From Bacillota bacterium (GTDB taxonomy: Bacteria > Bacillota_I > Bacilli_A > RF39 > UBA660): 64,000 bases of DNA. The notes below the pieces were generated by a model. The model saw only the letters and a program-made list of their open reading frames with translations, had not been told where the DNA came from and searched no databases. The position numbers and the translations under genes are program-made. Position 1 is the first letter of the stretch, and each line of letters opens with the position of its first letter. Of this stretch, positions 1 through 64,000 are shown piece after piece. The stretch lies in the NCBI GenBank assembly GCA_021771185.1, contig JAETPN010000002.1, positions 1 to 64,000 of the forward strand, read 5' to 3'.

Positions 1-1133
1 TTACTTATCAGGGAAATACTTATTATGCCTTAGATGGAAAGATACAAACAGGTTTCCAAGTAATTAATGGAAAGACTTATTTCTTTAGTCGCTGGGGCGG
101 AGCCATGCGAACTGGACTATTTAATATTGATGGGAAAGTTTATGGATTTCAAGATAGTGGTGTCATGATGCGTGGATTGTCTATTTATCATGGAAAAACG
201 TATTATTTTAATACAGATGGAACACAACATCGTGGCTTTAAAACGATTGATAATAAACTGTACTTTTTTAGCCGAATTGACGGAATTGTGAAAACGAGTA
301 TGTGGTATTGGGTTGGAGACCATAAGTATTATAGTGATTCTGCTGGTGTGGTTGCTACTGGTATTAAAGAAATTGATGGAATTGCTTATCGTTTTAATAA
401 TTTAGGACAATTACAATCTGGATGGGTAGAAGGTCATGGAAAAACGTATTTTGTTGATATTCATGGTAATTTTGTTACGGATTGGCATATCATTGATGGT
501 AAAAAGTGTTTCTTTAATTCCTTGGGAGAATTAATTAGCCGTGATGCAAAATATGTTATTGATGTATCTAAACATCAAGGCACGATTGATTGGAATGCAG
601 TAAAAAATCAAGGATTAGTAGACGGTGTGATCTTACGTGTGGGATTTGGTAGTTTCACAGAAGATCCTATGTTTGCAAGAAATATTGCCGAATTAAAACG
701 CTTAGGTATTCCTTATGGCATTTATATATTTAGTTATGCCGAAAACGGAACAGAAGCTTCTAATGAGGCTAGTGCAGTAGTAGAAATGATTCGTAAATAT
801 AATTTGAATCCAACTTTAGGAATTTATTATGACATAGAATCTTGGGATTTAGGTTATGCAAATTCAAATAACATTTCGGTATCAACGTATGATACCATTA
901 TTACGACTTTTATTCAAAGATTAAAGAGTAATGGTTATACAAGTTATGTATATGCAGATTTAAATTATATACGTACTCGTTTAAGCCCAGCAATGAGATC
1001 TTATGTACGTTGGGTAGCACAATATAATCATACTTGTACTTATACAGGGGATTATTTTATGTGGCAATATTCAAGTAATGAATATGTTTCCGGAATCAAT
1101 GATAGAGTTGATGGGAATGTATGGTTTAATTAG
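1..1133 (+). CDS. GH25 lysozyme with cell-wall-binding repeats (5' end cut by window)
   Basis: The reading frame is open from base 3, so the start lies upstream of the window. The first ~175 visible residues are aromatic- and glycine-rich repeats of about 20 residues (pattern G...YY/YFF...DG...G), like the choline- or glucan-binding repeats of Firmicute wall proteins. The rest is a glycosyl hydrolase family 25 domain, which cleaves the MurNAc-GlcNAc bond of peptidoglycan: it starts with DVSKHQG (bases ~556-576) carrying the first catalytic Asp and has the second acidic cluster YYDIES (~826-843). The domain runs to the stop, so the repeats are N-terminal to the enzyme. It is likely secreted and wall-bound, acting in wall turnover or lysis. 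It precedes the glycan genes downstream; any signal peptide is outside the window. Confidence 0.9.
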   Translation, partial: TYQGNTYYALDGKIQTGFQVINGKTYFFSRWGGAMRTGLFNIDGKVYGFQDSGVMMRGLSIYHGKTYYFNTDGTQHRGFKTIDNKLYFFSRIDGIVKTSMWYWVGDHKYYSDSAGVVATGIKEIDGIAYRFNNLGQLQSGWVEGHGKTYFVDIHGNFVTDWHIIDGKKCFFNSLGELISRDAKYVIDVSKHQGTIDWNAVKNQGLVDGVILRVGFGSFTEDPMFARNIAELKRLGIPYGIYIFSYAENGTEASNEASAVVEMIRKYNLNPTLGIYYDIESWDLGYANSNNISVSTYDTIITTFIQRLKSNGYTSYVYADLNYIRTRLSPAMRSYVRWVAQYNHTCTYTGDYFMWQYSSNEYVSGINDRVDGNVWFN

Positions 1134-1149
1134 TAAAGGATGAATGAAA

Positions 1150-2088
1150 ATGAAAGATAGTAAAAATAAGAAAAAAATAGCAGTTTTACTTCCATGTTGG
1201 AATGAAAGTCAAACCGTAGCAAAGGTTATTAAAGATTATAAGGAAGCTTTTCCAACCGCAGATATTTATGTTTATGATAACAATTCTACAGACGGAACAG
1301 ATGAAATGGCACGTAAGGCAGGTGCGATTGTAAAATATGAATATAAACAAGGAAAAGGAAATGTAATTCGTAGTATGTTCCGCGAAATTGAAGCTGATTG
1401 TTATATTATGGCTGATGGAGATGATACCAATCCACCAGTTCCTAAAATGGCAGATTTGATTTTGGAAGGGAAAGCTGACATGGTTATTGGAGATCGTTTA
1501 TCTTCAACGTATTTTACAGAGAATAAACGTCCATTCCACAATACTGGAAATCGTATGGTACGTTTCTTAATTAACAAATTATTCCAAGTAAATGTAAAAG
1601 ATATTATGACTGGAAGTCGTGCATTTAGTTATGAATTTGTGAAGTCTTTTCCTATTTTATCAAAAGGGTTTGAGATTGAAACAGAAATGACCATTCATGC
1701 GGCAGCCCATAATTTTAAAATGGTTGAAGTTCCAACAAATTATCGTGATCGTCCAGCAGGTAGCGAGAGCAAATTAAATACATTTAGTGATGGAATTAAA
1801 GTATTAAAAACTATTTTTACGCTATGTAAAGAATATAAGCCAACTTTTTTCTTCAATTTGTTTGGATTGTTATTTTTATTACTTGCAACTGTTTTTGCAA
1901 CACCAGTCTTTATTGAATATTTTAAAACAGGTTTCGTACCACGTTTTCCAACCTTAATTTTTGCTTTAGTGATGCTATTGATTGCGATTTTGCTATGGAT
2001 TACTGGAATTATCCTACAAGTCATTTGTAAAAAACAAGATCAATTATATGAATTATATTTGAATAATTTAGAAAGAAATCACAAATGA
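1150..2088 (+). CDS. Polyprenol-phosphate glycosyltransferase, GT2 (DPM synthase/GtrB-like)
   Basis: The N-terminal ~230 residues form a GT-A glycosyltransferase 2 domain: DNNSTDGT near the start, the metal-binding DGDD, then GDR and TGSRAF, and a NYRDRPAGSESKL block typical of dolichol-phosphate mannose synthase and GtrB enzymes. Two membrane helices follow (about residues 235-260 and 270-295). The family moves a sugar from a nucleotide donor to undecaprenyl phosphate on the inner membrane face. AAAGGA at 1135-1140 lies 9 nt before the ATG at 1150 and only 3 nt before the in-frame ATG at 1144, so 1150 is preferred. The stop overlaps the next gene (ATGA), and the two following SMR-type proteins are the expected flippase partners. 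The sugar cannot be told from sequence. Confidence 0.85.
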   Translation: MKDSKNKKKIAVLLPCWNESQTVAKVIKDYKEAFPTADIYVYDNNSTDGTDEMARKAGAIVKYEYKQGKGNVIRSMFREIEADCYIMADGDDTNPPVPKMADLILEGKADMVIGDRLSSTYFTENKRPFHNTGNRMVRFLINKLFQVNVKDIMTGSRAFSYEFVKSFPILSKGFEIETEMTIHAAAHNFKMVEVPTNYRDRPAGSESKLNTFSDGIKVLKTIFTLCKEYKPTFFFNLFGLLFLLLATVFATPVFIEYFKTGFVPRFPTLIFALVMLLIAILLWITGIILQVICKKQDQLYELYLNNLERNHK

Positions 2089-2426
2089 TCGCATCTTTTA
2101 AAAAAAACAGAAAGGGGATTTACTTTATTTGTATTTCCTCGATTCTGGCTTGTATCGGACAATTATTGTGGAAGTTATCTGGTGATGGGAATATTTTGTA
2201 TTTAATTTTCGGGTTTGGATTTTATGGAATAGGTGCTCTTGTCATGTTAATTGCTTATAAATTTGGTAGTTTATCTGTAATTCAACCGTTTTTAAGTCTT
2301 AATTATATTTTAAGTATTCTTTTTGGTTATTTCTTTTTAAATGAAATAATTACCATCAATAAAATCATTGGTATTATCATCATTATGATTGGTGTAACTT
2401 TAATAGCAGGTGGTGATTCAGAATGA
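2085..2426 (+). CDS. Small EamA/SMR-type membrane protein, probable flippase subunit 1
   Basis: A 113-residue protein with four predicted membrane helices, the size and layout of the small multidrug resistance/EamA superfamily. A SVIQPFLSLNYILS stretch sits where the family has its proline-containing helix. It overlaps the upstream glycosyltransferase and the second, similar gene by 4 nt each, so all three are translationally coupled. A polyprenol-phosphate glycosyltransferase followed by two short SMR proteins recalls arnC with arnE/arnF, where the heterodimer flips an undecaprenyl-phosphate sugar across the membrane. By analogy this is one half of such a flippase. A drug-efflux role is possible but less likely in this setting. 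Confidence 0.7.
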   Translation: MIASFKKNRKGIYFICISSILACIGQLLWKLSGDGNILYLIFGFGFYGIGALVMLIAYKFGSLSVIQPFLSLNYILSILFGYFFLNEIITINKIIGIIIIMIGVTLIAGGDSE

Positions 2427-2746
2427 TGTATTTACTTATTTTAGTAATGACTATTATGGGAAGTATTGCAAGTTTATTTTTAAAAAAAGCTTCGGGATTT
2501 AAAAATATAAAAGAATTACTATTTAATTACAATTTGTATTTGGGTGGATTTCTTTATTTAGCAGCTGCCATTTTAAATATTGTAGTATTAAGAAAAATGG
2601 ATTATTCTGTTGTTTTACCACTGACATCTTTTACTTATGTTTGGACGATGGTGATTTCTTATCTTTGTTTAAAAGAACATATTTCAATAAAGAAAATTAT
2701 TGGTGTTGTTTGCATTGTATTAGGTGCTTTAGTTATTGTTTTATAA
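2423..2746 (+). CDS. Small EamA/SMR-type membrane protein, probable flippase subunit 2
   Basis: A 107-residue, four-helix protein related in layout to the preceding one (SVVLPLTSFTYVWTM in the equivalent helix, then IIGVVCIVLGA in the last). Its start overlaps the stop of the first subunit, consistent with 1:1 production of a heterodimer. Such split pairs usually act in opposite membrane orientation; charges here were not analysed in detail. A terminator-like hairpin follows directly at 2745-2768, so this closes the glycosyltransferase/flippase unit. Confidence 0.7.
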   Translation: MMYLLILVMTIMGSIASLFLKKASGFKNIKELLFNYNLYLGGFLYLAAAILNIVVLRKMDYSVVLPLTSFTYVWTMVISYLCLKEHISIKKIIGVVCIVLGALVIVL

Positions 2747-2768
2747 AAGATGAATTTTCATCTTTTTA
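2745..2768 (+). terminator. Intrinsic terminator
   Basis: Stem AAAAGATGA paired with TCATCTTTT, followed by T-rich sequence. It closes the glycosyltransferase/SMR unit. The stem is AT-rich and therefore weak. Confidence 0.55.
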
Positions 2769-2789
2769 TTTTACAAGAAAGAATAGACA

Positions 2790-2798
2790 TGTTATAAT
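2790..2798 (+). promoter_or_regulatory. Extended -10 promoter of the Alg14/Alg13-like pair
   Basis: TGT followed by a perfect TATAAT at 2793-2798. No good -35 is seen at the right distance. Transcription would start near 2805, which favours the ATG at 2823 over that at 2811 for the next gene. Confidence 0.5.
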
Positions 2799-2822
2799 GT
2801 AGGTGTTAGGATGCGTGAATTC

Positions 2823-3299
2823 ATGAAGAAAAAAGTATTATTTATTTCTAGTACAGGTGGCCATTTAACAGAGATGTTAGAATTAAAAAAATTATTTTCA
2901 AAAGTTGATTTTCACTTGATTACTGAAAAAACGAAATCGACATTTTCGTTACAAGAAAAATACCCTGGAAGAGTAAATTATATGACTTATGGAACCAAAG
3001 ATCATTTGTTATCTTATCTTTTTATTTTTCCTTGGAACTGCTTGAAGAGTTTATATTATTTTTTTCGTTTTTCTCCAGAGTATGTGATTACAACAGGCGC
3101 CCATACAGCAGTACCAATGTGCTATATTGCAAAATTCTTTCGAAGAAAAATAATTTATATTGAGACATTTGCAAATATAGAGAGTAAAACATTATCTGGT
3201 AGATTAGTATATCCTATTGCAGATTTATTTATTGTTCAATGGGAAAGTATGTTAAAATTTTATCCAAAAGCAGTATATGGAGGGTGGATATTTAAATGA
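2823..3299 (+). CDS. Alg14-like glycosyltransferase subunit (PssD/EpsE type)
   Basis: A 158-residue protein starting MKKKVLFISSTGGHLTEML, the hallmark opening of the Alg14/PssD family, with TTGAHTAVP and YIETFAN further on. In this family the Alg14-like protein anchors its catalytic Alg13-like partner to the membrane; together they transfer a sugar (often GlcNAc, Glc or Gal) to a lipid-linked acceptor in polysaccharide synthesis. The partner overlaps it by 4 nt. An in-frame ATG at 2811 is possible, but the promoter spacing and the family N-terminus favour 2823. Confidence 0.85.
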   Translation: MKKKVLFISSTGGHLTEMLELKKLFSKVDFHLITEKTKSTFSLQEKYPGRVNYMTYGTKDHLLSYLFIFPWNCLKSLYYFFRFSPEYVITTGAHTAVPMCYIAKFFRRKIIYIETFANIESKTLSGRLVYPIADLFIVQWESMLKFYPKAVYGGWIFK

Positions 3300-3772
3300 T
3301 TTTAGTAATTTTAGGAACCCAAGACAAAAGCTTCCATAGGTTGTTAGATGCTGTGGAACGTGAAATTACAGAAGGGCATATTAAAGATCAAGTGATAGTC
3401 CAAGCAGGATATACTAAGTATCAATCGAATCATATGAAAATTTTTGATTTAATACCAATGAAAAAATTTGATGATCTTATTGATCAATCTGATCTTATTA
3501 TTACACATGGTGGAGTAGGATCTATCATGAGTGGCTTACGTCATCAAAAAAAAATAATTGCCGTGGCACGTGAGGCACAATATTTTGAACATACAAACGA
3601 TCATCAAAAACAAATTATTTCAGAGTTTGTTAAGCAAGGATATATTTTGGAGTGTAAGGATTTGAATTATTTAGATCAAACACTAAAGGAAATTGAAAAA
3701 TTCGAACCTAAAAAATATCATAGTAATAATTATAAAATGATGAAAATATTACGTGATTTTATAGGAATATAA
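3296..3772 (+). CDS. Alg13-like glycosyltransferase subunit (PssE type)
   Basis: A 158-residue GT28 C-terminal-like domain: MILVILGTQ at the start, then THGGVGSI at about residues 65-72 (the nucleotide-sugar-binding motif) and a VARE segment. It is the catalytic half of the split Alg13/Alg14 transferase. The start overlaps the Alg14-like stop. A 15-bp hairpin terminator follows at once, so the pair forms its own short operon. Confidence 0.85.
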   Translation: MILVILGTQDKSFHRLLDAVEREITEGHIKDQVIVQAGYTKYQSNHMKIFDLIPMKKFDDLIDQSDLIITHGGVGSIMSGLRHQKKIIAVAREAQYFEHTNDHQKQIISEFVKQGYILECKDLNYLDQTLKEIEKFEPKKYHSNNYKMMKILRDFIGI

Positions 3773-3776
3773 AGCT

Positions 3777-3815
3777 AAAATAGTAATAAAAGGTTGTTTT
3801 ATTACTATTTTTTTA
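3777..3815 (+). terminator. Strong intrinsic terminator
   Basis: Perfect 15-bp stem (3777-3791 with 3797-3811), loop GGTTG, then a T run. It ends the Alg14/Alg13-like operon. Confidence 0.85.
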
Positions 3816-3866
3816 GTATGATATATATAGAGAATAAAGGTAGGGGCTGAAGAAAAGGAGTGTTTT

Positions 3867-4985
3867 ATGAAAAGAAATTCAGCTTACGATCTGATGAAAA
3901 TTTTATCGATGTTTTTGATTGTTGTATGTCATATTTTGGGACATGGACGATTAATTGCTCATGCAACCAATCCTACAATTAAATTGTTGCTAGATTTATT
4001 GTTGTTATTTACTATTGTCCATGTTAATTCTTTTATTTTAGTCACAGGGTATTTTCAATGTGATAAGGAATTCCGTATGTCAAAAGTATGGAAGTTAATT
4101 AATTCTTCTTTATTTTATAAAATTGTGATTATGCTTATTGCCAGTTTAATTTTTGGAGTGAGTATTAGTGGAATAACTGTTTATAAAGAAGTCTTTCCAA
4201 TAGAAATGAATGAATATTGGTTTGTTAAATTTTATATTTTACTATATTGCTTTAGTCCATTTATTAATATTGGAATTAAACACATGAATCAAAAACAACA
4301 TGTTAAACTATTATTAGTTTTCTTCTTTTTCTATTCTTTGATTCCTTATTTTACAGGATATCAAGCTATTTCAAATGATGGATATGGTATTATTCAATTT
4401 GTTTATATGTATTTGATGGGCGCTTATTTACGTAAATATCCAATAGAAAAAAGTTATATTTGCAAAACGATGTCTAAAAATCTATTTCGTGTTTGTTGTT
4501 TAGCCATTTTCTTCTTCTGTTTATTTGGAAATTTTTGTGTAAAAACTACAGCTACATATTATATGGATGCACATAGCGTTGTAGTGAATGTTGCTTCTAG
4601 TATTATTGATATGACAGTTACTTATGGAAATCCATGGGTTGTGGTGCAAGCGATTGCTTATTTTCTATTCTTTGGTAGTTTTAATTTTACGAACAAATGG
4701 GTAAATCGTATTTCCGGATGTACCTTAGGTGTATATTTTATACATGAAAATAGCTTTGTAAAATCTGTATTATATGAAGTTACGAAATTAAATGTTCCTG
4801 GTGTAGAAGTGACGTATCGTTTTGTTTTATATGGATTGGGTGTAGCATTAGCTATTTTTATAGGCTGTTTGTTTATTGAATATATCAGACAGTTATTATT
4901 TAAATTTGTCTATCAACGAAAAATATCAAAAAAAATGCGTGATAAATATAATCAGTGGCTTCATAGCTTAAGGTTTGTTGTCTAA
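3867..4985 (+). CDS. Membrane acyltransferase, acyltransferase 3 family
   Basis: A 372-residue polytopic protein with about ten hydrophobic helices. The N-terminal block RNSAYDLMKILSMFLIVVCHI with its conserved His is the signature of acyltransferase 3 (OafB/WecH-like) proteins, which acetylate or succinylate surface sugars using cytoplasmic acyl donors. AAAAGGAG precedes the ATG at good spacing. An SGNH hydrolase follows; OafB-type systems often pair these two activities, here as separate genes. The substrate is unknown. Confidence 0.8.
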   Translation: MKRNSAYDLMKILSMFLIVVCHILGHGRLIAHATNPTIKLLLDLLLLFTIVHVNSFILVTGYFQCDKEFRMSKVWKLINSSLFYKIVIMLIASLIFGVSISGITVYKEVFPIEMNEYWFVKFYILLYCFSPFINIGIKHMNQKQHVKLLLVFFFFYSLIPYFTGYQAISNDGYGIIQFVYMYLMGAYLRKYPIEKSYICKTMSKNLFRVCCLAIFFFCLFGNFCVKTTATYYMDAHSVVVNVASSIIDMTVTYGNPWVVVQAIAYFLFFGSFNFTNKWVNRISGCTLGVYFIHENSFVKSVLYEVTKLNVPGVEVTYRFVLYGLGVALAIFIGCLFIEYIRQLLFKFVYQRKISKKMRDKYNQWLHSLRFVV

Positions 4986-5015
4986 GGAAATTATCTTCTT
5001 CATTCCCTTTGTTTG

Positions 5016-5024
5016 TGTTATAAT
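5016..5024 (+). promoter_or_regulatory. Extended -10 promoter of the SGNH hydrolase gene
   Basis: TGT-TATAAT at 5016-5024, about 17 nt before the ATG at 5041 and inside an apparent upstream extension of the ORF. It supports 5041, not 4975, as the start. Confidence 0.45.
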
Positions 5025-5040
5025 AAAAAAGGTGATTTTG

Positions 5041-5823
5041 ATGAAAAAGATAATTTCTTTTTTTGTTCTTCTATTATTTTTGATTTTTGTTACAAATACT
5101 TTTTCCGCTAAAGATGAAATCCCTTCTATAGAATCTCAAAGTATCATTTATTTTGGGGATTCAATTGCGGAGGGAAGTGCTAATAATTATATTTCTTGGT
5201 CTGACTATATACAGGAACAAGCCTCTTTTAAGAAAAGCGTAAATGTTGCAAAAAGTGGAGCTACTTTTTCTAAAGTAAGAAAAAATAATATGATCATTTC
5301 GCAAGTGTTAAGACATAAGAAAGAGAATTATGATTATGTTTTATTACAAGGTGGGGTGAATGATGCAATGGATGAAGCACCATTGGGCGTTTTTAATCCT
5401 TCATTTCAGCCAGAATCTTTTGATGATGATACCTACTTTGGAATGTTAGATCTTACCTTTTATTATGTAACAAAATATTATAATAACTCAGCCATCGGGG
5501 TAATTATCACGTACCCAACACCCACAGCAAAGGATCATGGTTGGCGAGGAAAGACTTCAGAACCAGAGGTCTATTATGAAGCTTTACGAAAGACTTGTGA
5601 AAAATGGGAAATTCCAATGATTGATTTTTCTAAGGGAAAATTAAAAACAGTTATTAGTACTTCTGAATTAAAAGATGGTTTACATCTTAATAATTTAGGA
5701 TATCAAAAAATAAGTCCATATCTTTTAGCGTTTATAGAACAAATTCAACCATATCAAAAAGACTTAGAAAGAGAAGAAGAAATTATCCATACTGGATTAA
5801 TTTCGTTTCCTCATTTGAGGTAA
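5041..5823 (+). CDS. Secreted SGNH/GDSL hydrolase
   Basis: The protein starts at 5041 with a typical signal peptide (MKK then a long hydrophobic run to about residue 22), preceded by AAAGGTG. It carries the SGNH blocks: GDSIAEG with the nucleophilic Ser (block I), GGVND with the Asn (block III), and DGLHLNNLGY with the catalytic Asp and His (block V). These enzymes are serine esterases; in polysaccharide settings they de-O-acetylate or transfer acyl groups. The acyltransferase gene lies directly upstream. It likely acts outside the membrane. Open frame upstream to 4975 is dismissed because the promoter -10 lies within it. Confidence 0.85.
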   Translation: MKKIISFFVLLLFLIFVTNTFSAKDEIPSIESQSIIYFGDSIAEGSANNYISWSDYIQEQASFKKSVNVAKSGATFSKVRKNNMIISQVLRHKKENYDYVLLQGGVNDAMDEAPLGVFNPSFQPESFDDDTYFGMLDLTFYYVTKYYNNSAIGVIITYPTPTAKDHGWRGKTSEPEVYYEALRKTCEKWEIPMIDFSKGKLKTVISTSELKDGLHLNNLGYQKISPYLLAFIEQIQPYQKDLEREEEIIHTGLISFPHLR

Positions 5824-5963
5824 ACATTCACATAAAAAATAGAAGTAAAAAAAGAATAAATAGGAAATGTTATGTTACACTATATTTGACTTACATTTTG
5901 TAAATTGATAAAATAATGATAGATAAAAAGGGTGTTTTTAATTTTAAGAATTGAGGTTTTATT

Positions 5964-6320
5964 ATGATGCAAATTATATGTTATATTTTTCCAGCTGTAG
6001 TTGCAGTATGGGTTACGGAATCTATCAGGAAACAACAATATCAATTAAAAGAGTGGGTATATCACTATTTTATTTATGTGATAAGTATTAATTTTTTAAT
6101 TTCATTACTTTTGTCGACTGTATTTACTGGTGCAGATGTATATTTGTCTATGGGACATTTTACACATTCATTAATTGTTAAGTATTTAGGTTTGTCAATG
6201 ATTTTATCATTTGTTTTACCAGTATTATTTACTATTTTAAGAAATAATTTTCAATTAAATTTATTTATTGAACAGGTAAATAATCAAGATGTAAGGAAGA
6301 AAAGAAATGGCAAGAAATAA
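5964..6320 (+). CDS. Small membrane protein of unknown function
   Basis: A 118-residue protein with three predicted helices (about residues 3-18, 33-53 and 70-92) and a basic C-terminus. I do not recognise a family. It overlaps the LTA-synthase-like gene by 14 nt, so the two are probably co-translated, and the protein may assist that enzyme or the glycan pathway around it. Position is the only support for this link. An alternative start is the adjacent ATG at 5967. Confidence 0.6.
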   Translation: MMQIICYIFPAVVAVWVTESIRKQQYQLKEWVYHYFIYVISINFLISLLLSTVFTGADVYLSMGHFTHSLIVKYLGLSMILSFVLPVLFTILRNNFQLNLFIEQVNNQDVRKKRNGKK

Positions 6321-7842
6321 AAAATTCTTAAAAAATAGTTTTCATTTATTGTTATTATTATTAAGTATAATACTTATCATTAGTATAAAATGGTTTAAAT
6401 TAACTTTTTCGGATGTCACTTTAGAACAACTTATTTTTCACTTAAAAGTACCACTTAATGGAAGTAATGATGATTTTTTTATGCAATATCTTTACTACTT
6501 TAAAACATGGATACCATTCATAGTGATAGTATTCTTTATCGTAATACTTTTTTGTAGTCATTGGTTTAACCATTCTTTTCAAATAAAAGTGAATATGGTG
6601 ATTCAAAACGAGTCAAAAAATTTCTTGATCACTGTTAGAGATTATGTAAAGATTTTATACATACTAAACATTATTTTATTTATCATTTCATTAATTTATT
6701 GCTTTATACAATTAAATATTAGGCAATATATTTCTAATATCATAAATGTCTCTACTATTTATGAAGATTCTTATGTAGATCCTAAAAATGTAACATTGTT
6801 ATTTCCAAAACAAAAACAAAATTTAATCTATATTTATTTGGAATCTATGGAAAGTACATTTCAGAATCTTCATGAGAAAGAAACTGGTGAGATCAATCTT
6901 ATTCCTAATTTAAAATCACTAGCTTTGAATAATATTTCTTTTTCGAATACAGAAGATTTAGGTGGGGGTTATACAACGTATGGAACTACCTGGACGATTG
7001 CTGGTATGGTTGCACAAACGGCAGGGATTCCTTTAACTATACCTATTGATGGAAACTCATTAAATAGTTATTCTTCTTTTTTACCAGGAGTATATAATTT
7101 GGGTGATATTTTAGATCGTGAAGGTTATAATCAGTTTATGATCATTGGTTCAGATAAGGCCTTTGGCGGACGATCTAACTATTTTGAACAACATGGAAAG
7201 TATCAAATTTATGATTACTATAGTGCGATTAAAGATCATAGAATTCCAAAAGATTATTATGTATGGTGGGGTTATGAGGATTTAAAATTATTTGATTATG
7301 CCAAAGAACAACTTCTAAATCTTTCCAAAAAAGATCAGCCATTTAATTTTACTTTATTAACAGCTGATACACATGCAGCGGATGGTTATAGGGATGATAC
7401 TTGTCAAGAAATAACGAACAGTAAATATGCTAATGCGGTTATCTGCTCAGATCAAAAAGTTTATGATTTTATTCGTTGGATTCAAGAACAAGATTTTTAT
7501 GATAATACAACCATCGTTATTTCTGGTGATCATTTATTAATGGGAAACTTTCTATTTGATGCTAATGATCAAGAGAATCATACCGTATATAATGCAATTA
7601 TCAATTCTCGTGTTCAACCAGAAAACGCGAAAAATAGAACATTTACAACCCTTGATATGTTCCCAACGACTTTAGCTGCCATGGGTGTAGATATTGAAGG
7701 AGATCGTTTAGGTCTTGGAACAAATTTATTTTCTACAAAGAAAACATTGGCTGAAGAATTAGGATACGAAAAATTTAATAAAGAATTACAGAAAAAATCC
7801 CATTTCTATAATAATCAATTATTGTATGAAAAGAAAAAATAG
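6307..7842 (+). CDS. LTA synthase/phosphoglycerol transferase-like sulfatase-fold enzyme
   Basis: Three N-terminal membrane helices (within residues ~10-140) precede an extracellular alkaline-phosphatase/sulfatase-fold domain. Visible landmarks are YLESMEST (~176), a GGGYTTYGTTWT segment (~217-229) supplying the likely Thr nucleophile, GSDKAFGG (~280), SGDHLLMG (~406) with metal-binding Asp-His, and a TTLDMFPTTLAAMGV...GDRLGLGTNLFS tail close to the OpgB/MdoB subgroup. The family moves glycerol phosphate from phosphatidylglycerol onto glycolipids, teichoic acid chains or glucans. At 511 residues it is shorter than LtaS (~650). It sits with other surface-glycan genes; the acceptor is not predictable. 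Confidence 0.85.
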   Translation: MARNKKFLKNSFHLLLLLLSIILIISIKWFKLTFSDVTLEQLIFHLKVPLNGSNDDFFMQYLYYFKTWIPFIVIVFFIVILFCSHWFNHSFQIKVNMVIQNESKNFLITVRDYVKILYILNIILFIISLIYCFIQLNIRQYISNIINVSTIYEDSYVDPKNVTLLFPKQKQNLIYIYLESMESTFQNLHEKETGEINLIPNLKSLALNNISFSNTEDLGGGYTTYGTTWTIAGMVAQTAGIPLTIPIDGNSLNSYSSFLPGVYNLGDILDREGYNQFMIIGSDKAFGGRSNYFEQHGKYQIYDYYSAIKDHRIPKDYYVWWGYEDLKLFDYAKEQLLNLSKKDQPFNFTLLTADTHAADGYRDDTCQEITNSKYANAVICSDQKVYDFIRWIQEQDFYDNTTIVISGDHLLMGNFLFDANDQENHTVYNAIINSRVQPENAKNRTFTTLDMFPTTLAAMGVDIEGDRLGLGTNLFSTKKTLAEELGYEKFNKELQKKSHFYNNQLLYEKKK

Positions 7843-7857
7843 TTAAAAACAGTCAAT

Positions 7858-7885
7858 TTGACAAAATTTTAGAATATGATATAAT
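7858..7885 (+). promoter_or_regulatory. Strong sigma-A-type promoter of the OLE-like RNA
   Basis: Perfect TTGACA (7858-7863), 16-nt spacer, extended TG, perfect TATAAT (7880-7885). It is among the best promoters in the window and has no ORF directly after it, so the product is RNA starting near 7892. Confidence 0.85.
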
Positions 7886-7891
7886 GAATTA

Positions 7892-8467
7892 CATAAATTG
7901 ATGGCGCATTATTCTAGTCAATTAATTTATTATGAAGGCGGGGCTAAAAATCCGCTAAAGAGCATATCTGTGAAACTTTTGGTGCTTGCTTCATACGCCC
8001 AGTTTGGGGTGAGTGCTGAAAGGTAGGGTGTTGGGCGCTCGTAATGGCATACGACTCCGACCCACCATCTGTGGAGACCTAAGCTTGTTATAAACGCGAA
8101 GATTTGTGACGACTTAGGATTAAACCTACTTTGTGGCGCAAGTTATGAGTAGTGTAGCTTGTCTTGAGTGATGATAGGGGATAGATGACCAGCCAAGTAG
8201 TCTATGGCCAAAATTATTTGGTATCGCATCTTGAAACTATGATTGCAAAAAAGAATTAATAATAAATATTGTTTGAGGAAAACTCCTAGAGTGTTAAGTC
8301 TGCAGGATTGCAGTGTGCACTAAGTGGCAATCAAGTCATATATTTGGTGACAATATATCTAGTTTTTTAAAGGGGAACCGCAACATGGTAACGTGGTGTA
8401 AAACTAGGGGAAATCCTACTTGACCTAAAGGCGCAAGGTTTACTGTATGGCATGCCATCTTTTTTTT
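7892..8467 (+). ncRNA. ole: Large structured non-coding RNA, probable OLE RNA
   Basis: Some 575 nt without a plausible protein gene, richer in G+C than its surroundings and full of local inverted repeats (for example GCGGGG...TCCGC and AGCA...TGCT near 7940-7990). It starts from a near-consensus promoter. The 5' end GATGGC (7900-7905) is complementary to GCCATC (8454-8459), directly before eight T (8460-8467), so the two ends can close the molecule at a terminator. A gene for a four-helix membrane protein starts 23 nt further on. OLE RNAs (ornate, large, extremophilic) are about 600 nt and lie upstream of the gene for their membrane partner OapA. Size and context fit; I could not align it to the OLE consensus. 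Other large RNA classes (ROOL, GOLLD) remain possible. Confidence 0.75.
8441..8467 (+). terminator. Terminator/3' end of the OLE-like RNA
   Basis: The self-complementary ATGGCATGCCAT followed by C and eight T. The same 3' arm can pair with the 5' end of the RNA at 7900-7905, so the hairpin and the closing stem are alternatives. Read-through would be needed to express the membrane protein from the same promoter. Confidence 0.6.
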
Positions 8468-8490
8468 GTTATAAAATATATAGGAGAATT

Positions 8491-9090
8491 ATGAAAAAGG
8501 AAGAAAAAAAAGAAATAGAACAGTTTAAAAAACAAAATAAAAAATATGAAAAAAAGAATAAACAAAAGGCAAATATTCGTTGGGTTACTACCTTAACACT
8601 TATGGCATTTGTTATTTCCTTTTGCTTTTCATTCTTTTCAGAAACCATTTTACCAAATGCCCATGTTTTAATTGGAATTTTACTCGTCTTTGTATTTATT
8701 GGATTAGGAATTATTTTTGATATGGTAGGTGTTGCTGTAACAGCAGCAGATGAAAAACCCTTTCATTCTATGAGTGCCCATAAAGTTCATGGTGCTAAAG
8801 TAGCGATTATGTTTAAAAAAAATGCCGATAAAGTTGCAAGCTTTTGTTGTGATGTTATTGGAGATATTTGTGGTATTATTTCTGGTTCTGCAGGTGTGAT
8901 TGTTAGCACTAACATATCTAGTACACTGCATTTAAATACCTTTATAATTACTTTATCCATTACTGCTTTTATTGCCGCATTAACCATTGGTGGAAAAGCT
9001 CTAGGAAAAAGTTTAGCGATGACAAAATGTAATATGATTCTTTATGAATTTTCAAAAATTGTATCGATTGTTTATCATCCAGGAAAGTAA
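8491..9090 (+). CDS. oapA: Four-helix membrane protein, probable OLE-associated protein OapA
   Basis: A 199-residue protein starting at 8491 behind AGGAG; an upstream in-frame ATG at 8452 lies inside the RNA 3' end and is rejected. It has a highly basic, Lys-rich N-terminus (residues 1-30) and four predicted membrane helices (about 31-50, 57-82, 120-139, 148-169). A polar loop with DEKPFHSMSAHKVHGAK joins helices 2 and 3. Helix 3 carries DVIGD, and GVAVTAADEK resembles the DUF21/CNNM fold of Mg/Co transporters. OapA proteins bind OLE RNA at the membrane and influence responses to Mg, alcohols and cold in Bacillus halodurans. Position directly after the RNA is the main evidence. A stand-alone DUF21-like transporter is the alternative. 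Confidence 0.75.
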   Translation: MKKEEKKEIEQFKKQNKKYEKKNKQKANIRWVTTLTLMAFVISFCFSFFSETILPNAHVLIGILLVFVFIGLGIIFDMVGVAVTAADEKPFHSMSAHKVHGAKVAIMFKKNADKVASFCCDVIGDICGIISGSAGVIVSTNISSTLHLNTFIITLSITAFIAALTIGGKALGKSLAMTKCNMILYEFSKIVSIVYHPGK

Positions 9091-9160
9091 AAAAAACTTG
9101 CCGATAAAGTTGCTATAAGCAAAGTTGATATAAGATTAAAAAATTTGTTTTTATTAGAAA

Positions 9161-9196
9161 AAGAGAAAAGGAAAACATACTTTTCTCTTCTTTTTT
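9161..9196 (+). terminator. Intrinsic terminator after the OapA-like gene
   Basis: Stem AAGAGAAAAG with CTTTTCTCTT (10 bp), loop of nine, then a T run. Confidence 0.8.
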
Positions 9197-9199
9197 TGA

Positions 9200-9257
9200 T
9201 TGACTTTTTTTGATAATCACGTTATACTTAATATAGAAATAGTAATTATTACTATTT
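9200..9257 (+). promoter_or_regulatory. Promoter with Per/Fur-type operator
   Basis: TTGACT (9200-9205), 17-nt spacer, TATACT (9223-9228). Overlapping the start-site region is an inverted repeat with perfect 10-bp arms, AAATAGTAAT (9237-9246) and ATTACTATTT (9248-9257), around one base. The core fits the 7-1-7 layout of Per boxes. It precedes a PerR-type gene and rubrerythrin, so autoregulation by peroxide and metal is likely. Confidence 0.8.
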
Positions 9258-9268
9258 TGAGGTGACAC

Positions 9269-9655
9269 ATGAAATATTCCCATCAACGAGAGCTTATTTT
9301 ACAAGTGATGAAACAATCTTTAGGTCATTTAACAGCAAGGCAAGTCTATCAAAGAGTAAAAGAAGAATTGCCCACAATTAGTTTAGGTACTATATACCGT
9401 AATTTAAATGTTTTAGATGAGCAAAATTTGATTCGAAGAATTGTAGTTCCTTATGGGTGTGATGAATTTGATTATAACCCTACAGAACATTCACATTTCT
9501 TTTGTACAAAGTGTGAAAGTCTTTATGATTTAGAAGCTCATATTGATCAAAAAATGAAACAGGTAGTAGAAGAAACTACAGGGTATGAAATTACAAATAC
9601 CAATGTAGTATTTAAAGGAGTATGTCACAAGTGTCATGGAAGGAAAGAAGGTTAA
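9269..9655 (+). CDS. perR: Fur-family regulator, PerR type
   Basis: A 128-residue Fur-family protein: an N-terminal winged helix with [20 protein letters not shown] (DNA-recognition helix), then HSHFFCTKC and CHKC, the two CxxC pairs of the structural zinc site. PerR proteins repress peroxide-stress genes with Fe or Mn and are inactivated by oxidation of His residues. The perfect inverted repeat in its own promoter and the rubrerythrin gene 2 nt downstream support a peroxide role over Fur or Zur. It is a few residues shorter at the N-terminus than B. subtilis PerR. Confidence 0.85.
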
Positions 9656-9657
9656 GT

Positions 9658-10197
9658 ATGGATTTAAAAGGTTCAAAAACAGAACAAAATTTAATGACAG
9701 CATTTGCTGGAGAAAGTCAGGCGCGTAATAAATATACTTATTATGCAAGCAAGGCAAAAAAAGATGGATATGAACAACTTGCAGCAATTTTTACGGAAAC
9801 TGCAAACAATGAAAAAGAACATGCAAAAATGTGGTTTAAACATCTTCATGGTGGAAATATTCCAGGAACATTAGAAAACTTAGAAGATGCAGCTGCTGGT
9901 GAAAATTATGAATGGACAGATATGTATGCTGAATTTGCAAAAGTAGCTCGTGAAGAAGGTTTTGATCATATTGCTTTCCAATTTGAAGAAGTAGCAAAAA
10001 TTGAAAAATTACATGAAGAAAGATATCGTGCCTTCATTGAAAACATCAATGAACAAAAAGTTTTCAAAAAAGATGAAGAACATTTCTGGATTTGTCGTAA
10101 CTGTGGACATGTACATTATGGGGTAGAAGCTCCTGAAGTATGTCCTGTATGTGCTCATCCACAAGCATATTTTGAATTACGTGCAGAAAATTATTAA
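9658..10197 (+). CDS. rbr: Rubrerythrin
   Basis: A 179-residue protein with an N-terminal di-iron four-helix bundle ([12 protein letters not shown]-type ExxH sites: NNEKEHAK and [11 protein letters not shown]) and a C-terminal rubredoxin-like domain with CRNCG and CPVC iron ligands. Rubrerythrins reduce hydrogen peroxide to water in anaerobes using a reduced rubredoxin domain. The ATG at 9658 behind AAGAAGG is chosen over an upstream frame from 9622, which lies within the regulator gene. It is co-transcribed with the PerR-type gene and should be induced by peroxide. It points to an anaerobic lifestyle. Confidence 0.95.
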
Positions 10198-10200
10198 AAT

Positions 10201-10228
10201 AAAAAAACACTAGTTTAAGTGTTTTTTT
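10201..10228. terminator. Bidirectional terminator
   Basis: Stem AAAAAAACACT with AGTGTTTTTTT (11 bp), loop AGTTTA, between the convergent rubrerythrin and XRE genes. Confidence 0.85.
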
Positions 10229-10447
10229 TTATTTCTTTTCAAATGTTACAGTAATGCCATTTTCTTTTAGAATATCTAATAAAACTTCCATACTATAATT
10301 AATGGTATCTGATTCATACTTTTGAATTGTATTTTCACCACGATGAATATCTTTACCAAACTCTTTTTGAGTTTTGCCAGTCCATTCTCTTAAAATCTTA
10401 ATAATTTCACCCTTCGTATAATTTTTGTTTTTTATCACTAACTTCAT
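10229..10447 (-). CDS. Small XRE-family DNA-binding protein
   Basis: A 72-residue protein made almost entirely of a helix-turn-helix (KTQKEFGKDIHRGENTIQKYES), with no sensor or toxin domain. AAGGTGATG precedes the start. The divergent upstream region holds a 25-bp inverted repeat (10496-10520), a possible operator. Its size is typical of orphan phage-like or antitoxin-like regulators, but no toxin gene is adjacent. The target is unknown. Confidence 0.75.
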   Translation of the reverse strand: MKLVIKNKNYTKGEIIKILREWTGKTQKEFGKDIHRGENTIQKYESDTINYSMEVLLDILKENGITVTFEKK

Positions 10448-10495
10448 AACATCACCTTAGTTGAAGTATAATATAAAATTGGATTTTAATGTAGC

Positions 10496-10520
10496 AAACA
10501 CGTATTGACAATATGTGTTT
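10496..10520. promoter_or_regulatory. Inverted repeat, candidate operator
   Basis: AAACACGTATT (10496-10506), GAC, AATATGTGTTT (10510-10520): 11-bp arms with one mismatch. It lies ~50 nt upstream of the XRE gene start in a 266-bp gap that otherwise shows only promoter-like AT-rich sequence. Confidence 0.45.
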
Positions 10521-10713
10521 AACCCGTATTATGAGTATATGTTATAACGAAAAAAATATACAGAAAATTTTGATTTTATTTCTTAAATTTCATCAGGAAA
10601 TTATGATGTATTTCAAAAATAAAGTTGATATGAAAAAAATAAATGTAGGATGAAGTATTACAAACGTAGTTTCCTTTTTCTTTTCTTTCTCATATAGTAG
10701 AATAGGTGATAAA

Positions 10714-11820
10714 ATGAAGAAGAAGAAAATTGGAGTATATGCGATCTGTAAAAATGAGTGTCAATTTGTGAAACGATTCTATGAAGCCGTAAAAGAAGCA
10801 GATTATATATTAATTGGTGATACTGGAAGTACAGATAAAACGGTAGAGGAATTAAAAAAATATCCCATAGATGTGAGAGAAATAAAAATAAATCCATGGC
10901 GATTTGATAAAGCACGAAATGAAGTGCTAAAGTGTATGCCAGAAGATATTGATATTTGTATTAGTTTAGATTTAGATGAAATTATTAAACCAGGGTTTAA
11001 AGAAATTATTTTAAAGGCATGGGAAGAAGATACAACGAGGCTTAGCTATCCTTATATTTGGCGTGTCCGTGAGGATGGAACACCACTGGTATCATTCAAT
11101 ATTACAAAAATTCATACACGAGAAGGGTATACATGGACGCATCCAGTACATGAAGTTTTAACACCATTAAAAGAAGAACATATTACAGTGTGCGAAGAAC
11201 TTCTTGTTACACATTATCCAGATGATACAAAATCACGTGGGTCCTATTTACCACTTTTAGAACTTAGCGTAAAAGAAGATCCACTAGATGATAGAAATAT
11301 GCATTACCTTGGGAGAGAATATATGTATTATCATAAATGGAACGAATGTATTGATACATTAATTCGTCATTTAGATTTAAAAAGTGCGACATGGAAAGAT
11401 GAAAGGTGTGCATCAATGCGTTTTATTTCTCGTGCATATCTTGCATTAAATCGAAAAAGAGAGGCTAGAATGTGGTTATCGTTAGCTACCCTAGAAGCAC
11501 CAAATACAAGAGAACCATGGGTTGAGTTAGCGTTTTTAGACTATCAAGAAGGAAATGATCAAGCTGTTTTAGACGCCTTAGAAGAAGCGTTAAAAATACC
11601 AGAAAAAAATCCCCACTATATCAATGAACAATTTTGTTGGGATGGGACGATTGAAGACTTAATGAGTATTGCTTATTCCAGATTAGGGGACTTTGAAAAA
11701 GCTTTATACTACATAGATGAAGCGATCAAAAAAAATCCAGATGAAGCACGTTTACAAGAAAACAAAAAATGGATGGAAGAACAAATTAAATCAAATTCAA
11801 ACGATAACACAAATTTATAG
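10714..11820 (+). CDS. GT2 glycosyltransferase with C-terminal TPR repeats
   Basis: A 368-residue cytoplasmic protein. Residues ~5-100 are a short GT-A domain: CKNE, DTGSTDKT, and SLDLDEI supplying the DxD-like metal site. HPVHEVL follows. Residues ~190-350 are TPR-like helical repeats (YLALNRKREARMWLSLATLEAPN, YSRLGDFEKALYYIDEAIKKNP). This GT2-plus-TPR layout matches the SunS-like group, which glycosylates peptides or proteins, and many unassigned Firmicute enzymes. No bacteriocin-like peptide gene is seen beside it. It stands alone between terminators. Confidence 0.75.
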   Translation: MKKKKIGVYAICKNECQFVKRFYEAVKEADYILIGDTGSTDKTVEELKKYPIDVREIKINPWRFDKARNEVLKCMPEDIDICISLDLDEIIKPGFKEIILKAWEEDTTRLSYPYIWRVREDGTPLVSFNITKIHTREGYTWTHPVHEVLTPLKEEHITVCEELLVTHYPDDTKSRGSYLPLLELSVKEDPLDDRNMHYLGREYMYYHKWNECIDTLIRHLDLKSATWKDERCASMRFISRAYLALNRKREARMWLSLATLEAPNTREPWVELAFLDYQEGNDQAVLDALEEALKIPEKNPHYINEQFCWDGTIEDLMSIAYSRLGDFEKALYYIDEAIKKNPDEARLQENKKWMEEQIKSNSNDNTNL

Positions 11821-11825
11821 AAAAT

Positions 11826-11866
11826 AAAAAGAAAGCATCTTAAATTATTATGCTTTCTTTTTGTAT
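11826..11866 (+). terminator. Intrinsic terminator
   Basis: 13-bp stem (11826-11838 with 11850-11862), then T-rich sequence, after the GT2-TPR gene. Confidence 0.85.
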
Positions 11867-11897
11867 ACATAGATAAATTAAAAAATAATGAAATAAT

Positions 11898-11926
11898 TTG
11901 AAAAATAGATGTATTTTTGTTACAAT
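11898..11926 (+). promoter_or_regulatory. Promoter of the LiaF/LiaG-like operon
   Basis: TTGAAA (11898-11903), 17-nt spacer, extended TG, TACAAT (11921-11926). No clear Lia-type operator was seen. Confidence 0.6.
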
Positions 11927-11954
11927 GAAATTAGAAAAGAGGAGGAAAGAAAAA

Positions 11955-12638
11955 ATGAAAAGTATAGGAAATGTGTTATGGGGGCTTGTGTTTGTTGCTC
12001 TAGGTGTTATTTTTGGATTAAATGCTCTAGAGATTACCGATATTGATATATTCTTTAATGGATGGTGGACATTATTTATTATTGTTCCATGTTTTATTGA
12101 TTTATTTAAAGACAACGATAAAACAGGAAATATGATTGGTTTACTCATTGGTATTGCTTTATTATTATGTTGTCAAGGTCTTTTAGAATTTAATCTTCTA
12201 TGGAAATTGACTTTTCCAATGATTTTAATAATTATTGGATTATCATTTATCTTTAAAGATATCTTTCATGGAAAAATAAAAAAAGAAATTAGAAAGTTAA
12301 ATAAGAAAAACGTAGATAAACAAGAGTATTGTGCTACTTTCAGTGAACAAAAATTAGACTTTAGTGAAGAAGAATTTAAAGGGTGTGATTTAACTGCTGT
12401 ATTTGGTGGTGTTCGCTGTGATTTAAGAGATAGTATTTTTAAAGATGATGTCGTAATTAATGCTTCGGCTATATTTGGTTCTATTGATATTTTAGTACCA
12501 GAAGATATCAATGTGAAAGTAACATCTACTGCAATATTTGGTGATGTAGATAATAAGACAAATTCTTCTAAAAAAGAAAAGAAAAAAACAATTTATATTA
12601 ACGCTACTTGTCTTTTTGGAGGAGTTGATATTAAATGA
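11955..12638 (+). CDS. LiaF-like envelope-stress membrane protein
   Basis: A 227-residue protein starting at the ATG at 11955 with AGGAGG nine nt upstream; an earlier in-frame ATG at 11898 is in the promoter. Four predicted helices occupy residues ~5-105, as in the LiaI/LiaF N-terminal region. The C-terminal ~100 residues are a beta-rich repeat (CDLTAVFGGVRCDLRDS, INASAIFGSIDILVP, VTSTAIFGDVD, INATCLFGGVDI), the LiaF C-terminal fold. LiaF inhibits the LiaRS system sensing lipid II damage. Here the downstream system is Bce-like, so the pairing is inferred. Confidence 0.8.
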   Translation: MKSIGNVLWGLVFVALGVIFGLNALEITDIDIFFNGWWTLFIIVPCFIDLFKDNDKTGNMIGLLIGIALLLCCQGLLEFNLLWKLTFPMILIIIGLSFIFKDIFHGKIKKEIRKLNKKNVDKQEYCATFSEQKLDFSEEEFKGCDLTAVFGGVRCDLRDSIFKDDVVINASAIFGSIDILVPEDINVKVTSTAIFGDVDNKTNSSKKEKKKTIYINATCLFGGVDIK

Positions 12639-13450
12639 GTACAGCACAAAAACTTATTAAATATGGAGCAATCGTATTTGCTATATTTATAATTATAAAT
12701 ATTATTGGTGCTATTTATTTTGGATTATCTACATTTTCAGGGGTTTTAGGTTTGCATCATTCTTCAACTGAAATAAAGGATCTTCATAATGTAGAATTAA
12801 GAAATAAAGATTTTTCTATTTTAAAGTTAGATCTTGCTTCAGCAAATGTAACAATAAAAAAAGGAAATGATATTAAAGTTCAAACAAATAGTAATGATAT
12901 TACATGTAAAGAACGAGGGAATAGTTTACTCATTAAAGAAAAAGAAATGCATTGGTTTAATAGAGTCAAAAATAAAGAACTTATTGTATATCTTCCAGAA
13001 GTTTTATTTGATGAAGTTATTATTGAAACTGGTGCTGGAAAAATCTTAGTAGAGGAAATCAATACGAAAAGACTAGACTTTGACTTAGGTGCAGGTAAAG
13101 CAGATATAAAAAAATTAAATGTATCTCATGAAGCTGACTTTGATGGTGGAGCTGGCGAAGTGCAAATTTTATCTGGTTCGATTCATAATCTAGATTTAGA
13201 CCTTGGTGTTGGTAGATTTTTCTTACGCTCATCATTAACTGGAAACACTAAAATTGATGCTGGTGTAGGAGAAGTTGATATTCACGTGCTTGGTGTTGAA
13301 GAAGATTATCGTGTAAAAGTTAGTAAAGGCCTTGGAACTATTCACTTAAACGATAAATCAATAAAAAATGATACTACTTATGGAAGTGGAGATCATTATA
13401 TTGATGTTGATGGAGGAGTAGGAAGTTTATCCCTTACTTTTGAAAAATAA
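12635..13450 (+). CDS. DUF4097 membrane-anchored beta-helix protein (LiaG-like)
   Basis: A 271-residue protein with one N-terminal membrane helix (about residues 10-32) followed by a repetitive beta-rich domain (IETGAGKILVEEI, FDLGAGKADIKKL, DGGAGEVQILSG, LDLGVGRFFL, DAGVGEVDI), the DUF4097 pattern also seen in LiaG. It overlaps the LiaF-like gene by 4 nt (ATGA). It is probably an extracytoplasmic partner in envelope-stress sensing. A terminator follows at 13459, so the next two-component system has its own promoter. Confidence 0.8.
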   Translation: MSTAQKLIKYGAIVFAIFIIINIIGAIYFGLSTFSGVLGLHHSSTEIKDLHNVELRNKDFSILKLDLASANVTIKKGNDIKVQTNSNDITCKERGNSLLIKEKEMHWFNRVKNKELIVYLPEVLFDEVIIETGAGKILVEEINTKRLDFDLGAGKADIKKLNVSHEADFDGGAGEVQILSGSIHNLDLDLGVGRFFLRSSLTGNTKIDAGVGEVDIHVLGVEEDYRVKVSKGLGTIHLNDKSIKNDTTYGSGDHYIDVDGGVGSLSLTFEK

Positions 13451-13458
13451 AATGATTT

Positions 13459-13483
13459 AAAGTAACTCTTGTTACTTTTTTTC
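13459..13483 (+). terminator. Intrinsic terminator
   Basis: Stem AAAGTAAC with GTTACTTT, loop TCTT, then a T run. Confidence 0.75.
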
Positions 13484-13514
13484 TTTGATAAAAGGAATTG
13501 ACTTTGGTTCGTAC

Positions 13515-13543
13515 TTGTCTTTTTTTCTTGATAACGATATAAT
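13515..13543 (+). promoter_or_regulatory. Promoter of the Bce-type two-component genes
   Basis: TTGTCT (13515-13520), 17-nt spacer, perfect TATAAT (13538-13543). Confidence 0.6.
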
Positions 13544-13558
13544 GAATTTGGTGATATT

Positions 13559-14221
13559 ATGGCAAAAATTATGATTGTTGAAGATGATGTTTCACTAAGA
13601 ACGGAAGTAGAAGCACTCCTAAAAAATAATGGATACGAAACATGTAGTATTAAAAACTTTGATAATGTCGTAGAAGATATTTTAAAGAATCAACCTGATC
13701 TTGTTTTATTAGATATTACTTTACCTGGTGAAAATGGAGAACATATTTTAAAAGAACTTCGTAAAAAAACAGATGTTTTTGTGATTATGCTTACAAGTAA
13801 AAATACAGAGATGGATGAAGTGTTAAGTTTAAGTTATGGTGCGGATGATTATATTACCAAACCATATCATCCAACCATTTTACTTTTACACATTGAATCC
13901 GTATTAAAACGAAGAAATAAAACAGAAGAAGTATTAAAATATCAAGATGTTTTTGTAAATTTATCCAAAGGAACCTTAGAAAAAGAAAATCAAACGTTAT
14001 TATTATCCAAAAATGAAATGAGTATTTTTTACTATCTTTTAAAACATGTTGGAACGATTGTTTCACGTGATTCTTTAATGGATTATTTATGGGATACTAA
14101 TGTATTTGTCGATGATAATACACTAACTGTAAATATTAATCGCTTACGTAAACGCCTAGAAGATATTGGTCTTATTGATGTTATTGAAACAAGAAGAGGG
14201 CAAGGGTATATTTTACTATGA
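13559..14221 (+). CDS. OmpR-family response regulator, BceR-like
   Basis: A 220-residue regulator: receiver domain with the acidic pair VEDD, phospho-acceptor in LLDITLPG (about residue 52), conserved Thr/Ser in MLTSKN and Lys in TKPYHP; then a winged-helix DNA-binding domain (INRLRKRLEDIGLIDVIETRRGQGY). Followed with 4-nt overlap by an intramembrane-sensing kinase and then a BceAB-type transporter, the standard order of bacitracin/antimicrobial-peptide detoxification modules. Confidence 0.9.
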   Translation: MAKIMIVEDDVSLRTEVEALLKNNGYETCSIKNFDNVVEDILKNQPDLVLLDITLPGENGEHILKELRKKTDVFVIMLTSKNTEMDEVLSLSYGADDYITKPYHPTILLLHIESVLKRRNKTEEVLKYQDVFVNLSKGTLEKENQTLLLSKNEMSIFYYLLKHVGTIVSRDSLMDYLWDTNVFVDDNTLTVNINRLRKRLEDIGLIDVIETRRGQGYILL

Positions 14222-15225
14222 CCTTTAGAGCTTTCTTAAAAGACCATATCATTTCTATTTTTCTATGTGTAGTATTCATGCTTTTTACTACACCTTTACT
14301 CGCATCATTAAATAAAGATCTTGCTTTTTTCATCTGTCTTTTAGGGATTTGCCTTTTTATCTTTATTTTATGTTACGAGTTTTTCAGAAGAAAGAAATTT
14401 TATGATAAGCTTATTTTTTCCTTAGATAAATTAGACCAAAAATATTTGCTATCTGAAGTGTTAGATAAACCACATTTTTTAGATGGTAAAATCTTAGCTG
14501 ATGCATTATATGAAACAAATAAAAGTATGACAGAGGAAGTAAAAGCGTCTAGAGATCATATTTTAGAATTTAAAGAGTACATTGAACTTTGGGTTCATGA
14601 TGTTAAAATTCCTATTGCGAGTGCTTTATTAAAAATTCATAATCATCCCGAATTAAAAACAATGATAGATGAAATTCATCGTTTAGAACGCCAGGTAGAC
14701 CAAGTACTTTATTATGCAAGAAGTGAGAATACAGAAAAAGATTATTTAATTAAAGAGTGTTCCTTAGAACGTATTGTTTCTTCTGTAATTCGTAATAACA
14801 AAGATAGTTTACTCCTAAAAAATATTCGTGTAAATTTAAATAATCTTGATCACATGGTTCTTACAGATTCTAAATGGTTAGAATTTATGATTGAACAAAT
14901 TGTTTCCAATAGTATTAAATATAGTAAAGATAAAAACGCTGTTCTTTCTTTTGAAGTAACAGAAAATGAAAAAGAAACAACGCTAATGATTATGGATAAT
15001 GGAATTGGCATTCCACCCCAAGATGTACCTAGAGTATTTGAGAAAAGTTTTACTGGTGAAAATGGTAGAAAAGGTGCGGGTTCTACTGGAATGGGACTTT
15101 ATTTGTGTAAGAAACTATGTGATAAATTAGGACATCACTTCTATTTAAAATCAAGTGTTTCAAAGTATACAAAAGTCTATATTTCATTTGCCAAAGAAGA
15201 CTATTATAAAATGAATGGACATTAA
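14218..15225 (+). CDS. Intramembrane-sensing histidine kinase, BceS-like
   Basis: A 335-residue kinase with two closely spaced N-terminal helices (about residues 10-28 and 35-55) and almost no extracellular loop, as in BceS-type kinases that sense through their transporter. The His box is ELWVHDVKIPIA (phospho-His about residue 128). The ATPase domain shows QIVSNSIKYS (N box), DNGIGI (G1) and GSTGMGLYL (G2). It overlaps the response regulator gene. A palindromic terminator-like hairpin follows its stop. Confidence 0.9.
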   Translation: MTFRAFLKDHIISIFLCVVFMLFTTPLLASLNKDLAFFICLLGICLFIFILCYEFFRRKKFYDKLIFSLDKLDQKYLLSEVLDKPHFLDGKILADALYETNKSMTEEVKASRDHILEFKEYIELWVHDVKIPIASALLKIHNHPELKTMIDEIHRLERQVDQVLYYARSENTEKDYLIKECSLERIVSSVIRNNKDSLLLKNIRVNLNNLDHMVLTDSKWLEFMIEQIVSNSIKYSKDKNAVLSFEVTENEKETTLMIMDNGIGIPPQDVPRVFEKSFTGENGRKGAGSTGMGLYLCKKLCDKLGHHFYLKSSVSKYTKVYISFAKEDYYKMNGH

Positions 15226-15250
15226 ACTTACAATATTGTAAGTTTTTGTT
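15224..15250 (+). terminator. Terminator-like palindrome
   Basis: AAACTTACAA and TTGTAAGTTT arms followed by T-rich sequence, overlapping the kinase stop codon. The transporter genes start from a TATAAT near 15283 just downstream. Confidence 0.6.
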
Positions 15251-15311
15251 ATAAAGTTCAATTGTTGAAAAAATGGATATTAACTATAATGAATTTGAAG
15301 GGAGAGAAATT

Positions 15312-16079
15312 ATGGAACCAATTTTAAAAATACAAAATATTGAAAAATATTATGGAAGTAGGTCAAGTTTAACCAAAGCACTTGATGGTATTTCTATGGA
15401 TGTGAATGCTGGTGAATATGTAGCAATCATGGGAGCCAGTGGGAGTGGTAAGACAACATTATTAAATGTCATTTCTACCATTGATCGTGTAACCAGTGGC
15501 CATATTTATGTAGCTGATAAAGATATTACAAAATTAAAAGGAAATGAGTTAAATCGTTTTCGTAGAGAAGAATTAGGTTTTATCTTTCAAGATTTTAATT
15601 TGTTAGATACCCTAACAGCTTATGAAAATATTGCACTAGCACTTTCTATTCAAAATGTTTCACCAAAGGAAATTGATGAACGTATAAAAAAAGTAGCGAA
15701 AGAGCTTTCTATTAAAGATATTTTATCTAAATATCCATATCAAATGAGTGGTGGACAAAAACAAAGGGTAGCTTCAGCAAGAGCTATTATTACAAATCCC
15801 AAATTAGTCCTTGCGGATGAACCAACCGGAGCACTTGATTCAAAATCTTCAAAAATGTTATTGGAAAGATTTAATTATTTAAATAAAGAATTAGGCGCAA
15901 CTATTCTTATGGTTACCCACGATGCCTTTACCGCAAGTTACGCAAGTAGAGTAATTTTCATTAAAGATGGTAAAATCTTCTCGGAAATTGAACGTGGAGA
16001 TGACGATAGAAAAGAATTCTTTAATAAAATTATCGATGTTGTAACCTTACTTGGAGGGGATTTAAATGATGCTCTTTAA
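15312..16079 (+). CDS. ABC transporter ATPase, BceA-like
   Basis: A 255-residue ATPase of the MacB/BceA group: Walker [10 protein letters not shown], signature MSGGQKQR, Walker [13 protein letters not shown], switch His in MVTHDA. The ATG at 15312 behind GGGAG is preferred; the in-frame upstream ATG at 15273 would put the promoter -10 inside the gene. It overlaps the permease gene by 14 nt. With the BceB-like permease it should form a peptide-antibiotic resistance and sensing complex. Confidence 0.9.
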
Positions 16080-18126
16080 ACTATCCCTAAAAAATATTAA
16101 AAAAAGTTTTAAAGATTATACAATTTATTTTTTCACACTTGTTTTAGGAGTAGCAATCTTTTATGTGTTTAATGCTATTGATAGCCAAACTATATATATG
16201 GATGTTACTTCTAACATGGCTGAAATTATTAAATTGATGACCAGTATGTTATCTGGTGTTAGTGTATTTGTCTCATTTGTTTTAGGCTTTTTAATCATTT
16301 ATGCGAATCGTTTCTTAATCAAACGACGAAATAAAGAATTTGGCGTTTATTTAACTCTTGGAATGAGTAAAAAGAAAATTTCTTTATTACTTTTCTTTGA
16401 AACACTTTTTGTAGGACTAATTTCTTTAGTTGTAGGCCTTGGAGTAGGTGTTATGTTATCTCAAGCTATGAGTTTATTAGTCGCCAATTTATTTGAAGCC
16501 AACATGACTGATTTTGCATTCGTATTTTCAACTAGTGCATGTGAAAAAACATTACTATACTTTGGTATAATGTACCTTTTAGTTATGATTTTTAATACCA
16601 TAAATATTAGTAAATGTAAGTTAATTGAACTATTACAATCAAATAAAAAGACGGAAAAAATTCGTCTTAAAAATCCAGTATTATGTACAATTATTTTTAT
16701 CCTATCAACATTTACTTTAGGAACTGCTTACTACTTAGTAACTGGAGGAATTGACCATTTAGATAATGCTAATAAAATTTTCATTCCAATTGCTATGGGT
16801 ATTATCTCAACATTCTTTATATTCTGGTCTTTATCTGGTTTACTTTTAAAAGCATGTATGAGTATAAAAGGACTTTATTATAAAGGATTAAATAGTTTCA
16901 CTTTAAGACAAATAAGTAGTAAAATTAACACCACTGTTTTTTCTATGACTGTTATTTGTTTAATGTTATTTGTTACAGTATGTGTACTTTCTAGTGCCTT
17001 ATCAATTAAAAATGCAATGACAGCCAATATTCGTGAGCTAGCACCTGTAGATGTTAGTTTTAGTAAATATCTTTACCATGAAAATTCTGTTTTTGATGTT
17101 AACACACCACAAGCTGTTTTAGATGACGCTAAAGTAAGTTTAAAAGAAACACTTAAAAATCATGGAATTGATATCAATGAAACATTTAAAGATGTTGTTG
17201 AGATTCCTGTTTATCGAATAGAGGAACTTACGATGAGAGCTACGCTAGGAGAACAGCTAGATGAAATATCAAAGAAATTTAAATATTTAAATTATGATAA
17301 CGAAGAAACAATTATTACCGTTAGTGATTACAATAAAATTGCTAAACTATATGGGAATGAAACTTATTCTTTAAATGATGATGAATATATGATTATTGCT
17401 GATTTCGATAGTATGGTTGAAATTAGAAATATGGCATTAAATGAGGGAGTATCTATTACAATTAATGATAAAACTTATCATCCTAAATATACAGAATGTA
17501 AAGATGGATTTGTTGAAATATCTTCAAACCATATAAATGATGGTATATTTATTGTTCCAGATCATGCAGTAGAAGGACAGATACCTTTTCATGAACTAAT
17601 GGTTGCCAATTTTAAAGAAACTTCAAGAGAAGGAAAAAATAGAGTTAATGATATGATTAATAAAAAAATTAACTCCGCTTGGAATGAAACAACACTAACT
17701 TCTGTAAATACTAAAATTGAAATTACAGACGCAAGTGTTGGGTTAGGTGGACTAGTTACATTCATTGGACTTTATTTAGGAATCATCTTCTTAATTTCTA
17801 GTGCAGCTATTCTAGCGCTTAAGGAATTATCAGAAAGTACAGATAATAAAGAACGTTTCCAAATGTTAAGACGCTTGGGTGCGGATGAAAAAATGATTCA
17901 TAAAGCTTTATTTAGTCAAATTGCTATTTTCTTTATGGCTCCTTTAATCTTAGCTATCATTCATTCTATTTTTGGAATTAAATTCTGCATCTTTATTTTA
18001 GAAACTTTCGGTAGAAAAGGACTTTTATCATCCATTATTATGACTTCTATTTTCTTAGTACTTATTTATGGAGGATATTTTATACTAACTTATATATGCA
18101 GTAAAAATATTATTGAAGAAAATTAG
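16066..18126 (+). CDS. ABC transporter permease, BceB-like
   Basis: A 686-residue permease with the BceB layout: about ten helices (first pair near residues 15-35 and 55-80, last four in ~565-680) and one large extracellular domain of ~200 residues (about 325-545). The N-terminal [21 protein letters not shown] is typical of the family. BceAB transporters free lipid II-cycle intermediates from peptide antibiotics and signal to the kinase. The extracellular domain that would set substrate range shows no recognisable motif. Start may be either of the adjacent ATG codons at 16066 and 16069. Confidence 0.9.
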   Translation: MMLFKLSLKNIKKSFKDYTIYFFTLVLGVAIFYVFNAIDSQTIYMDVTSNMAEIIKLMTSMLSGVSVFVSFVLGFLIIYANRFLIKRRNKEFGVYLTLGMSKKKISLLLFFETLFVGLISLVVGLGVGVMLSQAMSLLVANLFEANMTDFAFVFSTSACEKTLLYFGIMYLLVMIFNTINISKCKLIELLQSNKKTEKIRLKNPVLCTIIFILSTFTLGTAYYLVTGGIDHLDNANKIFIPIAMGIISTFFIFWSLSGLLLKACMSIKGLYYKGLNSFTLRQISSKINTTVFSMTVICLMLFVTVCVLSSALSIKNAMTANIRELAPVDVSFSKYLYHENSVFDVNTPQAVLDDAKVSLKETLKNHGIDINETFKDVVEIPVYRIEELTMRATLGEQLDEISKKFKYLNYDNEETIITVSDYNKIAKLYGNETYSLNDDEYMIIADFDSMVEIRNMALNEGVSITINDKTYHPKYTECKDGFVEISSNHINDGIFIVPDHAVEGQIPFHELMVANFKETSREGKNRVNDMINKKINSAWNETTLTSVNTKIEITDASVGLGGLVTFIGLYLGIIFLISSAAILALKELSESTDNKERFQMLRRLGADEKMIHKALFSQIAIFFMAPLILAIIHSIFGIKFCIFILETFGRKGLLSSIIMTSIFLVLIYGGYFILTYICSKNIIEEN

Positions 18127-18150
18127 TAGATGAATTCATCTACTAATTTT
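18121..18150 (+). terminator. Intrinsic terminator
   Basis: Near-perfect 28-bp palindrome centred at 18134/18135 followed by TTTTG, overlapping the permease stop. A TATAAT for the next gene follows closely. Confidence 0.7.
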
Positions 18151-18185
18151 GTTATAATAGAGTTAGTTTAATAAGGAGGATAAAT

Positions 18186-18824
18186 ATGGCATTTGATTAT
18201 AAAAAAGAATATAAAGAATTTTATATGCCTAAGAATAAACCTAGTATTGTAGATATTCCTAAAATGAATTATCTTGCAGTAAGAGGAAAAGGGAATCCTA
18301 ATGATGAAAATGGGGATTATAAAAATACGATAGGTTTATTATATGGTGTTGCTTATACAATTAAAATGAGTTATAAAGGTGATCATCAAATTGATGGATT
18401 TTTCGAGTATGTAGTACCACCATTAGAAGGTTTTTGGTGGCAGGAGAATACCAAGGGTATGGATTACAATAGAAAAGATGATTTACAGTTTATATCCATC
18501 ATAAGATTACCTGATTTTGTGACAAAAGAAGATTTTCTTTGGGCTATTACTGAAGCAACAAAAAAGAAGAAACAAGATTTTTCAAGGGTTGAATTTTTCA
18601 CTTATGATGAAGGCACTTGTGTACAATGTATGCATATAGGTTCTTATGATGATGAACCGAAAACAGTAGAAGCGATGCACAAGTATATGAAAGAAGAAGG
18701 GTATGAATTAGACATCACAGATACAAGGTATCATCATGAAATCTATTTAAGTGATCCACGTAAATGTGATACAAGTAAATTAAAAACAGTAATAAGGCAT
18801 CCTATTAAAAAAGTGAATAATTAA
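18186..18824 (+). CDS. GyrI-like small-molecule-binding protein
   Basis: A 212-residue stand-alone GyrI-like/SOUL-BRE fold protein: AFDYKKEYKEFY at the start, then YLAVRGKGNPND, a VVPPLEGFWW strand, and RHHEIYLSDPRK-type ending (YHHEIYLSDPRKCDTSKLKTVIRHPI). These proteins bind or hydrolyse small lipophilic molecules, and some protect against gyrase inhibitors. AAGGAGG gives a strong start. A short ORF at 20210-20344 repeats its first codons, see there. A bile salt hydrolase follows. Confidence 0.8.
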   Translation: MAFDYKKEYKEFYMPKNKPSIVDIPKMNYLAVRGKGNPNDENGDYKNTIGLLYGVAYTIKMSYKGDHQIDGFFEYVVPPLEGFWWQENTKGMDYNRKDDLQFISIIRLPDFVTKEDFLWAITEATKKKKQDFSRVEFFTYDEGTCVQCMHIGSYDDEPKTVEAMHKYMKEEGYELDITDTRYHHEIYLSDPRKCDTSKLKTVIRHPIKKVNN

Positions 18825-18878
18825 GAATATAATGAACAAAATAAAGTTATAAAAGATTTTATTCTAGGAAGGAGACTT

Positions 18879-19853
18879 ATGTGTACAGCTACAACTTATA
18901 AAACGAAAGATTGTTATTTTGGTCGTACATTAGACTACGACTATTCCTATCAAGAAGAAGTAACCATTACACCACGCCATTATTCCTTTCAGTTTAAACA
19001 TGTTCATGAAGTAAAAAGTCATTATGCGATGATTGGTATGGCCCATGTAGAAAGTGATTATCCTTTATATTATGACGCTATTAATGAAGAAGGTTTAGGA
19101 ATGTGTGGTCTTAATTTTGTTGGAAACGCAGTTTACCAAAAACCAGTAGAAGGTAAAGATAACATTGCTACTTTTGAACTGATCCCATGGATTTTAAGCC
19201 AATGTAAAACAGTAAAAGAAGCACGCAATCTTCTTTCAAATATTAATATAGTAAATACTGAATTTTCTAAATCATTACCACCAGCTCAGCTACATTGGAT
19301 GATTTCAGATAGTATAGAATCAATTACGGTTGAGGCAGTGGAAGAGGGATTAAACATTTATGATAACCCCATTGGTGTTTTAACTAACAATCCGCCATTT
19401 GGGGAACAGTTATTTAACTTAAATAATTATATGGGTTTATCTGCCAAAGAACCTGAGAATCTTTTTGCTTCCGATTTAGATTTAAAAACTTATAGTAGGG
19501 GAATGGGCGCACTTGGACTTCCTGGCGATTTATCTTCTATGTCTCGTTTTGTTCGAGCTACATTTACTAAAATGAATGCTGTATCAGGAACTAGTGAAAA
19601 GGAAAGTGTTAGTCAATTCTTTCATATTTTAAACGCTGTAGAACAACCTAGAGGATGTTGTATCATCGATAATGATAAATATGAAATAACTATTTATACA
19701 TCTTGTGCCAATTTAAATAAAGGAATTTATTACTATACAACATATGATAATCATCAAATCACTGCAGTTGATATGCATCAAGAGGATTTAGATGGTAGTA
19801 CTCTAATTTGTTATCCATTAATAAAAGAAGAACAAATCAAAATGCAAAATTAG
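18879..19853 (+). CDS. bsh: Choloylglycine hydrolase (bile salt hydrolase/penicillin V acylase family)
   Basis: A 324-residue Ntn hydrolase. Cys2 (MCTA) becomes the N-terminal nucleophile after Met removal; FGRTLDYDYSY supplies the conserved Arg and Asp; GLNFVGNA, VLTNNPPF (Asn) and SRFVRATF (Arg) match bile salt hydrolase positions. The enzyme cleaves the glycine or taurine amide of conjugated bile acids in the cytoplasm. GGAAGGAG precedes the ATG. Penicillin V acylases share this fold, but the GLPGDLSSMSRFVRA block favours bile salts. It is strong evidence for a vertebrate gut habitat. Confidence 0.9.
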   Translation: MCTATTYKTKDCYFGRTLDYDYSYQEEVTITPRHYSFQFKHVHEVKSHYAMIGMAHVESDYPLYYDAINEEGLGMCGLNFVGNAVYQKPVEGKDNIATFELIPWILSQCKTVKEARNLLSNINIVNTEFSKSLPPAQLHWMISDSIESITVEAVEEGLNIYDNPIGVLTNNPPFGEQLFNLNNYMGLSAKEPENLFASDLDLKTYSRGMGALGLPGDLSSMSRFVRATFTKMNAVSGTSEKESVSQFFHILNAVEQPRGCCIIDNDKYEITIYTSCANLNKGIYYYTTYDNHQITAVDMHQEDLDGSTLICYPLIKEEQIKMQN

Positions 19854-19883
19854 AAAAAGGTAAATCGTTAAGATTTACTTTTT
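19854..19883 (+). terminator. Intrinsic terminator
   Basis: Stem GTAAATC with GATTTAC flanked by A and T runs, after the bile salt hydrolase gene. Confidence 0.65.
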
Positions 19884-19925
19884 GTGTGTTATAATAAAAT
19901 TAATAAAAAGAAAACAGGTGTTAAA

Positions 19926-20174
19926 ATGAAAACAAACTTATTACAAATTCCTGGTGTAGGAATTGCGACGAAACAGAGTATGAACGATTTAGGAATTACT
20001 TGTGTAGAAGACCTAAAGGGTAAAAATCCAGAAGATTTATATAAACAAGAATGTGAGCAAAAAGGTGTTTTAATTGATCGCTGTCAACTTTATGTGTATC
20101 GCTGTGCGGTATATTATGCTGAAACAGAAAATCCAGAGCCTGAAAAGTTAAAATGGTGGTATTGGAAAGATTAA
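19926..20174 (+). CDS. Helix-hairpin-helix protein, Cdd1/pathogenicity-locus family
   Basis: An 82-residue protein: a helix-hairpin-helix (LLQIPGVGIATKQSMNDLGI) followed by VEDLKGKNPEDLY and several conserved Cys (YKQEC, DRCQLYVYRCAVY), ending KWWYWKD. This is the Cdd1 family, named after a C. difficile pathogenicity-island neighbour but widespread, of unknown function; the HhH suggests DNA binding. The start is the ATG at 19926 behind AGGTG; a longer upstream frame contains the promoter TATAAT. Confidence 0.75.
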   Translation: MKTNLLQIPGVGIATKQSMNDLGITCVEDLKGKNPEDLYKQECEQKGVLIDRCQLYVYRCAVYYAETENPEPEKLKWWYWKD

Positions 20175-20209
20175 AAACATTATATTAAATTTAATTGTAA
20201 ATAATAACG

Positions 20210-20344
20210 ATGAATAGTAAGGGTGTAAAGAAGATTGGAGATTTAAATATAGCTTTTGATTATAAGAAAGAATCAAAAGAATTTGTCTATGAAGTTGGTA
20301 AAATATCAATGAAAGATAAAACAATAATTTTCAATAAAATATAA
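20210..20344 (+). pseudogene. Short ORF, likely remnant of a GyrI-like paralogue
   Basis: An open frame of 44 codons. Codons 14-23 read IAFDYKKESKEF, almost the start of the GyrI-like protein at 18186 (MAFDYKKEYKEF), and the DNA matches too (about 33 of 37 bases near 20249-20286). After that the sequences differ. No good ribosome binding site is seen. It may be a decayed copy, or a short gene that picked up this segment. Only the local similarity is firm. Confidence 0.4.
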
Positions 20345-20432
20345 TCAGAAATTTATATAATTCAAGTATTACTTCGTGTTAAAAAATACTTTTACATTGT
20401 ATGATGAAAATGTGAAAGGAGAAAAAAACTAT

Positions 20433-21143
20433 ATGGATCAAGAAAAAATCGGAAAATTTATTGCTGAGTGTAGAAAAGAAAAAAAGATGACACAACAGGA
20501 TTTAGCGGAAAAGTTAGGAGTAACAGATCGTGCTATTTCAAATTGGGAAAACGGAAAGAATATGCCAGACTTGTCATTATTTAAACCATTATGTATTGAA
20601 TTAGAAATATCACTTAATGATTTAATGAGTGGCGAGAAAGTTAATGAAAAAGAATATCAAGAAAAATTAGAGGAAAATATAATTAATACAATCGATTATA
20701 CTAATAAGAAAATGGAAAATAAAAATAATTTCATTGGATTAATGTTATTCATTTTTGGTATTTTAATTTCAATTACTGCTGTATCAATATTCCCAAGTGA
20801 AAGTAGTTGGGGGAGCATTTACTCAGTATTTGGAGTTATTATATCTTTAATAGGTATAAATAAACTTACTAAAAAATTAACTTATATAAAAAGACTTATA
20901 TGTATCTTTGGATACTATCTAATATTTATGTTAGTATTAATCACAATAGATTATATTGGCGTTATTAATATTCATCAAGCACCAAGATATTCAACAATAA
21001 AAGTTTCAGGCGATAAGATAATATATTATGATACCCTGTTCTATGATGTAGTTAGATGCAATGTTGATGAAGATAATGAAACTTTTAAAGTAATTAAAAA
21101 TCAAAAATATGATAGAGATAATATAGATAAATATTGTAAATAA
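20433..21143 (+). CDS. XRE-family regulator with membrane anchor
   Basis: A 236-residue protein: N-terminal helix-turn-helix (residues ~5-60, MTQQDLAEKLGVTDRAISNWENGKNMPD), a Lys/Glu linker, and three hydrophobic helices (about residues 100-120, 128-145 and 150-175) before a C-terminal extracytoplasmic or cytoplasmic tail. Such membrane-tethered XRE proteins are common in gut Firmicutes. The ATG at 20433 with AAAGGAG upstream is chosen; the in-frame upstream codons from 20376 lack a ribosome binding site. Target genes are unknown. Confidence 0.8.
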   Translation: MDQEKIGKFIAECRKEKKMTQQDLAEKLGVTDRAISNWENGKNMPDLSLFKPLCIELEISLNDLMSGEKVNEKEYQEKLEENIINTIDYTNKKMENKNNFIGLMLFIFGILISITAVSIFPSESSWGSIYSVFGVIISLIGINKLTKKLTYIKRLICIFGYYLIFMLVLITIDYIGVINIHQAPRYSTIKVSGDKIIYYDTLFYDVVRCNVDEDNETFKVIKNQKYDRDNIDKYCK

Positions 21144-21248
21144 TAAATTACAACAAGAATATCAATTGTGAAAGAACCATTTTATATAATGACTTTTATT
21201 GATAGAAAAAGTAAAAGTTAAGTTATAATAAGTAAGGGAGAGAGAATT

Positions 21249-21605
21249 ATGGCAAGAGTATTAAAAAATAAAGAATTAGTAAATACAAGGTTGGCAACTA
21301 ATTATGGTGGTTGGATGTATTGTGATACATGTAATGAAAATATAGGATATTTATGTTATTCAACTTATGATAAGTTAGAATTAAAATATAAATGTAATTG
21401 TGGTAGTATTGGTAGTGCATTATTAGATTTTGAGGATAGTAAAATAGGTAAAAATTGTAATGATGAATTAATTCTTGTGAAGAATAGATTTTGTTGTCCA
21501 ATAGATAATGAACCATTAATTACAATATTGGATAAAAAGGTATCTAGTTATGAGATGAAAATTACTTGTAAATCTTGTGAAAGTATATATAAAAAAGTTA
21601 AATAG
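21249..21605 (+). CDS. Cys-rich zinc-ribbon-like protein of unknown function
   Basis: A 118-residue protein with two clusters of metal-ligand-like Cys: CDTC...CNCG (residues ~24-57) and CCPIDN...CKSC (~78-113), suggesting two zinc ribbons. AGGGAGAG precedes the ATG. I do not recognise the family. It stands alone between the XRE gene and a terminator at 21659. Zinc-ribbon proteins often bind nucleic acids, but nothing else supports that here. Confidence 0.65.
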   Translation: MARVLKNKELVNTRLATNYGGWMYCDTCNENIGYLCYSTYDKLELKYKCNCGSIGSALLDFEDSKIGKNCNDELILVKNRFCCPIDNEPLITILDKKVSSYEMKITCKSCESIYKKVK

Positions 21606-21658
21606 ATATTATAATGGAAAGAGAAGTTTTTATTTATAAATCTAGAGTAATATAAAAG

Positions 21659-21682
21659 ACAAACGAGTACGTTTGTTTTTTT
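21659..21682 (+). terminator. Intrinsic terminator
   Basis: Stem ACAAACG with CGTTTGT, loop AGTA, then a run of T. Confidence 0.8.
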
Positions 21683-21697
21683 GTTAAAAATAAAAAC

Positions 21698-21717
21698 TAG
21701 ATATTTCTATCTAGTAA
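21698..21717 (-). terminator. Minus-strand terminator
   Basis: Stem ACTAGATA with TATCTAGT; read on the minus strand it is followed by TTTTATTTTT. It would end a minus-strand transcript across the coding remnant at 21754-21921. Confidence 0.6.
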
Positions 21718-21753
21718 TATAAAATACACTCTTTTGTATATAATATATTCAAA

Positions 21754-21921
21754 TTATTTTTTTAAAGAAGGGAGTACTTTTCTTTTTAATGCAAGTCTTT
21801 TTTGTCGTTTTTCTTCTTGAAGCATTTTTTCTTCTTCGATTTTTTGTTCTTCTGCTAATTGATTTTGTCTTGTTTCATATAAAATTGGTCGACTCCATTC
21901 AGGACAATCATTTATCTTGAC
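21754..21921 (-). pseudogene. Minus-strand coding remnant without start codon
   Basis: A frame with strongly coding-like composition: CPEWSRPILYETRQ followed by a charged helix rich in Glu, Lys and Gln and a stop at 21754, with a terminator beyond. No ATG, GTG or TTG opens it in a useful place, and the tRNA-Met terminator lies just upstream. It looks like the 3' end of a lost gene. The remainder of 21606-21975 shows only AT-rich sequence and the two terminators. Confidence 0.3.
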
Positions 21922-21939
21922 AAAAAATTTTTTAAAAAT

Positions 21940-21968
21940 AAAAAAAGCCTTGAAATAAGACTTTTAAA
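21940..21968 (-). terminator. Terminator of tRNA-Met
   Basis: On the minus strand: AAAAGTCTT, loop ATTTC, AAGGCTTTT, then T run; nine pairs including one G-U. Confidence 0.75.
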
Positions 21969-21975
21969 ATCAATA

Positions 21976-22052
21976 TGGTGGCGACGAGTGGATTCGAACC
22001 ACCGACCTACTGGGTATGAACCAGGTGCTCTAGCCAACTGAGCTACATCGCC
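21976..22052 (-). tRNA. tRNA-Met (CAT), elongator type
   Basis: A complete 77-nt cloverleaf on the minus strand: acceptor GGCGATG/CGTCGCC, D arm GCTCAGTTGGCTAGAGC, anticodon loop with CAT in CTGGTTCATACCCAG, T arm GGTTCGAATCC, encoded CCA. The first base pair is G-C, so it is not an initiator. A tRNA-Ile with lysidine-modified CAT cannot be fully excluded. Confidence 0.93.
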
Positions 22053-22252
22053 ATTTGCAACAATCTAATAATATCATATTTCAAATTATTTGACAATACT
22101 TGATTTGATATTTTTTTAAAAAATTACATTAAGTTATAGAACTTCATTTGATTATATAGCGAAGGGGGCATGTTTTCTATGATTCTTTGAATTTTCTTGT
22201 ATTCATTCGACAATTAGTGATATAATGAATTTACTTTAAAGGAGGGGATAAA

Positions 22253-24007
22253 ATGACAAAAACAGAGGAAAAGAAAAAATATGATATACATGAGTTTAAG
22301 ACTATTTTTCACTATTTAAAACATCATAAAGTAAGATTGGTTATTTATATTATTTTATCTATATTAATTATGCTTCCAGAAGTACTAAGAGCATTTATAT
22401 GGGGACTTACTTTAGAAGCATTAGTGGCTAAAGATCTTACTAAATTTTTCATTTATTTAGGAATTTCACAATTTATTTCAATAAATGCCTGGTCTATTTT
22501 ATCAAATCCACGCAATAAGATTTATAATACACTACAAATTGAATTTACGAAAAATTTATCAAAAGATTTATATAGAAAAATAGATAAATTACCCGCACGT
22601 GCTTTTGAAGAAATTGGGGTAGGGGAATTTACAAATCGTTTATCTCATGATCCAGAGCAAATTATTAGCTTACTTAATAAACTGATTAATTTAACTTTAA
22701 GAAGTTTTGTGGCTGTATTCGCAGTAATCTTAGCCTTTAAAATTTCATGGTTTTTAGGACTTGAAATTATTATTTTCGCATTTATTATGGGATTTGTTGC
22801 AGCTAAGTATTTTCCAAAGATTAAAGAAATACAAAAGAGTATTCGTAAAGAATCAGATACGTTAGTAAAACATGCGACAGAAAATATTACAGGTATTCGA
22901 GAAATAAAGTCTTTGGGAATAAAAGAAAATATCGAAACTATTTTATTTAAAGATTTTGATACAATGTATAAACACTCCAAAGAAATATCAAACAAAGAAG
23001 CCGATTATTATGCGATTAATAATGCTTTATATTTCATTATGCAATTTCTCATTCTTTTTACTTGTGGTTACTATTTTATTCAAGGGAATGTAGCCTATAG
23101 TGTATTTATTATGTTAGAAACATTTATTTGGAGAATTGACTCTGTCGTTGAAAGTTTAAGTGATTTTGGCGTTAACTTTAATAAAGTTATTGTTTCTTTA
23201 GGTAGAATTAATGATATTTTAGAAAATCGTTTATATCCAGATGAAGTATTTGGAAATGTTCATTTAGATGATGTGAAAGGGAAAATTACATTTGAAAATA
23301 TTAATTTTAAATATCGTGAAGAAGAAGAAAATACCTTACATGATTTAAATTTAACATTAGAACCTCATAAAAAAATTGCGATTGTTGGACGTAGTGGGAA
23401 TGGGAAAAGTACAATTTTTAATCTATTGCTTCGTTATTTTGATGCGACTAGAGGTATCGTTAAAATAGATGGTGTTGATATCAAAGACTTAACAGAAGAA
23501 AGCTTACGTTCTAACATTTCTGTTATTCGTCAATCACCATTCTTATTTAACATGAGTATTATAGATAATTTTCGTTTAGTTAAATTTGATGTTACATTAG
23601 AAGAAATACGAGATGTATGTAAAAAAGCATATATTGATGACTATATTATGGGTTTACCTGATAAGTATGATACTGTCATTGGAGAAGGTGGGGTAAACTT
23701 ATCTGGTGGACAGAAACAACGTTTAGCTATTGCAAGAACACTTTTATTAAACACCAAAATTATTTTATTTGATGAAGCCACATCCGCACTTGATAATGAA
23801 TCTCAAGAATATATTAAAAAGACCATGGATAAGCTTGTGAAGGATCATACCATTATTATTATTGCCCATCGTCTTTCAACAATCGTTGATGCCGATGAAA
23901 TTCATGTGATTGATCATGGTACAAATGTTGCTTCTGGAACACATCAAGAATTATTGAAATCATGTAAAATATATCAGGCTTTATATCAAACAGAAGATTC
24001 TAATTAA
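22253..24007 (+). CDS. ABC exporter, fused membrane and ATPase domains
   Basis: A 584-residue half-transporter: six helices in residues ~30-310 and an ATPase domain with Walker A GRSGNGKST, signature LSGGQKQR, Walker B ILFDEATSALD and switch His in IAHRLST. It forms a homodimer or a heterodimer with an unlinked partner and exports lipids, drugs or peptides; no substrate gene is adjacent. Both nucleotide sites appear intact, favouring a homodimer. AAAGGAGGGG gives a strong start. Confidence 0.9.
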   Translation: MTKTEEKKKYDIHEFKTIFHYLKHHKVRLVIYIILSILIMLPEVLRAFIWGLTLEALVAKDLTKFFIYLGISQFISINAWSILSNPRNKIYNTLQIEFTKNLSKDLYRKIDKLPARAFEEIGVGEFTNRLSHDPEQIISLLNKLINLTLRSFVAVFAVILAFKISWFLGLEIIIFAFIMGFVAAKYFPKIKEIQKSIRKESDTLVKHATENITGIREIKSLGIKENIETILFKDFDTMYKHSKEISNKEADYYAINNALYFIMQFLILFTCGYYFIQGNVAYSVFIMLETFIWRIDSVVESLSDFGVNFNKVIVSLGRINDILENRLYPDEVFGNVHLDDVKGKITFENINFKYREEEENTLHDLNLTLEPHKKIAIVGRSGNGKSTIFNLLLRYFDATRGIVKIDGVDIKDLTEESLRSNISVIRQSPFLFNMSIIDNFRLVKFDVTLEEIRDVCKKAYIDDYIMGLPDKYDTVIGEGGVNLSGGQKQRLAIARTLLLNTKIILFDEATSALDNESQEYIKKTMDKLVKDHTIIIIAHRLSTIVDADEIHVIDHGTNVASGTHQELLKSCKIYQALYQTEDSN

Positions 24008-24008
24008 A

Positions 24009-24036
24009 AAAACTTGAGAAAAAAATCTCAAGTTTT
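24009..24036. terminator. Bidirectional terminator
   Basis: Stem AAAACTTGAGA with TCTCAAGTTTT between the ABC exporter and the convergent tRNA-Gln. Confidence 0.8.
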
Positions 24037-24045
24037 ATATTTCTT

Positions 24046-24119
24046 TGGCTGCCCCAGCTAGATTCGAACTAGCGCTCACGGAGTCAGAGTCCGATGCCTT
24101 ACCACTTGGCTATGGGGCA
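24046..24119 (-). tRNA. tRNA-Gln (CTG)
   Basis: Minus-strand cloverleaf of 74 nt: acceptor TGCCCCA/TGGGGCA, D arm AGCCAAGTGGTAAGGC, anticodon loop CTCTGAC giving CTG, T arm AGTTCGAATCT, encoded CCA. The U1-A72 pair and the AGCCAAG D arm are typical of bacterial tRNA-Gln. Confidence 0.93.
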
Positions 24120-24223
24120 ATAACTACATATTCATACTAACACACATAACACTTAATTTCAAGTGTTCTTGACGTTGAAAATTAGATTTGTTATTATATA
24201 TTTGATATTTGGGAAGTGATGAT

Positions 24224-24868
24224 ATGAAAATAAATTATCAACAAAAATTAGATGAATTAATTAAGAATTTAAACGGTGAAAGAAAAACACTATTATTACA
24301 AGTTTGTTGTGCACCATGCAGTAGTTATACGATTGAATATTTGAGTGATTACTTTGATATTACATTATTATATTATAATCCTAATATTTCACCAATAGAA
24401 GAATATCAAAAACGTCTTCATGAAGTTGAAAAGTTTATCAACGAATTTCCTAAGGCTAATAATATTAAAATATTACATTGTGACTATGATGGAGTAGTTT
24501 ATGAAAAGATGTCAAAGGGCTTAGAAAATGAAGTAGAAGGTGGTAAACGTTGTTATAAATGTTATGAATTACGTTTAAGAAAAACCGTGGAACTCGCCAA
24601 AGAACATCAGTTTGATTACTTTGGTACTACGTTATCTATTAGTCCATATAAAAACGCAATGTGGCTAAATGAAATAGGCGAACAATTATCTAAAGAATAT
24701 AAAGTCAATTATTTATATGCAGACTTTAAAAAGAAGAATGGGTATAAAAGATCGATTGAATTATCTAATGATTATAAATTATATCGTCAAGATTATTGTG
24801 GATGTATTTATTCTAAACAAGCTCGTGATTTAATAAAAGAAAGAAATCGTTTGAAAGAATCTGTGTAG
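24224..24868 (+). CDS. queH: Epoxyqueuosine reductase QueH
   Basis: A 214-residue DUF208/QueH protein. It has the conserved Cys sets: VCCAPCSS (about residue 27), CYKCYELR (mid-protein) and DYCGCIYS near the C-terminus, which hold an iron-sulfur cluster and iron. QueH performs the last step of queuosine synthesis, reducing epoxyqueuosine in tRNA. The ATG at 24224 follows GGGAAGTG. tgt, the enzyme inserting the Q precursor, lies at 41696, so the pathway is at least partly present. It stands alone between terminators. Confidence 0.9.
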   Translation: MKINYQQKLDELIKNLNGERKTLLLQVCCAPCSSYTIEYLSDYFDITLLYYNPNISPIEEYQKRLHEVEKFINEFPKANNIKILHCDYDGVVYEKMSKGLENEVEGGKRCYKCYELRLRKTVELAKEHQFDYFGTTLSISPYKNAMWLNEIGEQLSKEYKVNYLYADFKKKNGYKRSIELSNDYKLYRQDYCGCIYSKQARDLIKERNRLKESV

Positions 24869-24893
24869 ACCAAAGCTCACGTTGGTCTTTTTG
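24867..24893 (+). terminator. Intrinsic terminator
   Basis: Stem AGACCAA with TTGGTCT, loop of eight, then T run, overlapping the queH stop. Confidence 0.75.
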
Positions 24894-24974
24894 TTTGATA
24901 AATTTGAAACATCTGATTGATGAAATAGCGTTCTAAAAAAATAATAGTTTTCATAAACTATACTAGGTGATTAT

Positions 24975-25586
24975 ATGGACGCGGATTTAGAACGTATTCG
25001 AAGTGAAATTAGAAGCAAAAAGAAACCAGTAAAAAAAGAGAAAAATACTTTTTGGACACGCTATCTTTTAAAAACTTTAGTAGTTATTCTTCTTACTTTA
25101 ATAACTTTGATTTTATTAAAACAAAATGAAACTATAAAAACCGATTTTTATAAATATGTTTATAATACTAATTTTTCTTTTACAAGTGTCAATAATTTAT
25201 ATCAAAAATATATGGGAAGTCCTTTGCCATTTAAAGATTTCTTTTTAGAAACAACCAAACCTGTTTTTAATGAAAAATTAGATATTCAAGAGATTAATTT
25301 ATATAAAGATGGAGCCGAATTAAAGGTAAATGAAGGGTACATGGTTCCAGCCCTGGAAAGTGGCCTTGTTGTTTTTATTGGAGATAAAGATGAATATAAA
25401 AATACAGTCATTATTCAACAAATTAATGGGATTGATGTTTGGTATTCTAACATTAACGTGAATAATTTAAAGTTATATGATTATATTGAAAAGGGAAGTT
25501 TATTAGGTGAAGTAAAGAGTACATCCTTATATATGGTTTTCAAAAAAGATGGAAAAGTGTTGAATTATAAAGATTATCTTAAATAA
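24975..25586 (+). CDS. spoIVFA: SpoIVFA-like membrane-anchored LytM-fold protein
   Basis: A 203-residue protein: basic N-terminus, one membrane helix (about residues 34-52), and a C-terminal degenerate M23/LytM fold (GYMVPALESGLVVFIGDKDEYKNTVIIQQ...YSNINVNNLKLYDYIEKGSLLGEV). The catalytic His residues of M23 peptidases are not seen, as in SpoIVFA. In B. subtilis SpoIVFA holds the protease SpoIVFB in an inhibited complex at the forespore membrane. Gene order spoIVFA-spoIVFB-rplU-prp-rpmA-obg is the same as in B. subtilis, which is the strongest support. Confidence 0.8.
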   Translation: MDADLERIRSEIRSKKKPVKKEKNTFWTRYLLKTLVVILLTLITLILLKQNETIKTDFYKYVYNTNFSFTSVNNLYQKYMGSPLPFKDFFLETTKPVFNEKLDIQEINLYKDGAELKVNEGYMVPALESGLVVFIGDKDEYKNTVIIQQINGIDVWYSNINVNNLKLYDYIEKGSLLGEVKSTSLYMVFKKDGKVLNYKDYLK

Positions 25587-25587
25587 A

Positions 25588-26316
25588 ATTCATTTTCATT
25601 TCTTTTTTTATGTAATCATTGTAGGATGTGTATTAACAGGTCACTTCTATGAATTTACCTTGTTTAGTATTCTATTATTTATTCATGAAATGGGTCACAT
25701 TAGTGCAGGACTATATTATCATTGGAACATAAAAGAAGTATTAATCTTACCATTTGGCGGATTAACAAAGTTTGAAGATAGTTTAAATAAACCAATGAAA
25801 GAAGAATTCTTTGTTACGATCATGGGCCCATTATTTCAAATTGTGGGTTATCTTCTTTTCAAAGACCATATCAATGATCAACTTTTTTCATTTTATCACT
25901 ATGCGCTTCTTTTCTTTAATTTATTACCGATTGTTCCATTAGACGGGTCTAAAATCATTCATTTAATTTTACAACGTTTCTTTTCTTTCTATAAAAGTTA
26001 TCAACTACTTCTTCTATGTTCATTTATCATAGCTACAGTTTTACTATTTGTAGTAGGGTGGAAAGAGAAAAGTATCTTCCTTATCATGAGTTTTCTTCTT
26101 CTTTTCTTACAACTTTATAAACTGTATAAAGAGTACCATTATTATTTTAAAAAATTTTTATTAGAAAGGTACTTGTATAAGATTGAATTTTCAAAAAGAC
26201 ACATTATTTACGGAACTTCTTTAAAAGAAATGAAGCGTGATTATAAACATTTATTTTATACAGAAAATAATTATGTAACAGAACACCAAATGTTAAAGAA
26301 AACGTTTGACAAATAA
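25588..26316 (+). CDS. spoIVFB: SpoIVFB-like M50 intramembrane metalloprotease
   Basis: A site-2-protease homologue: HEMGH (zinc site) in the second helix, later NLLPIVPLDGSK with the conserved Asp, and an AFGGL-like segment (LPFGGLTKF). Family members begin with IHFHFF then a membrane helix, and the frame encodes IHFHFFFYVIIVGCVLTGH directly before the first usual start (TTG at 25660). Starting at 25660 would delete helix 1. No ATG, GTG or TTG exists upstream; the frame is open to 25564. The start given (ATT at 25588, just after the spoIVFA stop) is a guess. SpoIVFB cleaves pro-sigma-K during sporulation; here the substrate is unproven. Confidence 0.75.
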   Translation: MHFHFFFYVIIVGCVLTGHFYEFTLFSILLFIHEMGHISAGLYYHWNIKEVLILPFGGLTKFEDSLNKPMKEEFFVTIMGPLFQIVGYLLFKDHINDQLFSFYHYALLFFNLLPIVPLDGSKIIHLILQRFFSFYKSYQLLLLCSFIIATVLLFVVGWKEKSIFLIMSFLLLFLQLYKLYKEYHYYFKKFLLERYLYKIEFSKRHIIYGTSLKEMKRDYKHLFYTENNYVTEHQMLKKTFDK

Positions 26317-26334
26317 GGAACATTGTGATAGAAT
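26306..26334 (+). promoter_or_regulatory. Promoter of the rplU-prp-rpmA operon
   Basis: Perfect TTGACA (26306-26311), 17-nt spacer, TAGAAT (26329-26334). It overlaps the end of the spoIVFB-like gene. Transcription starts near 26341. Confidence 0.8.
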
Positions 26335-26340
26335 TTTATA

Positions 26341-26428
26341 TTGTGTAGAGCCTCTCTACAACCGCACGAACTAAGGTTTTAAACGTAAGTACCTTAAATA
26401 GGCGAGTCTTAGATGAATGGAGGGAAAA
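26341..26428 (+). ncRNA. Ribosomal protein L21 leader
   Basis: A structured 5' leader directly before rplU: hairpin TGTAGAG/CTCTACA (26344-26360), then ACCGCACGAACTAAGGT, an ACCTT partner strand, and GGCGAGTCTTAG near the start. Sequence order and position match the Firmicute L21 leader class, thought to let L21 control its own operon. Confidence 0.8.
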
Positions 26429-26429
26429 T

Positions 26430-26732
26430 ATGAAAGCCGTAATTAAAACTGGTGGAAAACAATACTCTGTTGATGAAGGCAGTATTATCTATGTTGAAAA
26501 ATTAGATAATGAAGTTGGATCAGAAGTAGTATTTGACGAAGTATTAATAGCAAACGGGATTGTTGGAACACCAACTGTTAAAGGAGCCACAGTAACTGGT
26601 GAAGTTATTAAACATGGTAAAAATAAAAAAGTTATCGTATTTAAATATTTACCAAAGAAAAAATCACGTAAAAAACAAGGTCATCGTCAACCATACACTA
26701 AAGTGGAAATTAAATCAATTAAAGTAAAATAA
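26430..26732 (+). CDS. rplU: 50S ribosomal protein L21
   Basis: A 100-residue protein starting [17 protein letters not shown] and ending with [19 protein letters not shown], both L21 signatures. It binds 23S rRNA. GGAGGGAAAAT precedes the ATG. First gene of the rplU-prp-rpmA operon, behind the L21 leader. Confidence 0.98.
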
Positions 26733-26733
26733 T

Positions 26734-27039
26734 ATGATTAAAGTTAAAGTTGTTTCTGAAAAAGGGAAACTAAAACAAATTTCTATTTTAGGTCATGCGA
26801 TGTATGATCAGTATGGAAAAGATATTGTATGTGCTGCTGTTAGTAGTACCGTGATTACAACTGTAAATGGAATTATGAAATTAAATCCATCTGCGATCCT
26901 TTTCGATCAAAAAGATGATGGGTTAGTGATTCAAGTAGTAAAAGAAGATAAAACATCAGATTGTTTATTAAAAAATATGTTATCTTTATTAGAGGAACTT
27001 GAAACACAATATACAGAAAATATAAAAATCATAAAATAA
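26734..27039 (+). CDS. prp: Ribosomal-processing cysteine protease Prp (YsxB)
   Basis: A 101-residue protein with GHAMYDQYGKDIVCAAVS, which holds the catalytic His and Cys of the Prp family. Prp removes the N-terminal extension of L27 in Firmicutes. The L27 encoded 12 nt downstream carries that extension, so enzyme and substrate are encoded side by side. It starts 1 nt after the rplU stop. Confidence 0.93.
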   Translation: MIKVKVVSEKGKLKQISILGHAMYDQYGKDIVCAAVSSTVITTVNGIMKLNPSAILFDQKDDGLVIQVVKEDKTSDCLLKNMLSLLEELETQYTENIKIIK

Positions 27040-27051
27040 GGAGGTGTATCC

Positions 27052-27351
27052 ATGCAAGATTTCTTAAAATTAATGAAATTTGATATTCAATTATTCGCTC
27101 ATAAAAAAGGACAAGGTTCAACAAAGAATGGTCGTGATTCTGAATCAAAACGTCTAGGTGCAAAAGCAAGCGATGGTGAATTTGTAACTGCTGGATCAAT
27201 TATATATCGTCAACGTGGAACAAAAATTTATCCTGGTAAAAATGTTGGAATTGGAAAAGATGACACATTATATGCTAAAATCGATGGATATGTTAAGTTT
27301 GAACGTTTAGGTAGAGATAAAAAACAGGCAAGTGTTTATTCAGAAAAATAA
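27052..27351 (+). CDS. rpmA: 50S ribosomal protein L27 with cleavable N-terminal extension
   Basis: A 99-residue L27. The N-terminus [16 protein letters not shown] precedes the mature start [14 protein letters not shown]; Prp is expected to cut in LQLFA-like sequence (here IQLF/A). AAGGAGGTG gives a strong start at 27052; the internal ATG at 27073 would give a shorter but still complete extension. L27 contacts the peptidyl-transferase centre. A 12-bp terminator follows. Confidence 0.97.
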
Positions 27352-27380
27352 TTTTTGTAAATAACTTGAAAATAAAGGTC

Positions 27381-27414
27381 AAAATAGATATTGGAAAAAA
27401 TATCTATTTTTTTT
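27381..27414 (+). terminator. Terminator of the rplU-prp-rpmA operon
   Basis: 12-bp stem AAAATAGATATT with AATATCTATTTT, loop GGAAAA, then eight T. Confidence 0.85.
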
Positions 27415-27427
27415 GGTGCTAAAGTGA

Positions 27428-27456
27428 TTGCTTTTTTAATAAACTAGTGATATACT
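27428..27456 (+). promoter_or_regulatory. Promoter of the nine-codon ORF
   Basis: TTGCTT (27428-27433), 17-nt spacer, extended TGA, TATACT (27451-27456). Start expected near 27463. Confidence 0.65.
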
Positions 27457-27496
27457 TTAAGTGTAGAGTATAAAAGGGGAAAGGAGGCCATGTACT

Positions 27497-27526
27497 ATGT
27501 GGGGATGGTTAAAAAGATTTTTCTAA
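27497..27526 (+). CDS. Nine-residue ORF (MWGWLKRFF) in its own transcription unit
   Basis: ATG at 27497 with a perfect AGGAGG (27482-27487) nine nt upstream encodes MWGWLKRFF and a stop at 27524-27526. The unit has its own promoter (27428-27456) and an 8-bp terminator (27561-27582), and between them a 7-bp hairpin CTTATTA/TAATAAG (27531-27556). The peptide is hydrophobic with two Trp and a KR pair. An overlapping frame from 27490 (MYYVGMVKKIFL) sits only 2 nt from the ribosome site and is less likely. Two Trp codons recall a Trp leader peptide, but the following gene is a CAAX protease with its own promoter. Function unknown; it could be a membrane-active peptide or a conserved small protein. 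Confidence 0.55.
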   Translation: MWGWLKRFF

Positions 27527-27560
27527 GCGACTTATTAGATGCTAACTATTAATAAGTTTC

Positions 27561-27583
27561 AAAAGCCCAAAAAGGGCTTTTTA
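27561..27583 (+). terminator. Intrinsic terminator of the nine-codon unit
   Basis: Stem AAAAGCCC with GGGCTTTT, loop of five A, followed by T. A second hairpin, AAACC/GGTTT flanked by A and T runs, lies at 27604-27631. Confidence 0.85.
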
Positions 27584-27664
27584 GGTTAAAACAAATTTAT
27601 TTAAAAGAAACCCTAGGTTTTCTTTTTTTTTCGTGTTATAATAAACATGAAAGGTAGGTATTAT

Positions 27665-28336
27665 ATGACATTAAATCTTAGAAACAAATTATTCAAAACG
27701 CTTATTATTTTTATCGTTTATTTATCATATACATCTGTAGCAACAACACTTTTAGGAAATAGTATGGTAGTAATATTTCTTGCAGATATTTTATTTTTAT
27801 TAGGAATCGTTTATCTTTATAAAGATAATTTAACAAATGATTTTAAAAAAATAAAGGATAAAAATATATGGAAACAAATAGGGAAAGCATTTTTATTTGC
27901 GGTAGGTTTATTTGTAGTTTATATGTTAGTGGGAGCTATTTTATCGACAATTTATCCTGAAATGATGGTTGAAGACGATAATACAAGTGCGATTTATTCT
28001 ATTTATAGTATGACAACTGTTTATACAATCTTTAAAACACTTGTTTTCGCAACCGTTGCTGAAGAATTATTATTTAAAGAATCTATTCGTGATCTTATTA
28101 AACCAAATGTATTATATGTACTTGTAAGTAGTTTTATCTATGCATTTATGAATATTATGTATGGTGATTTATCGTTAGTAACAACATGGCTATATTTAAT
28201 TCCATATTTATTATTTGCAATTCTACTTAATATCATTTATGTAAAACATGAAGATAATATTTGTTTAGTAATTATGATTAAATTTTTCTATAATTTAGTA
28301 CCATTAACTATTATGCTATCAGGATTGGGGGCTTAA
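27665..28336 (+). CDS. CPBP-family (CAAX-like) membrane protease
   Basis: A 223-residue membrane protein with about seven helices. The CPBP/Abi motif is visible as AEELLFKESIRDLI (EExxxR-like, with Lys-Glu spacing) and later ...FIYAFMNIMYGD where most members have an FxxxH; here the second-motif His is replaced by Asn, so activity is uncertain. AAAGGTAGG sits 6 nt before the ATG at 27665; an in-frame ATG at 27647 lies at the transcription start (TATAAT 27637-27642) and is rejected. CPBP proteins act in protein processing, bacteriocin self-immunity or scaffolding. It is followed closely by a 48-residue protein. Confidence 0.75.
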   Translation: MTLNLRNKLFKTLIIFIVYLSYTSVATTLLGNSMVVIFLADILFLLGIVYLYKDNLTNDFKKIKDKNIWKQIGKAFLFAVGLFVVYMLVGAILSTIYPEMMVEDDNTSAIYSIYSMTTVYTIFKTLVFATVAEELLFKESIRDLIKPNVLYVLVSSFIYAFMNIMYGDLSLVTTWLYLIPYLLFAILLNIIYVKHEDNICLVIMIKFFYNLVPLTIMLSGLGA

Positions 28337-28338
28337 AT

Positions 28339-28485
28339 ATGTTTAATTTAACAAATTTAAACAATATTCTAGCCGTAGTTCAAAAACCAAGTAGTGGAAC
28401 AGAAAATATGAATATTATTATTGTTGTTGTAATTGTCATTATATTATTGCTAATTGCGGCAACAGTATTTACAAACAAGAAATAA
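28339..28485 (+). CDS. Single-pass membrane small protein
   Basis: A 48-residue ORF starting 2 nt after the CPBP stop: a polar N-terminal half (MFNLTNLNNILAVVQKPSSGTEN), one strongly hydrophobic helix (about residues 24-44) and a basic end TNKK. The upstream GGGGG may serve as a ribosome site; coupling to the upstream gene is likely. A terminator follows at once. It could partner the CPBP protein. I do not recognise it. Confidence 0.6.
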   Translation: MFNLTNLNNILAVVQKPSSGTENMNIIIVVVIVIILLLIAATVFTNKK

Positions 28486-28505
28486 AGGATTTTCCTTTTT
28501 TTTTA
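28484..28505 (+). terminator. Intrinsic terminator
   Basis: AAAGGA, loop TTT, TCCTTT followed by further T, overlapping the small-protein stop codon. Confidence 0.65.
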
Positions 28506-28543
28506 TGTAATTATCGTGTATAATGGTTTTTGAGGTGAATCTT

Positions 28544-29818
28544 ATGTTTGTAGATGAAGTTGTAATAGATGTAACCGCTGGTGATGGTGGGGACGGTTGT
28601 ATGGCTTTTCGCCGTGAAAAATATATAGAAATGGGTGGCCCATTTGGTGGGAATGGGGGTCATGGAAGCGATATTATTTTTGAAGCCGATGAAGGATTAA
28701 ATACGTTACTTGATTTGCGTCTTCGTAAACATATTAATGGAAAAAAAGGTGCGAATGGAGAAGGAAAAGCTCGCCATGGAAAGAACAGTGAAGATATTAT
28801 TATTAAAGTTCCAGTTGGAACCGTTGTAACTGATGAAGAAACGGGATTTATTGTTGCGGATTTAACCAAACATAAAGAACAAATGGTGATTGCAAAAGGT
28901 GGTCGTGGAGGACGCGGGAATATGGCATTTGCAACACGTACGAATCCTGCTCCATCATTTGCTGAAAATGGTGAACCTGGTGAGTCTAAGCGTGTAAAAG
29001 TAGAATTAAAGTTACTTGCAGATGTTGGATTAGTGGGGCTACCAAGTGTTGGGAAATCTACCTTTATTTCTAAGGTGAGTGCATCTAAACCTAAAATTGC
29101 TGCATATCATTTTACAACGTTACGTCCTAATTTAGGTGTCGCAAGTACCAAAGATCATCGTAGCTTTGTAATTGCGGACTTACCTGGTCTTATTGAAGGA
29201 GCTTCTCTAGGTGAAGGTCTTGGAGATCGTTTCTTAAAACACATTGAAAGAACGAGAGTACTAGCCCATATTATCGATATGAGTGGGTATGAAGGAAGAG
29301 ACCCTTATGAAGACTATCTATTAATTAATAAAGAATTAGAAAACTTCAACAAAGAATTAATGAATAAACCACAAATTGTAATTGCGAATAAAATGGATCT
29401 TCCAGGTGCTAAAGAAAATTTAGAAGTGTTTAAAGAAAAAGTTTCACAAATTGAAGTTTTTCCACTCTCTGGAATTACTGGAGAGGGGATTGATGCGATT
29501 TTAATTCGCCTAGCTGATTTACTGGATACGATTGAAAAACAGCCATTATATGAACCTGAACGTTTTGAAAGTCATGTATTATATAAGTTTAAAGAAGAAA
29601 AACCATATACGATTCATAATGAGGATGGTGTATGGGTTATTCGTGGGGAACGTGTAGAAAAATTACTTCGTATGACACGTTTTACAAGTGATGAAGCAGC
29701 TCTTCGTTTTGCTTCTAAATTACGCCGTATGGGCATTGATGATGAGTTAAGACGTCTAGGTGCAAAAGAAGGAGATACCATTCGTATTTTAGATTACGAA
29801 TTTGATTATTCAGAATAA
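28544..29818 (+). CDS. obgE: GTPase Obg/CgtA
   Basis: A 424-residue protein with the three Obg parts: glycine-rich Obg fold (residues 1-158, DVTAGDGGDGCMAFRREK, GGPFGGNGGHG), G domain (G1 GLPSVGKST about residue 165, G3 DLPGLIEGA, G4 NKMD), and a C-terminal OCT domain ending RILDYEFDYSE. Obg assists 50S assembly and links GTP/ppGpp levels to growth and sporulation. The start at 28544 follows GAGGTG; the upstream frame contains the promoter TATAAT (28519-28524). The next gene starts within its stop codon. Confidence 0.97.
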   Translation: MFVDEVVIDVTAGDGGDGCMAFRREKYIEMGGPFGGNGGHGSDIIFEADEGLNTLLDLRLRKHINGKKGANGEGKARHGKNSEDIIIKVPVGTVVTDEETGFIVADLTKHKEQMVIAKGGRGGRGNMAFATRTNPAPSFAENGEPGESKRVKVELKLLADVGLVGLPSVGKSTFISKVSASKPKIAAYHFTTLRPNLGVASTKDHRSFVIADLPGLIEGASLGEGLGDRFLKHIERTRVLAHIIDMSGYEGRDPYEDYLLINKELENFNKELMNKPQIVIANKMDLPGAKENLEVFKEKVSQIEVFPLSGITGEGIDAILIRLADLLDTIEKQPLYEPERFESHVLYKFKEEKPYTIHNEDGVWVIRGERVEKLLRMTRFTSDEAALRFASKLRRMGIDDELRRLGAKEGDTIRILDYEFDYSE

Positions 29819-30525
29819 TGGCTGTAGTAGAAAAATATCAAAAAAGACTAGATCGTATTCGATATTTAAATTTGAATGGCGTTTTAAATACTGTTCAAAA
29901 ATATGTGGTAGATTCTTGTACCATAGAAGAATCGTGGCCTTATATTGAGGATCCTTTAGCTTTTAGTTTATCTTTTTACCAAAGAATTAACCCAGTGTGG
30001 TGTGATTATTTAACGGAATTTTCTAAAACACCCAATTTTAGATATATCGAAGGATTACAAAGAGAAGAATGTGGTTGTTTTCTTGAAACAGATAAAACGC
30101 CATATCGTATGCTTGTTTCTAAAAATCATACGATTGAAGATATCTTTATTCTAGTTCATGAGTTTGGTCACATGATCGCAGATCGTTATCAATTATATTC
30201 TGAAAAATTGACGCAAGAAGTGTTTCCATTATTAATGGAATTTGTTCTTATGGCAACCTATAAAGATCGTTATCCTGTATTTGAAACATATTTTACTTGT
30301 CGTCTAAATGATATAAATTATGATCATGCAAATTACATCATAGAAGAAATTAATTTTATACATACTTATCAAAGTAAGAGAGACTTGTCTACTTCTGATA
30401 TTCAAAAGATAGAAACATTTCTAGATCGACCACCACTTGATATTTTATTTTCTTATATTGTTGCAGAATATTATTTAGAGGATTATCAAAAATTGGAAAA
30501 AAGAAAAGAGTTATACAAACGTTAA
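29818..30525 (+). CDS. Putative HExxH metallopeptidase-like protein
   Basis: A 235-residue cytoplasmic protein. At residues ~113-119 it has VHEFGHMIADRY, a zinc-peptidase HExxH, followed ~20 residues on by EVFPLLMEF, a plausible third-ligand Glu, as in M3-like gluzincins, but the protein is far shorter than M3 enzymes. It overlaps the obg stop by one base and is surely co-transcribed with it. I do not recognise the family. Possible roles are peptide degradation or a structural remnant of an M3-like fold. Confidence 0.65.
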   Translation: MAVVEKYQKRLDRIRYLNLNGVLNTVQKYVVDSCTIEESWPYIEDPLAFSLSFYQRINPVWCDYLTEFSKTPNFRYIEGLQREECGCFLETDKTPYRMLVSKNHTIEDIFILVHEFGHMIADRYQLYSEKLTQEVFPLLMEFVLMATYKDRYPVFETYFTCRLNDINYDHANYIIEEINFIHTYQSKRDLSTSDIQKIETFLDRPPLDILFSYIVAEYYLEDYQKLEKRKELYKR

Positions 30526-30822
30526 CTCTTTTTCTTCACTTGAAAACGTGTTTTTAGGTCCTTCAAAGGTATAGTACACGTTTTTTTTGGGTAGAATGAT
30601 TTTCCATGGTTTGACACAAGGATAATAATATAAAATAGTTCCACTTTTATTTGTCATAACCACATCTATTTCCTCTTTCATAAAGAAGGTATGAATACTG
30701 TTACACCTTGGAAAAACAATAATCTTTTTGATATTTCGTTTGCCCATAAGACCTAAAAAACGTTTGAAAAACGTATGATATATTTCAACAGAAACAGGTT
30801 GACCATTTAGTTTTATTTTCAT
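30511..30822 (-). CDS. DUF192 family protein
   Basis: A 103-residue protein with the DUF192 pattern: FLGLMGKR, then CNSIHTFFMKEEIDVVMTNKSGTIL and a PWK motif. Most bacterial members are secreted; this one lacks a signal peptide. DUF192 genes are often found beside Tad-type pilus clusters in Firmicutes, and here the Flp-like pilin gene is divergent 95 nt away. Its 3' end overlaps the convergent HExxH gene by 15 nt. Function unknown. Confidence 0.75.
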   Translation of the reverse strand: MKIKLNGQPVSVEIYHTFFKRFLGLMGKRNIKKIIVFPRCNSIHTFFMKEEIDVVMTNKSGTILYYYPCVKPWKIILPKKNVYYTFEGPKNTFSSEEKELTFV

Positions 30823-30859
30823 AGAATCACCATTATCACTATAACATAAGTAAAAATAA

Positions 30860-30888
30860 TTGACAAATTTTTAAAAAAAGGTTACACT
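30860..30888 (+). promoter_or_regulatory. Promoter of the Flp-like pilin gene
   Basis: Perfect TTGACA (30860-30865), 17-nt spacer, TACACT (30883-30888). Confidence 0.65.
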
Positions 30889-30916
30889 TTAAATAGATAT
30901 ACTATGGAGGTAGAAT

Positions 30917-31117
30917 ATGAGAATAGATCATAAAGGACAAGCACTTGTAGAGTATTTATTAATTATTGCAGTAATTAGTGTGATTGTTGTTAGTGTGGTA
31001 AAGTTATTAGGTGGTTATTTACAAGATTCTATGACAAAGACTTCTTGTTCATTAGTAGACAAAGTGTATGTTGAAGGAGATAAACCAGGGGAAGGAACTT
31101 GTGTAGACAAAAATTAA
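30917..31117 (+). CDS. Flp-type IVb pilin
   Basis: A 66-residue prepilin. KGQALVEYLLIIAVISVIVV has the class-III type: basic leader, G followed by cleavage, and Glu at +5 of the mature chain, then the hydrophobic helix. The short mature chain ends with two Cys (TKTSC, EGTC) that may form a disulfide. GGAGG precedes the ATG. It has its own promoter and terminator, allowing high expression, typical for the major pilin. The assembly genes lie at 32854-37898. Confidence 0.85.
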   Translation: MRIDHKGQALVEYLLIIAVISVIVVSVVKLLGGYLQDSMTKTSCSLVDKVYVEGDKPGEGTCVDKN

Positions 31118-31142
31118 AAGGATTATTGATAATCCTTTTTTT
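31116..31142. terminator. Bidirectional terminator
   Basis: Stem AAAAGGATTA with TAATCCTTTT, loop TTGA, then T run; between the pilin gene and the convergent membrane protein gene. Confidence 0.85.
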
Positions 31143-32718
31143 GATAACTTGTAATAATGAAGAAAAGAAATGGAAGTAAAAATACATAAGCGACCATATA
31201 TCTTAAGGCAAAAGAAATAGGGGCAGAAACCATTAAAGTAAGCCATACACCTAAAAGTGGTACAGTAAGTAGTAATAGTTCTTTTTTCTTCTGATAAACA
31301 CATAATAAGAAAAGTAGAATCAGAATCCAAAAGCAACTTCCGTTACTTAAAAATTTTGTATTATGTAGATAAAAGGTTGTGAGCGATTTTTGAATCTTTG
31401 TTGGAAAAATTTGTTTTCGTTGAAGATCTGGAAAAGGATTAGCTGAATTTTGATCTGATAAATCCAAGCCTAAGAAAGTACCCTGTGTAGGGATATAGTG
31501 ATCAACAGACCATAATCCATAAGTCATTAAGATATAACTTTTTACATAACTTTCAAAATGACGAGGTAGTAAATGAAGCCAAGTTTTAATAAATACTTGT
31601 TTCGTTTCTGTTAAGTATATACTATTAAAAGAAGGATTCCATTTTACATAATCTACATTAAAAGGGTTATATGCTGCTTTCCATGTTTCTCCATCCATAA
31701 TTTGATTTAAATAAGTACGATCTTTCATAGAAATATCTTTATCTGTATGTAAAAGATAACCAATTTGTTGAATTAAAACGCCACTTTTTTCTTGGAATAA
31801 AGGTTCCATGACTCTTACTTTGGAATATGTTGTTGGTATTTCATAAAGCACAAGTACTACAGCCAATATTAAAAGTAACTTTTTAAAATATTGTTTAAAT
31901 AAAATGATTAATAAAAGTAAGATGAGTAGAATGACATAAAGTCCATTATTTCGAATAAGTGCTGTTGCAGTGAAAAGTAAAATAGCCTTAATGATTGATG
32001 TAGGTTGCTCTAGCCATTTTCCTTTGGAAACAACGATTTCATAAAGCAGTGGTAAATATAAGAGTAGGACACCTGCAAAGACCGCATCTTTGACAAGTAC
32101 GCTATGATAATTTGAAACAATTGGAAGTAAAACAAAGTAAAGGGTTAATAGAATCGTTCCAATTTTATTTTTAAAAGTTTTATGAAACCACCATAAAAGT
32201 GATGTAACTATGGTATCCATTATTAAAATTTGAACAACACCTGTACAAAAGAAAGCAAGGTTCATTGAATGAAAAAGTTTAAAAAATAAACGATACGTAC
32301 AACTAAGTCCTAAATTATAAACGAGTGGGTGCTGGTAACTAACACCAATGGGGTTATAAATAATATTTAAGGTGTCATTCATATTTGAACCAGGATAAAA
32401 AGTAAGTAAGAACAAAATACTACTAAGAAAAATACTGATAAAGGTGATACTACAAAAGATTTTTTTAGAATATAAAGTTTGATCATTCTTGAAGGTTATT
32501 TTCTTTAGTAAACATAAAAGTCCATGAATAGCGAAGAAACATGGGATTGCTAATAGAATAGCTTGCATAAAGAAAACGATATCAAAATGAAACGCTTGAA
32601 TAAATTGTTTTCCAGCGGTTTCGGTAAACTTAATCTGTGTTTGTAACAGCATCACCATGGAAAATAGAAAGCTTGTTATGCCAGTATATAACAGGTCACT
32701 TTTAAAAATTTTTTTCAT
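31123..32718 (-). CDS. Polytopic membrane protein, DUF6020-like (glycosyltransferase-like)
   Basis: A 531-residue protein with about twelve helices. The first large loop has TFYPGSNMNDTLNI and YQHPLVYN, the arrangement of DUF6020/GT39-like membrane enzymes of gut Firmicutes, in which an acidic residue of the first loop is catalytic (PGxxxxD, here Asp in MNDT). Those families use polyprenyl-linked sugars outside the membrane. AGGAG sits 7-8 nt before the ATG at 32718; the ATG at 32733 overlaps the ribosome site. It splits the pilin gene from the pilus assembly genes and might glycosylate pilins, a guess from position only. Confidence 0.7.
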   Translation of the reverse strand: MKKIFKSDLLYTGITSFLFSMVMLLQTQIKFTETAGKQFIQAFHFDIVFFMQAILLAIPCFFAIHGLLCLLKKITFKNDQTLYSKKIFCSITFISIFLSSILFLLTFYPGSNMNDTLNIIYNPIGVSYQHPLVYNLGLSCTYRLFFKLFHSMNLAFFCTGVVQILIMDTIVTSLLWWFHKTFKNKIGTILLTLYFVLLPIVSNYHSVLVKDAVFAGVLLLYLPLLYEIVVSKGKWLEQPTSIIKAILLFTATALIRNNGLYVILLILLLLIILFKQYFKKLLLILAVVLVLYEIPTTYSKVRVMEPLFQEKSGVLIQQIGYLLHTDKDISMKDRTYLNQIMDGETWKAAYNPFNVDYVKWNPSFNSIYLTETKQVFIKTWLHLLPRHFESYVKSYILMTYGLWSVDHYIPTQGTFLGLDLSDQNSANPFPDLQRKQIFPTKIQKSLTTFYLHNTKFLSNGSCFWILILLFLLCVYQKKKELLLLTVPLLGVWLTLMVSAPISFALRYMVAYVFLLPFLFFIITSYQKKDYQ

Positions 32719-32853
32719 AAACACACTCCTCATACATTTATCATATAAATTTAAATACTATTTGTCAAATAAAATGTGATACTTTGCTCAAAATACCTTG
32801 TACCAACTACCATTTTTTGATATAATTTTTATATAATAGGCGAGTGTGATAAT

Positions 32854-33192
32854 ATGAAGAACAAAGGGCAAGCCCTAACAGAATTCATTATTCTTTTACC
32901 TGTTTTAATGTTACTAATTACAGGAATGGTTGATTTCGGGAATATTCTTTATCAAAAATATCAATTAGAGAATCATTTAGATACCGTTGTGCTTTTTTAC
33001 CAAAACGAGGAAGCAGCTAAAATTAGTGATTATGCGAAACAGGAGAATATTGTAGCAACCATTGATGAAACTGGGGAAGAAACAACACTTAAGGTTTCTA
33101 AAAAAATCCAAGTATATACCCCAGGACTTAATCGTATTTTAAATAGTCCTTATCCCATTGAAACGAAAAGAGTGATTCTTAATGAATCGTAA
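32854..33192 (+). CDS. TadE-like minor pilin
   Basis: A 112-residue prepilin-like protein: NKGQALTEFIILLPVLMLLITGMVDFG, with Gly at the cleavage site and Glu at +5, then a 75-residue extracellular part. TadE-family pseudopilins are needed for Flp pilus assembly. TATAAT at about 32820 and a TG extension mark the promoter. Its 3' end overlaps the next gene by 11 nt. Confidence 0.8.
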   Translation: MKNKGQALTEFIILLPVLMLLITGMVDFGNILYQKYQLENHLDTVVLFYQNEEAAKISDYAKQENIVATIDETGEETTLKVSKKIQVYTPGLNRILNSPYPIETKRVILNES

Positions 33193-33565
33193 AGGACAAG
33201 TGATGGTGGCATTTGTTTTGTTATTACCTTTTTTATTAACTTTATTTATTTTTGTTGTTGATATTGGGTTTATGTATGTTGAAAAAAGGAACGTTGAAAA
33301 TAACATGAAACAAGTGATTACCTATGGTTTAAAACAGGACGTTTTAGATGAAAGTATCACACCAACGTTAGAGCGCTTATTAAGAAAAAATATAGATCAA
33401 ATAAAAACGATGGATTTGATGGTTACAAATAATGGTATCCATGTTCATGTCATTGTTCAGAAAAAAACAGCATTTAGTGTTGTCTTAAAAAAATATCGTT
33501 ATGAAATTGATGTTACTTATCAGGGATACATTGAGAACGATAAAATAAGAATAATAAAGGAGTAG
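33182..33565 (+). CDS. TadE/TadF-like minor pilin without Glu5
   Basis: A 127-residue protein with an N-terminal RKGQVMVAFVLLLPFLLTLFIFVVD helix. The Gly before the hydrophobic segment is kept but the +5 Glu is replaced by Ala, as in some minor pseudopilins that may not be processed the same way. A basic, beta-rich C-terminal part follows. It is co-transcribed with the TadE-like and TadZ-like genes. Assignment to TadF or TadG type is uncertain. Confidence 0.7.
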   Translation: MNRKGQVMVAFVLLLPFLLTLFIFVVDIGFMYVEKRNVENNMKQVITYGLKQDVLDESITPTLERLLRKNIDQIKTMDLMVTNNGIHVHVIVQKKTAFSVVLKKYRYEIDVTYQGYIENDKIRIIKE

Positions 33566-33570
33566 ATCGT

Positions 33571-34344
33571 ATGGCAATCAAAAAAGCAAAAGTAATTACA
33601 GTGACTTCAGTAAAGGGTGGGGTTGGTAAAACAACAACACTTTTAAATCTTGCAGGAACATATGCGATGATGGGGAAAAAGGTATTAATTATTGATTATG
33701 ACTTATCCAGTAGCTCTGTTGCACTTTCTCTAAATTTAGATGTTTCTAAAGATATTTTTTACTTATCAGAAGATTTAAATAATAATCGTTTTCATCGAAT
33801 TGAGGATTATCTCATTTCTTATCAGGAACATATTGATGTTTTAGCTGCACCAAAAGATCCAAGGTTAGAAAATAAAATTGCGACAAGATACCTTAGTTTA
33901 ATTTTAGGAAAAGTAAATACTTTATATGATGTTGTTTTAATAGACACAACACATCATATGGGAAAACATACCTTAACTGCGATGGATCATAGTGATTGGC
34001 TGGTCTATGTTATATCCAATGATCCAACGGATGTTAAAAATATGAAATCCATGGTATCTATATTAAAAGATATGAAAAAAGATAACTTTAAAATTGTTTT
34101 AAATGAATCCATTGATCGACGTACCAATTATTTATCAAAATATGATATTAAAAATATTATGAAAGATAATATTGATTATACGATCCCAGCAAATTTTTAT
34201 TTAAAAAATATCCATCGTTATGTTTTAGATGGAAAAATTTTAACGTTGGATTCCAAACTACAATTAACACAAAAAAAGGCAATGAAGCATTTTAAAAAGA
34301 TCGCAGATGCGCTACTCTGTGATGTAAATGAATCAAAGAAGTGA
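33571..34344 (+). CDS. tadZ: TadZ/CpaE-like MinD/ParA-family ATPase
   Basis: A 257-residue P-loop ATPase with a deviant Walker A SVKGGVGKTTT (residues ~11-21), switch DYDLSSSS and Walker B-like DVVLIDTTHHMG. In Tad systems this protein places the pilus machine in the cell. It lacks the N-terminal receiver-like domain of proteobacterial TadZ/CpaE. It overlaps the apparent tadA frame, but the tadA start chosen lies after its stop. Confidence 0.8.
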   Translation: MAIKKAKVITVTSVKGGVGKTTTLLNLAGTYAMMGKKVLIIDYDLSSSSVALSLNLDVSKDIFYLSEDLNNNRFHRIEDYLISYQEHIDVLAAPKDPRLENKIATRYLSLILGKVNTLYDVVLIDTTHHMGKHTLTAMDHSDWLVYVISNDPTDVKNMKSMVSILKDMKKDNFKIVLNESIDRRTNYLSKYDIKNIMKDNIDYTIPANFYLKNIHRYVLDGKILTLDSKLQLTQKKAMKHFKKIADALLCDVNESKK

Positions 34345-34354
34345 GGTGAGACGT

Positions 34355-35677
34355 ATGAAAAACTTTTTAGATGAATTTGATATTAAACAGGAAGATGTTT
34401 CTGCAAACTTTTATAAAAATGATTATGATGCTTTCCAAAATAAAGAATTGTTAGATGAATTAAGAAATAAAATTATTCAAAATTTAATTGATCATAATGT
34501 TTTAAATCATGGAACGATGGATGATTTTATTCGTGAACAAATCGATCAAACCTTAGAAGGGTATGATTTATCAAATATTGAACGTAGTTATATTTATAAT
34601 CTAATCAATAATGAAATTAATGGGTATGGACCAATTACGGATTTATTAGATGATAAAAATGTAACAGAAATTATGGTCAACGGAAAAGATGAAATTTATA
34701 TTGAAGTTGATGGTCATGTATTAAAGGATGAAACCGTGTCTTTTATTAATGAAGATCATATTATTCGTACTATTCAACGAATGATTCAACCACTAGGTCG
34801 TACCATTGATACAGCAAATCCTATGGTGGATGCTAGATTAGAAGATGGATCGCGTTTGAATGCCGTTATTCGTCCTTTATCTTTAAAAGGCCCTGTACTT
34901 ACAATTCGTAAGTTTAAAGAGGAACTCGCAACGATTGATGACTTTTTACGTACTGGAACATTAACACCTTATATGGCTCGTTTTTTAGAGGCTTGTATTG
35001 AAGCTAAATTAAATATAATTATTTGTGGAGGTACAGGTAGTGGGAAAACAACACTATTAAATGTATTATCTAGTTTTATTCATGAAGACGAACGTATTAT
35101 TACCATTGAAGATGCCGCAGAGCTTCGCTTAAAACAAAATCATGTGATTTCATTAGAAACACGTTTAGTAAATTATGAAGGAACTGGAGAGATTACGATT
35201 CGTGATCTTGTGATTAACTCTTTACGTATGAGACCTGATCGTATTATTGTTGGAGAGGTGCGTGGGAAAGAAGCATTCGATATGTTACAAGCAATGAATA
35301 CCGGACACACTGGAAGCTTAACAACCATGCATGCGAATTCACCAGAAGATGCACTAAACCGTTTAGAAACCATGATTTTAATGGCTGGAATGGAAATTCC
35401 AATTACGGCTATTCGTGAATATATTGAAAATGCCATTCATTTAGTAGTTAACGTAGAACGTCTTGCAGATGGAAAACGTAAAATTACGAGTATTTGTGAA
35501 GTAGTTGGCTTTAAAAATGATATGATTGAATTAAAAGAAATTTTTGCATTCCATCAAACTGGAATTACTGAAAATGGCGAAGTCATTGGTGAATTTATGC
35601 TTCATGATTATGTCCCTAAAGTTTATGATATGATTAAAGCACATGGTATTAATACATTAACTGATATTTTTGGATAG
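34355..35677 (+). CDS. tadA: TadA/CpaF-type pilus assembly ATPase
   Basis: A 440-residue secretion ATPase: [25 protein letters not shown] (CpaF N-terminal), Walker [10 protein letters not shown], Asp box [11 protein letters not shown], Walker [10 protein letters not shown], His box [11 protein letters not shown]. It powers pilus extension and possibly retraction as a hexamer. The ATG at 34355 with GAGGTGAG upstream is preferred over 34328, which lies in the tadZ gene. Confidence 0.93.
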
Positions 35678-35686
35678 GAGGTAACT

Positions 35687-37192
35687 ATGACAAATCAAAA
35701 TTATTTTGATCTTTATGAATTAAAATCCCCATCGCGGGAGGATGTTCGAGTTATCTTTACACCCCAAAATGGTATTGTAAAGTATCAATATCAAATCATT
35801 AAAGATGGAACCGCAGGAACCCTTATTCCGGTTCAAAACAATCGACCTGTAACAATCTTAATGTCAGAAACAGGAAACTATCAAATTCGTGTGATTGCCT
35901 ATTTAGCTAATCAATCGATTGAAATTACTAGTGGAACTTATATGATTGATAAAGAGGCACCTGTGTTAGAAGTAGGGGAAAGTGTTTTAAAAATGGAACT
36001 GGGTTCCACATTACATCCACTTCAAGGAATTAAAGCCTATGATGCCCAAGATGGGGACTTATTAAAAAGTGTTGTGACGAATTATGATGAATTAGATTTT
36101 ACGACAACCGGAATCAAGGATCTTGTCTATACCGTTAGTGATCGTGCTGGTAATACCGTTACCAAAACGGTCCATGTTCAAGTTTTAGAAAATCATAATA
36201 CAGAACTTTTCATGATTCAATCAGGAATTGTTTCTATTTTAGTAGTAATCCTATTTATGATTTTGTATTATCGCAAGAGTGTTCGCATGGAACGTCGTAT
36301 TAGTAAATATGCGATTGATCCACTGGTTGATAATAGTTTATCAGTTTTTGATAATCTTCATCATATTTACGATAAGATGCTTCATTACGTAGGAAATGTA
36401 TTAAAAAAATCGGTGTTTTTGATGAAATATGCAAAACGATATGATAAATATTTAGGTATTATTGATAAAAGATATAAAGAAAGTATTGATTTAGTGGCGA
36501 ATAAAGTAGTCATGGGTTTTATTTTCTTAGCCATTGCGATCTTCTCAAAAACCATTCAATATCAAATTTTAGAACCCTATGAAATGATTTTTCCATATTT
36601 GTTTGGTTTTTATATTCCTGATGCTTTATATATTTATAAATATAAACGTTATAGGAATCATTTAGAAAACGATTTACTCCAAGCTATTATTGTGATGAAT
36701 AATGCATTTAAATCAGGACGAAGTATTACTCAAGCGATTGATTTAGTAACACATGAATTAGATGGACCTATTGCGGAAGAATTTAAAAAAATGTATTTAG
36801 AAATTTCTTTTGGTCTATCGATTGATGTTGTTTTCAAGCGATTCGCAAAACGTATAGAATTAGAAGAAGTAACATACTTAACAGCGTCTTTAACAATTTT
36901 AAATAAAACAGGTGGAAATATTATTAAAGTGTTCTCATCTATTGAAAAATCGCTATTTAATAAAAAGAAGTTAAAATTAGAGTTAGCTTCTTTAACGGGA
37001 AGTTCAAAAATTATTGTATGTGCATTATTTATGGTACCAATCTTGTTTATTTTGTTTGTCAGTGTATTAAATCCAACATACTTTGTACCATTATATACAA
37101 CAAAATTAGGCTTCTTATTAACTATTATTATGATTCTTATGTATATTGTATATATTTACTTTGTACGTAAAATTATGAAGGTAAGGATGTGA
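35687..37192 (+). CDS. tadB: TadB-like platform protein fused to an N-terminal Ig-like region
   Basis: Residues ~205-500 are a TadB/GspF-like platform: helices, NDLLQAIIVMNNAFKSGRSITQAIDLVTHELDGPIAEEFKKMYLEISFG, then C-terminal helices. Residues 1-170 are unusual: a beta-rich region with DKEAPVLEVGESVLKMELGS...DAQDGDLLKSV...TTTGIKDLVYTVSDRAGNTVTKTVHVQV, which is the DUF5011/HYR-like Ig repeat of surface proteins, then a membrane helix (~178-196). There is no signal peptide, so this part would need N-terminal-out insertion. The reading frame is unbroken. Standard TadB proteins are ~300 residues without this part. Confidence 0.85.
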   Translation: MTNQNYFDLYELKSPSREDVRVIFTPQNGIVKYQYQIIKDGTAGTLIPVQNNRPVTILMSETGNYQIRVIAYLANQSIEITSGTYMIDKEAPVLEVGESVLKMELGSTLHPLQGIKAYDAQDGDLLKSVVTNYDELDFTTTGIKDLVYTVSDRAGNTVTKTVHVQVLENHNTELFMIQSGIVSILVVILFMILYYRKSVRMERRISKYAIDPLVDNSLSVFDNLHHIYDKMLHYVGNVLKKSVFLMKYAKRYDKYLGIIDKRYKESIDLVANKVVMGFIFLAIAIFSKTIQYQILEPYEMIFPYLFGFYIPDALYIYKYKRYRNHLENDLLQAIIVMNNAFKSGRSITQAIDLVTHELDGPIAEEFKKMYLEISFGLSIDVVFKRFAKRIELEEVTYLTASLTILNKTGGNIIKVFSSIEKSLFNKKKLKLELASLTGSSKIIVCALFMVPILFILFVSVLNPTYFVPLYTTKLGFLLTIIMILMYIVYIYFVRKIMKVRM

Positions 37193-37196
37193 TCAG

Positions 37197-37898
37197 ATGA
37201 AAAATAATACGATTGTTCGAAAAATATATCGATCAAAACGCATCGATACCATCCAAATGGAAATTAATAAATTAGGCAGTGATGTGAAATACGATGCGGT
37301 TACTTTCTTAAATTTTCGCTACTTAACAACTATTATCGTTTTCCTCCTTGTCTTATACAATACCAAACTAGGGTATGTCTATGCCCCAGTATCTATGATT
37401 ATTTATTATTATTTGTTTTATTATGTATTTATTACACGACCAAAAAAATTGCGTATTAAAAAATTAGATCGTGAAGCTTTGTACTTCTTTGAAATTTTAA
37501 CGCTAACGTTAGAATCAGGACGTGATCTTGAAAGCTCTATTGAAGTTACGGTAATGAATGTAGATTCTGAGATATCAAAAGAATTTAGGCAGGCTTTATT
37601 TGAAGTGAAATTTGGTAAATCCTTACTTGAAGCTTTAGAAGATATGAAAAAACGAATTCCATCGGAAACTGTAAATAATATTATTTTAAATATCACACAA
37701 ACCAATGTTTTTGGAAATAGTATTTTAGAGACAATGTATAATCAAGTAGATTTTTTACGAGATAAACAAATTTTAGAAATAAAAGGGGAAATAAATAAAG
37801 TGCCAAATAAGATTAGTATTATTTCCGTTATCTTTATTGTGCCACTGATTTTATTAATGATTTTAGGACCATTTTTAATTGAATTATTAGGGGTTTAG
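37197..37898 (+). CDS. tadC: TadC-like platform protein
   Basis: A 233-residue membrane protein with an N-terminal helix pair (about residues 38-80) and LTLESGRDLESSIEVTVMNVDSEISKEFRQALFEVKFGKSLLEALEDM, the GspF/TadC core, then helices near the C-terminus. With TadB it forms the inner-membrane base of the pilus. It starts 4 nt after tadB and ends the pilus operon; no prepilin peptidase or secretin gene follows (a secretin is not needed in a single-membrane cell). Confidence 0.85.
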   Translation: MKNNTIVRKIYRSKRIDTIQMEINKLGSDVKYDAVTFLNFRYLTTIIVFLLVLYNTKLGYVYAPVSMIIYYYLFYYVFITRPKKLRIKKLDREALYFFEILTLTLESGRDLESSIEVTVMNVDSEISKEFRQALFEVKFGKSLLEALEDMKKRIPSETVNNIILNITQTNVFGNSILETMYNQVDFLRDKQILEIKGEINKVPNKISIISVIFIVPLILLMILGPFLIELLGV

Positions 37899-37912
37899 AA
37901 AGGAAAATAGAT

Positions 37913-39238
37913 ATGTATCATTTGATTGGAATAAAAGGGACTGGTATGAGTTCACTCGCTCTTATTATGTATAGTTTGGGTTATGAAGTAGAGGGAAGTG
38001 ATAAAGAAACACACTTCTTTACGGAAGACAAATTACGTGAAGCAGGAATTACAATCCTTCCTTATGATAAAGAAAATATAAAGGAAGATATGTATATTAT
38101 TCAAGGAAATGCGATTCATGAAGATCATGAAGAAGTTGTTCGTGCGAAAGAATTAGGTTTAAAAATATATCATTATGAAGAAATGGTTGGGAAGCTAACC
38201 CGTATGTTTGAAACGATTACCGTTGCCGGATGTCATGGAAAAACAACGACGACATCACTCCTTGCTCATACTTTAGGAGAACTTGTAGGATGTAATTATT
38301 TAATTGGTGATGGAAATGGATTTGCTTCTAAAGAAAATAAACATTTTGCACTAGAGGCTTGTGAATATAAAAGACATTTTTTAGCGTATACACCAACCTA
38401 TGCGATTATTACGAATATTGATTTAGATCATACAGATTATTATCAAGATATTGATGATGTTCGTTCTGCTTATCAAGAATATGCGAATAAAGCAGAAAAG
38501 ATGGTGATTGCTTGTGGTGATGACCCTTATACCCATTCACTAGAAACGACGAAACCTATTTTCTTTTATGGGATAGATGATGATAATGATATTTTAGCCC
38601 GTAATGTTGAATATACCGAAAAAGGAATTACCTTTGATGTTGAAGTCGAAGGAAATTATTATGGACACTTTGATTTACCTTTTTACGGAAAACACATGTT
38701 GTTAAACAGTTTGGCTGTGATTGCTATTTGTTATTATGAAAGAATTGAGGCGAAAGCCGTGGCTGCTTCCTTAAAAACATTTACAGGCGCCAAACGTCGC
38801 TTTAATGAAACCGTGCTAGGAGACCGTGTATTAATTGATGATTATGCACATCACCCAATGGAAGTACGAACAACCATTCGTGCCGCACGTCAAAAATATC
38901 CAGAAAAAGAAATTGTTGCAGTCTTACAACCTCATACACTAGCTCGTGTAGAAGATTTTCACAAAGACTTTAGTGAAGCTTTAAATCTTGCCGATACTTC
39001 TTATGTATTACCAGTCACACTAGATCGTGAGGATCGCTATGAAGACTATCCTGGCGTAGATGAAAACTTAATTTTAAAAAATCTAGAAAATGGGCATAAA
39101 ATTGAGATGAATGAACCAGAAAAACTATTAAAACATGAAAATGCGGCCATCTTATTTATGAGTCCAAGAAATATTTATGATTTAGAAAATAATTTAAAAG
39201 ATTTAATAACTAAAAATGATGATGATCAAGTAGTTTAG
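37913..39238 (+). CDS. murC: UDP-N-acetylmuramate--L-alanine ligase
   Basis: A 441-residue Mur ligase: IGIKGTGMSSLA (N-terminal nucleotide fold), ATP loop GCHGKTTTT (about residue 105), NIDLDHTDYY, and DDYAHHP in the C-terminal domain. It adds L-Ala to UDP-MurNAc in the cytoplasm. AGGAAAA precedes the ATG, 14 nt after tadC, so some read-through from the pilus operon is possible. A terminator follows. Confidence 0.95.
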   Translation: MYHLIGIKGTGMSSLALIMYSLGYEVEGSDKETHFFTEDKLREAGITILPYDKENIKEDMYIIQGNAIHEDHEEVVRAKELGLKIYHYEEMVGKLTRMFETITVAGCHGKTTTTSLLAHTLGELVGCNYLIGDGNGFASKENKHFALEACEYKRHFLAYTPTYAIITNIDLDHTDYYQDIDDVRSAYQEYANKAEKMVIACGDDPYTHSLETTKPIFFYGIDDDNDILARNVEYTEKGITFDVEVEGNYYGHFDLPFYGKHMLLNSLAVIAICYYERIEAKAVAASLKTFTGAKRRFNETVLGDRVLIDDYAHHPMEVRTTIRAARQKYPEKEIVAVLQPHTLARVEDFHKDFSEALNLADTSYVLPVTLDREDRYEDYPGVDENLILKNLENGHKIEMNEPEKLLKHENAAILFMSPRNIYDLENNLKDLITKNDDDQVV

Positions 39239-39266
39239 AAATGCGATTTTCGCATTTTTTTTTATT
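39239..39266 (+). terminator. Intrinsic terminator after murC
   Basis: Stem AAATGCGA with TCGCATTT, loop TTT, then T run. Confidence 0.85.
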
Positions 39267-39327
39267 TTCATATTTTAAGCACTCAAAATAGAAATCTACA
39301 TACAATACAGTAGGATAGGTGAATATA

Positions 39328-40668
39328 ATGAAAATACGTGAATTAATAACGATTGTTCAAGGTCACTCCACATCGTCTAAAAAAAGTTTAGAACATGAAA
39401 TAAAAGAAATAAAAATTGATAGTAGAATGGTAAAAAAAGGAGATGCCTTTGTAGCGCTTCAAGGAAAAGAAAAAGATGGACATAACTATATTGCAGAAGT
39501 TTTAAAAAAGAAACCATCTTGTATTATTGTAAGAGAAGATTTTAAAGTTAAAGCAACTATTCCAGTGATTTATGTAAAAAATACCTTAGATTCACTTCAT
39601 AAACTTGCGATGTATCATCGTCGCCATTTTGATGGTATTGTAGTAGCGGTTACAGGTAGTTGCGGAAAAACAACAACCAAAGATCTTCTTTCTCACTTAC
39701 TACAAACGAAATATAAGGTTTTAAAGAGTGAAAAAAGTTATAATAATCATATTGGTGTTCCTTTAACCCTATTAAAGTTAACGAATGATTATGATATTTT
39801 AGTGATTGAATGTGGAACGAATCATCCAAAAGAATTAGACGTTTTAGGTCGTTTGGTGAAACCTGATCTTGTCTTAATTACCAACATTGGAACTTCTCAT
39901 ATTGGTAATTTTAAAAATAAAAAAGCGATTTTAAAAGAAAAATTATCCTTAACTACAACAATGGATGAAGGGGTATTAATACTAAATGGAGATGACCCTC
40001 TTCTTCGTAAGGTAAAAAAGAAAGGACTAGAGATATATAAAACATATAACCGTAAAAGCATTTTAAATCTAAAAGCGGTTTATTGTTTCTTTGAACGCTC
40101 CATTATTCAATTTGAATATTTAAATCGAGACTATCATATTGAATTTTTATACCCAGGAAAAGGAATGGTTGATAATTTATTACTTAGTATCGAATGTGCC
40201 TTATTTTTAAATATAGATATTAATGCCTTGTTAGAAAGCATTAGAACAGTATCATTAAGTAACAAACGTTTAGAAAAAATAAGTTTAAAAAATCATAATT
40301 ACTTGATTAATGATACGTATAATGCCTCTTATGAATCTATGAAGGGATTACTAGATATTCTAAAACCATTACCAGAACAGAAGATAATGATTTTAGGTGA
40401 TATGAAAGAACTTGGTATTTATAGTAAAAGATTTCATCAAAAAATAGGGAAACAATTAAAAAAAATAGAAAATAAAAAGGTTTATTTAGTTGGGGAAGAA
40501 TGTAAGGCCATCGCAAAGCAAGATCAGAACTTCCAATGGTTTAAAAATAATGAAGATTTAATACAAGCATTAAAGAAAGAAACATGGAAAGATTCAGTGA
40601 TTGCTGTAAAGGGTGCCCATGCGATGCATTTAGATGAAGTGTGTGAAGCGATTATAGATTGCTACTAA
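39328..40668 (+). CDS. murF: UDP-MurNAc-tripeptide--D-alanyl-D-alanine ligase
   Basis: A 446-residue Mur ligase: KIDSRMVKKGDAFVALQG at the start (MurF/MurE N-terminal), ATP loop GSCGKTTTKD (about residue 109), NIGTSHIGNF, NDTYNASYESM and GDMKELG, all MurF-type. It adds D-Ala-D-Ala to complete the peptidoglycan precursor. The ATG at 39328 follows AGGATAGGTG; an in-frame GTG at 39319 is within that ribosome site. The terminator overlaps its stop. Confidence 0.93.
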   Translation: MKIRELITIVQGHSTSSKKSLEHEIKEIKIDSRMVKKGDAFVALQGKEKDGHNYIAEVLKKKPSCIIVREDFKVKATIPVIYVKNTLDSLHKLAMYHRRHFDGIVVAVTGSCGKTTTKDLLSHLLQTKYKVLKSEKSYNNHIGVPLTLLKLTNDYDILVIECGTNHPKELDVLGRLVKPDLVLITNIGTSHIGNFKNKKAILKEKLSLTTTMDEGVLILNGDDPLLRKVKKKGLEIYKTYNRKSILNLKAVYCFFERSIIQFEYLNRDYHIEFLYPGKGMVDNLLLSIECALFLNIDINALLESIRTVSLSNKRLEKISLKNHNYLINDTYNASYESMKGLLDILKPLPEQKIMILGDMKELGIYSKRFHQKIGKQLKKIENKKVYLVGEECKAIAKQDQNFQWFKNNEDLIQALKKETWKDSVIAVKGAHAMHLDEVCEAIIDCY

Positions 40669-40682
40669 GCAATCTTTTTTTG
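40656..40682 (+). terminator. Intrinsic terminator after murF
   Basis: Stem AGATTGC with GCAATCT, loop of six that includes the stop codon, then seven T. Confidence 0.85.
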
Positions 40683-40765
40683 TTTCAAGAAATCAAAAAT
40701 TTTAACCTTGAAGTCTTTATGTTTCATATAATCCATGTTATACTATTAATATAAGGAGCGTATAT

Positions 40766-41617
40766 ATGAACGAAGAAGAATATAATTTTTATGATGAAGA
40801 TATTAATAAAACAAGTGTCGTAAAGTGGATCCTCTTATTTATCTTGATTGGATGTATAGGTGGAGGTTATTTTGGTTACCAAAAGTATATAGAACGAACC
40901 AAAGATCAAAAGAAAGATGTAACAATTTCAGTTACAGATCCTAAGGTTCAAGAGTTATATCACCAGTATAATGTTTTTACAACATCGATTGGGGACCATT
41001 CTCTTTATTTACAAGATGGACTTTTTGGGTATTACTATTTAAATCAAAGTTATACAACAAACACTATTTCTAATGAAGCAAAATTAGTCACTGCCTTAAA
41101 TGCTTTATTTATGAATCAAACGATTTCTTATTCTGAAGAAAGTACAGAATCACTAGAAATCAAAGGTGAAGTTGTTCGAGAAATGATTACTACTTTATTT
41201 GGTGAAAATACAAGATATCAAGATGTAAGTTTAAAACCAGAAGAAGCCGTATTCTGTCAATTTGGTGAACTTATTTATGATGAGACACAAGACTTATATA
41301 AAACAGAAGGAGAAGGTACTTGCACAGGAAAAGATCGTCCATTTATTAAAACGAGATTAAAACAAGCAACGAAAGATCAAGATAAAATAATTATCACAGA
41401 AGAAATGGCTTATATCGTACCTGAACGAGAAGAAGAAAATTCTGTTGTTTATAATGTTTATGATACGATGGATGCAACAGAGGAATCTTTGATTGATACT
41501 ATTAATACACAAAGTGAATTTGCCTTTTATCGTTATAAACACTTACACCAATATGAATATACGTTTAAAAAGCAAGGTAAAGATTATTATTTAGAAAAAG
41601 TAGAACGTGTCAAATAA
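40766..41617 (+). CDS. Single-pass membrane protein of unknown function
   Basis: A 283-residue protein with an acidic cytoplasmic start (NEEEYNFYDEDINK), one helix (about residues 20-40, containing glycines) and an extracellular region of ~240 residues with two Cys (FCQFGEL, GTCTGK) that could pair. It has its own promoter region and terminator between murF and tgt. I do not recognise a family. N-in, C-out topology is expected from the flanking charges. Confidence 0.6.
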   Translation: MNEEEYNFYDEDINKTSVVKWILLFILIGCIGGGYFGYQKYIERTKDQKKDVTISVTDPKVQELYHQYNVFTTSIGDHSLYLQDGLFGYYYLNQSYTTNTISNEAKLVTALNALFMNQTISYSEESTESLEIKGEVVREMITTLFGENTRYQDVSLKPEEAVFCQFGELIYDETQDLYKTEGEGTCTGKDRPFIKTRLKQATKDQDKIIITEEMAYIVPEREEENSVVYNVYDTMDATEESLIDTINTQSEFAFYRYKHLHQYEYTFKKQGKDYYLEKVERVK

Positions 41618-41639
41618 ACCAGAAATTCTTCTGGTTTTT
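41617..41639 (+). terminator. Intrinsic terminator
   Basis: Stem AACCAGAA with TTCTGGTT, loop ATTC, then T-rich sequence. Confidence 0.75.
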
Positions 41640-41668
41640 ATTTCTATATGAAAAAAAATATGATATAA

Positions 41669-42824
<1,156 letters not shown>

Positions 42825-42884
42825 CAATTTGACATCTAAAATAAAAGTGATAAAATATAAATCATCAAAAAAAGGGGGGATTTT

Positions 42885-44330
42885 ATGAAAAAATTAACTA
42901 AAAGAGGAACGATTACTATTGTGGGTAGCTGCTTAATGCTTACATCTTATGTTTTTTTAAAACCATCTAAACAGACAATATCTATTGATGGTAGAGAGTT
43001 ATTTAAGAAATTAGATCAACTAGAGGTTACTTATGATTTAGATTATTTGTATGAAAGTTTATATTCGTATGAAGATTTTCTTAAAGAAGGATTAACGAAT
43101 TATCACTGTACATCTAAAAATATAGAATTTAAGGCAGATGACCTTTATGATTTAGAACCTAAAGAAGTGGCGTTAAAAATTCTACACCATGATGATAAAA
43201 CGGAGTTAGGACAGTATACACCCCTTTCAGAAGAAAAAATTGATCTATTAGAAAATGCGATCCAACATGCGATTTTTAATTGTCCAGCAGGGAAAGAAAA
43301 AATTTTTTGTCATAATTTAAGCGAATTAAAAGTTGTAGAATATAAGGGAAAAGCTGGAATGCAAGGACAGTATCTTAAAGAAGATAAAATGATCGTATTA
43401 TATTCTACTGAAATTGAAAAGGGAGTATCTTATATGTATCCACATCAATATGAATACACTTATCAAGAATTGCTAGATCAAATGATAACCACTGTATTAG
43501 AACATGAGTTAAATCATGTAATTCAGGATTTTTGTTCATGTTACCCAGATACGAATCTTTGTTTTAACAATAGAACGTTATGGGAAGGCTTAGCAGAAAC
43601 GGATATTACTTCCCCTAATGCTTATAGTGATGAAAGAGAAGCGCTCAATTTGTTAAGTTATACTTTCCTTTTTGATGAAGATTATGTTCCTGGTTATTTA
43701 AATGAACTGTTATATAACAACGATCTTAAAAGTTTATTTGATTTATTTGGTGCGAATACAAAAGAAAAACAAAAAGAAGTATATTATATGTTACAATCAC
43801 TTAATTTATCTTATTTGATGAGATCAGAAGAAACTACCCGTGAATTAAAAACGGACTTTAGAACCACTTTAACAAAATTATTTTGTAAAAATTTAATTAC
43901 TTACAATGAAAAGAACAATTTACCATTAGAAGAAGTTATTTATTTTTATAAAAGCTTTTTACAACGATGTCTTAGTGATCTTATTTATACATCTAAGGAG
44001 CCATGTGTTACTAAGTTTTCTATAGAGTATATTCATGATATGGTAGAAATACAAGATGCCTTTATTACGTATTGTGTAGATTATTATGGATTAGATTATG
44101 AAACAGTAGTTCAAAAATTAAAAAACATCGATCAAGAAAAAGACGAAAATATAAGAACTACTGAAATTATTGTTCCTTATATTACTTATAAAACTTTGCC
44201 AAAATCAAAACAAAACTTTTTAAAAGAAATGAAAGAATTATCAAACCAAACCAATTTTCAGGAGTCAACAAAGTTTATCACAGAAACTATAGAACAAAAA
44301 GAAAATCATACATTCAAAAAGAAAAGATAA
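42885..44330 (+). CDS. Membrane-anchored putative HExxH metalloprotease
   Basis: A 481-residue protein with an N-terminal signal or anchor helix (about residues 9-26, no lipobox). Around residue 205 it has TTVLEHELNHVIQDF (HExxH with second His) and about 25 residues later TLWEGLAETD, a good third zinc ligand Glu. Cys residues flank the site (FCSCYPDTNLCF). I do not recognise the family; the layout is that of a gluzincin protease outside the membrane. It lies between tgt and the poly-G-controlled LRR protein. The 3' untranslated region holds a strong hairpin. Confidence 0.7.
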   Translation: MKKLTKRGTITIVGSCLMLTSYVFLKPSKQTISIDGRELFKKLDQLEVTYDLDYLYESLYSYEDFLKEGLTNYHCTSKNIEFKADDLYDLEPKEVALKILHHDDKTELGQYTPLSEEKIDLLENAIQHAIFNCPAGKEKIFCHNLSELKVVEYKGKAGMQGQYLKEDKMIVLYSTEIEKGVSYMYPHQYEYTYQELLDQMITTVLEHELNHVIQDFCSCYPDTNLCFNNRTLWEGLAETDITSPNAYSDEREALNLLSYTFLFDEDYVPGYLNELLYNNDLKSLFDLFGANTKEKQKEVYYMLQSLNLSYLMRSEETTRELKTDFRTTLTKLFCKNLITYNEKNNLPLEEVIYFYKSFLQRCLSDLIYTSKEPCVTKFSIEYIHDMVEIQDAFITYCVDYYGLDYETVVQKLKNIDQEKDENIRTTEIIVPYITYKTLPKSKQNFLKEMKELSNQTNFQESTKFITETIEQKENHTFKKKR

Positions 44331-44334
44331 TGAG

Positions 44335-44417
44335 TTGCGGTTGGTAATGAAACAAAGGTAGTAAATGAAGCCGCTTAAACCCTAGTTGAGATAAATACTC
44401 AACTAGGGTTTTATAAT
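44335..44417 (+). terminator. 3' hairpin region, probable terminator
   Basis: A perfect 14-bp stem (44377-44390 with 44398-44411), loop ATAAATA, followed by TTTTATAATTT. Upstream, GCGG...CCGC (about 44337-44374) could form a second helix. It separates the protease gene from the next promoter at 44467, so it cannot act as that gene's leader. The T run is short. Confidence 0.55.
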
Positions 44418-44466
44418 TTAAATCTTAGTATTTTTTTTGTAATGGCGTATATTTATTACAAAAACG

Positions 44467-44496
44467 TTGACAATTCAAAATGGGGGGGGGTATAAT
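44467..44496 (+). promoter_or_regulatory. Promoter with G9 tract in the spacer (candidate phase-variable)
   Basis: Perfect TTGACA (44467-44472) and perfect TATAAT (44491-44496) separated by 18 nt, of which the last nine (44482-44490) are all G. Loss of one G would give the optimal 17. Slippage in this run would tune or switch expression of the LRR protein. No other run of this kind was noticed in the window. Confidence 0.8.
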
Positions 44497-44519
44497 GGTT
44501 TTAGAATAGGAGTGAAAAG

Positions 44520-45704
44520 ATGAAGACAAGAAAAAAACAAAAAGTGATTATAGGAACTCTATGTGCGATCATTGTAGGAATGGCTATGGGGTATGCCGCT
44601 TTAAGCCAAATCTTAACGATCAATGGAACATCGAAAATTAATGGTGACTTTAAGATCGAAATCACAAAAATCGAAGAAAGTATGATGTCAGATGCTACAA
44701 CGATTACAAAAAATGTCGTTGGATCAACGACAGCTAACTTTACAGTAGATTTAAAAAAACCAGGAAGTATAGCTTCGTATGATGTAACCGTAGAAAATAA
44801 AGGTACAGTGAATGCTATCCTAAAAAGTATTGAGGGAGTAGATGAAAGCGACCTAAAGGAACCTGTAGATATTACTTATTTTGTTTGGGGAGTTGAAGAA
44901 GGTGATTCCCTAAACGCCGGAGAACAGAGAATCTTTCATGTTGATGTTGAATGGAAAGTAAGTTCAACGAGCGTACCAACAACAACGAAAAGTTTAACAC
45001 TAAAACTAAATTATGAGCAAAATACTGGAAGTGATATAGTTACACCAGTAGAAGAATTCTTTGAAATTGATGAAACAGGCACTATTACTGATTATACTGG
45101 AACGAATAAGGCTATTATAATTCCAAGTACGATTCATGGAACTACTGTAACAAGTATCGGCAAAGATGCATTTAAGGATAAAAAATTAACACATGTTGTC
45201 ATACCAGATAGTGTAACTAGTATTGGACAAAATGCATTTTCTAGTAATAAAATAACAAGTGTAGTGATTCCTGATAGTGTAACTAGTATTGGTGGTTATG
45301 CCTTTTATGGTAATCCATTAACGAATGTAACTTTATCAAATAATATAACAGAAATTAGCGATGCTTTATTTTTTGGAGCACAATTAACTAGTATAGTAAT
45401 TCCAGCTAGTGTAACACGTATTGGAGAAAAAGTATTCTGGGGCAGTCGATTAACTAGTATAACGATTCCAAATAACGTAACAGAAATAGGTAAAAATGCA
45501 TTTTGGAATAATCAATTAACCAGTGTGGTTATACCAGAAAATGTCACAAGTATTGGCGAAAATGCTTTTATGGACAATTCAAATTTAATAACTATTGTGA
45601 ATAAAACAGGGCGTCCATATGATTGGAATAATATCCTTGGTTTGGGGACAGGAACTCCAGCGATCACGGGAACTTATGGACCAGTTACAGTAACTACTGA
45701 ATAA
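44520..45704 (+). CDS. BspA-like leucine-rich-repeat surface protein
   Basis: A 394-residue protein: a basic start and hydrophobic helix (residues ~9-29), a beta-rich domain with DVTVENKGTVNAIL (~35-170, like secreted TasA/camelysin-type proteins), then about six LRR_5 repeats of 23 residues from ~190 (VTSIGKDAFKDKKLTHVVIPDS and variants SVTSIG, AF, LTSIVIP) and a short tail. BspA-type repeats mediate adhesion to host proteins and other bacteria. AGGAG precedes the ATG. No LPXTG motif is seen, so anchoring is probably by the N-terminal helix. Its promoter contains a G9 run. Confidence 0.85.
   Translation: MKTRKKQKVIIGTLCAIIVGMAMGYAALSQILTINGTSKINGDFKIEITKIEESMMSDATTITKNVVGSTTANFTVDLKKPGSIASYDVTVENKGTVNAILKSIEGVDESDLKEPVDITYFVWGVEEGDSLNAGEQRIFHVDVEWKVSSTSVPTTTKSLTLKLNYEQNTGSDIVTPVEEFFEIDETGTITDYTGTNKAIIIPSTIHGTTVTSIGKDAFKDKKLTHVVIPDSVTSIGQNAFSSNKITSVVIPDSVTSIGGYAFYGNPLTNVTLSNNITEISDALFFGAQLTSIVIPASVTRIGEKVFWGSRLTSITIPNNVTEIGKNAFWNNQLTSVVIPENVTSIGENAFMDNSNLITIVNKTGRPYDWNNILGLGTGTPAITGTYGPVTVTTE
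45180..45600 (+). repeat. In-frame LRR-coding repeats
   Basis: About six imperfect 69-bp units coding the BspA-like repeats; for example AGTGTAACTAGTATTGG occurs twice (about 45210 and 45275). Recombination between units could change repeat number. Confidence 0.7.
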
Positions 45705-45707
45705 ACT

Positions 45708-45738
45708 AAAAGAAGATTAAATATTTAATCTTCTTTTT
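45708..45738 (+). terminator. Intrinsic terminator after the LRR gene
   Basis: 14-bp stem (45708-45721 with 45724-45737) plus T run; AT-rich. Confidence 0.75.
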
Positions 45739-45810
45739 AATTCTTTACTTAATGTAAAGTATAGAAAAAGTAAGCATTTTTGTGCTACTTTTATCTTATC
45801 GTTTTAATAA

Positions 45811-46188
45811 CTAATCTTTTCTTTTTAGGTTAATTCCTAACATACTTCCTACAGTACTACTGATCACTAGAATAAGGTAGTATAAAATGTTTTTTAATTC
45901 AAAAGGTGCTTTCATCCAAAGAAAGTGACATAAAAGTAAAAGTATTATGATAAAAATACTTAATTTTATTCCTTCTAACCATCCTTTGTTTTTTGCTTTA
46001 CTACCAAGGTAAATGCCCCCAGCTAACATAGAAATAATGGGGATCAGCATTTTAAAAATACCCATTCCTCCAGCACTTAGAATGTTAAAATAATTTAGTG
46101 TTGTCGCAACTAAGGTGATCACTAAAAATAGGAAAATAGAAATTCCTAAGCTTTTAGAAAAATTTTTAATAATGATAAGTTGACTCAT
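45811..46188 (-). CDS. TIGR04086/YrzE-like membrane protein
   Basis: A 125-residue protein with four helices (about residues 13-31, 42-62, 72-92, 98-118), the size and pattern of the YrzE/TIGR04086 family of unknown function. In B. subtilis yrzE lies between yajC and yrbG in the tgt-secDF segment; here its neighbour is also a DUF421 (YrbG-like) gene, but it is on the opposite strand. Glycine-rich GGIYLGSKAKNKGWLEG separates helices 2 and 3. Confidence 0.75.
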   Translation of the reverse strand: MSQLIIIKNFSKSLGISIFLFLVITLVATTLNYFNILSAGGMGIFKMLIPIISMLAGGIYLGSKAKNKGWLEGIKLSIFIIILLLLCHFLWMKAPFELKNILYYLILVISSTVGSMLGINLKRKD

Positions 46189-46261
46189 AAGAACCTCCTA
46201 ACTTACTATATGCTTTTGTATAAATAAATAGTCCAAGGTACATAATAAAATAGGTGATAAT

Positions 46262-46891
46262 ATGTATACAACAATGGTTTTTAAAACAACTTTTTTATAC
46301 TTTTTTATTATTTTAGCTTACCGTATTATGGGAAAAAAAGAAGTAGGGAAATTAGGAATTGTTGATTTAATTGTTTCTGTTTTAATCGCAGAACTTGCGG
46401 CGATGTCCATCGAAGAGACGAAAGATTCTATTTTAGTATCTATTGTACCTATTGTAACTTTGGTGGTTATTCAGGTGGTATTAAGTTTTATTTCATTAAA
46501 AAGTACACATATTCGTAAATTTATTGATGGAGATCCAAGGGTGATTATCAAAGAAGGGAAGCTCCAGTTTAATGAAATGAGTAAATTACGTTATAGTTTA
46601 GATGATTTAATGAGTCAATTGAGGGAACAACAAGTAAAAAGTATTGAAGAAGTGGATTATGCCGTTTTAGAAAACAATGGAAAACTTTCTGTTTTTAATG
46701 AATGTAAAGATTATCCTTTACCACTTATTATTGATGGTGTGGTAGACACTGAAGTTTTAAATGCGTTAAAGAAAGATATGAATTGGGTTCTTTCTATATT
46801 AAAAAAACATCAGGTGGATTTAGAAGATGTCTTTTATGCTTTTTATACAAAAAATAAAACGTATATTATTAAGCGCAGTGAATTAAATTAA
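46262..46891 (+). CDS. DUF421 membrane protein (YrbG/YetF-like)
   Basis: A 209-residue protein: three helices in residues ~5-80 with YRIMGKKEVGKLGIVDLIVSVLIAELAA, the DUF421 signature, then a cytoplasmic alpha/beta domain (RKFIDGDPRVIIKEGKL, LRYSLDDLMSQLREQQV, DYAVLENNGKLSVF). Family role is unknown; members appear in spore-germination and stress contexts. Position matches yrbG of B. subtilis. Confidence 0.85.
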   Translation: MYTTMVFKTTFLYFFIILAYRIMGKKEVGKLGIVDLIVSVLIAELAAMSIEETKDSILVSIVPIVTLVVIQVVLSFISLKSTHIRKFIDGDPRVIIKEGKLQFNEMSKLRYSLDDLMSQLREQQVKSIEEVDYAVLENNGKLSVFNECKDYPLPLIIDGVVDTEVLNALKKDMNWVLSILKKHQVDLEDVFYAFYTKNKTYIIKRSELN

Positions 46892-46912
46892 AAAAGGCTA
46901 TAGGCCTTTTTT
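46890..46912. terminator. Bidirectional terminator
   Basis: Stem AAAAAAGGC with GCCTTTTTT, loop TATAG, between convergent genes. Confidence 0.85.
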
Positions 46913-48095
46913 AAATATAATTTTCAAATTTTGATTTTTGATACTTTTTCGTTTGTAAATGTTTTGGTATACTTTGATCTTTGTGTTCCGTATTGTCCAT
47001 TTCTAATCCTTGTAAATATTTACTATTCACACGATGCATATTAATATGGAAGGATGCTTTTACGTTGGTGTTAGGATTATAATAAGACAAAATAAATTGA
47101 TGATTTGGTTTGGAGAGGGATAAGGTATCTCTTTTTCCATTTTCTGTTTGCATTCTTAGCAATAAATTCAAACACGAATCTTTTAATTTATATAAATCAC
47201 GATTAATAACAGATAAATGAATGAATTTTTTTAAAGAATCAAAGTATTCATCTTTGGTAACACCAAATAACGTTTCATAAATTTTAATATATTCAGGATC
47301 ATAACAGTTTTGTCTGTGAAATAAAATGGTTCGTTGAATATGGTTTGGAAATAAATATTCTTGATAGCTAATGAATTGTTTAATATATTTGTTTATCCAA
47401 AAAATAAATAAGGTCAGTTCATCTGCACAATCGGTATGGGGCCTAAAAAGAGAATGTTCCAATTCTTCTTTAGATAATGTAATATGATCTCTTGTTTCCT
47501 CATCATAAATTAATTTTTCTAAAAAGCCAGTCTGACGCAAATTAATGATAATTTGTTCTGTTTGTTTTCTTAGAACTTCAATCATTTCTGGACTACCAAT
47601 CGTTGTTTGCTTCATCTGTTTTGTAATTTCTTTGATAGAAAGAGGTTGGTTCACTGTTTTTTCAAGTTGTTCTATAGAAATAAAACGGGTAAATGATTGA
47701 TTGATTTTGGTTTGTCTTTGTGGCATAATTCCCTGATTTTTATTCATTTTTATAAGAGAATAGATGGTACTATAGATTTGTTTTAGTAGATCGTTTGTTT
47801 TATCAGAAAAAATTGGTTCTATTGTTTTCATATAATTTTCTACCATAGAACAAATAATGACCTTATTAATAAAGTTGAATCCTCGAATATAATCATAGTG
47901 AACAGATTCTATGTTTTTTTTGATCGGATGGTTTGGAAGATGATATTTATTTATATAAAATTGAATGGTACTTTCTAATCCTTTTAACTTTTCCTTAGAA
48001 AATTTGGTTTTACTTGAATTCACACATTTATTAATATGTAATATAATTTGATATAGATCTTCCATTAACTCTTGTAACGTTATTTGTTGTTTCAT
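46911..48095 (-). CDS. Conserved-looking protein of unknown function
   Basis: A 394-residue soluble, largely alpha-helical protein without signal peptide or membrane helix and without motifs I recognise. It is rich in Lys, Gln, Ile and Asn and has a scattered set of Cys, none in metal-site spacing. It is on the minus strand, 33 nt after the SpoVB-like gene and possibly co-transcribed with it. It interrupts the otherwise B. subtilis-like order yrbG-spoVB. The start at 48095 has AAAGAGGGAT upstream. Confidence 0.6.
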   Translation of the reverse strand: MKQQITLQELMEDLYQIILHINKCVNSSKTKFSKEKLKGLESTIQFYINKYHLPNHPIKKNIESVHYDYIRGFNFINKVIICSMVENYMKTIEPIFSDKTNDLLKQIYSTIYSLIKMNKNQGIMPQRQTKINQSFTRFISIEQLEKTVNQPLSIKEITKQMKQTTIGSPEMIEVLRKQTEQIIINLRQTGFLEKLIYDEETRDHITLSKEELEHSLFRPHTDCADELTLFIFWINKYIKQFISYQEYLFPNHIQRTILFHRQNCYDPEYIKIYETLFGVTKDEYFDSLKKFIHLSVINRDLYKLKDSCLNLLLRMQTENGKRDTLSLSKPNHQFILSYYNPNTNVKASFHINMHRVNSKYLQGLEMDNTEHKDQSIPKHLQTKKYQKSKFENYI

Positions 48096-48128
48096 AAAAA
48101 ATCCCTCTTTCTTTTGCCTGTTATTATA

Positions 48129-49424
48129 TCACATTTTTAAGAATTTTTTTACATATTTATATTGATGAAGTGTTACATATAAAATATTTACACTACTAGC
48201 GATAATAAGTCCATACATACCAATGTTTAAAGTAGATAAGAAAGCAAGAAGTAGTGTTCTTAGAATCATTCCTTGTAAGGTTCCATTCATGGCTTCCTTC
48301 GCTTTTCCCATTGCTTGTAAAGTAGCTGTTAAAGGAGATTGAATATAAAAAATTAAAAAGACAGGGGCCAGAACTCTTAAATAAGTTACACCTTCCGTTG
48401 TATTATAAATAAATTTTAAAGTGAATTCGGGAATAAGTTCAAAAAGAATAGTCATGGGAATACCAATTGCTAGTGAAAACAAAATAGCCTGTTTTACTTT
48501 TGTTTTTGCATAAACTAAGTGTCCATGACTATAGGCTTTACTAATCGTTGGAATTAACGCCTGAGAGATCGCTAAGGTAAAGAAAGAAGGCATGAGTAAT
48601 AAAGGCATAACATAACCATTTAAAATTCCATATTCTGTAACCATAAAATGATTTGAGTATCCGATACGCAGTAGAATAAAAGAAAGAATAATGGGTTCAA
48701 AAAAAGCTCCAATGTTTCCAATTAAACGACTTCCGGTAGCAGGTAAACTAATGCTAAAAACATCTTTGATGTTTTCTTTTTTTGGTATCAGATCTTTTTT
48801 TGATAAATGAAAGTTTTTTGGTAGAAAGAAAAATAAAATGAGAATGGAAGTAAGTTCGCTAACAATATTAGATAATATAATGAATGCAACAGCGTATTCT
48901 AGTCCATATTGCATAAAAAAGGGAATTCCGATGGCTAAAACAAGCAAGCGAACAAGGTCTTCTGTAATATTGGAAACAACGTGTGGAATCATTTTTTGTT
49001 TTCCGAAAAAATAACCACGTAAGATACTAGAAATACTAATAAAAGGTAAAACAAAACCAATGCATAATAAACCAATATAGCATCTGTTTTCATGTAATAA
49101 AGTAGTCGCAAGGGGTTGACTAATTAGAAAGATCAAACCTAAAATTAAACTATTAAGAAGTAAAGAAATAGGGATGATTGAAAAGACTAAATTTTTGTTG
49201 TTTTTTTTCTCTGTGGCAACCAGGGTAGAAATAGCAATGGGAAACCCTAATTGTGCTAGAGCGATAAATAACATGAATGTTGGAGATATTAGCATATAAA
49301 TACCAATACCTTCTGTTCCAATGCGACGGGTCATAACAATTTTTATTAACATTCCAAGTATTTTTGTAATAGCTCCACCAATCATTAAAATAATGGTAGA
49401 TCGAATAAATTTACTTTTTTTCAT
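48129..49424 (-). CDS. spoVB: SpoVB/MurJ-family lipid flippase-like protein
   Basis: A 431-residue MOP-superfamily protein with about fourteen helices: SKFIRSTIILMIGGAITKILGMLIKIVMTRRIGTEGIGIY is typical of SpoVB/YtgP. These export lipid-linked precursors; SpoVB serves spore cortex synthesis and YtgP/MurJ flips lipid II. Gene order beside comN, secDF and yrbG-like genes matches spoVB. AGGAG sits 7 nt before the ATG at 49424; the longer frame from 49475 is rejected. Whether it serves vegetative wall or spores cannot be read from sequence. Confidence 0.85.
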   Translation of the reverse strand: MKKSKFIRSTIILMIGGAITKILGMLIKIVMTRRIGTEGIGIYMLISPTFMLFIALAQLGFPIAISTLVATEKKNNKNLVFSIIPISLLLNSLILGLIFLISQPLATTLLHENRCYIGLLCIGFVLPFISISSILRGYFFGKQKMIPHVVSNITEDLVRLLVLAIGIPFFMQYGLEYAVAFIILSNIVSELTSILILFFFLPKNFHLSKKDLIPKKENIKDVFSISLPATGSRLIGNIGAFFEPIILSFILLRIGYSNHFMVTEYGILNGYVMPLLLMPSFFTLAISQALIPTISKAYSHGHLVYAKTKVKQAILFSLAIGIPMTILFELIPEFTLKFIYNTTEGVTYLRVLAPVFLIFYIQSPLTATLQAMGKAKEAMNGTLQGMILRTLLLAFLSTLNIGMYGLIIASSVNILYVTLHQYKYVKKFLKM

Positions 49425-49582
49425 GATGATTCTCCTCGATTTAATGTATGCATGTCCGTAGAATTTATGCGTCACTCAATATGAGTTATGATCGAAAGAA
49501 AATTGAGAAAATTACTTAGAAGACTTTAAAAAGCCTGAAATTTTCGGTATAATGTTTAATGTAGGTTATAAGGAGGAATCAT

Positions 49583-49888
49583 ATGGAGATCGAATTTGCT
49601 TCTTTAGAAGAATTATATTCCAGGTTAAGACCAGCACTTCGTACCAAATGCACAGAAATGAAGCGTCAAGGTTTTTCTTATATTACAGAAGAAGATATCT
49701 GGAATTATTTAAAAGAAAAGAAATGGAAGAATGCATATAATTTAGGACTCCATGAGATGGTTGATGATGTTTTAAATTGTGACGACTTATATGTAGATTC
49801 TTATCTAAAAGAAAAGTTAAACAAAAAACATCGAACATTATATTTTGATGATGTAGGAGATGAAAAAAATGAAAAAGAAACGAAATAG
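49583..49888 (+). CDS. comN: ComN-like post-transcriptional regulator
   Basis: A 101-residue protein: SLEELYSRLRPALRTKCTEMKRQGFSYITEEDIWNYLKEKKWKNA matches the ComN/YrzD family, which in B. subtilis controls comE mRNA and lies next to secDF. TATAAT at about 49550 and AAGGAGG before the ATG support expression. Its 3' end overlaps the secDF start by 20 nt. A second frame at 49552-49740 is a shadow. Confidence 0.8.
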   Translation: MEIEFASLEELYSRLRPALRTKCTEMKRQGFSYITEEDIWNYLKEKKWKNAYNLGLHEMVDDVLNCDDLYVDSYLKEKLNKKHRTLYFDDVGDEKNEKETK

Positions 49889-52112
49889 TGTGTTAAAAAA
49901 ATTATTTTTATGTAGTGTTCTTATGATTTTAGTAGGTTTTTTATTTCAACCTTTATTTAAGAACCTAAATTTTGGTTTAGATTTACAAGGCGGATTTGAA
50001 GTCTTGTATCAAGTAAAAAGCATTGATGGTAAAAAAGCAAACAGTGCGATGGTGAATGGGACTTATAAAGTAATCAGTAAACGTATTGATGGTCTTGGTG
50101 TATCAGAACCTGAAATTACTATTGAAGGAGATGATAAAATTCGTGTTGGTCTAGCAGGTGTTACTGATCCTGAAACCGCACGTAATACGTTAGGTCGTGT
50201 TGCCAGTTTAACCTTCCGTGACACGAGTGATAACCTTCTTATGGATAGTACCGTCTTACGTAGTGGGGGAGCTAAAGTATCACAAGATGCCAATGGACTA
50301 CCAGCGGTTGCTTTAAGTGTTGCTGATAAAGATAAATTTTATAAAGTAACCAAACGTATTAGTGAAAGTACTGATCCTAAAATTGTCATTTGGTTAGATT
50401 TTGAAGATGGTGTAGATACCTATACTAGTGAAAGTGCTAGTTGTGGAAACATGAAGTCTAGCAGATGTTTATCTGCAGCAACAGTATCTCAAGGATTTGC
50501 AAGTGATGTTATTATTCAAGGAAATTTTACTAAAGAAGAAGCCGAAGAATTAGTGAATTCCCTAAATTCTGGAAGTTTACCAACAAAATTAGAAGAAATT
50601 TCTTCTAAAACCGTAGGAGCTTCTTTTGGGGCAAATTCATTAGAAAAAACATTCACCGCTGGTGTGGTAGGAATTATTTTAATTATTGTTGTATTAATTT
50701 CTTTATACCGCTTTAGTGGTCTTATTGCGAGTGTTGGTGTTATTTTATATACCTTCTTTACCTTCCTTATTTTCTGGTTATTTGGTGGCGTACTTACCTT
50801 ACCAGGAATTGCCGCTGTAGTCATGGGTATTGGTATGGCTGTAGATGCGAATGTTATTAATTTTAGTCGTATCCGTGATGAATTAGAAAAAGGAACAAAA
50901 TTAAGAATGGCTTATAAAGAAGGAAACAAACATTCCTTTATGTCTATTTTTGATTCCAACTTTACAACCTTTATTGTTGCGATTATTCTCTTTATTTTGG
51001 GAGAAAGTAGTGTCCGTGGATTCGCAACAATGTTAATGATTAGTATCTTTACAACAATGATGGTCATGGTTGTTTTTGTCAGATGGTTATTAAAACAATT
51101 TGTAGAAACTGGGTATTTTGATGATAAATTAAATTTCTTTATTGGATATAAAAAGAAAGAGAAAAAAGAAAAAAAATTAGATTTTATTCATCATCGTACA
51201 TGGTTTTATGCTGTAAGTGTTTTAGTGATTGTTGTAGGAGTTATTTCATTACTAACACAAGGCTTAAAATTAGGAATTGATTTTAAAGGTGGAACATCAA
51301 TTACTTTAAAAACAGAACAAAACTTAACTGAAGCATCTGTAAAACAAGATATCAAAGATTTAAACTATGAATTATCTAGTATAGAGCGTTTAAATGATGA
51401 TGGGATTCAAATTAAAATTGAAGATTCATTAACAAAATCAGAAGTATTAAAAACTGAAGAATATTTTAAAGATAAGTATCAAGCACAAACAGATATTGGT
51501 GTGATTTCAAATCTTGTAAAAAAAGAACTTATAAAAAATGCCATCGTGTCTTTATTATTAGCGAGTCTTGGAATGATTCTTTATATTTCTTTCCGTTTTA
51601 AATTTAGTTATGCAGTAGGTGCGATTCTAGCACTATTACACGATGCGATCTTTATTGTGATTTTATTTAGTTTATTACGTTTAGAAGTAACTAGTATTTT
51701 TATTGCAGCGATTTTAACGATTATTGGATATTCCATCAATGATACGATTGTTACATATGATCGAATCCGTGAAAACTGTAAAACGATGTATAAAGATCGT
51801 TTAAAGAAAAAAGAAGATTTAATCGATGTCATTAATACAAGTTTAAAACAAACCTTAGGACGTAGTATTATTACAACCTTAACAACATTAATTCCAGTAG
51901 TATCTTTAATTTTCCTAGGAAGCCATGAAATTTTTAATTTCAATATTGCTTTATTATTTGGTTTAATTTCAGGTGTTTATTCTTCCATCTTTATTGCTAG
52001 TCAAGTTGTTTATGACTTAGAGAAAAAGAGTATTGGAAAACCAAAGAAAAAGAGATGGTATGAAGAAGATAAAGGTCCTGAAGAAAAGAAAGTAAAAGGG
52101 GTTAATGCATAA
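49869..52112 (+). CDS. secDF: SecDF fused protein-export subunit
   Basis: A 747-residue natural fusion of SecD and SecF with twelve helices. SecD motifs: LNFGLDLQGGFEVLYQV near the start and GIAAVVMGIGMAVDANVINFSRIRDE; SecF motifs: GIDFKGGTSI and GYSINDTIVTYDRIREN. It uses the proton gradient to finish Sec export. AGGAG (49855-49859) is 9 nt before the ATG at 49869, so that start is preferred to 49860. Fused SecDF is usual in Bacilli. Confidence 0.96.
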   Translation: MKKKRNSVLKKLFLCSVLMILVGFLFQPLFKNLNFGLDLQGGFEVLYQVKSIDGKKANSAMVNGTYKVISKRIDGLGVSEPEITIEGDDKIRVGLAGVTDPETARNTLGRVASLTFRDTSDNLLMDSTVLRSGGAKVSQDANGLPAVALSVADKDKFYKVTKRISESTDPKIVIWLDFEDGVDTYTSESASCGNMKSSRCLSAATVSQGFASDVIIQGNFTKEEAEELVNSLNSGSLPTKLEEISSKTVGASFGANSLEKTFTAGVVGIILIIVVLISLYRFSGLIASVGVILYTFFTFLIFWLFGGVLTLPGIAAVVMGIGMAVDANVINFSRIRDELEKGTKLRMAYKEGNKHSFMSIFDSNFTTFIVAIILFILGESSVRGFATMLMISIFTTMMVMVVFVRWLLKQFVETGYFDDKLNFFIGYKKKEKKEKKLDFIHHRTWFYAVSVLVIVVGVISLLTQGLKLGIDFKGGTSITLKTEQNLTEASVKQDIKDLNYELSSIERLNDDGIQIKIEDSLTKSEVLKTEEYFKDKYQAQTDIGVISNLVKKELIKNAIVSLLLASLGMILYISFRFKFSYAVGAILALLHDAIFIVILFSLLRLEVTSIFIAAILTIIGYSINDTIVTYDRIRENCKTMYKDRLKKKEDLIDVINTSLKQTLGRSIITTLTTLIPVVSLIFLGSHEIFNFNIALLFGLISGVYSSIFIASQVVYDLEKKSIGKPKKKRWYEEDKGPEEKKVKGVNA

Positions 52113-52140
52113 AGTATAGTAGAAGAAAGTGGTGATATTT

Positions 52141-54312
52141 TTGGTAAAGCAAAGAACAACCGAATATTACGAACAATTATTAGAATGTGTACAAAAATAT
52201 ATTACCGATCCAGAAGAACTTGAAGTGATAAAGAAAGCTTATGAGTATTCAAGTGAAAAACATTTTGGACAATTCCGTTTAACAGGGGAGGACTATATGG
52301 TCCACCCTTTAAACGTTGCCATTATTTTAACCAGTGTACGCGCAGATTATGAAACGATTTGTGCAGGGTTACTTCATGATTTGCTAGAAGATGATGAAAA
52401 AGAATATGATTTATTAAAAGAATCCTTTGGCGAGACGATCGCTGACTTAGTAGAGGGTCTTACTCGTATTAATCGTCTAAATTTTGAAGGGGACACACAA
52501 GCAGTAATCGCCTCAAACCGCAAAATTTTAGTTGGTCTTACAGAAGATGTTCGTGTAATTATTATTAAACTTGCAGATCGCTTGCACAATATGAGAACCC
52601 TTTGGGCAATTCCAGAAAAGGCTCAAAAAGAAAAAGCCAAAGAAACTTTGGATATTTTAACACCCATTGCCCATCGTTTGGGTATAGGACATTTAAAAAG
52701 TGAATTAGAAGATTTATCTTTACGTTATTATAAGCCAGATGTATATTTTTCCATTGTGGAAAGTTTAAACCAAACGAAGGCAGAACGCGATCGTAATGTT
52801 AAAGAGATGATTGATAGTGTGTCTTCTATCTTAAATGAAAAGGGCATTAAGCATAAAATTAAGGGGCGTTCTAAAAGTATTTATAGTATTTATAAAAAAC
52901 TTGATAAGGGTAAGAAATTTAGTGATATTTACGATTTGTTAGCTCTTCGTGTTTATGTAGATAAAGAGGAAGAGTGTTATCAAGCACTAGGTTATATTCA
53001 TGCGATGTATAAGCCAATGCCAAAACGTTTTAAAGATTATATAGCCATGCCAAAAACAAATATGTATCAATCCTTACATACCACTGTTTTTGGAATTCAC
53101 GGGGAACTTTTTGAAATTCAAATTCGTACGTATGCAATGGATGAAATTGCCGAAAACGGAATCGCTTCTCACTGGTCTTATAAAGAAAAGGGAAGTAATA
53201 CCAAAGCGTCCTTAAAAAGTGCAATGGAACAAAAGTTACAATTTTTTAAATCGATTATGGAATTAAATGATAAAGAGGCTGCGGATGAAGAAGTTGTAAA
53301 TACGTTAAAAGAAGATGTCTTATCACTCTCTATTTATGTTTTTACACCTAATGGAGATGTTGTTGAACTTGCCAATGGATCTACACCGATTGATTTTGCT
53401 TATCGTGTTCATACCAATGTAGGAAATAAAATGGTAGGGGCGATTGTAAATGGGAATATTGTCCCACTAGATTATAAATTAAAAGATAATGACGTTGTTA
53501 AAATCAATACAAATAATAATTCTAAAGGACCTTCCAAAGAATGGATGAATATTGCTTATACCACACAAGCTAAAAATAAAATTCGATCTTATTTTAATAA
53601 AATTGATAAACAAGAGTATTTAGCTCGTGGGGAAGAAGTGTTAAAAGAGGAACTAAGAAAACGTAAAGTACCATTTAATGAATTTTTGAGTACTGAAAAT
53701 GTAGAAAAGATTTTAACAGAATTCAAATATCAAGATCTTAATGAACTTTATACAAATTTAGGTAATAACAAACTTCCAATTGGGACCTTGATGAATTTAA
53801 TCTATCATGAAGCTGATAGTAAAGAAGATATGATCTTAAGGAGAACAAAAAATAAAGAAGTTGTTCTTCCAACGATAAAGACAGATATTATCGTTCATGG
53901 AATTGATCAAGTGAAAGTCAATGTAGCTTCTTGTTGTAAACCTGTACCAGGTGATTCTATTGTAGGATTTATTACGAAAGGAAATGGAATTACAGTACAC
54001 CGTAGTATTTGCCCAAATGTACGAGATGTAGAAGATCGTATTATTTCTGTGGAATGGAATGATACTATTGTGAAAAAATACCCTACAGGATTATTAATTC
54101 ATGCGAACAATAACAAAGATCTTCTTCTAGATATTATTGCGAAAACATCAAATACTGATATTACTGTTCAAAGTATTAATACGCTAAATTCTAGCGGATG
54201 TTTTATCTATGAAGTGACGGTGATGGTTTCTAGTAAGGAACGCTTGGAGAAATTTATGCAAGATATCCGTACTCTTCCTGATATTACAGATGTAGAAAGG
54301 GCAATTAAATAA
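52141..54312 (+). CDS. rel: Bifunctional (p)ppGpp synthetase/hydrolase, Rel
   Basis: A 723-residue RelA/SpoT homologue in full domain order: HD hydrolase (YMVHPL...AGLLHDLLEDDE, His-Asp about residue 77), synthetase (KGRSKSIYSIYKKL, PMPKRFKDYIAMPKTNMYQSLHT), TGS (VFTPNGDVVELANGSTPIDFAYRVH), a zinc-finger/ACT tail with ASCCKPVPGD. RFKD rather than ExDD in the synthetase is the bifunctional-type motif, and the HD site is intact. No ATG is present; TTG at 52141 gives the best spacing to AAGTGGTGA, with GTG at 52129 and 52132 as alternatives. It is followed by dtd as in B. subtilis; recJ and apt are missing. Confidence 0.95.
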   Translation: MVKQRTTEYYEQLLECVQKYITDPEELEVIKKAYEYSSEKHFGQFRLTGEDYMVHPLNVAIILTSVRADYETICAGLLHDLLEDDEKEYDLLKESFGETIADLVEGLTRINRLNFEGDTQAVIASNRKILVGLTEDVRVIIIKLADRLHNMRTLWAIPEKAQKEKAKETLDILTPIAHRLGIGHLKSELEDLSLRYYKPDVYFSIVESLNQTKAERDRNVKEMIDSVSSILNEKGIKHKIKGRSKSIYSIYKKLDKGKKFSDIYDLLALRVYVDKEEECYQALGYIHAMYKPMPKRFKDYIAMPKTNMYQSLHTTVFGIHGELFEIQIRTYAMDEIAENGIASHWSYKEKGSNTKASLKSAMEQKLQFFKSIMELNDKEAADEEVVNTLKEDVLSLSIYVFTPNGDVVELANGSTPIDFAYRVHTNVGNKMVGAIVNGNIVPLDYKLKDNDVVKINTNNNSKGPSKEWMNIAYTTQAKNKIRSYFNKIDKQEYLARGEEVLKEELRKRKVPFNEFLSTENVEKILTEFKYQDLNELYTNLGNNKLPIGTLMNLIYHEADSKEDMILRRTKNKEVVLPTIKTDIIVHGIDQVKVNVASCCKPVPGDSIVGFITKGNGITVHRSICPNVRDVEDRIISVEWNDTIVKKYPTGLLIHANNNKDLLLDIIAKTSNTDITVQSINTLNSSGCFIYEVTVMVSSKERLEKFMQDIRTLPDITDVERAIK

Positions 54313-54764
54313 TGAAACTTTTAATCCAACGTAGTAAAAATTCCTCTGTGAAAGTAAACGGAGAAACGGTAGGTTCTATTCCGTTTGGGATTGTTGCTCT
54401 TGTTTCCTTTACTGAAGGGGATACCGAAAAAGATATCGATACCTTAATTGATAAAATGATTCATCTTCGTATTTTTGATGATGAAAATGGGGTGATGAAT
54501 CGCTCACTTATCGATGTAAAGGGAAGTATCTTAAGTATTTCACAATTTACCCTTTATGGTGATACCTCAAGAGGGCGTAGACCTAGTTATATGCATGCCT
54601 TAAAAGGGGAAGAAAGTAGTAAATTATATGATTTATTTAACGAAAAAATAAAAAGCTTAAATATTCCTCTTGCGACTGGAATATTTGGTGCAGACATGAA
54701 AGTTTCCATCTTAAATGATGGGCCAGTAACTTTTATGTTAGAAAGTAGGAAATCAAATGTTTAA
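54312..54764 (+). CDS. dtd: D-aminoacyl-tRNA deacylase
   Basis: A 150-residue Dtd: SQFTLYGDTSRGRRPSY and GPVTFMLES, the two active-site blocks, plus GVMNRSLIDV. It removes D-amino acids mischarged to tRNA and also Gly from tRNA-Ala. Its ATG overlaps the rel stop by one base and its end overlaps the next gene by 8 nt. Confidence 0.96.
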   Translation: MKLLIQRSKNSSVKVNGETVGSIPFGIVALVSFTEGDTEKDIDTLIDKMIHLRIFDDENGVMNRSLIDVKGSILSISQFTLYGDTSRGRRPSYMHALKGEESSKLYDLFNEKIKSLNIPLATGIFGADMKVSILNDGPVTFMLESRKSNV

Positions 54765-55821
54765 AAATAAAATAAATTACAAATTAATAAACATCGCTTT
54801 AGTAACATTAATTATCTTTTTAATGTATCAAACGGGACATTTATGGATGGGCGTTACCAATACCGTATTGTCTATTGTAGGGCCATTCTTCTTTGCCTTT
54901 GTCGTTGCGTATGCCTTATATCCTTTCTTAAGCTATTTACAAGCAAAAAAAATTCCCAAAGGTGTTGCAATATTTATTGTCATTGGTTTAGTTTTAGGGG
55001 TTGCAGCCATTACCGTTGGTTTAATTGCTCCATTACTATTTAATCAATTAAGTAGCTTATTCAATAATATCATTGCTTTCTTAAAAGAATTATCGCTAAA
55101 TTTTGATCTAAATATTGGACCATTACAGGCTAATCTTTCAGATTCTTTTAATGATATTATTAAGTCATTAAGTAAATATATCTCTGATGGAGCAGTGAGT
55201 TTAATTGGTGTTTCATTAAATGCTATTTCTGTTATTGTCATTACTTTTTCAGCAGCTATTTATTTTCTTATTGATATGGATCGTATTCGTACATATACAA
55301 AAAAATATTTACGTAAACATTCTAAAAAAATGTACCGTTATGTACGTCTTTTAGATCATGAAATGGAAAATTATTTTGATGGTTTCTTTAAAATCGTCTT
55401 AATAACACTTGTGGAATATACCATTACCTTTTACATCATTGGGCATCCTAATGCCTTGTTATTAGGGTTTTTAGCAGCCGTCGCAACATTAATTCCATAT
55501 TTTGGAGGAATGATTACCAACTGTATTGCTTGCGTAACCGCATTTGTGATTAGTCCTGCCTTATTTATTCGTACAGTAATTGCCTTCTTTGTCTTATCTA
55601 ATGTTGATGGATATATTATCAATCCATTTGTATATGGAAAAACAAATCAAGTACATCCAATTGTCGTTATTATGTCAGTATTTGCTGGGGGTATTCTTTG
55701 GGGAGTTCTTGGAATCGTCATTTCACTTCCAGTCGCTATCTTACTAATCACAACCATTAAATACTTTAAAAATGATATCACAGACAAATGGGAAGATATT
55801 AAAGAAGGAAAAGAAGCCTAA
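54757..55821 (+). CDS. AI-2E family transporter
   Basis: A 354-residue membrane protein with about eight helices; FFFAFVVAYALYPFL near the start, GLIAPLLFNQL, and HPIVVIMSVFAGGILWGVLGIVISLPVAILL near the end are typical of the AI-2E (UPF0118) family. Members exchange small solutes, Na+/H+ or possibly autoinducer 2; the role here is unknown. It replaces lytH at this place of the B. subtilis order. Confidence 0.88.
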   Translation: MFKNKINYKLINIALVTLIIFLMYQTGHLWMGVTNTVLSIVGPFFFAFVVAYALYPFLSYLQAKKIPKGVAIFIVIGLVLGVAAITVGLIAPLLFNQLSSLFNNIIAFLKELSLNFDLNIGPLQANLSDSFNDIIKSLSKYISDGAVSLIGVSLNAISVIVITFSAAIYFLIDMDRIRTYTKKYLRKHSKKMYRYVRLLDHEMENYFDGFFKIVLITLVEYTITFYIIGHPNALLLGFLAAVATLIPYFGGMITNCIACVTAFVISPALFIRTVIAFFVLSNVDGYIINPFVYGKTNQVHPIVVIMSVFAGGILWGVLGIVISLPVAILLITTIKYFKNDITDKWEDIKEGKEA

Positions 55822-55830
55822 TATAAAAAT

Positions 55831-55866
55831 AAAACCTATTTCAAAACAAAGAAATAGGTTTTTTTA
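55831..55866 (+). terminator. Intrinsic terminator
   Basis: 12-bp stem AAAACCTATTTC with GAAATAGGTTTT, loop of eight, then T run. Confidence 0.85.
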
Positions 55867-55986
55867 GTTGAAAAAGAGTCTGCTATATGTTAAAATTGCA
55901 AAAAATGGAAGAATTTGTAAAAAAGTATTGACATTGATTTAAAAGAAGAGTAAATATAGTAGTAAATAGTTTTTAAAGGAGTTTAT

Positions 55987-56106
55987 ATGATTGCAAATAG
56001 AAAATCATTTTCATTACGATATTTATTAAATGTTAATGTTTCTGTTATTAGCATTCTTTTCTTATGCTGCTTTAAAAACGTAAATTTGAAAGTAAAAACG
56101 GCTTAA
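55987..56106 (+). CDS. Short hydrophobic ORF ending at a terminator (candidate leader peptide)
   Basis: AAAGGAG (55975-55981) precedes an ATG opening 39 codons: MIANRKSFSLRYLLNVNV then SVISILFLCCF and a basic end. Its last codons and stop lie in the 5' arm of a terminator hairpin (56094-56126), with the next gene's ribosome site only 10-20 nt beyond. This is the geometry of translation-linked attenuation. A TTGACA at 55928-55933 with a weak -10 (TAAATA at 55951) may be the promoter. The rest of 55867-55986 shows nothing else. It could also be an independent small membrane protein. Confidence 0.5.
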   Translation: MIANRKSFSLRYLLNVNVSVISILFLCCFKNVNLKVKTA

Positions 56107-56128
56107 CTCTTTTTGAGGCCGTTTTTGT
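56094..56128 (+). terminator. Terminator, possible attenuator
   Basis: AAAAACGGC pairs with GCCGTTTTT; an inner CTC/GAG extends the stem. It overlaps the end of the 39-codon ORF and precedes the peptidase-E-like gene. Confidence 0.75.
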
Positions 56129-56153
56129 GTGTTTAGGTGGGAGGTTTAAAAAG

Positions 56154-56798
56154 ATGATTAATTATTTGTTTAGTGGAATAAATCAGGAAGTGGGTTTTAC
56201 TAAGGATCAAGAAAAATATCTAAAGGAAGATATTTCATCAAACTTAAATATTACTTTTATTAGTGCATCTTTTAATGACTATGATAGAGTAGATGCTCAA
56301 GTTTTGCGTTATACTGAATTATTTAGAAATATTGGTATAGAGTTTAAAAAAGCAGATTTGATTGATGGTAGAAAAACGAAGAAAGAAGCTCATGAAGTAT
56401 TAAAAGAATCGGATCTTATATTTTTGTTAGGTGGTTCACCAGAACTACAAATGAAATTAATCAATGAATATGAATTATCGGATGATATAAAACAAGCTAA
56501 TATTGTTTTAGGTGTAAGCGCAGGATCCATGAATCAATCAAAACGAGTAATGTACCGAGACGATTTTGATCATTTTATTATGAAAGATTATTCTGGATTA
56601 GGTATTGTAGATTTTAATATTTTCCCACATATAGAATTAAATAATGAAGTGCTAATGAAAGAGGCTATGGAAATTAGTAAGGAACTTCCATTAATATTAC
56701 TTCCAAATGATTCTTTTATAAGAATTAAAAATAATCAAATAGAAATCGTTGGAATAGCTCATCGATTATTCAAAGAAAAAATATTTGATACAGAGTAG
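56154..56798 (+). CDS. Peptidase E-like (S51, class I glutamine amidotransferase fold)
   Basis: A 214-residue protein. LIFLLGGSPELQMKL and GVSAGSMNQS contain the oxyanion region and the nucleophilic Ser elbow of peptidase S51 (dipeptidase E, cyanophycinase relatives). FNIFPHIELNNE supplies the likely His. The family cleaves Asp-X dipeptides or related bonds in the cytoplasm. The ATG at 56154 follows GGGAGG; a frame from 56127 overlaps the terminator. Expression may depend on read-through of the upstream terminator. Confidence 0.82.
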   Translation: MINYLFSGINQEVGFTKDQEKYLKEDISSNLNITFISASFNDYDRVDAQVLRYTELFRNIGIEFKKADLIDGRKTKKEAHEVLKESDLIFLLGGSPELQMKLINEYELSDDIKQANIVLGVSAGSMNQSKRVMYRDDFDHFIMKDYSGLGIVDFNIFPHIELNNEVLMKEAMEISKELPLILLPNDSFIRIKNNQIEIVGIAHRLFKEKIFDTE

Positions 56799-56883
56799 AA
56801 CTTGAAATTAAAAAAGATAAGGGTTCATTAGAAAATTGATAAAAAAGATATAAAATGAAAACAAATGAATATTGAATAATTTA

Positions 56884-56912
56884 TTGACTTTATGAAATTT
56901 TTTCTATATAAT
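56884..56912 (+). promoter_or_regulatory. Promoter of the T-box operon
   Basis: TTGACT (56884-56889), 17-nt spacer, perfect TATAAT (56907-56912). Transcription starts near 56919. Confidence 0.85.
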
Positions 56913-56918
56913 TTAAGT

Positions 56919-57116
56919 ATTGAATTTATTGGTTTGAAGGAGTATATTTAACCGTTCTTTTAGAGAGTGTATGGTTGGTGAAAATACATAGAGGGTTAAA
57001 TAGAAAGACATCAAATGATACAATAATCGTATGTCTGCGTTAAAGATTAAAGATAGCTAAAGTCTATGAAATAAGGTGGTACCACGTAAATTACGTCCTT
57101 ATATCTAGACTTTTTT
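56919..57116 (+). promoter_or_regulatory. T-box riboswitch, Asp (overlapping His) specifier
   Basis: Stem I base pairs TATTG (56927-56931) with CAATA (57021-57025) and TTTGA with TCAAA. The specifier loop has AGTA (56941-56944) opposite GAAAGACAT (57003-57011), above it ATTTAACC/GGTTAAAT. In this loop the specifier is GAC (57007-57009), an Asp codon; CAT (57009-57011), a His codon, overlaps it by one base. The distal part AGAGAGTGTATGGTTGGTG...ATACA is canonical. The T-box AATAAGGTGGTACCACG is at 57070-57086 and the terminator pairs AGTCTA with TAGACT before six T. It should switch on the operon when tRNA-Asp (perhaps tRNA-His) is uncharged. Confidence 0.93.
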
Positions 57117-57136
57117 GTATATTTAGGAGGTTATTT

Positions 57137-58708
57137 ATGATGAAAAACTTAGATTTTGAGGATAATGTATTTTTTAATGAAAAATTAAAAAAAGCTTTAC
57201 CATATCAGATTAAATCTTATGATGCTATATTTTCACTTACAAGAAAGGAATTTGATGAAATTAAGAGAGTTTATGTATATATGTGTCGTGTTATGGACGC
57301 ATACGGAGTTGGAGTCGCCCCAAATAATTTAATTAAAGTATTATCGAGAGATCTTATGTACCTGGAGTTTATGAGGGATGTATTAACTGATTTTACTGTA
57401 CCTTCAGAGACTCCAGATTTATCTACTTCTGTTATTTTTTATGATTTTGAAAAGTTTATAATACAAACCGATTCTAAGAAAAGAACAAGTAGATATCGAT
57501 GGTACTACCCTTTTATGCACCAAAATATGTTATCTTCTACAGCTATTGCAAAGTTGAAAGTGTTAAGTGAATTGGAGTTTAAATCACTCGTTTTAGATTT
57601 GTTAGAAAATGTTGTAACTTCGTTGAAAAATGTAGAAATCAATCTTAATGAAAAACAAACACAATTCTTATTATATTTTTTAGAGTTAGAGGTATTTTAT
57701 GGTTCTGAAGAAAAAGCTTCCTGGAATAGTTTTAAATTACGTTCATCAGAGAAGTCAAAGGATTTAACTCATAAAAAACATTCTTTTACTTATTCTTATA
57801 TAACTCATACAGCAGAAGATTTCCAGAGTAAATATAATATCCTAAGACTAGAGTGGAGGAACGATTATTTATATGAACTGCTTAAGATCATACCAGATAA
57901 ATTTAGAGACTTTTTTGGAAATCGTTGGAATGATATAATGAATCCATTTTTATGGAATCACTGTAAAAAAGAATATCCTGAATTATATAAGATATACCAA
58001 ATGAGTGAAACGACATCTCTTATTGTAGGATATTATGATGATATGGAAGATGATTTATTAGACATGTTTAAAATGATCAACCAAATGGGTAAAAATTTCC
58101 CAGAAATGGATCAAATCGAACAGGACTTGAATAATTTTAAATGTGAACATTTTACAAAATCTTCTACTTATAGTCTATCTCATATTAATCAAAAATTTAT
58201 AAGCGAAAAAATTGAAGAATTTAATAATTTTACTCCAAAAAGCAATTCTAAATTTGAATTATATACATTATTTATCTTATATAAGTCATACAACAAATTT
58301 ATAAATGATCCACAATATTCGAAAGCACAGAGAACTTATTTAGAAAAATATTTTGAATCATTAGGCAATGATTTATTAGAAATAAATACTCCAATTATTA
58401 AACAAGAATTAGAGCAAATGTTAAATTTTTATATGAACGAAATTAAAAAATTTACTTTGAACTCAAATTCCATTACAGGAATAAAGTTAGAAGATCATTT
58501 TGAAATATTAAAAGAAAATCTATTAGCGTTGGATACTAGAGATCAATTACAACTATATTTTGTTGGAATAAAAATCAAAAATAATGATTTACTAAATTTA
58601 ACAGAGTGGTTTTCTCTACTAGAGAAAATGATCAATAAATATAACATCAATGATAAAAAAGAATATAAAAAATATATTTTAAAGCCACAGAAAAGAGGGA
58701 TAAAATGA
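57137..58708 (+). CDS. Unknown 523-residue protein inside the T-box-hisS-aspS operon
   Basis: A soluble, mostly alpha-helical protein with no signal peptide, no membrane helix and no motif I recognise. It is Lys, Asn and Phe-rich, more AT-rich in feel than hisS beside it. AGGAGG precedes the ATG (57137 or 57140), and its stop overlaps the hisS start by 4 nt (ATGA), so it is firmly part of the operon and under T-box control. Usual hisS-aspS operons have no such gene. It may be a recent insertion or a lineage-specific partner of the synthetases. Confidence 0.75.
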   Translation: MMKNLDFEDNVFFNEKLKKALPYQIKSYDAIFSLTRKEFDEIKRVYVYMCRVMDAYGVGVAPNNLIKVLSRDLMYLEFMRDVLTDFTVPSETPDLSTSVIFYDFEKFIIQTDSKKRTSRYRWYYPFMHQNMLSSTAIAKLKVLSELEFKSLVLDLLENVVTSLKNVEINLNEKQTQFLLYFLELEVFYGSEEKASWNSFKLRSSEKSKDLTHKKHSFTYSYITHTAEDFQSKYNILRLEWRNDYLYELLKIIPDKFRDFFGNRWNDIMNPFLWNHCKKEYPELYKIYQMSETTSLIVGYYDDMEDDLLDMFKMINQMGKNFPEMDQIEQDLNNFKCEHFTKSSTYSLSHINQKFISEKIEEFNNFTPKSNSKFELYTLFILYKSYNKFINDPQYSKAQRTYLEKYFESLGNDLLEINTPIIKQELEQMLNFYMNEIKKFTLNSNSITGIKLEDHFEILKENLLALDTRDQLQLYFVGIKIKNNDLLNLTEWFSLLEKMINKYNINDKKEYKKYILKPQKRGIK

Positions 58709-60000
58709 TACAAAAGCCAAAGGGAACTTATGATATTACAGGTGATATGGGAAACAAGGTTCGTTATGTTGAACATGTTTTTAGTGCGTTAATGGATCGA
58801 TATCATTATGATTATATTGCGACGCCATTATTTGAAAATAGTAGTTTATTTCACCGTGGTGTAGGGGATTCTACGGATATTGTTCGTAAGGAAACCTATG
58901 ATTTTACGGATCGTGGTGGAAGAGCTATGACACTTCGTCCAGAAGGAACTGCAGGTGTTGTGAGAAGTTATATTGAAAATAAAATGTATGGAGATATTAA
59001 TTTACCTAAAAAATTATGGTATTTTGGTTCCATGTTTCGTTATGAAAGACCACAAGCGGGGAGATTTCGTGAATTTCGCCAACTAGGTGTTGAAGTATTC
59101 GGTTCTAGTGATCCTATGATGGATGCAGAAATTATTAGTATACCAGTTAATTTTCTTCGTTTACTAGGATTAAAGGGTGTTAAAGTTCATATTAATAGCT
59201 TAGGTGATAAAGAATCAAGAGACGCTTATCGTGAGGCTTTAAAAGCTTATTTTGAACCTCATTTAGAGGAATTATGTAGCGATTGTAAAGAACGTTTTCA
59301 TACCAATCCACTTCGTATTTTAGATTGTAAAGTTGATCATGAAAAAGATATTATGAAGCAGGCTCCTAAAATGGAAGATTATTTAAATGATGTAAGTAAA
59401 GATCACTTTAATAAAGTACAAGAGTATTTAGATGCTCTAAATATTGAATATACGGTAAATCCTAATTTAGTTCGTGGTTTAGATTATTATACACATACAG
59501 TATTTGAAGTAGAGGCTAGTGTTGAAGGCTTTGGTAGTCAAAATGTCCTATGTGGTGGGGGAAGATATGATCGTTTAGTTGAAATGTTAGATGGACCATC
59601 GACGCCAGCCGTAGGCTTTGCGATTGGTATGGAACGTTTAATTACCGCACTTGAATATGAAAATTTAAGTTTTGGAGAAGAAAAGCAATTAGACGTTTAT
59701 GTGATTCCAGTTACAAGTGAAGATAAAGAATATGCGTTTGGTTTAGGAAATGCCTTAAGACTTAGTGGTTTTACGGTAGAAATTGATTCCTTAAATCGTT
59801 CGATGAAAAGTAATTTTAAACAGGCCGATCGATATCATGCACACTTTGTCATGATTATTGGTGAAACAGAGCGAAATGACAGTATTTTAACACTTAAAAA
59901 CAATCATACTAAAGAAGAATTTAAAGTGACTATTGATCAATTAATTGATTTCTTAGATGAACATTTAAGTTCTTGTGACTGTGATGATTGTCATGAATAG
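58705..60000 (+). CDS. hisS: Histidyl-tRNA synthetase
   Basis: A 431-residue class II synthetase: KGTYDITGDMG at the start, motif 2 MFRYERPQAGRFREFRQLGVEVFG, the His-specific RGLDYYTHTVFE and GGGRYDRLVEMLDG, motif 3 GFAIGMERL, and a C-terminal anticodon domain. A Cys-rich tail SSCDCDDCHE ends the protein, unusual for HisRS and perhaps metal-binding. It overlaps the unknown upstream gene by 4 nt and is T-box controlled. Confidence 0.96.
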   Translation: MIQKPKGTYDITGDMGNKVRYVEHVFSALMDRYHYDYIATPLFENSSLFHRGVGDSTDIVRKETYDFTDRGGRAMTLRPEGTAGVVRSYIENKMYGDINLPKKLWYFGSMFRYERPQAGRFREFRQLGVEVFGSSDPMMDAEIISIPVNFLRLLGLKGVKVHINSLGDKESRDAYREALKAYFEPHLEELCSDCKERFHTNPLRILDCKVDHEKDIMKQAPKMEDYLNDVSKDHFNKVQEYLDALNIEYTVNPNLVRGLDYYTHTVFEVEASVEGFGSQNVLCGGGRYDRLVEMLDGPSTPAVGFAIGMERLITALEYENLSFGEEKQLDVYVIPVTSEDKEYAFGLGNALRLSGFTVEIDSLNRSMKSNFKQADRYHAHFVMIIGETERNDSILTLKNNHTKEEFKVTIDQLIDFLDEHLSSCDCDDCHE

Positions 60001-60014
60001 AAAGAAGAGGTTTT

Positions 60015-61331
60015 ATGAATAAAATAGCATTTAAAGATTTAAAAGAATATTTTGGAAAAGAAATTACTATTGAGGGATTTGTTGAAAATATTCGTGATTT
60101 ACAATGGGTACAATTTGTTATTCTTCGTGACTTTACAGATAAGTTACAAGTAACCATTGAAAAATCCGAAGAAAAAAATAAAGAAATGGTTGAACTTATT
60201 TCGAATTTACCTTTAGAAAGTACCATTAAAATTACAGGTACACTAATGGAAAGTCCAAAAGTGAAATTAAATGGTATGGAACTGATTCCGTCAACGATTG
60301 AAGTAACGAGTGAAAGCCATCACGAATTACCATTTAATTATAAAGACTTAGAACATGTATTAAGCGATACTAGATTAGATTATCGTTGGTTAGATTTAAG
60401 AAATGACAAAAATCGTTTGATTTTTGAAGTTCAAAGTGCGATGGTTAGTGCTTTAAGAGAATATGTTTTAAACGAAAATTTTATGGAAATTCATACACCA
60501 AAATTAATTGGAACAGCCAGCGAATCTGGAAGTGAAGTGTTTGAAGTAAAGTATTTTGATCGTAAAGCTTATTTAGCGCAAAGTCCACAATTTTATAAAC
60601 AAATGGCCATGGCTGCTGGATTTGAACGAATTTTTGAAGTAGCGCCTGCTTTTCGTGCTGAAAATTCAAATAGTAACCGTCATACAACAGAGTTTACAAG
60701 TTTCGATATTGAATTTAGTTATATTGATTCTTATCGTGATGTCATGCTTTTTGAACAAAAACTTTTGACCCATATGTTAAAACGCATTTCTGAAAAATAT
60801 GGTGAAAAAATCAAAGAAGTTTTTGGTGTTGATGTTATTGTTCCAGAAAAAGATTTTCCAGTGATTAAATTAAATGATTTATATCAAGAATTAGAAACAC
60901 GTTATGGATATCAAATCCCTAAGGAAGATGTTGGAGATTTAAATGCGGAAACAGAAAAACTAGCGAGTCGTTTTGCGATGGAAGAATATGGTAGTGAATT
61001 CTTATTTATTACAGATTATAGTAAAACGAAAAGAGCCTTCTATCATATGAGAGAAAACGATGTACCACAAGGTTATGACTTAATCTGGCGTGGAATGGAA
61101 ATTACAACAGGGGCTCAAAGAGAACATCGCTATGAAATTTTAAAAGAACAAGCTTTAGAAAAAGGGCTTGGGGAAGATGTTAAATTTTATTTAGAGTTCT
61201 TCAAATACGGATGTCCTCCACATGGTGGATTTGCCCTAGGAGTAGACCGTATGACTATGCTATTACTAGGACTTCCTCATTTAAGAGAAGCCATGTTTAT
61301 TTATCGTAATCCAGATCGTTTAGAACCATAA
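60015..61331 (+). CDS. aspS: Aspartyl-tRNA synthetase of archaeal/eukaryotic type
   Basis: A 438-residue class II synthetase: an N-terminal OB fold, ETRLDYRWLDLRN-like SDTRLDYRWLDLRND, GSEVFEVKYFDRKAYLAQSPQFYKQ, motif 2 FRAENSNSNRHTTEFTSFDIE, and motif 3 PPHGGFALGVDRMTMLLLGLPHLREAMF. Bacterial AspRS is ~590 residues with a GAD insert, which is absent here; length and blocks match the archaeal AspRS type. Such enzymes are often non-discriminating, charging tRNA-Asn too for GatCAB amidation. It lies in the exact position of bacterial aspS. AsnRS is the main alternative, but the sequence blocks favour AspRS. Confidence 0.88.
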   Translation: MNKIAFKDLKEYFGKEITIEGFVENIRDLQWVQFVILRDFTDKLQVTIEKSEEKNKEMVELISNLPLESTIKITGTLMESPKVKLNGMELIPSTIEVTSESHHELPFNYKDLEHVLSDTRLDYRWLDLRNDKNRLIFEVQSAMVSALREYVLNENFMEIHTPKLIGTASESGSEVFEVKYFDRKAYLAQSPQFYKQMAMAAGFERIFEVAPAFRAENSNSNRHTTEFTSFDIEFSYIDSYRDVMLFEQKLLTHMLKRISEKYGEKIKEVFGVDVIVPEKDFPVIKLNDLYQELETRYGYQIPKEDVGDLNAETEKLASRFAMEEYGSEFLFITDYSKTKRAFYHMRENDVPQGYDLIWRGMEITTGAQREHRYEILKEQALEKGLGEDVKFYLEFFKYGCPPHGGFALGVDRMTMLLLGLPHLREAMFIYRNPDRLEP

Positions 61332-61391
61332 AAAATTCTAGTATTTTTGTTTCATTTGTGATATACTATCTTCATTTGAAAGGATAATAAA

Positions 61392-61943
61392 ATGAAAGTA
61401 ATATTTTTAGACTTTGATGGCGTAATTACAAGTGCATATAAAAATCTTGAAGTAGATGATTTATGTATTGCGATTTTAAAATATATTGTTGCTAAAACAG
61501 AAGCCAAAATTGTGGTTACCGCAAGCGCTAAAGAAAGTGTTCAAGTATATGGGGTTCCATTTGAAAACAGTAATCTATATAACGTATATTTGAAAAAATT
61601 AGAACAATATAATCTTTTTCCGTATGATTATACATCGTATATCGGTTCGAATCGTTCCTTAGAAATTAAAGATTACTTAAATCGTCATCCAGAAATTACA
61701 CAATATTTAATTTTGGATGATGTACCTGTTTCAAACTTATGTAATGGACATCTTGTGCTTCTAGATGAAGGATGGGGTCTTTCTCTGAAAGATATTAGAA
61801 ATAGCCTTGCCATTCTAAGAGGGGAACTAAAATTTTATTCTTTGAATGAATTTGAACAAAGTCCAGAACAAAGAGTCATAGATAGTAATCAAAAATTTGC
61901 AAAACTGATGAAGAGAAAACAGGAAAGAGGATTAAAAAGATAG
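61392..61943 (+). CDS. HAD-like domain protein (HAD_SAK type)
   Basis: A 183-residue protein beginning KVIFLDFDGVITS (HAD motif I, Asp nucleophile about residue 6 and second Asp at 8), then VVTASAKES, a motif II-like Thr/Ser, and YLILDDVPVSN carrying late acidic residues. This layout matches HAD domains first described in RNA-repair proteins but also common alone. Substrate unknown. A terminator overlaps its stop. Confidence 0.75.
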   Translation: MKVIFLDFDGVITSAYKNLEVDDLCIAILKYIVAKTEAKIVVTASAKESVQVYGVPFENSNLYNVYLKKLEQYNLFPYDYTSYIGSNRSLEIKDYLNRHPEITQYLILDDVPVSNLCNGHLVLLDEGWGLSLKDIRNSLAILRGELKFYSLNEFEQSPEQRVIDSNQKFAKLMKRKQERGLKR

Positions 61944-61960
61944 GAGACTATCTTTTTTTG
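61934..61960 (+). terminator. Intrinsic terminator
   Basis: Stem AAAAAGATAG with CTATCTTTTT, loop GAGA, then T run; TATAAT of the next unit follows at about 61965. Confidence 0.85.
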
Positions 61961-61985
61961 TGGTATAATACCCTAAGGTGATTTG

Positions 61986-62531
61986 ATGAAAGACTTATCG
62001 AATATAAAAAATATTGAATTTTTAAGGAATAAGGATGAAATCTTACAAGAAGTGATTTTTGAAAATAATCATTTTAACATAAGTGATTATTATGAAAATG
62101 AACACGATGCAGCGCTTGGAATTATTACACCAGATCAAGTAATTCGTGTATATTCCATTATATCGCATGAGCAAGTTTGTAAAAACATTTATCGCTTGTT
62201 ATATAAAGATTTTGATGAATTTTCAAATGAGGAAGATATCGACTGGCAACAAAAGGCTACGGCTTACGGAAACATTATTCTTCAACATGTACGTAATGAA
62301 TATCTTTTTATCTGGTTTCCCAAAGAGTTACATTTGTTTCAACGGGATTCTCTTCACGCACTTCTTTTTCAAATTAAAGAGTGTTGTTTAAGGACAAATA
62401 TAACTTTAACATATTGTATTGGCAATAAAATATGTCATTCTGTAGAAGATGTTCTTTGGTATATCAAAAATTTAGAAATAGATTTAACTGAAACAAAAAA
62501 AATAGGAAAATCAGTAAGGCATAAAAGGTAG
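61986..62531 (+). CDS. Unknown soluble protein
   Basis: A 181-residue protein of mixed alpha/beta type without membrane helices or recognised motif. Residues EVIFENNHFNISDYYENEHDA and a Cys pair CCLRTNITLTYC are visible. AAGGTGA precedes the ATG at 61986 (an in-frame TTG at 61983 is less likely). It lies 9 nt before the next unknown gene, so both form one unit. Confidence 0.65.
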   Translation: MKDLSNIKNIEFLRNKDEILQEVIFENNHFNISDYYENEHDAALGIITPDQVIRVYSIISHEQVCKNIYRLLYKDFDEFSNEEDIDWQQKATAYGNIILQHVRNEYLFIWFPKELHLFQRDSLHALLFQIKECCLRTNITLTYCIGNKICHSVEDVLWYIKNLEIDLTETKKIGKSVRHKR

Positions 62532-62540
62532 GATGATAGA

Positions 62541-63437
62541 ATGGATCATTTAGAAAAATTCTTTCTCGCATTAGAATATATAGATGAATGGAATAGTAGG
62601 GAATATAAAGCTTTTTCGCTCCATCCTCGCTCTTATGATAATTATCTTCGTTTACAAGAACAATTAAACCATATCTTACACTTTTTAAAACTTACCATTG
62701 ATGTTGAATTAATTGATGTTGATGGTTGTTATATACAAATGTTAACACTATCTTCGAAAGATGATAAAAATTATCTTATACGCGTAAACGATGAAGAATT
62801 TATGACTTATTTAGATGATACGATTTATATCATTAGTATTCCAGATCCATTAATCATGGATAGTTGTCAAATTACTTATAATAGAGAAAATGATAGTATA
62901 GTTTCTATAACTTCTATGATGAACACAGATTTAGAAAAAATAACAGTACAAATATCTAAGGATGAAGATAATATTACTTCACTGATTATTCCATGGGAGA
63001 AAAATTATTGTAGATTTGCAGCTGGAATGAGGGGAAAAGACAAAATTGGAGAACTTTATTTATATGATGATGAGGAAGTAACATTAAAATATAGTTTAAA
63101 AAATAAAGATCACATGATAGATATTTCATTAATTTCTTCATACCTTGTAAATACGAACTCATTATATTCTTTATCTTATATTTATAAGGATAATAAATAT
63201 CCAGAATATAATATAGAAAAAGAATATATGGCAAATGTAAAAGAAGTAAGGTCAAGATTATTGAATACATTAAAACAGGGTTCAGCCATAGAAGATTTTA
63301 TGAAAATAATCAATAATTCCATAAAAAGCGCTGATAAAACTTTATACGATAGGATACAAAAAGAATATCCAGTCTTTGAACAATTTATTCATTTCCAAAA
63401 AGAAGAAAAAGAAAAAACATTAAAATACCTAAATTAA
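62541..63437 (+). CDS. Unknown soluble protein, partner of the preceding gene
   Basis: A 298-residue acidic protein, beta-rich in the middle (ISIPDPLIMDSCQITYNRENDSIVSI, EDNITSLIIPW), with a helical, Lys-rich end. No signal peptide and no motif I recognise. AGGATGATAGA precedes the ATG. It is co-directional with the preceding unknown gene and precedes a two-component regulator that has its own promoter. Confidence 0.65.
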   Translation: MDHLEKFFLALEYIDEWNSREYKAFSLHPRSYDNYLRLQEQLNHILHFLKLTIDVELIDVDGCYIQMLTLSSKDDKNYLIRVNDEEFMTYLDDTIYIISIPDPLIMDSCQITYNRENDSIVSITSMMNTDLEKITVQISKDEDNITSLIIPWEKNYCRFAAGMRGKDKIGELYLYDDEEVTLKYSLKNKDHMIDISLISSYLVNTNSLYSLSYIYKDNKYPEYNIEKEYMANVKEVRSRLLNTLKQGSAIEDFMKIINNSIKSADKTLYDRIQKEYPVFEQFIHFQKEEKEKTLKYLN

Positions 63438-63501
63438 AGTGTAGGATATTTTCACAAAAATCCCATAAAGTTTTATTATGATAAAATACGGAGGTTGAGG
63501 T

Positions 63502-64000
63502 ATGAAATTATTAGTGGTTGATGATGAAAAATTAATTCGTGAAGTCATACGAACATATGCTGAAAACGAAGGGTATGAAATTGTAGAGGCAGAAAATGGG
63601 GTAGACGCTTTAAAAATAGTAGAAGATGAGACGATTGATTTAATGATTTTGGATATTATGATGCCAAAATTAGATGGCTATTCTGTACTGCGAGAACTTA
63701 AAAATAAGAATATTCCAGTAATTATGCTTTCGGCACGAAGTGAAGAATTTGATAAATTGATGGGATTCGATCTAGGAATTGATGATTATATGACAAAACC
63801 ATTTTCACCAAAAGAATTAATGGCACGCGTAAAAACGGTTTTAAAACGTGTTCAAAAAACTTTAGATGATGTTTTTACTTATCAAGGGTTAGAAGTAAAT
63901 TTTAAAGCACATACGGTTAAAATTGATGGAGAACATGTGAAAGTGACACCAAAAGAATTTGAACTTTTATGTTATTTTATTGAGAATAAGGGAATTGCTT
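63502..64000 (+). CDS. OmpR-family response regulator (3' end cut by window)
   Basis: The first 166 residues of an OmpR-type regulator: acidic pair VVDDE, phospho-acceptor MILDIMMPKLDGY (about residue 52), Ser/Thr in MLSARSE, Lys in MTKPFSPKEL, and the start of a winged-helix domain (VKVTPKEFELLCYF). GGAGG precedes the ATG. A kinase gene is expected just downstream, outside the window. The downstream sensor would decide its role. Confidence 0.93.
   Translation, partial: MKLLVVDDEKLIREVIRTYAENEGYEIVEAENGVDALKIVEDETIDLMILDIMMPKLDGYSVLRELKNKNIPVIMLSARSEEFDKLMGFDLGIDDYMTKPFSPKELMARVKTVLKRVQKTLDDVFTYQGLEVNFKAHTVKIDGEHVKVTPKEFELLCYFIENKGIA

Follow-up and report, generated by a model that had tools for sequence, protein, structure and literature searches.

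The window analysed here, a 64,000-nucleotide stretch at the start of contig JAETPN010000002.1 from a Bacillota bacterium, carries a full-length OLE RNA gene directly followed by oapA, and we are almost certain that the two form a genuine OLE-OapA unit. OLE RNAs are among the largest structured bacterial RNAs. The genome that encodes this one (1.24 Mb, 94% complete) contains no detectable OapB, OapC or MpfA while its OLE RNA stays full length. Since OLE RNA was found in reduced-genome gut Bacillota of the RF39 and TANB77 clades in 2024 (PMC11332333), the unit is a further member of a published kind, a new example and not a new type, and the novelty implied by the original prediction, which had been made from the sequence of the window, is not upheld.

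The RNA gene and its boundaries are defined by the following features.

7858 to 7885, plus strand: ole promoter, TTGACA-16-TATAAT with TG before the -10 (12/12 consensus)
7885 to 8474, plus strand: OLE RNA gene, full-length form (RF01071, 411 bits, model 1-616)
7900 to 7905, plus strand: GATGGC, 5' strand of the P1 closing helix (direct sequence)
8454 to 8459, plus strand: GCCATC, 3' strand of P1, ahead of T8 at 8460-8467 (direct sequence)

The match to the Rfam OLE model lies far above its cut-off of 50 bits (E 2.6e-117) and runs from end to end without truncation, and no other RNA class, ROOL and GOLLD included, reached the gathering threshold at 7885-8474 in the Rfam scan. The structured RNA of about 575 nt that had been proposed is thus confirmed; its free fold is more stable than those of shuffled sequences (z -2.55), and the transcript probably spans about 7892-8467. 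A promoter described beforehand as near consensus proved to be perfect, with an extended -10 TG, and is the sole 12/12 site in the region scanned. A promoter of at least 11/12 precedes 45 of the family's 65 OLE genes at this fixed place, compared with 1 of 304 upstream background windows. The complementary GATGGC and GCCATC ends are where they had been noted. The eight-T run is present too, but the local stem before it reaches just -2 kcal/mol. The idea of a separate strong terminator hairpin ahead of oapA was therefore dropped, and the 3' end would be set either by long-range pairing in P1 or by processing.

All 17 conserved motifs that were tested occur in the window RNA; P5-P9 are retained, as are the two strands of the k-turn, the loop of P4, the L9.3 GGCC and the P12.2/P13 loops.

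7919 to 7933, plus strand: 5' strand of the P3/P3.1 helix, 4 bp, 2-nt bulge, 9 bp (duplex prediction, family covariation)
7944 to 7952, plus strand: P4 loop CUAAAAAUC, A-rich, A-A dimer bridge (motif check; function from PMC12286853)
7963 to 7973, plus strand: J4a/5 strand of the k-turn, OapC site (OLE model alignment, motif check; function from PMC9723947, PMC12286853)
8071 to 8077, plus strand: J6/7 strand GUGGAGA, k-turn partner (model alignment, motif check; PMC12286853)
8206 to 8209, plus strand: L9.3 palindrome GGCC (model alignment, motif check)
8259 to 8271, plus strand: 3' strand of P3/P3.1 (duplex prediction, family covariation)
8340 to 8405, plus strand: P12.2/P13 region, with loops GGUGAC at 8346-8351 and GGUAAC at 8387-8392 (model alignment, motif check)

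P3, for which a passage through the membrane has been proposed (PMC12265935), has 13 bp with a 2-nt bulge, where about 12 bp are expected of an OLE RNA, and covaries strongly across the family, where pairing with its own partner gives -10.2 kcal/mol versus -5.7 +/- 0.3 kcal/mol with a swapped partner. Both dimer-contact sequences, the A-rich P4 loop and the palindromic P9 loop, are present, L9.3 GGCC being the symmetric kissing loop of the OLE dimer (PMC12286853); judging from work on other species, the window RNA would dimerise through these P4 and P9 contacts. That the k-turn is kept in a full-length OLE RNA without OapC fits the cryo-EM view that OLE RNA forms its k-turn without protein, and the P12.2/P13 region is the one bound by OapB in H. 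halodurans (PMC9723947).

In its full-length architecture, its oapA directly downstream with the DxxxD motif, its A-rich P4 loop, k-turn strands, L9.3 GGCC and P12/P13 loops, and its P3 of about 12-13 bp, the window unit resembles the OLE/OapA systems (RF01071) of H. halodurans and Clostridium acetobutylicum. It differs from them in its small genome without OapB, OapC or MpfA and in its neighbours, which are LTA-synthase-like and perR-rubrerythrin genes; in addition, the model alignment shows that a small hairpin near position 424 of the Rfam model, just after P10, is absent. With variant 1 (TANB77) and variant 2 (RF39; without P7 and P8) of Fernando and Breaker 2024 (PMC11332333) it shares a reduced-genome, probably gut, Bacillota host in which OapB and OapC are missing. 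Because the window RNA keeps P7 and P8 (both stems aligned) and the P13 loop, it is a full-length form and belongs to neither variant.

The protein-coding half of the unit begins 23 nt past the T run, as predicted, behind the ribosome site AGGAG.

8491 to 9090, plus strand: oapA, 199-aa membrane protein (homologues, alignment, predicted structure)
8851 to 8865, plus strand: DxxxD of OapA, residues 121-125, D121 and D125 (alignment)
9161 to 9197, plus strand: probable oapA terminator, an A/T-rich hairpin of 10 bp with a T run (sequence; fold -11.7 kcal/mol, z -1.74)

This protein and those encoded directly downstream of OLE elsewhere are members of one family. Relatives of the window protein share 36-66% identity across 80 loci, including Maledivibacter halophilus and Bacillus chungangensis, and OLE lies directly upstream at 12/12 of the close Bacilli loci scanned. 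The DxxxD motif is invariant in 30 aligned relatives. Pfam and NCBIfam models gave no match to the window protein (PF01595, CNNM, scored a weak 10.9 bits, cut-off 28.4) and a profile search by sequence found no solved structure, so we turned to fold comparison. With an AlphaFold2 model (pLDDT 89.5), the top matches were the CNNM Mg2+ transporters MtCorB and CorC (Z 15.0 to 12.5; for MtCorB 7m1t, Z 15.0 with 129 residues aligned at 2.2 A), and the next unrelated chain scored Z 7.8. OapA is therefore predicted to have the CNNM (DUF21) fold, in agreement with its earlier description as DUF21-like and with the published CNNM relationship and DxxxD hallmark (PMC11332333). While its membrane domain would share this fold with the CNNM/CorC Mg2+ transporters (MpfA, CorB), OapA falls below the CNNM cut-off, lacks CBS and CorC_HlyC domains, and has the DxxxD motif and four predicted membrane helices.

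The genes on either side are those that had been named in advance.

6307 to 7842, plus strand: LTA-synthase-like sulfatase-fold membrane enzyme (PF00884, 81 bits)
9269 to 9655, plus strand: Fur-family regulator, PerR-like (PF01475; NF052545 95.6 bits, below its cut-off of 180)
9658 to 10197, plus strand: rubrerythrin (NF045767, 261.7 bits)

In about seven other genera of the family, perR and/or rubrerythrin likewise lie downstream of ole-oapA. A perfect 7-1-7 palindrome, TAGTAATTATTACTA, at 9240-9254 before perR is a probable PerR/Fur-type operator and is conserved in a congener, G028. In that genome (L165, G028:C6:16465-16592) the LTA-synthase-like gene adjoins perR-rubrerythrin with no ole or oapA between them, and the intergenic stretch of less than 200 bp retains the perR promoter and the operator-like palindrome. 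Because the same arrangement recurs in other genera, a natural loss of ole-oapA, not replaced by MpfA, is the simpler reading of this locus; a match to bS21 was not found in G028 either. Elsewhere in the window, Rfam matches mark a T-box leader (56926-57103) and an L21 leader (26350-26419).

H. halodurans cannot do without OapB and OapC, so a particle lacking them may work differently. The original prediction had suggested looking for their homologues in the same genome, and neither was found, in line with the literature (PMC11332333). A profile search for L7Ae (OapC, L7Ae/YbxF) detected none in the source genome and none above the cut-off in any of the 98 family genomes, with B. subtilis positive as the control. 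The KOW search (PF00467) for OapB returned only two genes, whose products look like L24 and NusG, and map and infA are 4 bp apart with no gene between them; in Bacillus chungangensis the same search located OapB between map and infA, confirmed against PDB 7k9b (E 7e-30). CorC_HlyC, the marker of MpfA, was not detected in the source genome, nor above its cut-off in any of the 98 family genomes. The ribosomal protein bS21 is present in the source genome (36.2 bits, over the cut-off); among the nine family genomes negative for it, five, counted by eye, also lack OLE and OapA.

OLE and OapA each occur in 65 of the 98 family genomes, and they occur together: 63 genomes have both, 31 have neither and 4 are exceptions, three of which (G018, G085, G087) sit at contig ends, with OLE in G085 truncated by the contig end. 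The other, G034 (L152, G034:C19:42076-42678; 93% complete), has OLE with a good promoter and no oapA adjoining it or found in the genome. The pair can also be unlinked. In G003, ole and oapA lie mid-contig on separate contigs (G003:C3:30733-31341 and G003:C12:4924-5514), and other genes or contigs separate the two in G051, G005, G036, G038, G069 and G089 as well. A second OLE copy in G025 (L116:4956-5424, G025:C3), a genome with about 4% contamination, is cut by a contig end; in this copy P5-P10 are conserved, and degeneration affects P4 and the conserved 5' block. Across Bacillota, the reported trend is for MpfA to compensate where OLE is absent (PMC11332333). The family departs from this trend: a switch to MpfA in OLE-less genomes is not supported, and because the 31 genomes without OLE and OapA also lack MpfA, a simple exchange of one for the other fails here. 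The relatives of the source genome are Bacilli/Tenericutes MAGs from gut, rumen and digester, and the source organism is probably host (gut) associated. Its genome size, the OLE variant types and their published distribution would put it within or close to the RF39 clade.

The RNA itself forms a length series within the family, with full forms of about 540-617 nt, short forms of about 470-536 nt and mini forms of 378-381 nt. The two short forms that were aligned lack P7/P8, as does published variant 2. The mini-OLE, found in two genomes of one genus (G035, L118:5163-5543, and G098:C9:18515-18892) with oapA downstream, is 95% identical between its two copies and is smaller than both published variants. 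At about 380 nt it lacks P5-P8; what it retains is P3, again of 13 bp, the A-rich loop and stem of P4, P10 and the complete 3' domain. We rejected a loss of its P9 loop, as the alignment contains a short P9 hairpin with the loop palindrome GAUC, one of the reported kissing-loop palindromes (PMC12286853). Mini-OLE and its oapA share their locus type with several short forms, next to spoIIR, mntP and an EPSP-synthase-family (murA-like) gene and downstream of a small lipase-like gene.

Work on H. halodurans, together with cryo-EM, describes a dimeric membrane ribonucleoprotein with a role in cation handling and stress (PMC9723947, PMC12054373, PMC12286853, PMC12265935), and carrying this function over from that one distant species leads us to the following model for the source organism. 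The strong promoter of its own would make the RNA of about 575 nt abundant; the RNA would fold as P1-P13 and dimerise through P4, P9 (and P5-P6) contacts; and OapA, the membrane protein with the predicted CNNM fold, would hold it at the membrane. In its most likely role the particle would adjust how the cell handles divalent cations (Mg2+) and tolerates stress, with the RNA taking the control role that CBS and CorC domains have in MpfA transporters, and would run without OapB and OapC, with bS21 available. We give this cation and stress mechanism about an even chance of applying in the source organism.

Less probable, yet a serious contender, is that the identities are right and that, in this reduced-genome lineage, the unit has given up the classical stress response: it would serve as a simple cation transporter on an RNA scaffold, or persist as a relic that is nearing loss as selection on it relaxes. 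The missing OapB, OapC and MpfA, the clean loss in G028, the 33 of 98 family genomes without an OLE match and the shorter forms all speak for such a reading, while the full set of motifs, perfect promoter and intact OapA of the window copy and the retention of both genes in most genera speak against it. A large structured non-coding RNA directly 5' of a membrane-protein gene could also be another large ornate class (ROOL, GOLLD) or an operon leader controlling oapA, which we consider very improbable because OLE alone reaches its cut-off, with a full-length match, and because ole and oapA are separable in other genera (for example, G003), a situation disallowed for a cis-acting leader.

The OLE particle of this family may be a stripped machine of RNA and OapA (bS21 being available), in which the k-turn and P13 serve RNA architecture more than OapC and OapB and whose loss is not compensated by MpfA; we hold the odds of this to be balanced. 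If true, the series from full through P7/P8-less to 380-nt forms would define the minimal functional OLE RNA, and most of cytoplasmic domain 1 would be dispensable, as the 380-nt form keeps only P3, P4, the palindromic P9 loop and the 3' domain. For studies of structure and binding, the mini-OLE is an obvious minimal construct, and the window species and G028 offer a natural comparison of presence and absence at a single locus. For an RNA that has kept its biochemical function hidden for about 20 years, these small-genome relatives amount to a natural dissection, revealing what can be lost from the RNA and among its proteins while the RNA and OapA stay together.

Follow-up and report, generated by a model that had tools for sequence, protein, structure and literature searches.

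In Neisseria meningitidis a poly-G tract between the -35 and -10 boxes of porA controls transcription through the spacing of the boxes (PMC7864442). In an E. coli reporter the tprL promoter of Treponema pallidum was active at a tract length of G8 and dropped close to background at G10 (PMC7864442). A promoter homopolymer of Bordetella pertussis fim3 likewise controls a surface structure (PMC1891110, PMC10172299). BspA-like proteins with repeat-length variants in metagenomic reads are described for Candidatus Mycoplasma girerdii (PMC5476646). The sequence-only reading of the DNA analyzed here had named porA and opc as precedents; porA is a true spacer case, whereas in opc a poly-C tract is described as lying over the -35 region (PMC7864442). 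The words Firmicutes and Gram-positive are absent from a 2025 review of phase variation (PMC11868660), and within an incomplete coverage of the literature, poly-G promoter spacers of gut Bacilli or Clostridia turned up in no paper.

We analyzed a stretch of 64 kb, here called the window, from the genome of an uncultured gut bacterium. The arrangement claimed beforehand, perfect TTGACA and TATAAT boxes with an 18-nt spacer ending in nine G in front of a BspA-type leucine-rich repeat (LRR) gene, can be read directly from the DNA (Table 1), and the contig is continuous through the tract. TTGACA/G9/TATAAT at 44467-44496 is the sole 12/12 sigma-70-like promoter of the region, and the hairpin at 44377-44411 forms the boundary between the upstream gene and this promoter. 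The encoded 394-aa protein is of the BspA-type LRR class: it matches LRR_5 with 169.5 bits (gathering cut-off 27.7; 3.6e-50) and resembles in sequence solved LRR surface proteins in the PDB, e.g., 4gt6. Its N-terminus consists of a hydrophobic segment and a domain common to the paralogs of the genus and is followed by the LRRs. From LRR_5 and the N-terminal hydrophobic segment the protein is predicted to be secreted or surface exposed. Elsewhere in the window we observed an OLE RNA (7885-8474, full-length model match, 411 bits) and a T-box leader (56926-57103) 5′ of the gene beginning at 57137.

Table 1. Features of the window locus (window coordinates) and the related upstream element of two congeners (locus handles)
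Feature	Position	Strand	Basis
Terminator-like hairpin, 14-pair stem, T-rich tail, ends upstream transcription unit	44377..44411	+	hairpin search
-35 box TTGACA	44467..44472	+	sequence and promoter scan
Promoter spacer, 18 nt, ATTCAAAAT+GGGGGGGGG	44473..44490	+	sequence
G9 tract at 3′ end of spacer, candidate slippage tract	44482..44490	+	sequence
-10 box TATAAT	44491..44496	+	sequence and promoter scan
AGGAG-containing ribosome-binding site, position approximate	44507..44512	+	sequence only
BspA-type LRR protein ORF, 394 aa, ATG at 44520	44520..45704	+	LRR_5 3.6e-50
CAT-G9-TATNTG element in genomes G001/G002	L214, L219, L232, L234, L236, L237, L248-L263

The GC content of the window is 29.5% and the G9 tract at 44482-44490 is its only G/C run of at least 7 nt in 64 kb. 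In the whole genome G runs of this length occur at seven places and just two of them reach 9, the expectation from a first-order model being 0.27 runs of at least 9 per genome; the run is indeed extreme for AT-rich DNA, as had been claimed. The window promoter thus has a homopolymer between -35 and -10 as in porA, and its tract has at least eight nucleotides, is long enough to slip and lies beyond chance. The two G9 runs both lie in spacers between exact TTGACA and TATAAT boxes before BspA-like paralogs, the second one (TTGACA-ATTTGAAATG9A-TATAAT, 19-nt spacer) driving a 317-aa paralog. Two further paralogs of this genome are informative: L213 has retained the promoter with an 18-nt spacer and a tract interrupted as GGGAGAAGG, and L208 has no G tract and a spacer of 16 nt. 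In the same genome (G000, C32:3224, L012) we also noticed a G8 run 5 nt 5′ of the ATG of a serine-hydrolase-like ORF, which occupies the ribosome-binding position and is possibly a translational variant.

Within the family, a run of at least eight G followed by TATAAT within 0-3 nt is present in 41 of 291 genomes and in 31 of 150 genera (forward-strand site counts of this census are inflated by overlapping matches). The reversed pattern, used as a control, is found in three of the 291 genomes, and the C-run version of the search, applied to 16 genomes, gave only 6 places, all in two of them. About 190 genomes of the phylum were sampled outside the family, and 3 of them have the full TTGACA/poly-G/TATAAT arrangement. 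When 84,980 species were scanned, at least 118 stretches came up, and uncultured gut Bacilli and Clostridia contributed many of these. Among the 124 matches listed, 108 lie within 250 nt of an ORF of 60 aa or more, which has a strongly hydrophobic N-terminus in 81 of the 108 cases; some of the matches in GC-rich genomes are probably due to chance. One genome, G185, has many poly-G/TATAAT sites without an exact TTGACA and in addition five C8-GTTTATAAT sites. We also considered a phage feature and rejected this reading, since a search of viral_contigs for the poly-G promoter gave a single match.

A hydrophobic N-terminus is found downstream of 46 of 53 family sites compared with 22 of 57 genes of the window. 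The downstream domains comprise BspA LRR, pilin-type N_methyl with DUF285 or fn3 and InlB-type repeats, as well as camelysin-like and phage tail collar or baseplate-like domains; cytoplasmic types such as ABC ATPase or glycosyltransferase are few. We conclude that the poly-G/TATAAT architecture is recurrent in the family, strand-specific and tied to envelope genes. Such a link to families of variable envelope genes hints at selection for switching.

The spacers of the poly-G promoters differ in length from those of ordinary TTGACA-TATAAT promoters in the same genomes. Ordinary spacers measure 17 nt in 27 of 46 cases and 18 nt in 14, while the poly-G spacers have their mode at 19 nt and measure 17 nt in only 5 of 82 cases. 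At least 19 nt are found in 54/82 poly-G promoters versus 1/46 ordinary ones (P about 6e-14, to be taken as indicative only because paralogs are not independent). A dip at 17 nt is seen in the wider collection as well (7 of the 124 matches listed). Lowering the threshold from G8 to G5 gained just 2 of the 82 sites; the tract lengths therefore cluster at 8-12, and the spacer bias is not an artefact of the G8 requirement. If the usual optimum applies, the poly-G promoters would be in weak or OFF states in most consensus genomes; alternatively, the geometry of the G tract displaces the spacing optimum.

Among the relatives, tracts with the same flank occur in different lengths: G11 and G12 with CAACCCTA, G10 and G11 with ATACCCATC, G8, G9 and G10 with TTTACTTTTA, and G13 and G16 with AAATGAT. 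Moreover, in other genera the tract length is not the same in cassettes of one genome that are otherwise almost identical, namely G9/G6 at 97%, G9/G8 at 98% and G11/G12 at 94% identity downstream. Length differences are thus established between near-identical cassettes in other genera only, with one genome per species compared. A separate observation concerns G145 (L297-L316), where about 20 expression cassettes are nearly identical in their 5′ regions, have diverged in the DNA upstream and have poly-G promoters ranging from G6 to G10; this set is a large candidate phasome.

For the window gene we lean towards a phase-variable promoter tuned by slippage. The G9 tract would be a slippage-prone spacer within the sole promoter of the gene, and replication slippage would add or remove one or two G. 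The changed G count would alter the distance between the -35 and -10 boxes, now 18 nt, and with it the transcription rate, so that the level of the BspA-like protein may vary from cell to cell. That the tract slips in this species and that its length affects transcription is what we infer from the recurrence of the arrangement, with varying G counts, before the surface-protein genes of relatives, which makes an on/off switch probable. MutS is present in the window genome, so there is no loss of mismatch repair to raise slippage. MutS_I is found in 278 of the 291 family genomes, including that of the window, and three of the 13 genomes lacking it carry poly-G promoters; with no clear link between its absence and these promoters, mismatch-repair loss was rejected as the cause.

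Nearer to the window genome the picture is less favorable. The spacer arrangement was not found in the congeners (G001-G004; G001, G002 and G004 again in the family census). Instead, G001 and G002 together have about 20 copies of CAT-G9-TATNTG located 9 nt (8 nt in two) 5′ of the -35 boxes of paralogs, and the window genome has one site of this upstream class, a G8 at L010 (C17:267092), at equal distance from -35. The G block of the element is 9 nt long in nearly all copies, even where it is interrupted (GGAGGGGGG, GGGGGAGGG, GGGGGGAGG), and the window spacer tract has the core ATG9TAT in common with it. The G9 block of the genus might therefore be a conserved element, e.g., regulator-binding or DNA-shape, which is held at a length of 9 and is found upstream of -35 at many paralogs and in the spacer of the window gene by happenstance. 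Nearly all G tracts of the genus, upstream class included, are exactly 9, as are both spacer tracts of the window genome. Such uniformity is expected more of a fixed motif than of a tract free to slip, and it lowers our confidence in phase variation at the window locus. We nevertheless regard the fixed motif as rather unlikely, as the spacer arrangement in other genera varies in length and in its flanks, and spacer and upstream region are different places for a regulator. The claim of a phase-variable promoter is accordingly upheld in part: recurrence, strand and gene bias and the cassette length differences elsewhere speak for it, while the almost uniform nine G of the genus speak against it.

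The tract could also set the basal strength of the promoter, its geometry moving the optimum to 18-19 nt, with slippage incidental and the consensus state ON. The poly-G promoter spacers do cluster at 18-19 nt in many genomes, and the interrupted paralog L213 still has 18 nt; however, near-identical cassettes are spread across several lengths and the tie to variable envelope genes points, as suggested above, to switching, which makes this explanation improbable in our judgement. Homopolymer calls in metagenome assemblies can err by one, and many sites of the relatives lie near contig ends. A chance homopolymer or an assembly error is nonetheless very improbable, given the unbroken window contig and an enrichment that greatly exceeds the reversed and C-run controls; the contig ends are accounted for by paralogous 5′ regions. 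Since such regions produce the same breaks, we also rejected the enrichment of tracts at contig ends as a sign of length heterogeneity.

To sum up, the arrangement claimed beforehand holds up and belongs to a wider pattern that recurs among relatives. Phase variation is the best explanation and probably applies in this species. We are evenly divided over the more general proposal that small-genome uncultured gut Bacilli have a genome-wide poly-G-spacer phasome with up to tens of paralogous envelope genes in some species, mostly 1-2 nt above the optimum and hence mostly OFF, in which single-G losses would switch genes on independently; the window locus would be a small two-gene instance. Phase variation in gut commensals has so far been studied chiefly via invertible promoters. 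If the proposal is true, uncultured gut Bacilli and Clostridia make wide use of a second route, the promoter-spacer homopolymer, switching can be measured straight from existing metagenomic reads, and each genome offers dozens of natural promoter series for the effects of spacing and G-tract geometry on transcription.

The closest mechanisms are those of porA and tprL. With porA the window locus has in common a poly-G spacer before the gene of a surface protein, predicted in our case; porA belongs to another phylum, however, and is a single gene whose length effect was measured. The tpr genes (tprL and tprE/G/J) likewise have poly-G tracts of about 8-10 in the promoters of a surface-protein family, but there is no gene homology, and in our case perfect sigma-70 boxes flank the tract. 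The fim3 promoter is BvgA-dependent. A promoter homopolymer before the gene of a surface structure, predicted in our case, is common to both systems, while fim3 has a C-tract and another promoter arrangement. Candidatus Mycoplasma girerdii also has BspA-like surface proteins, but its dinucleotide repeats affect the reading frame and not the promoter spacing.
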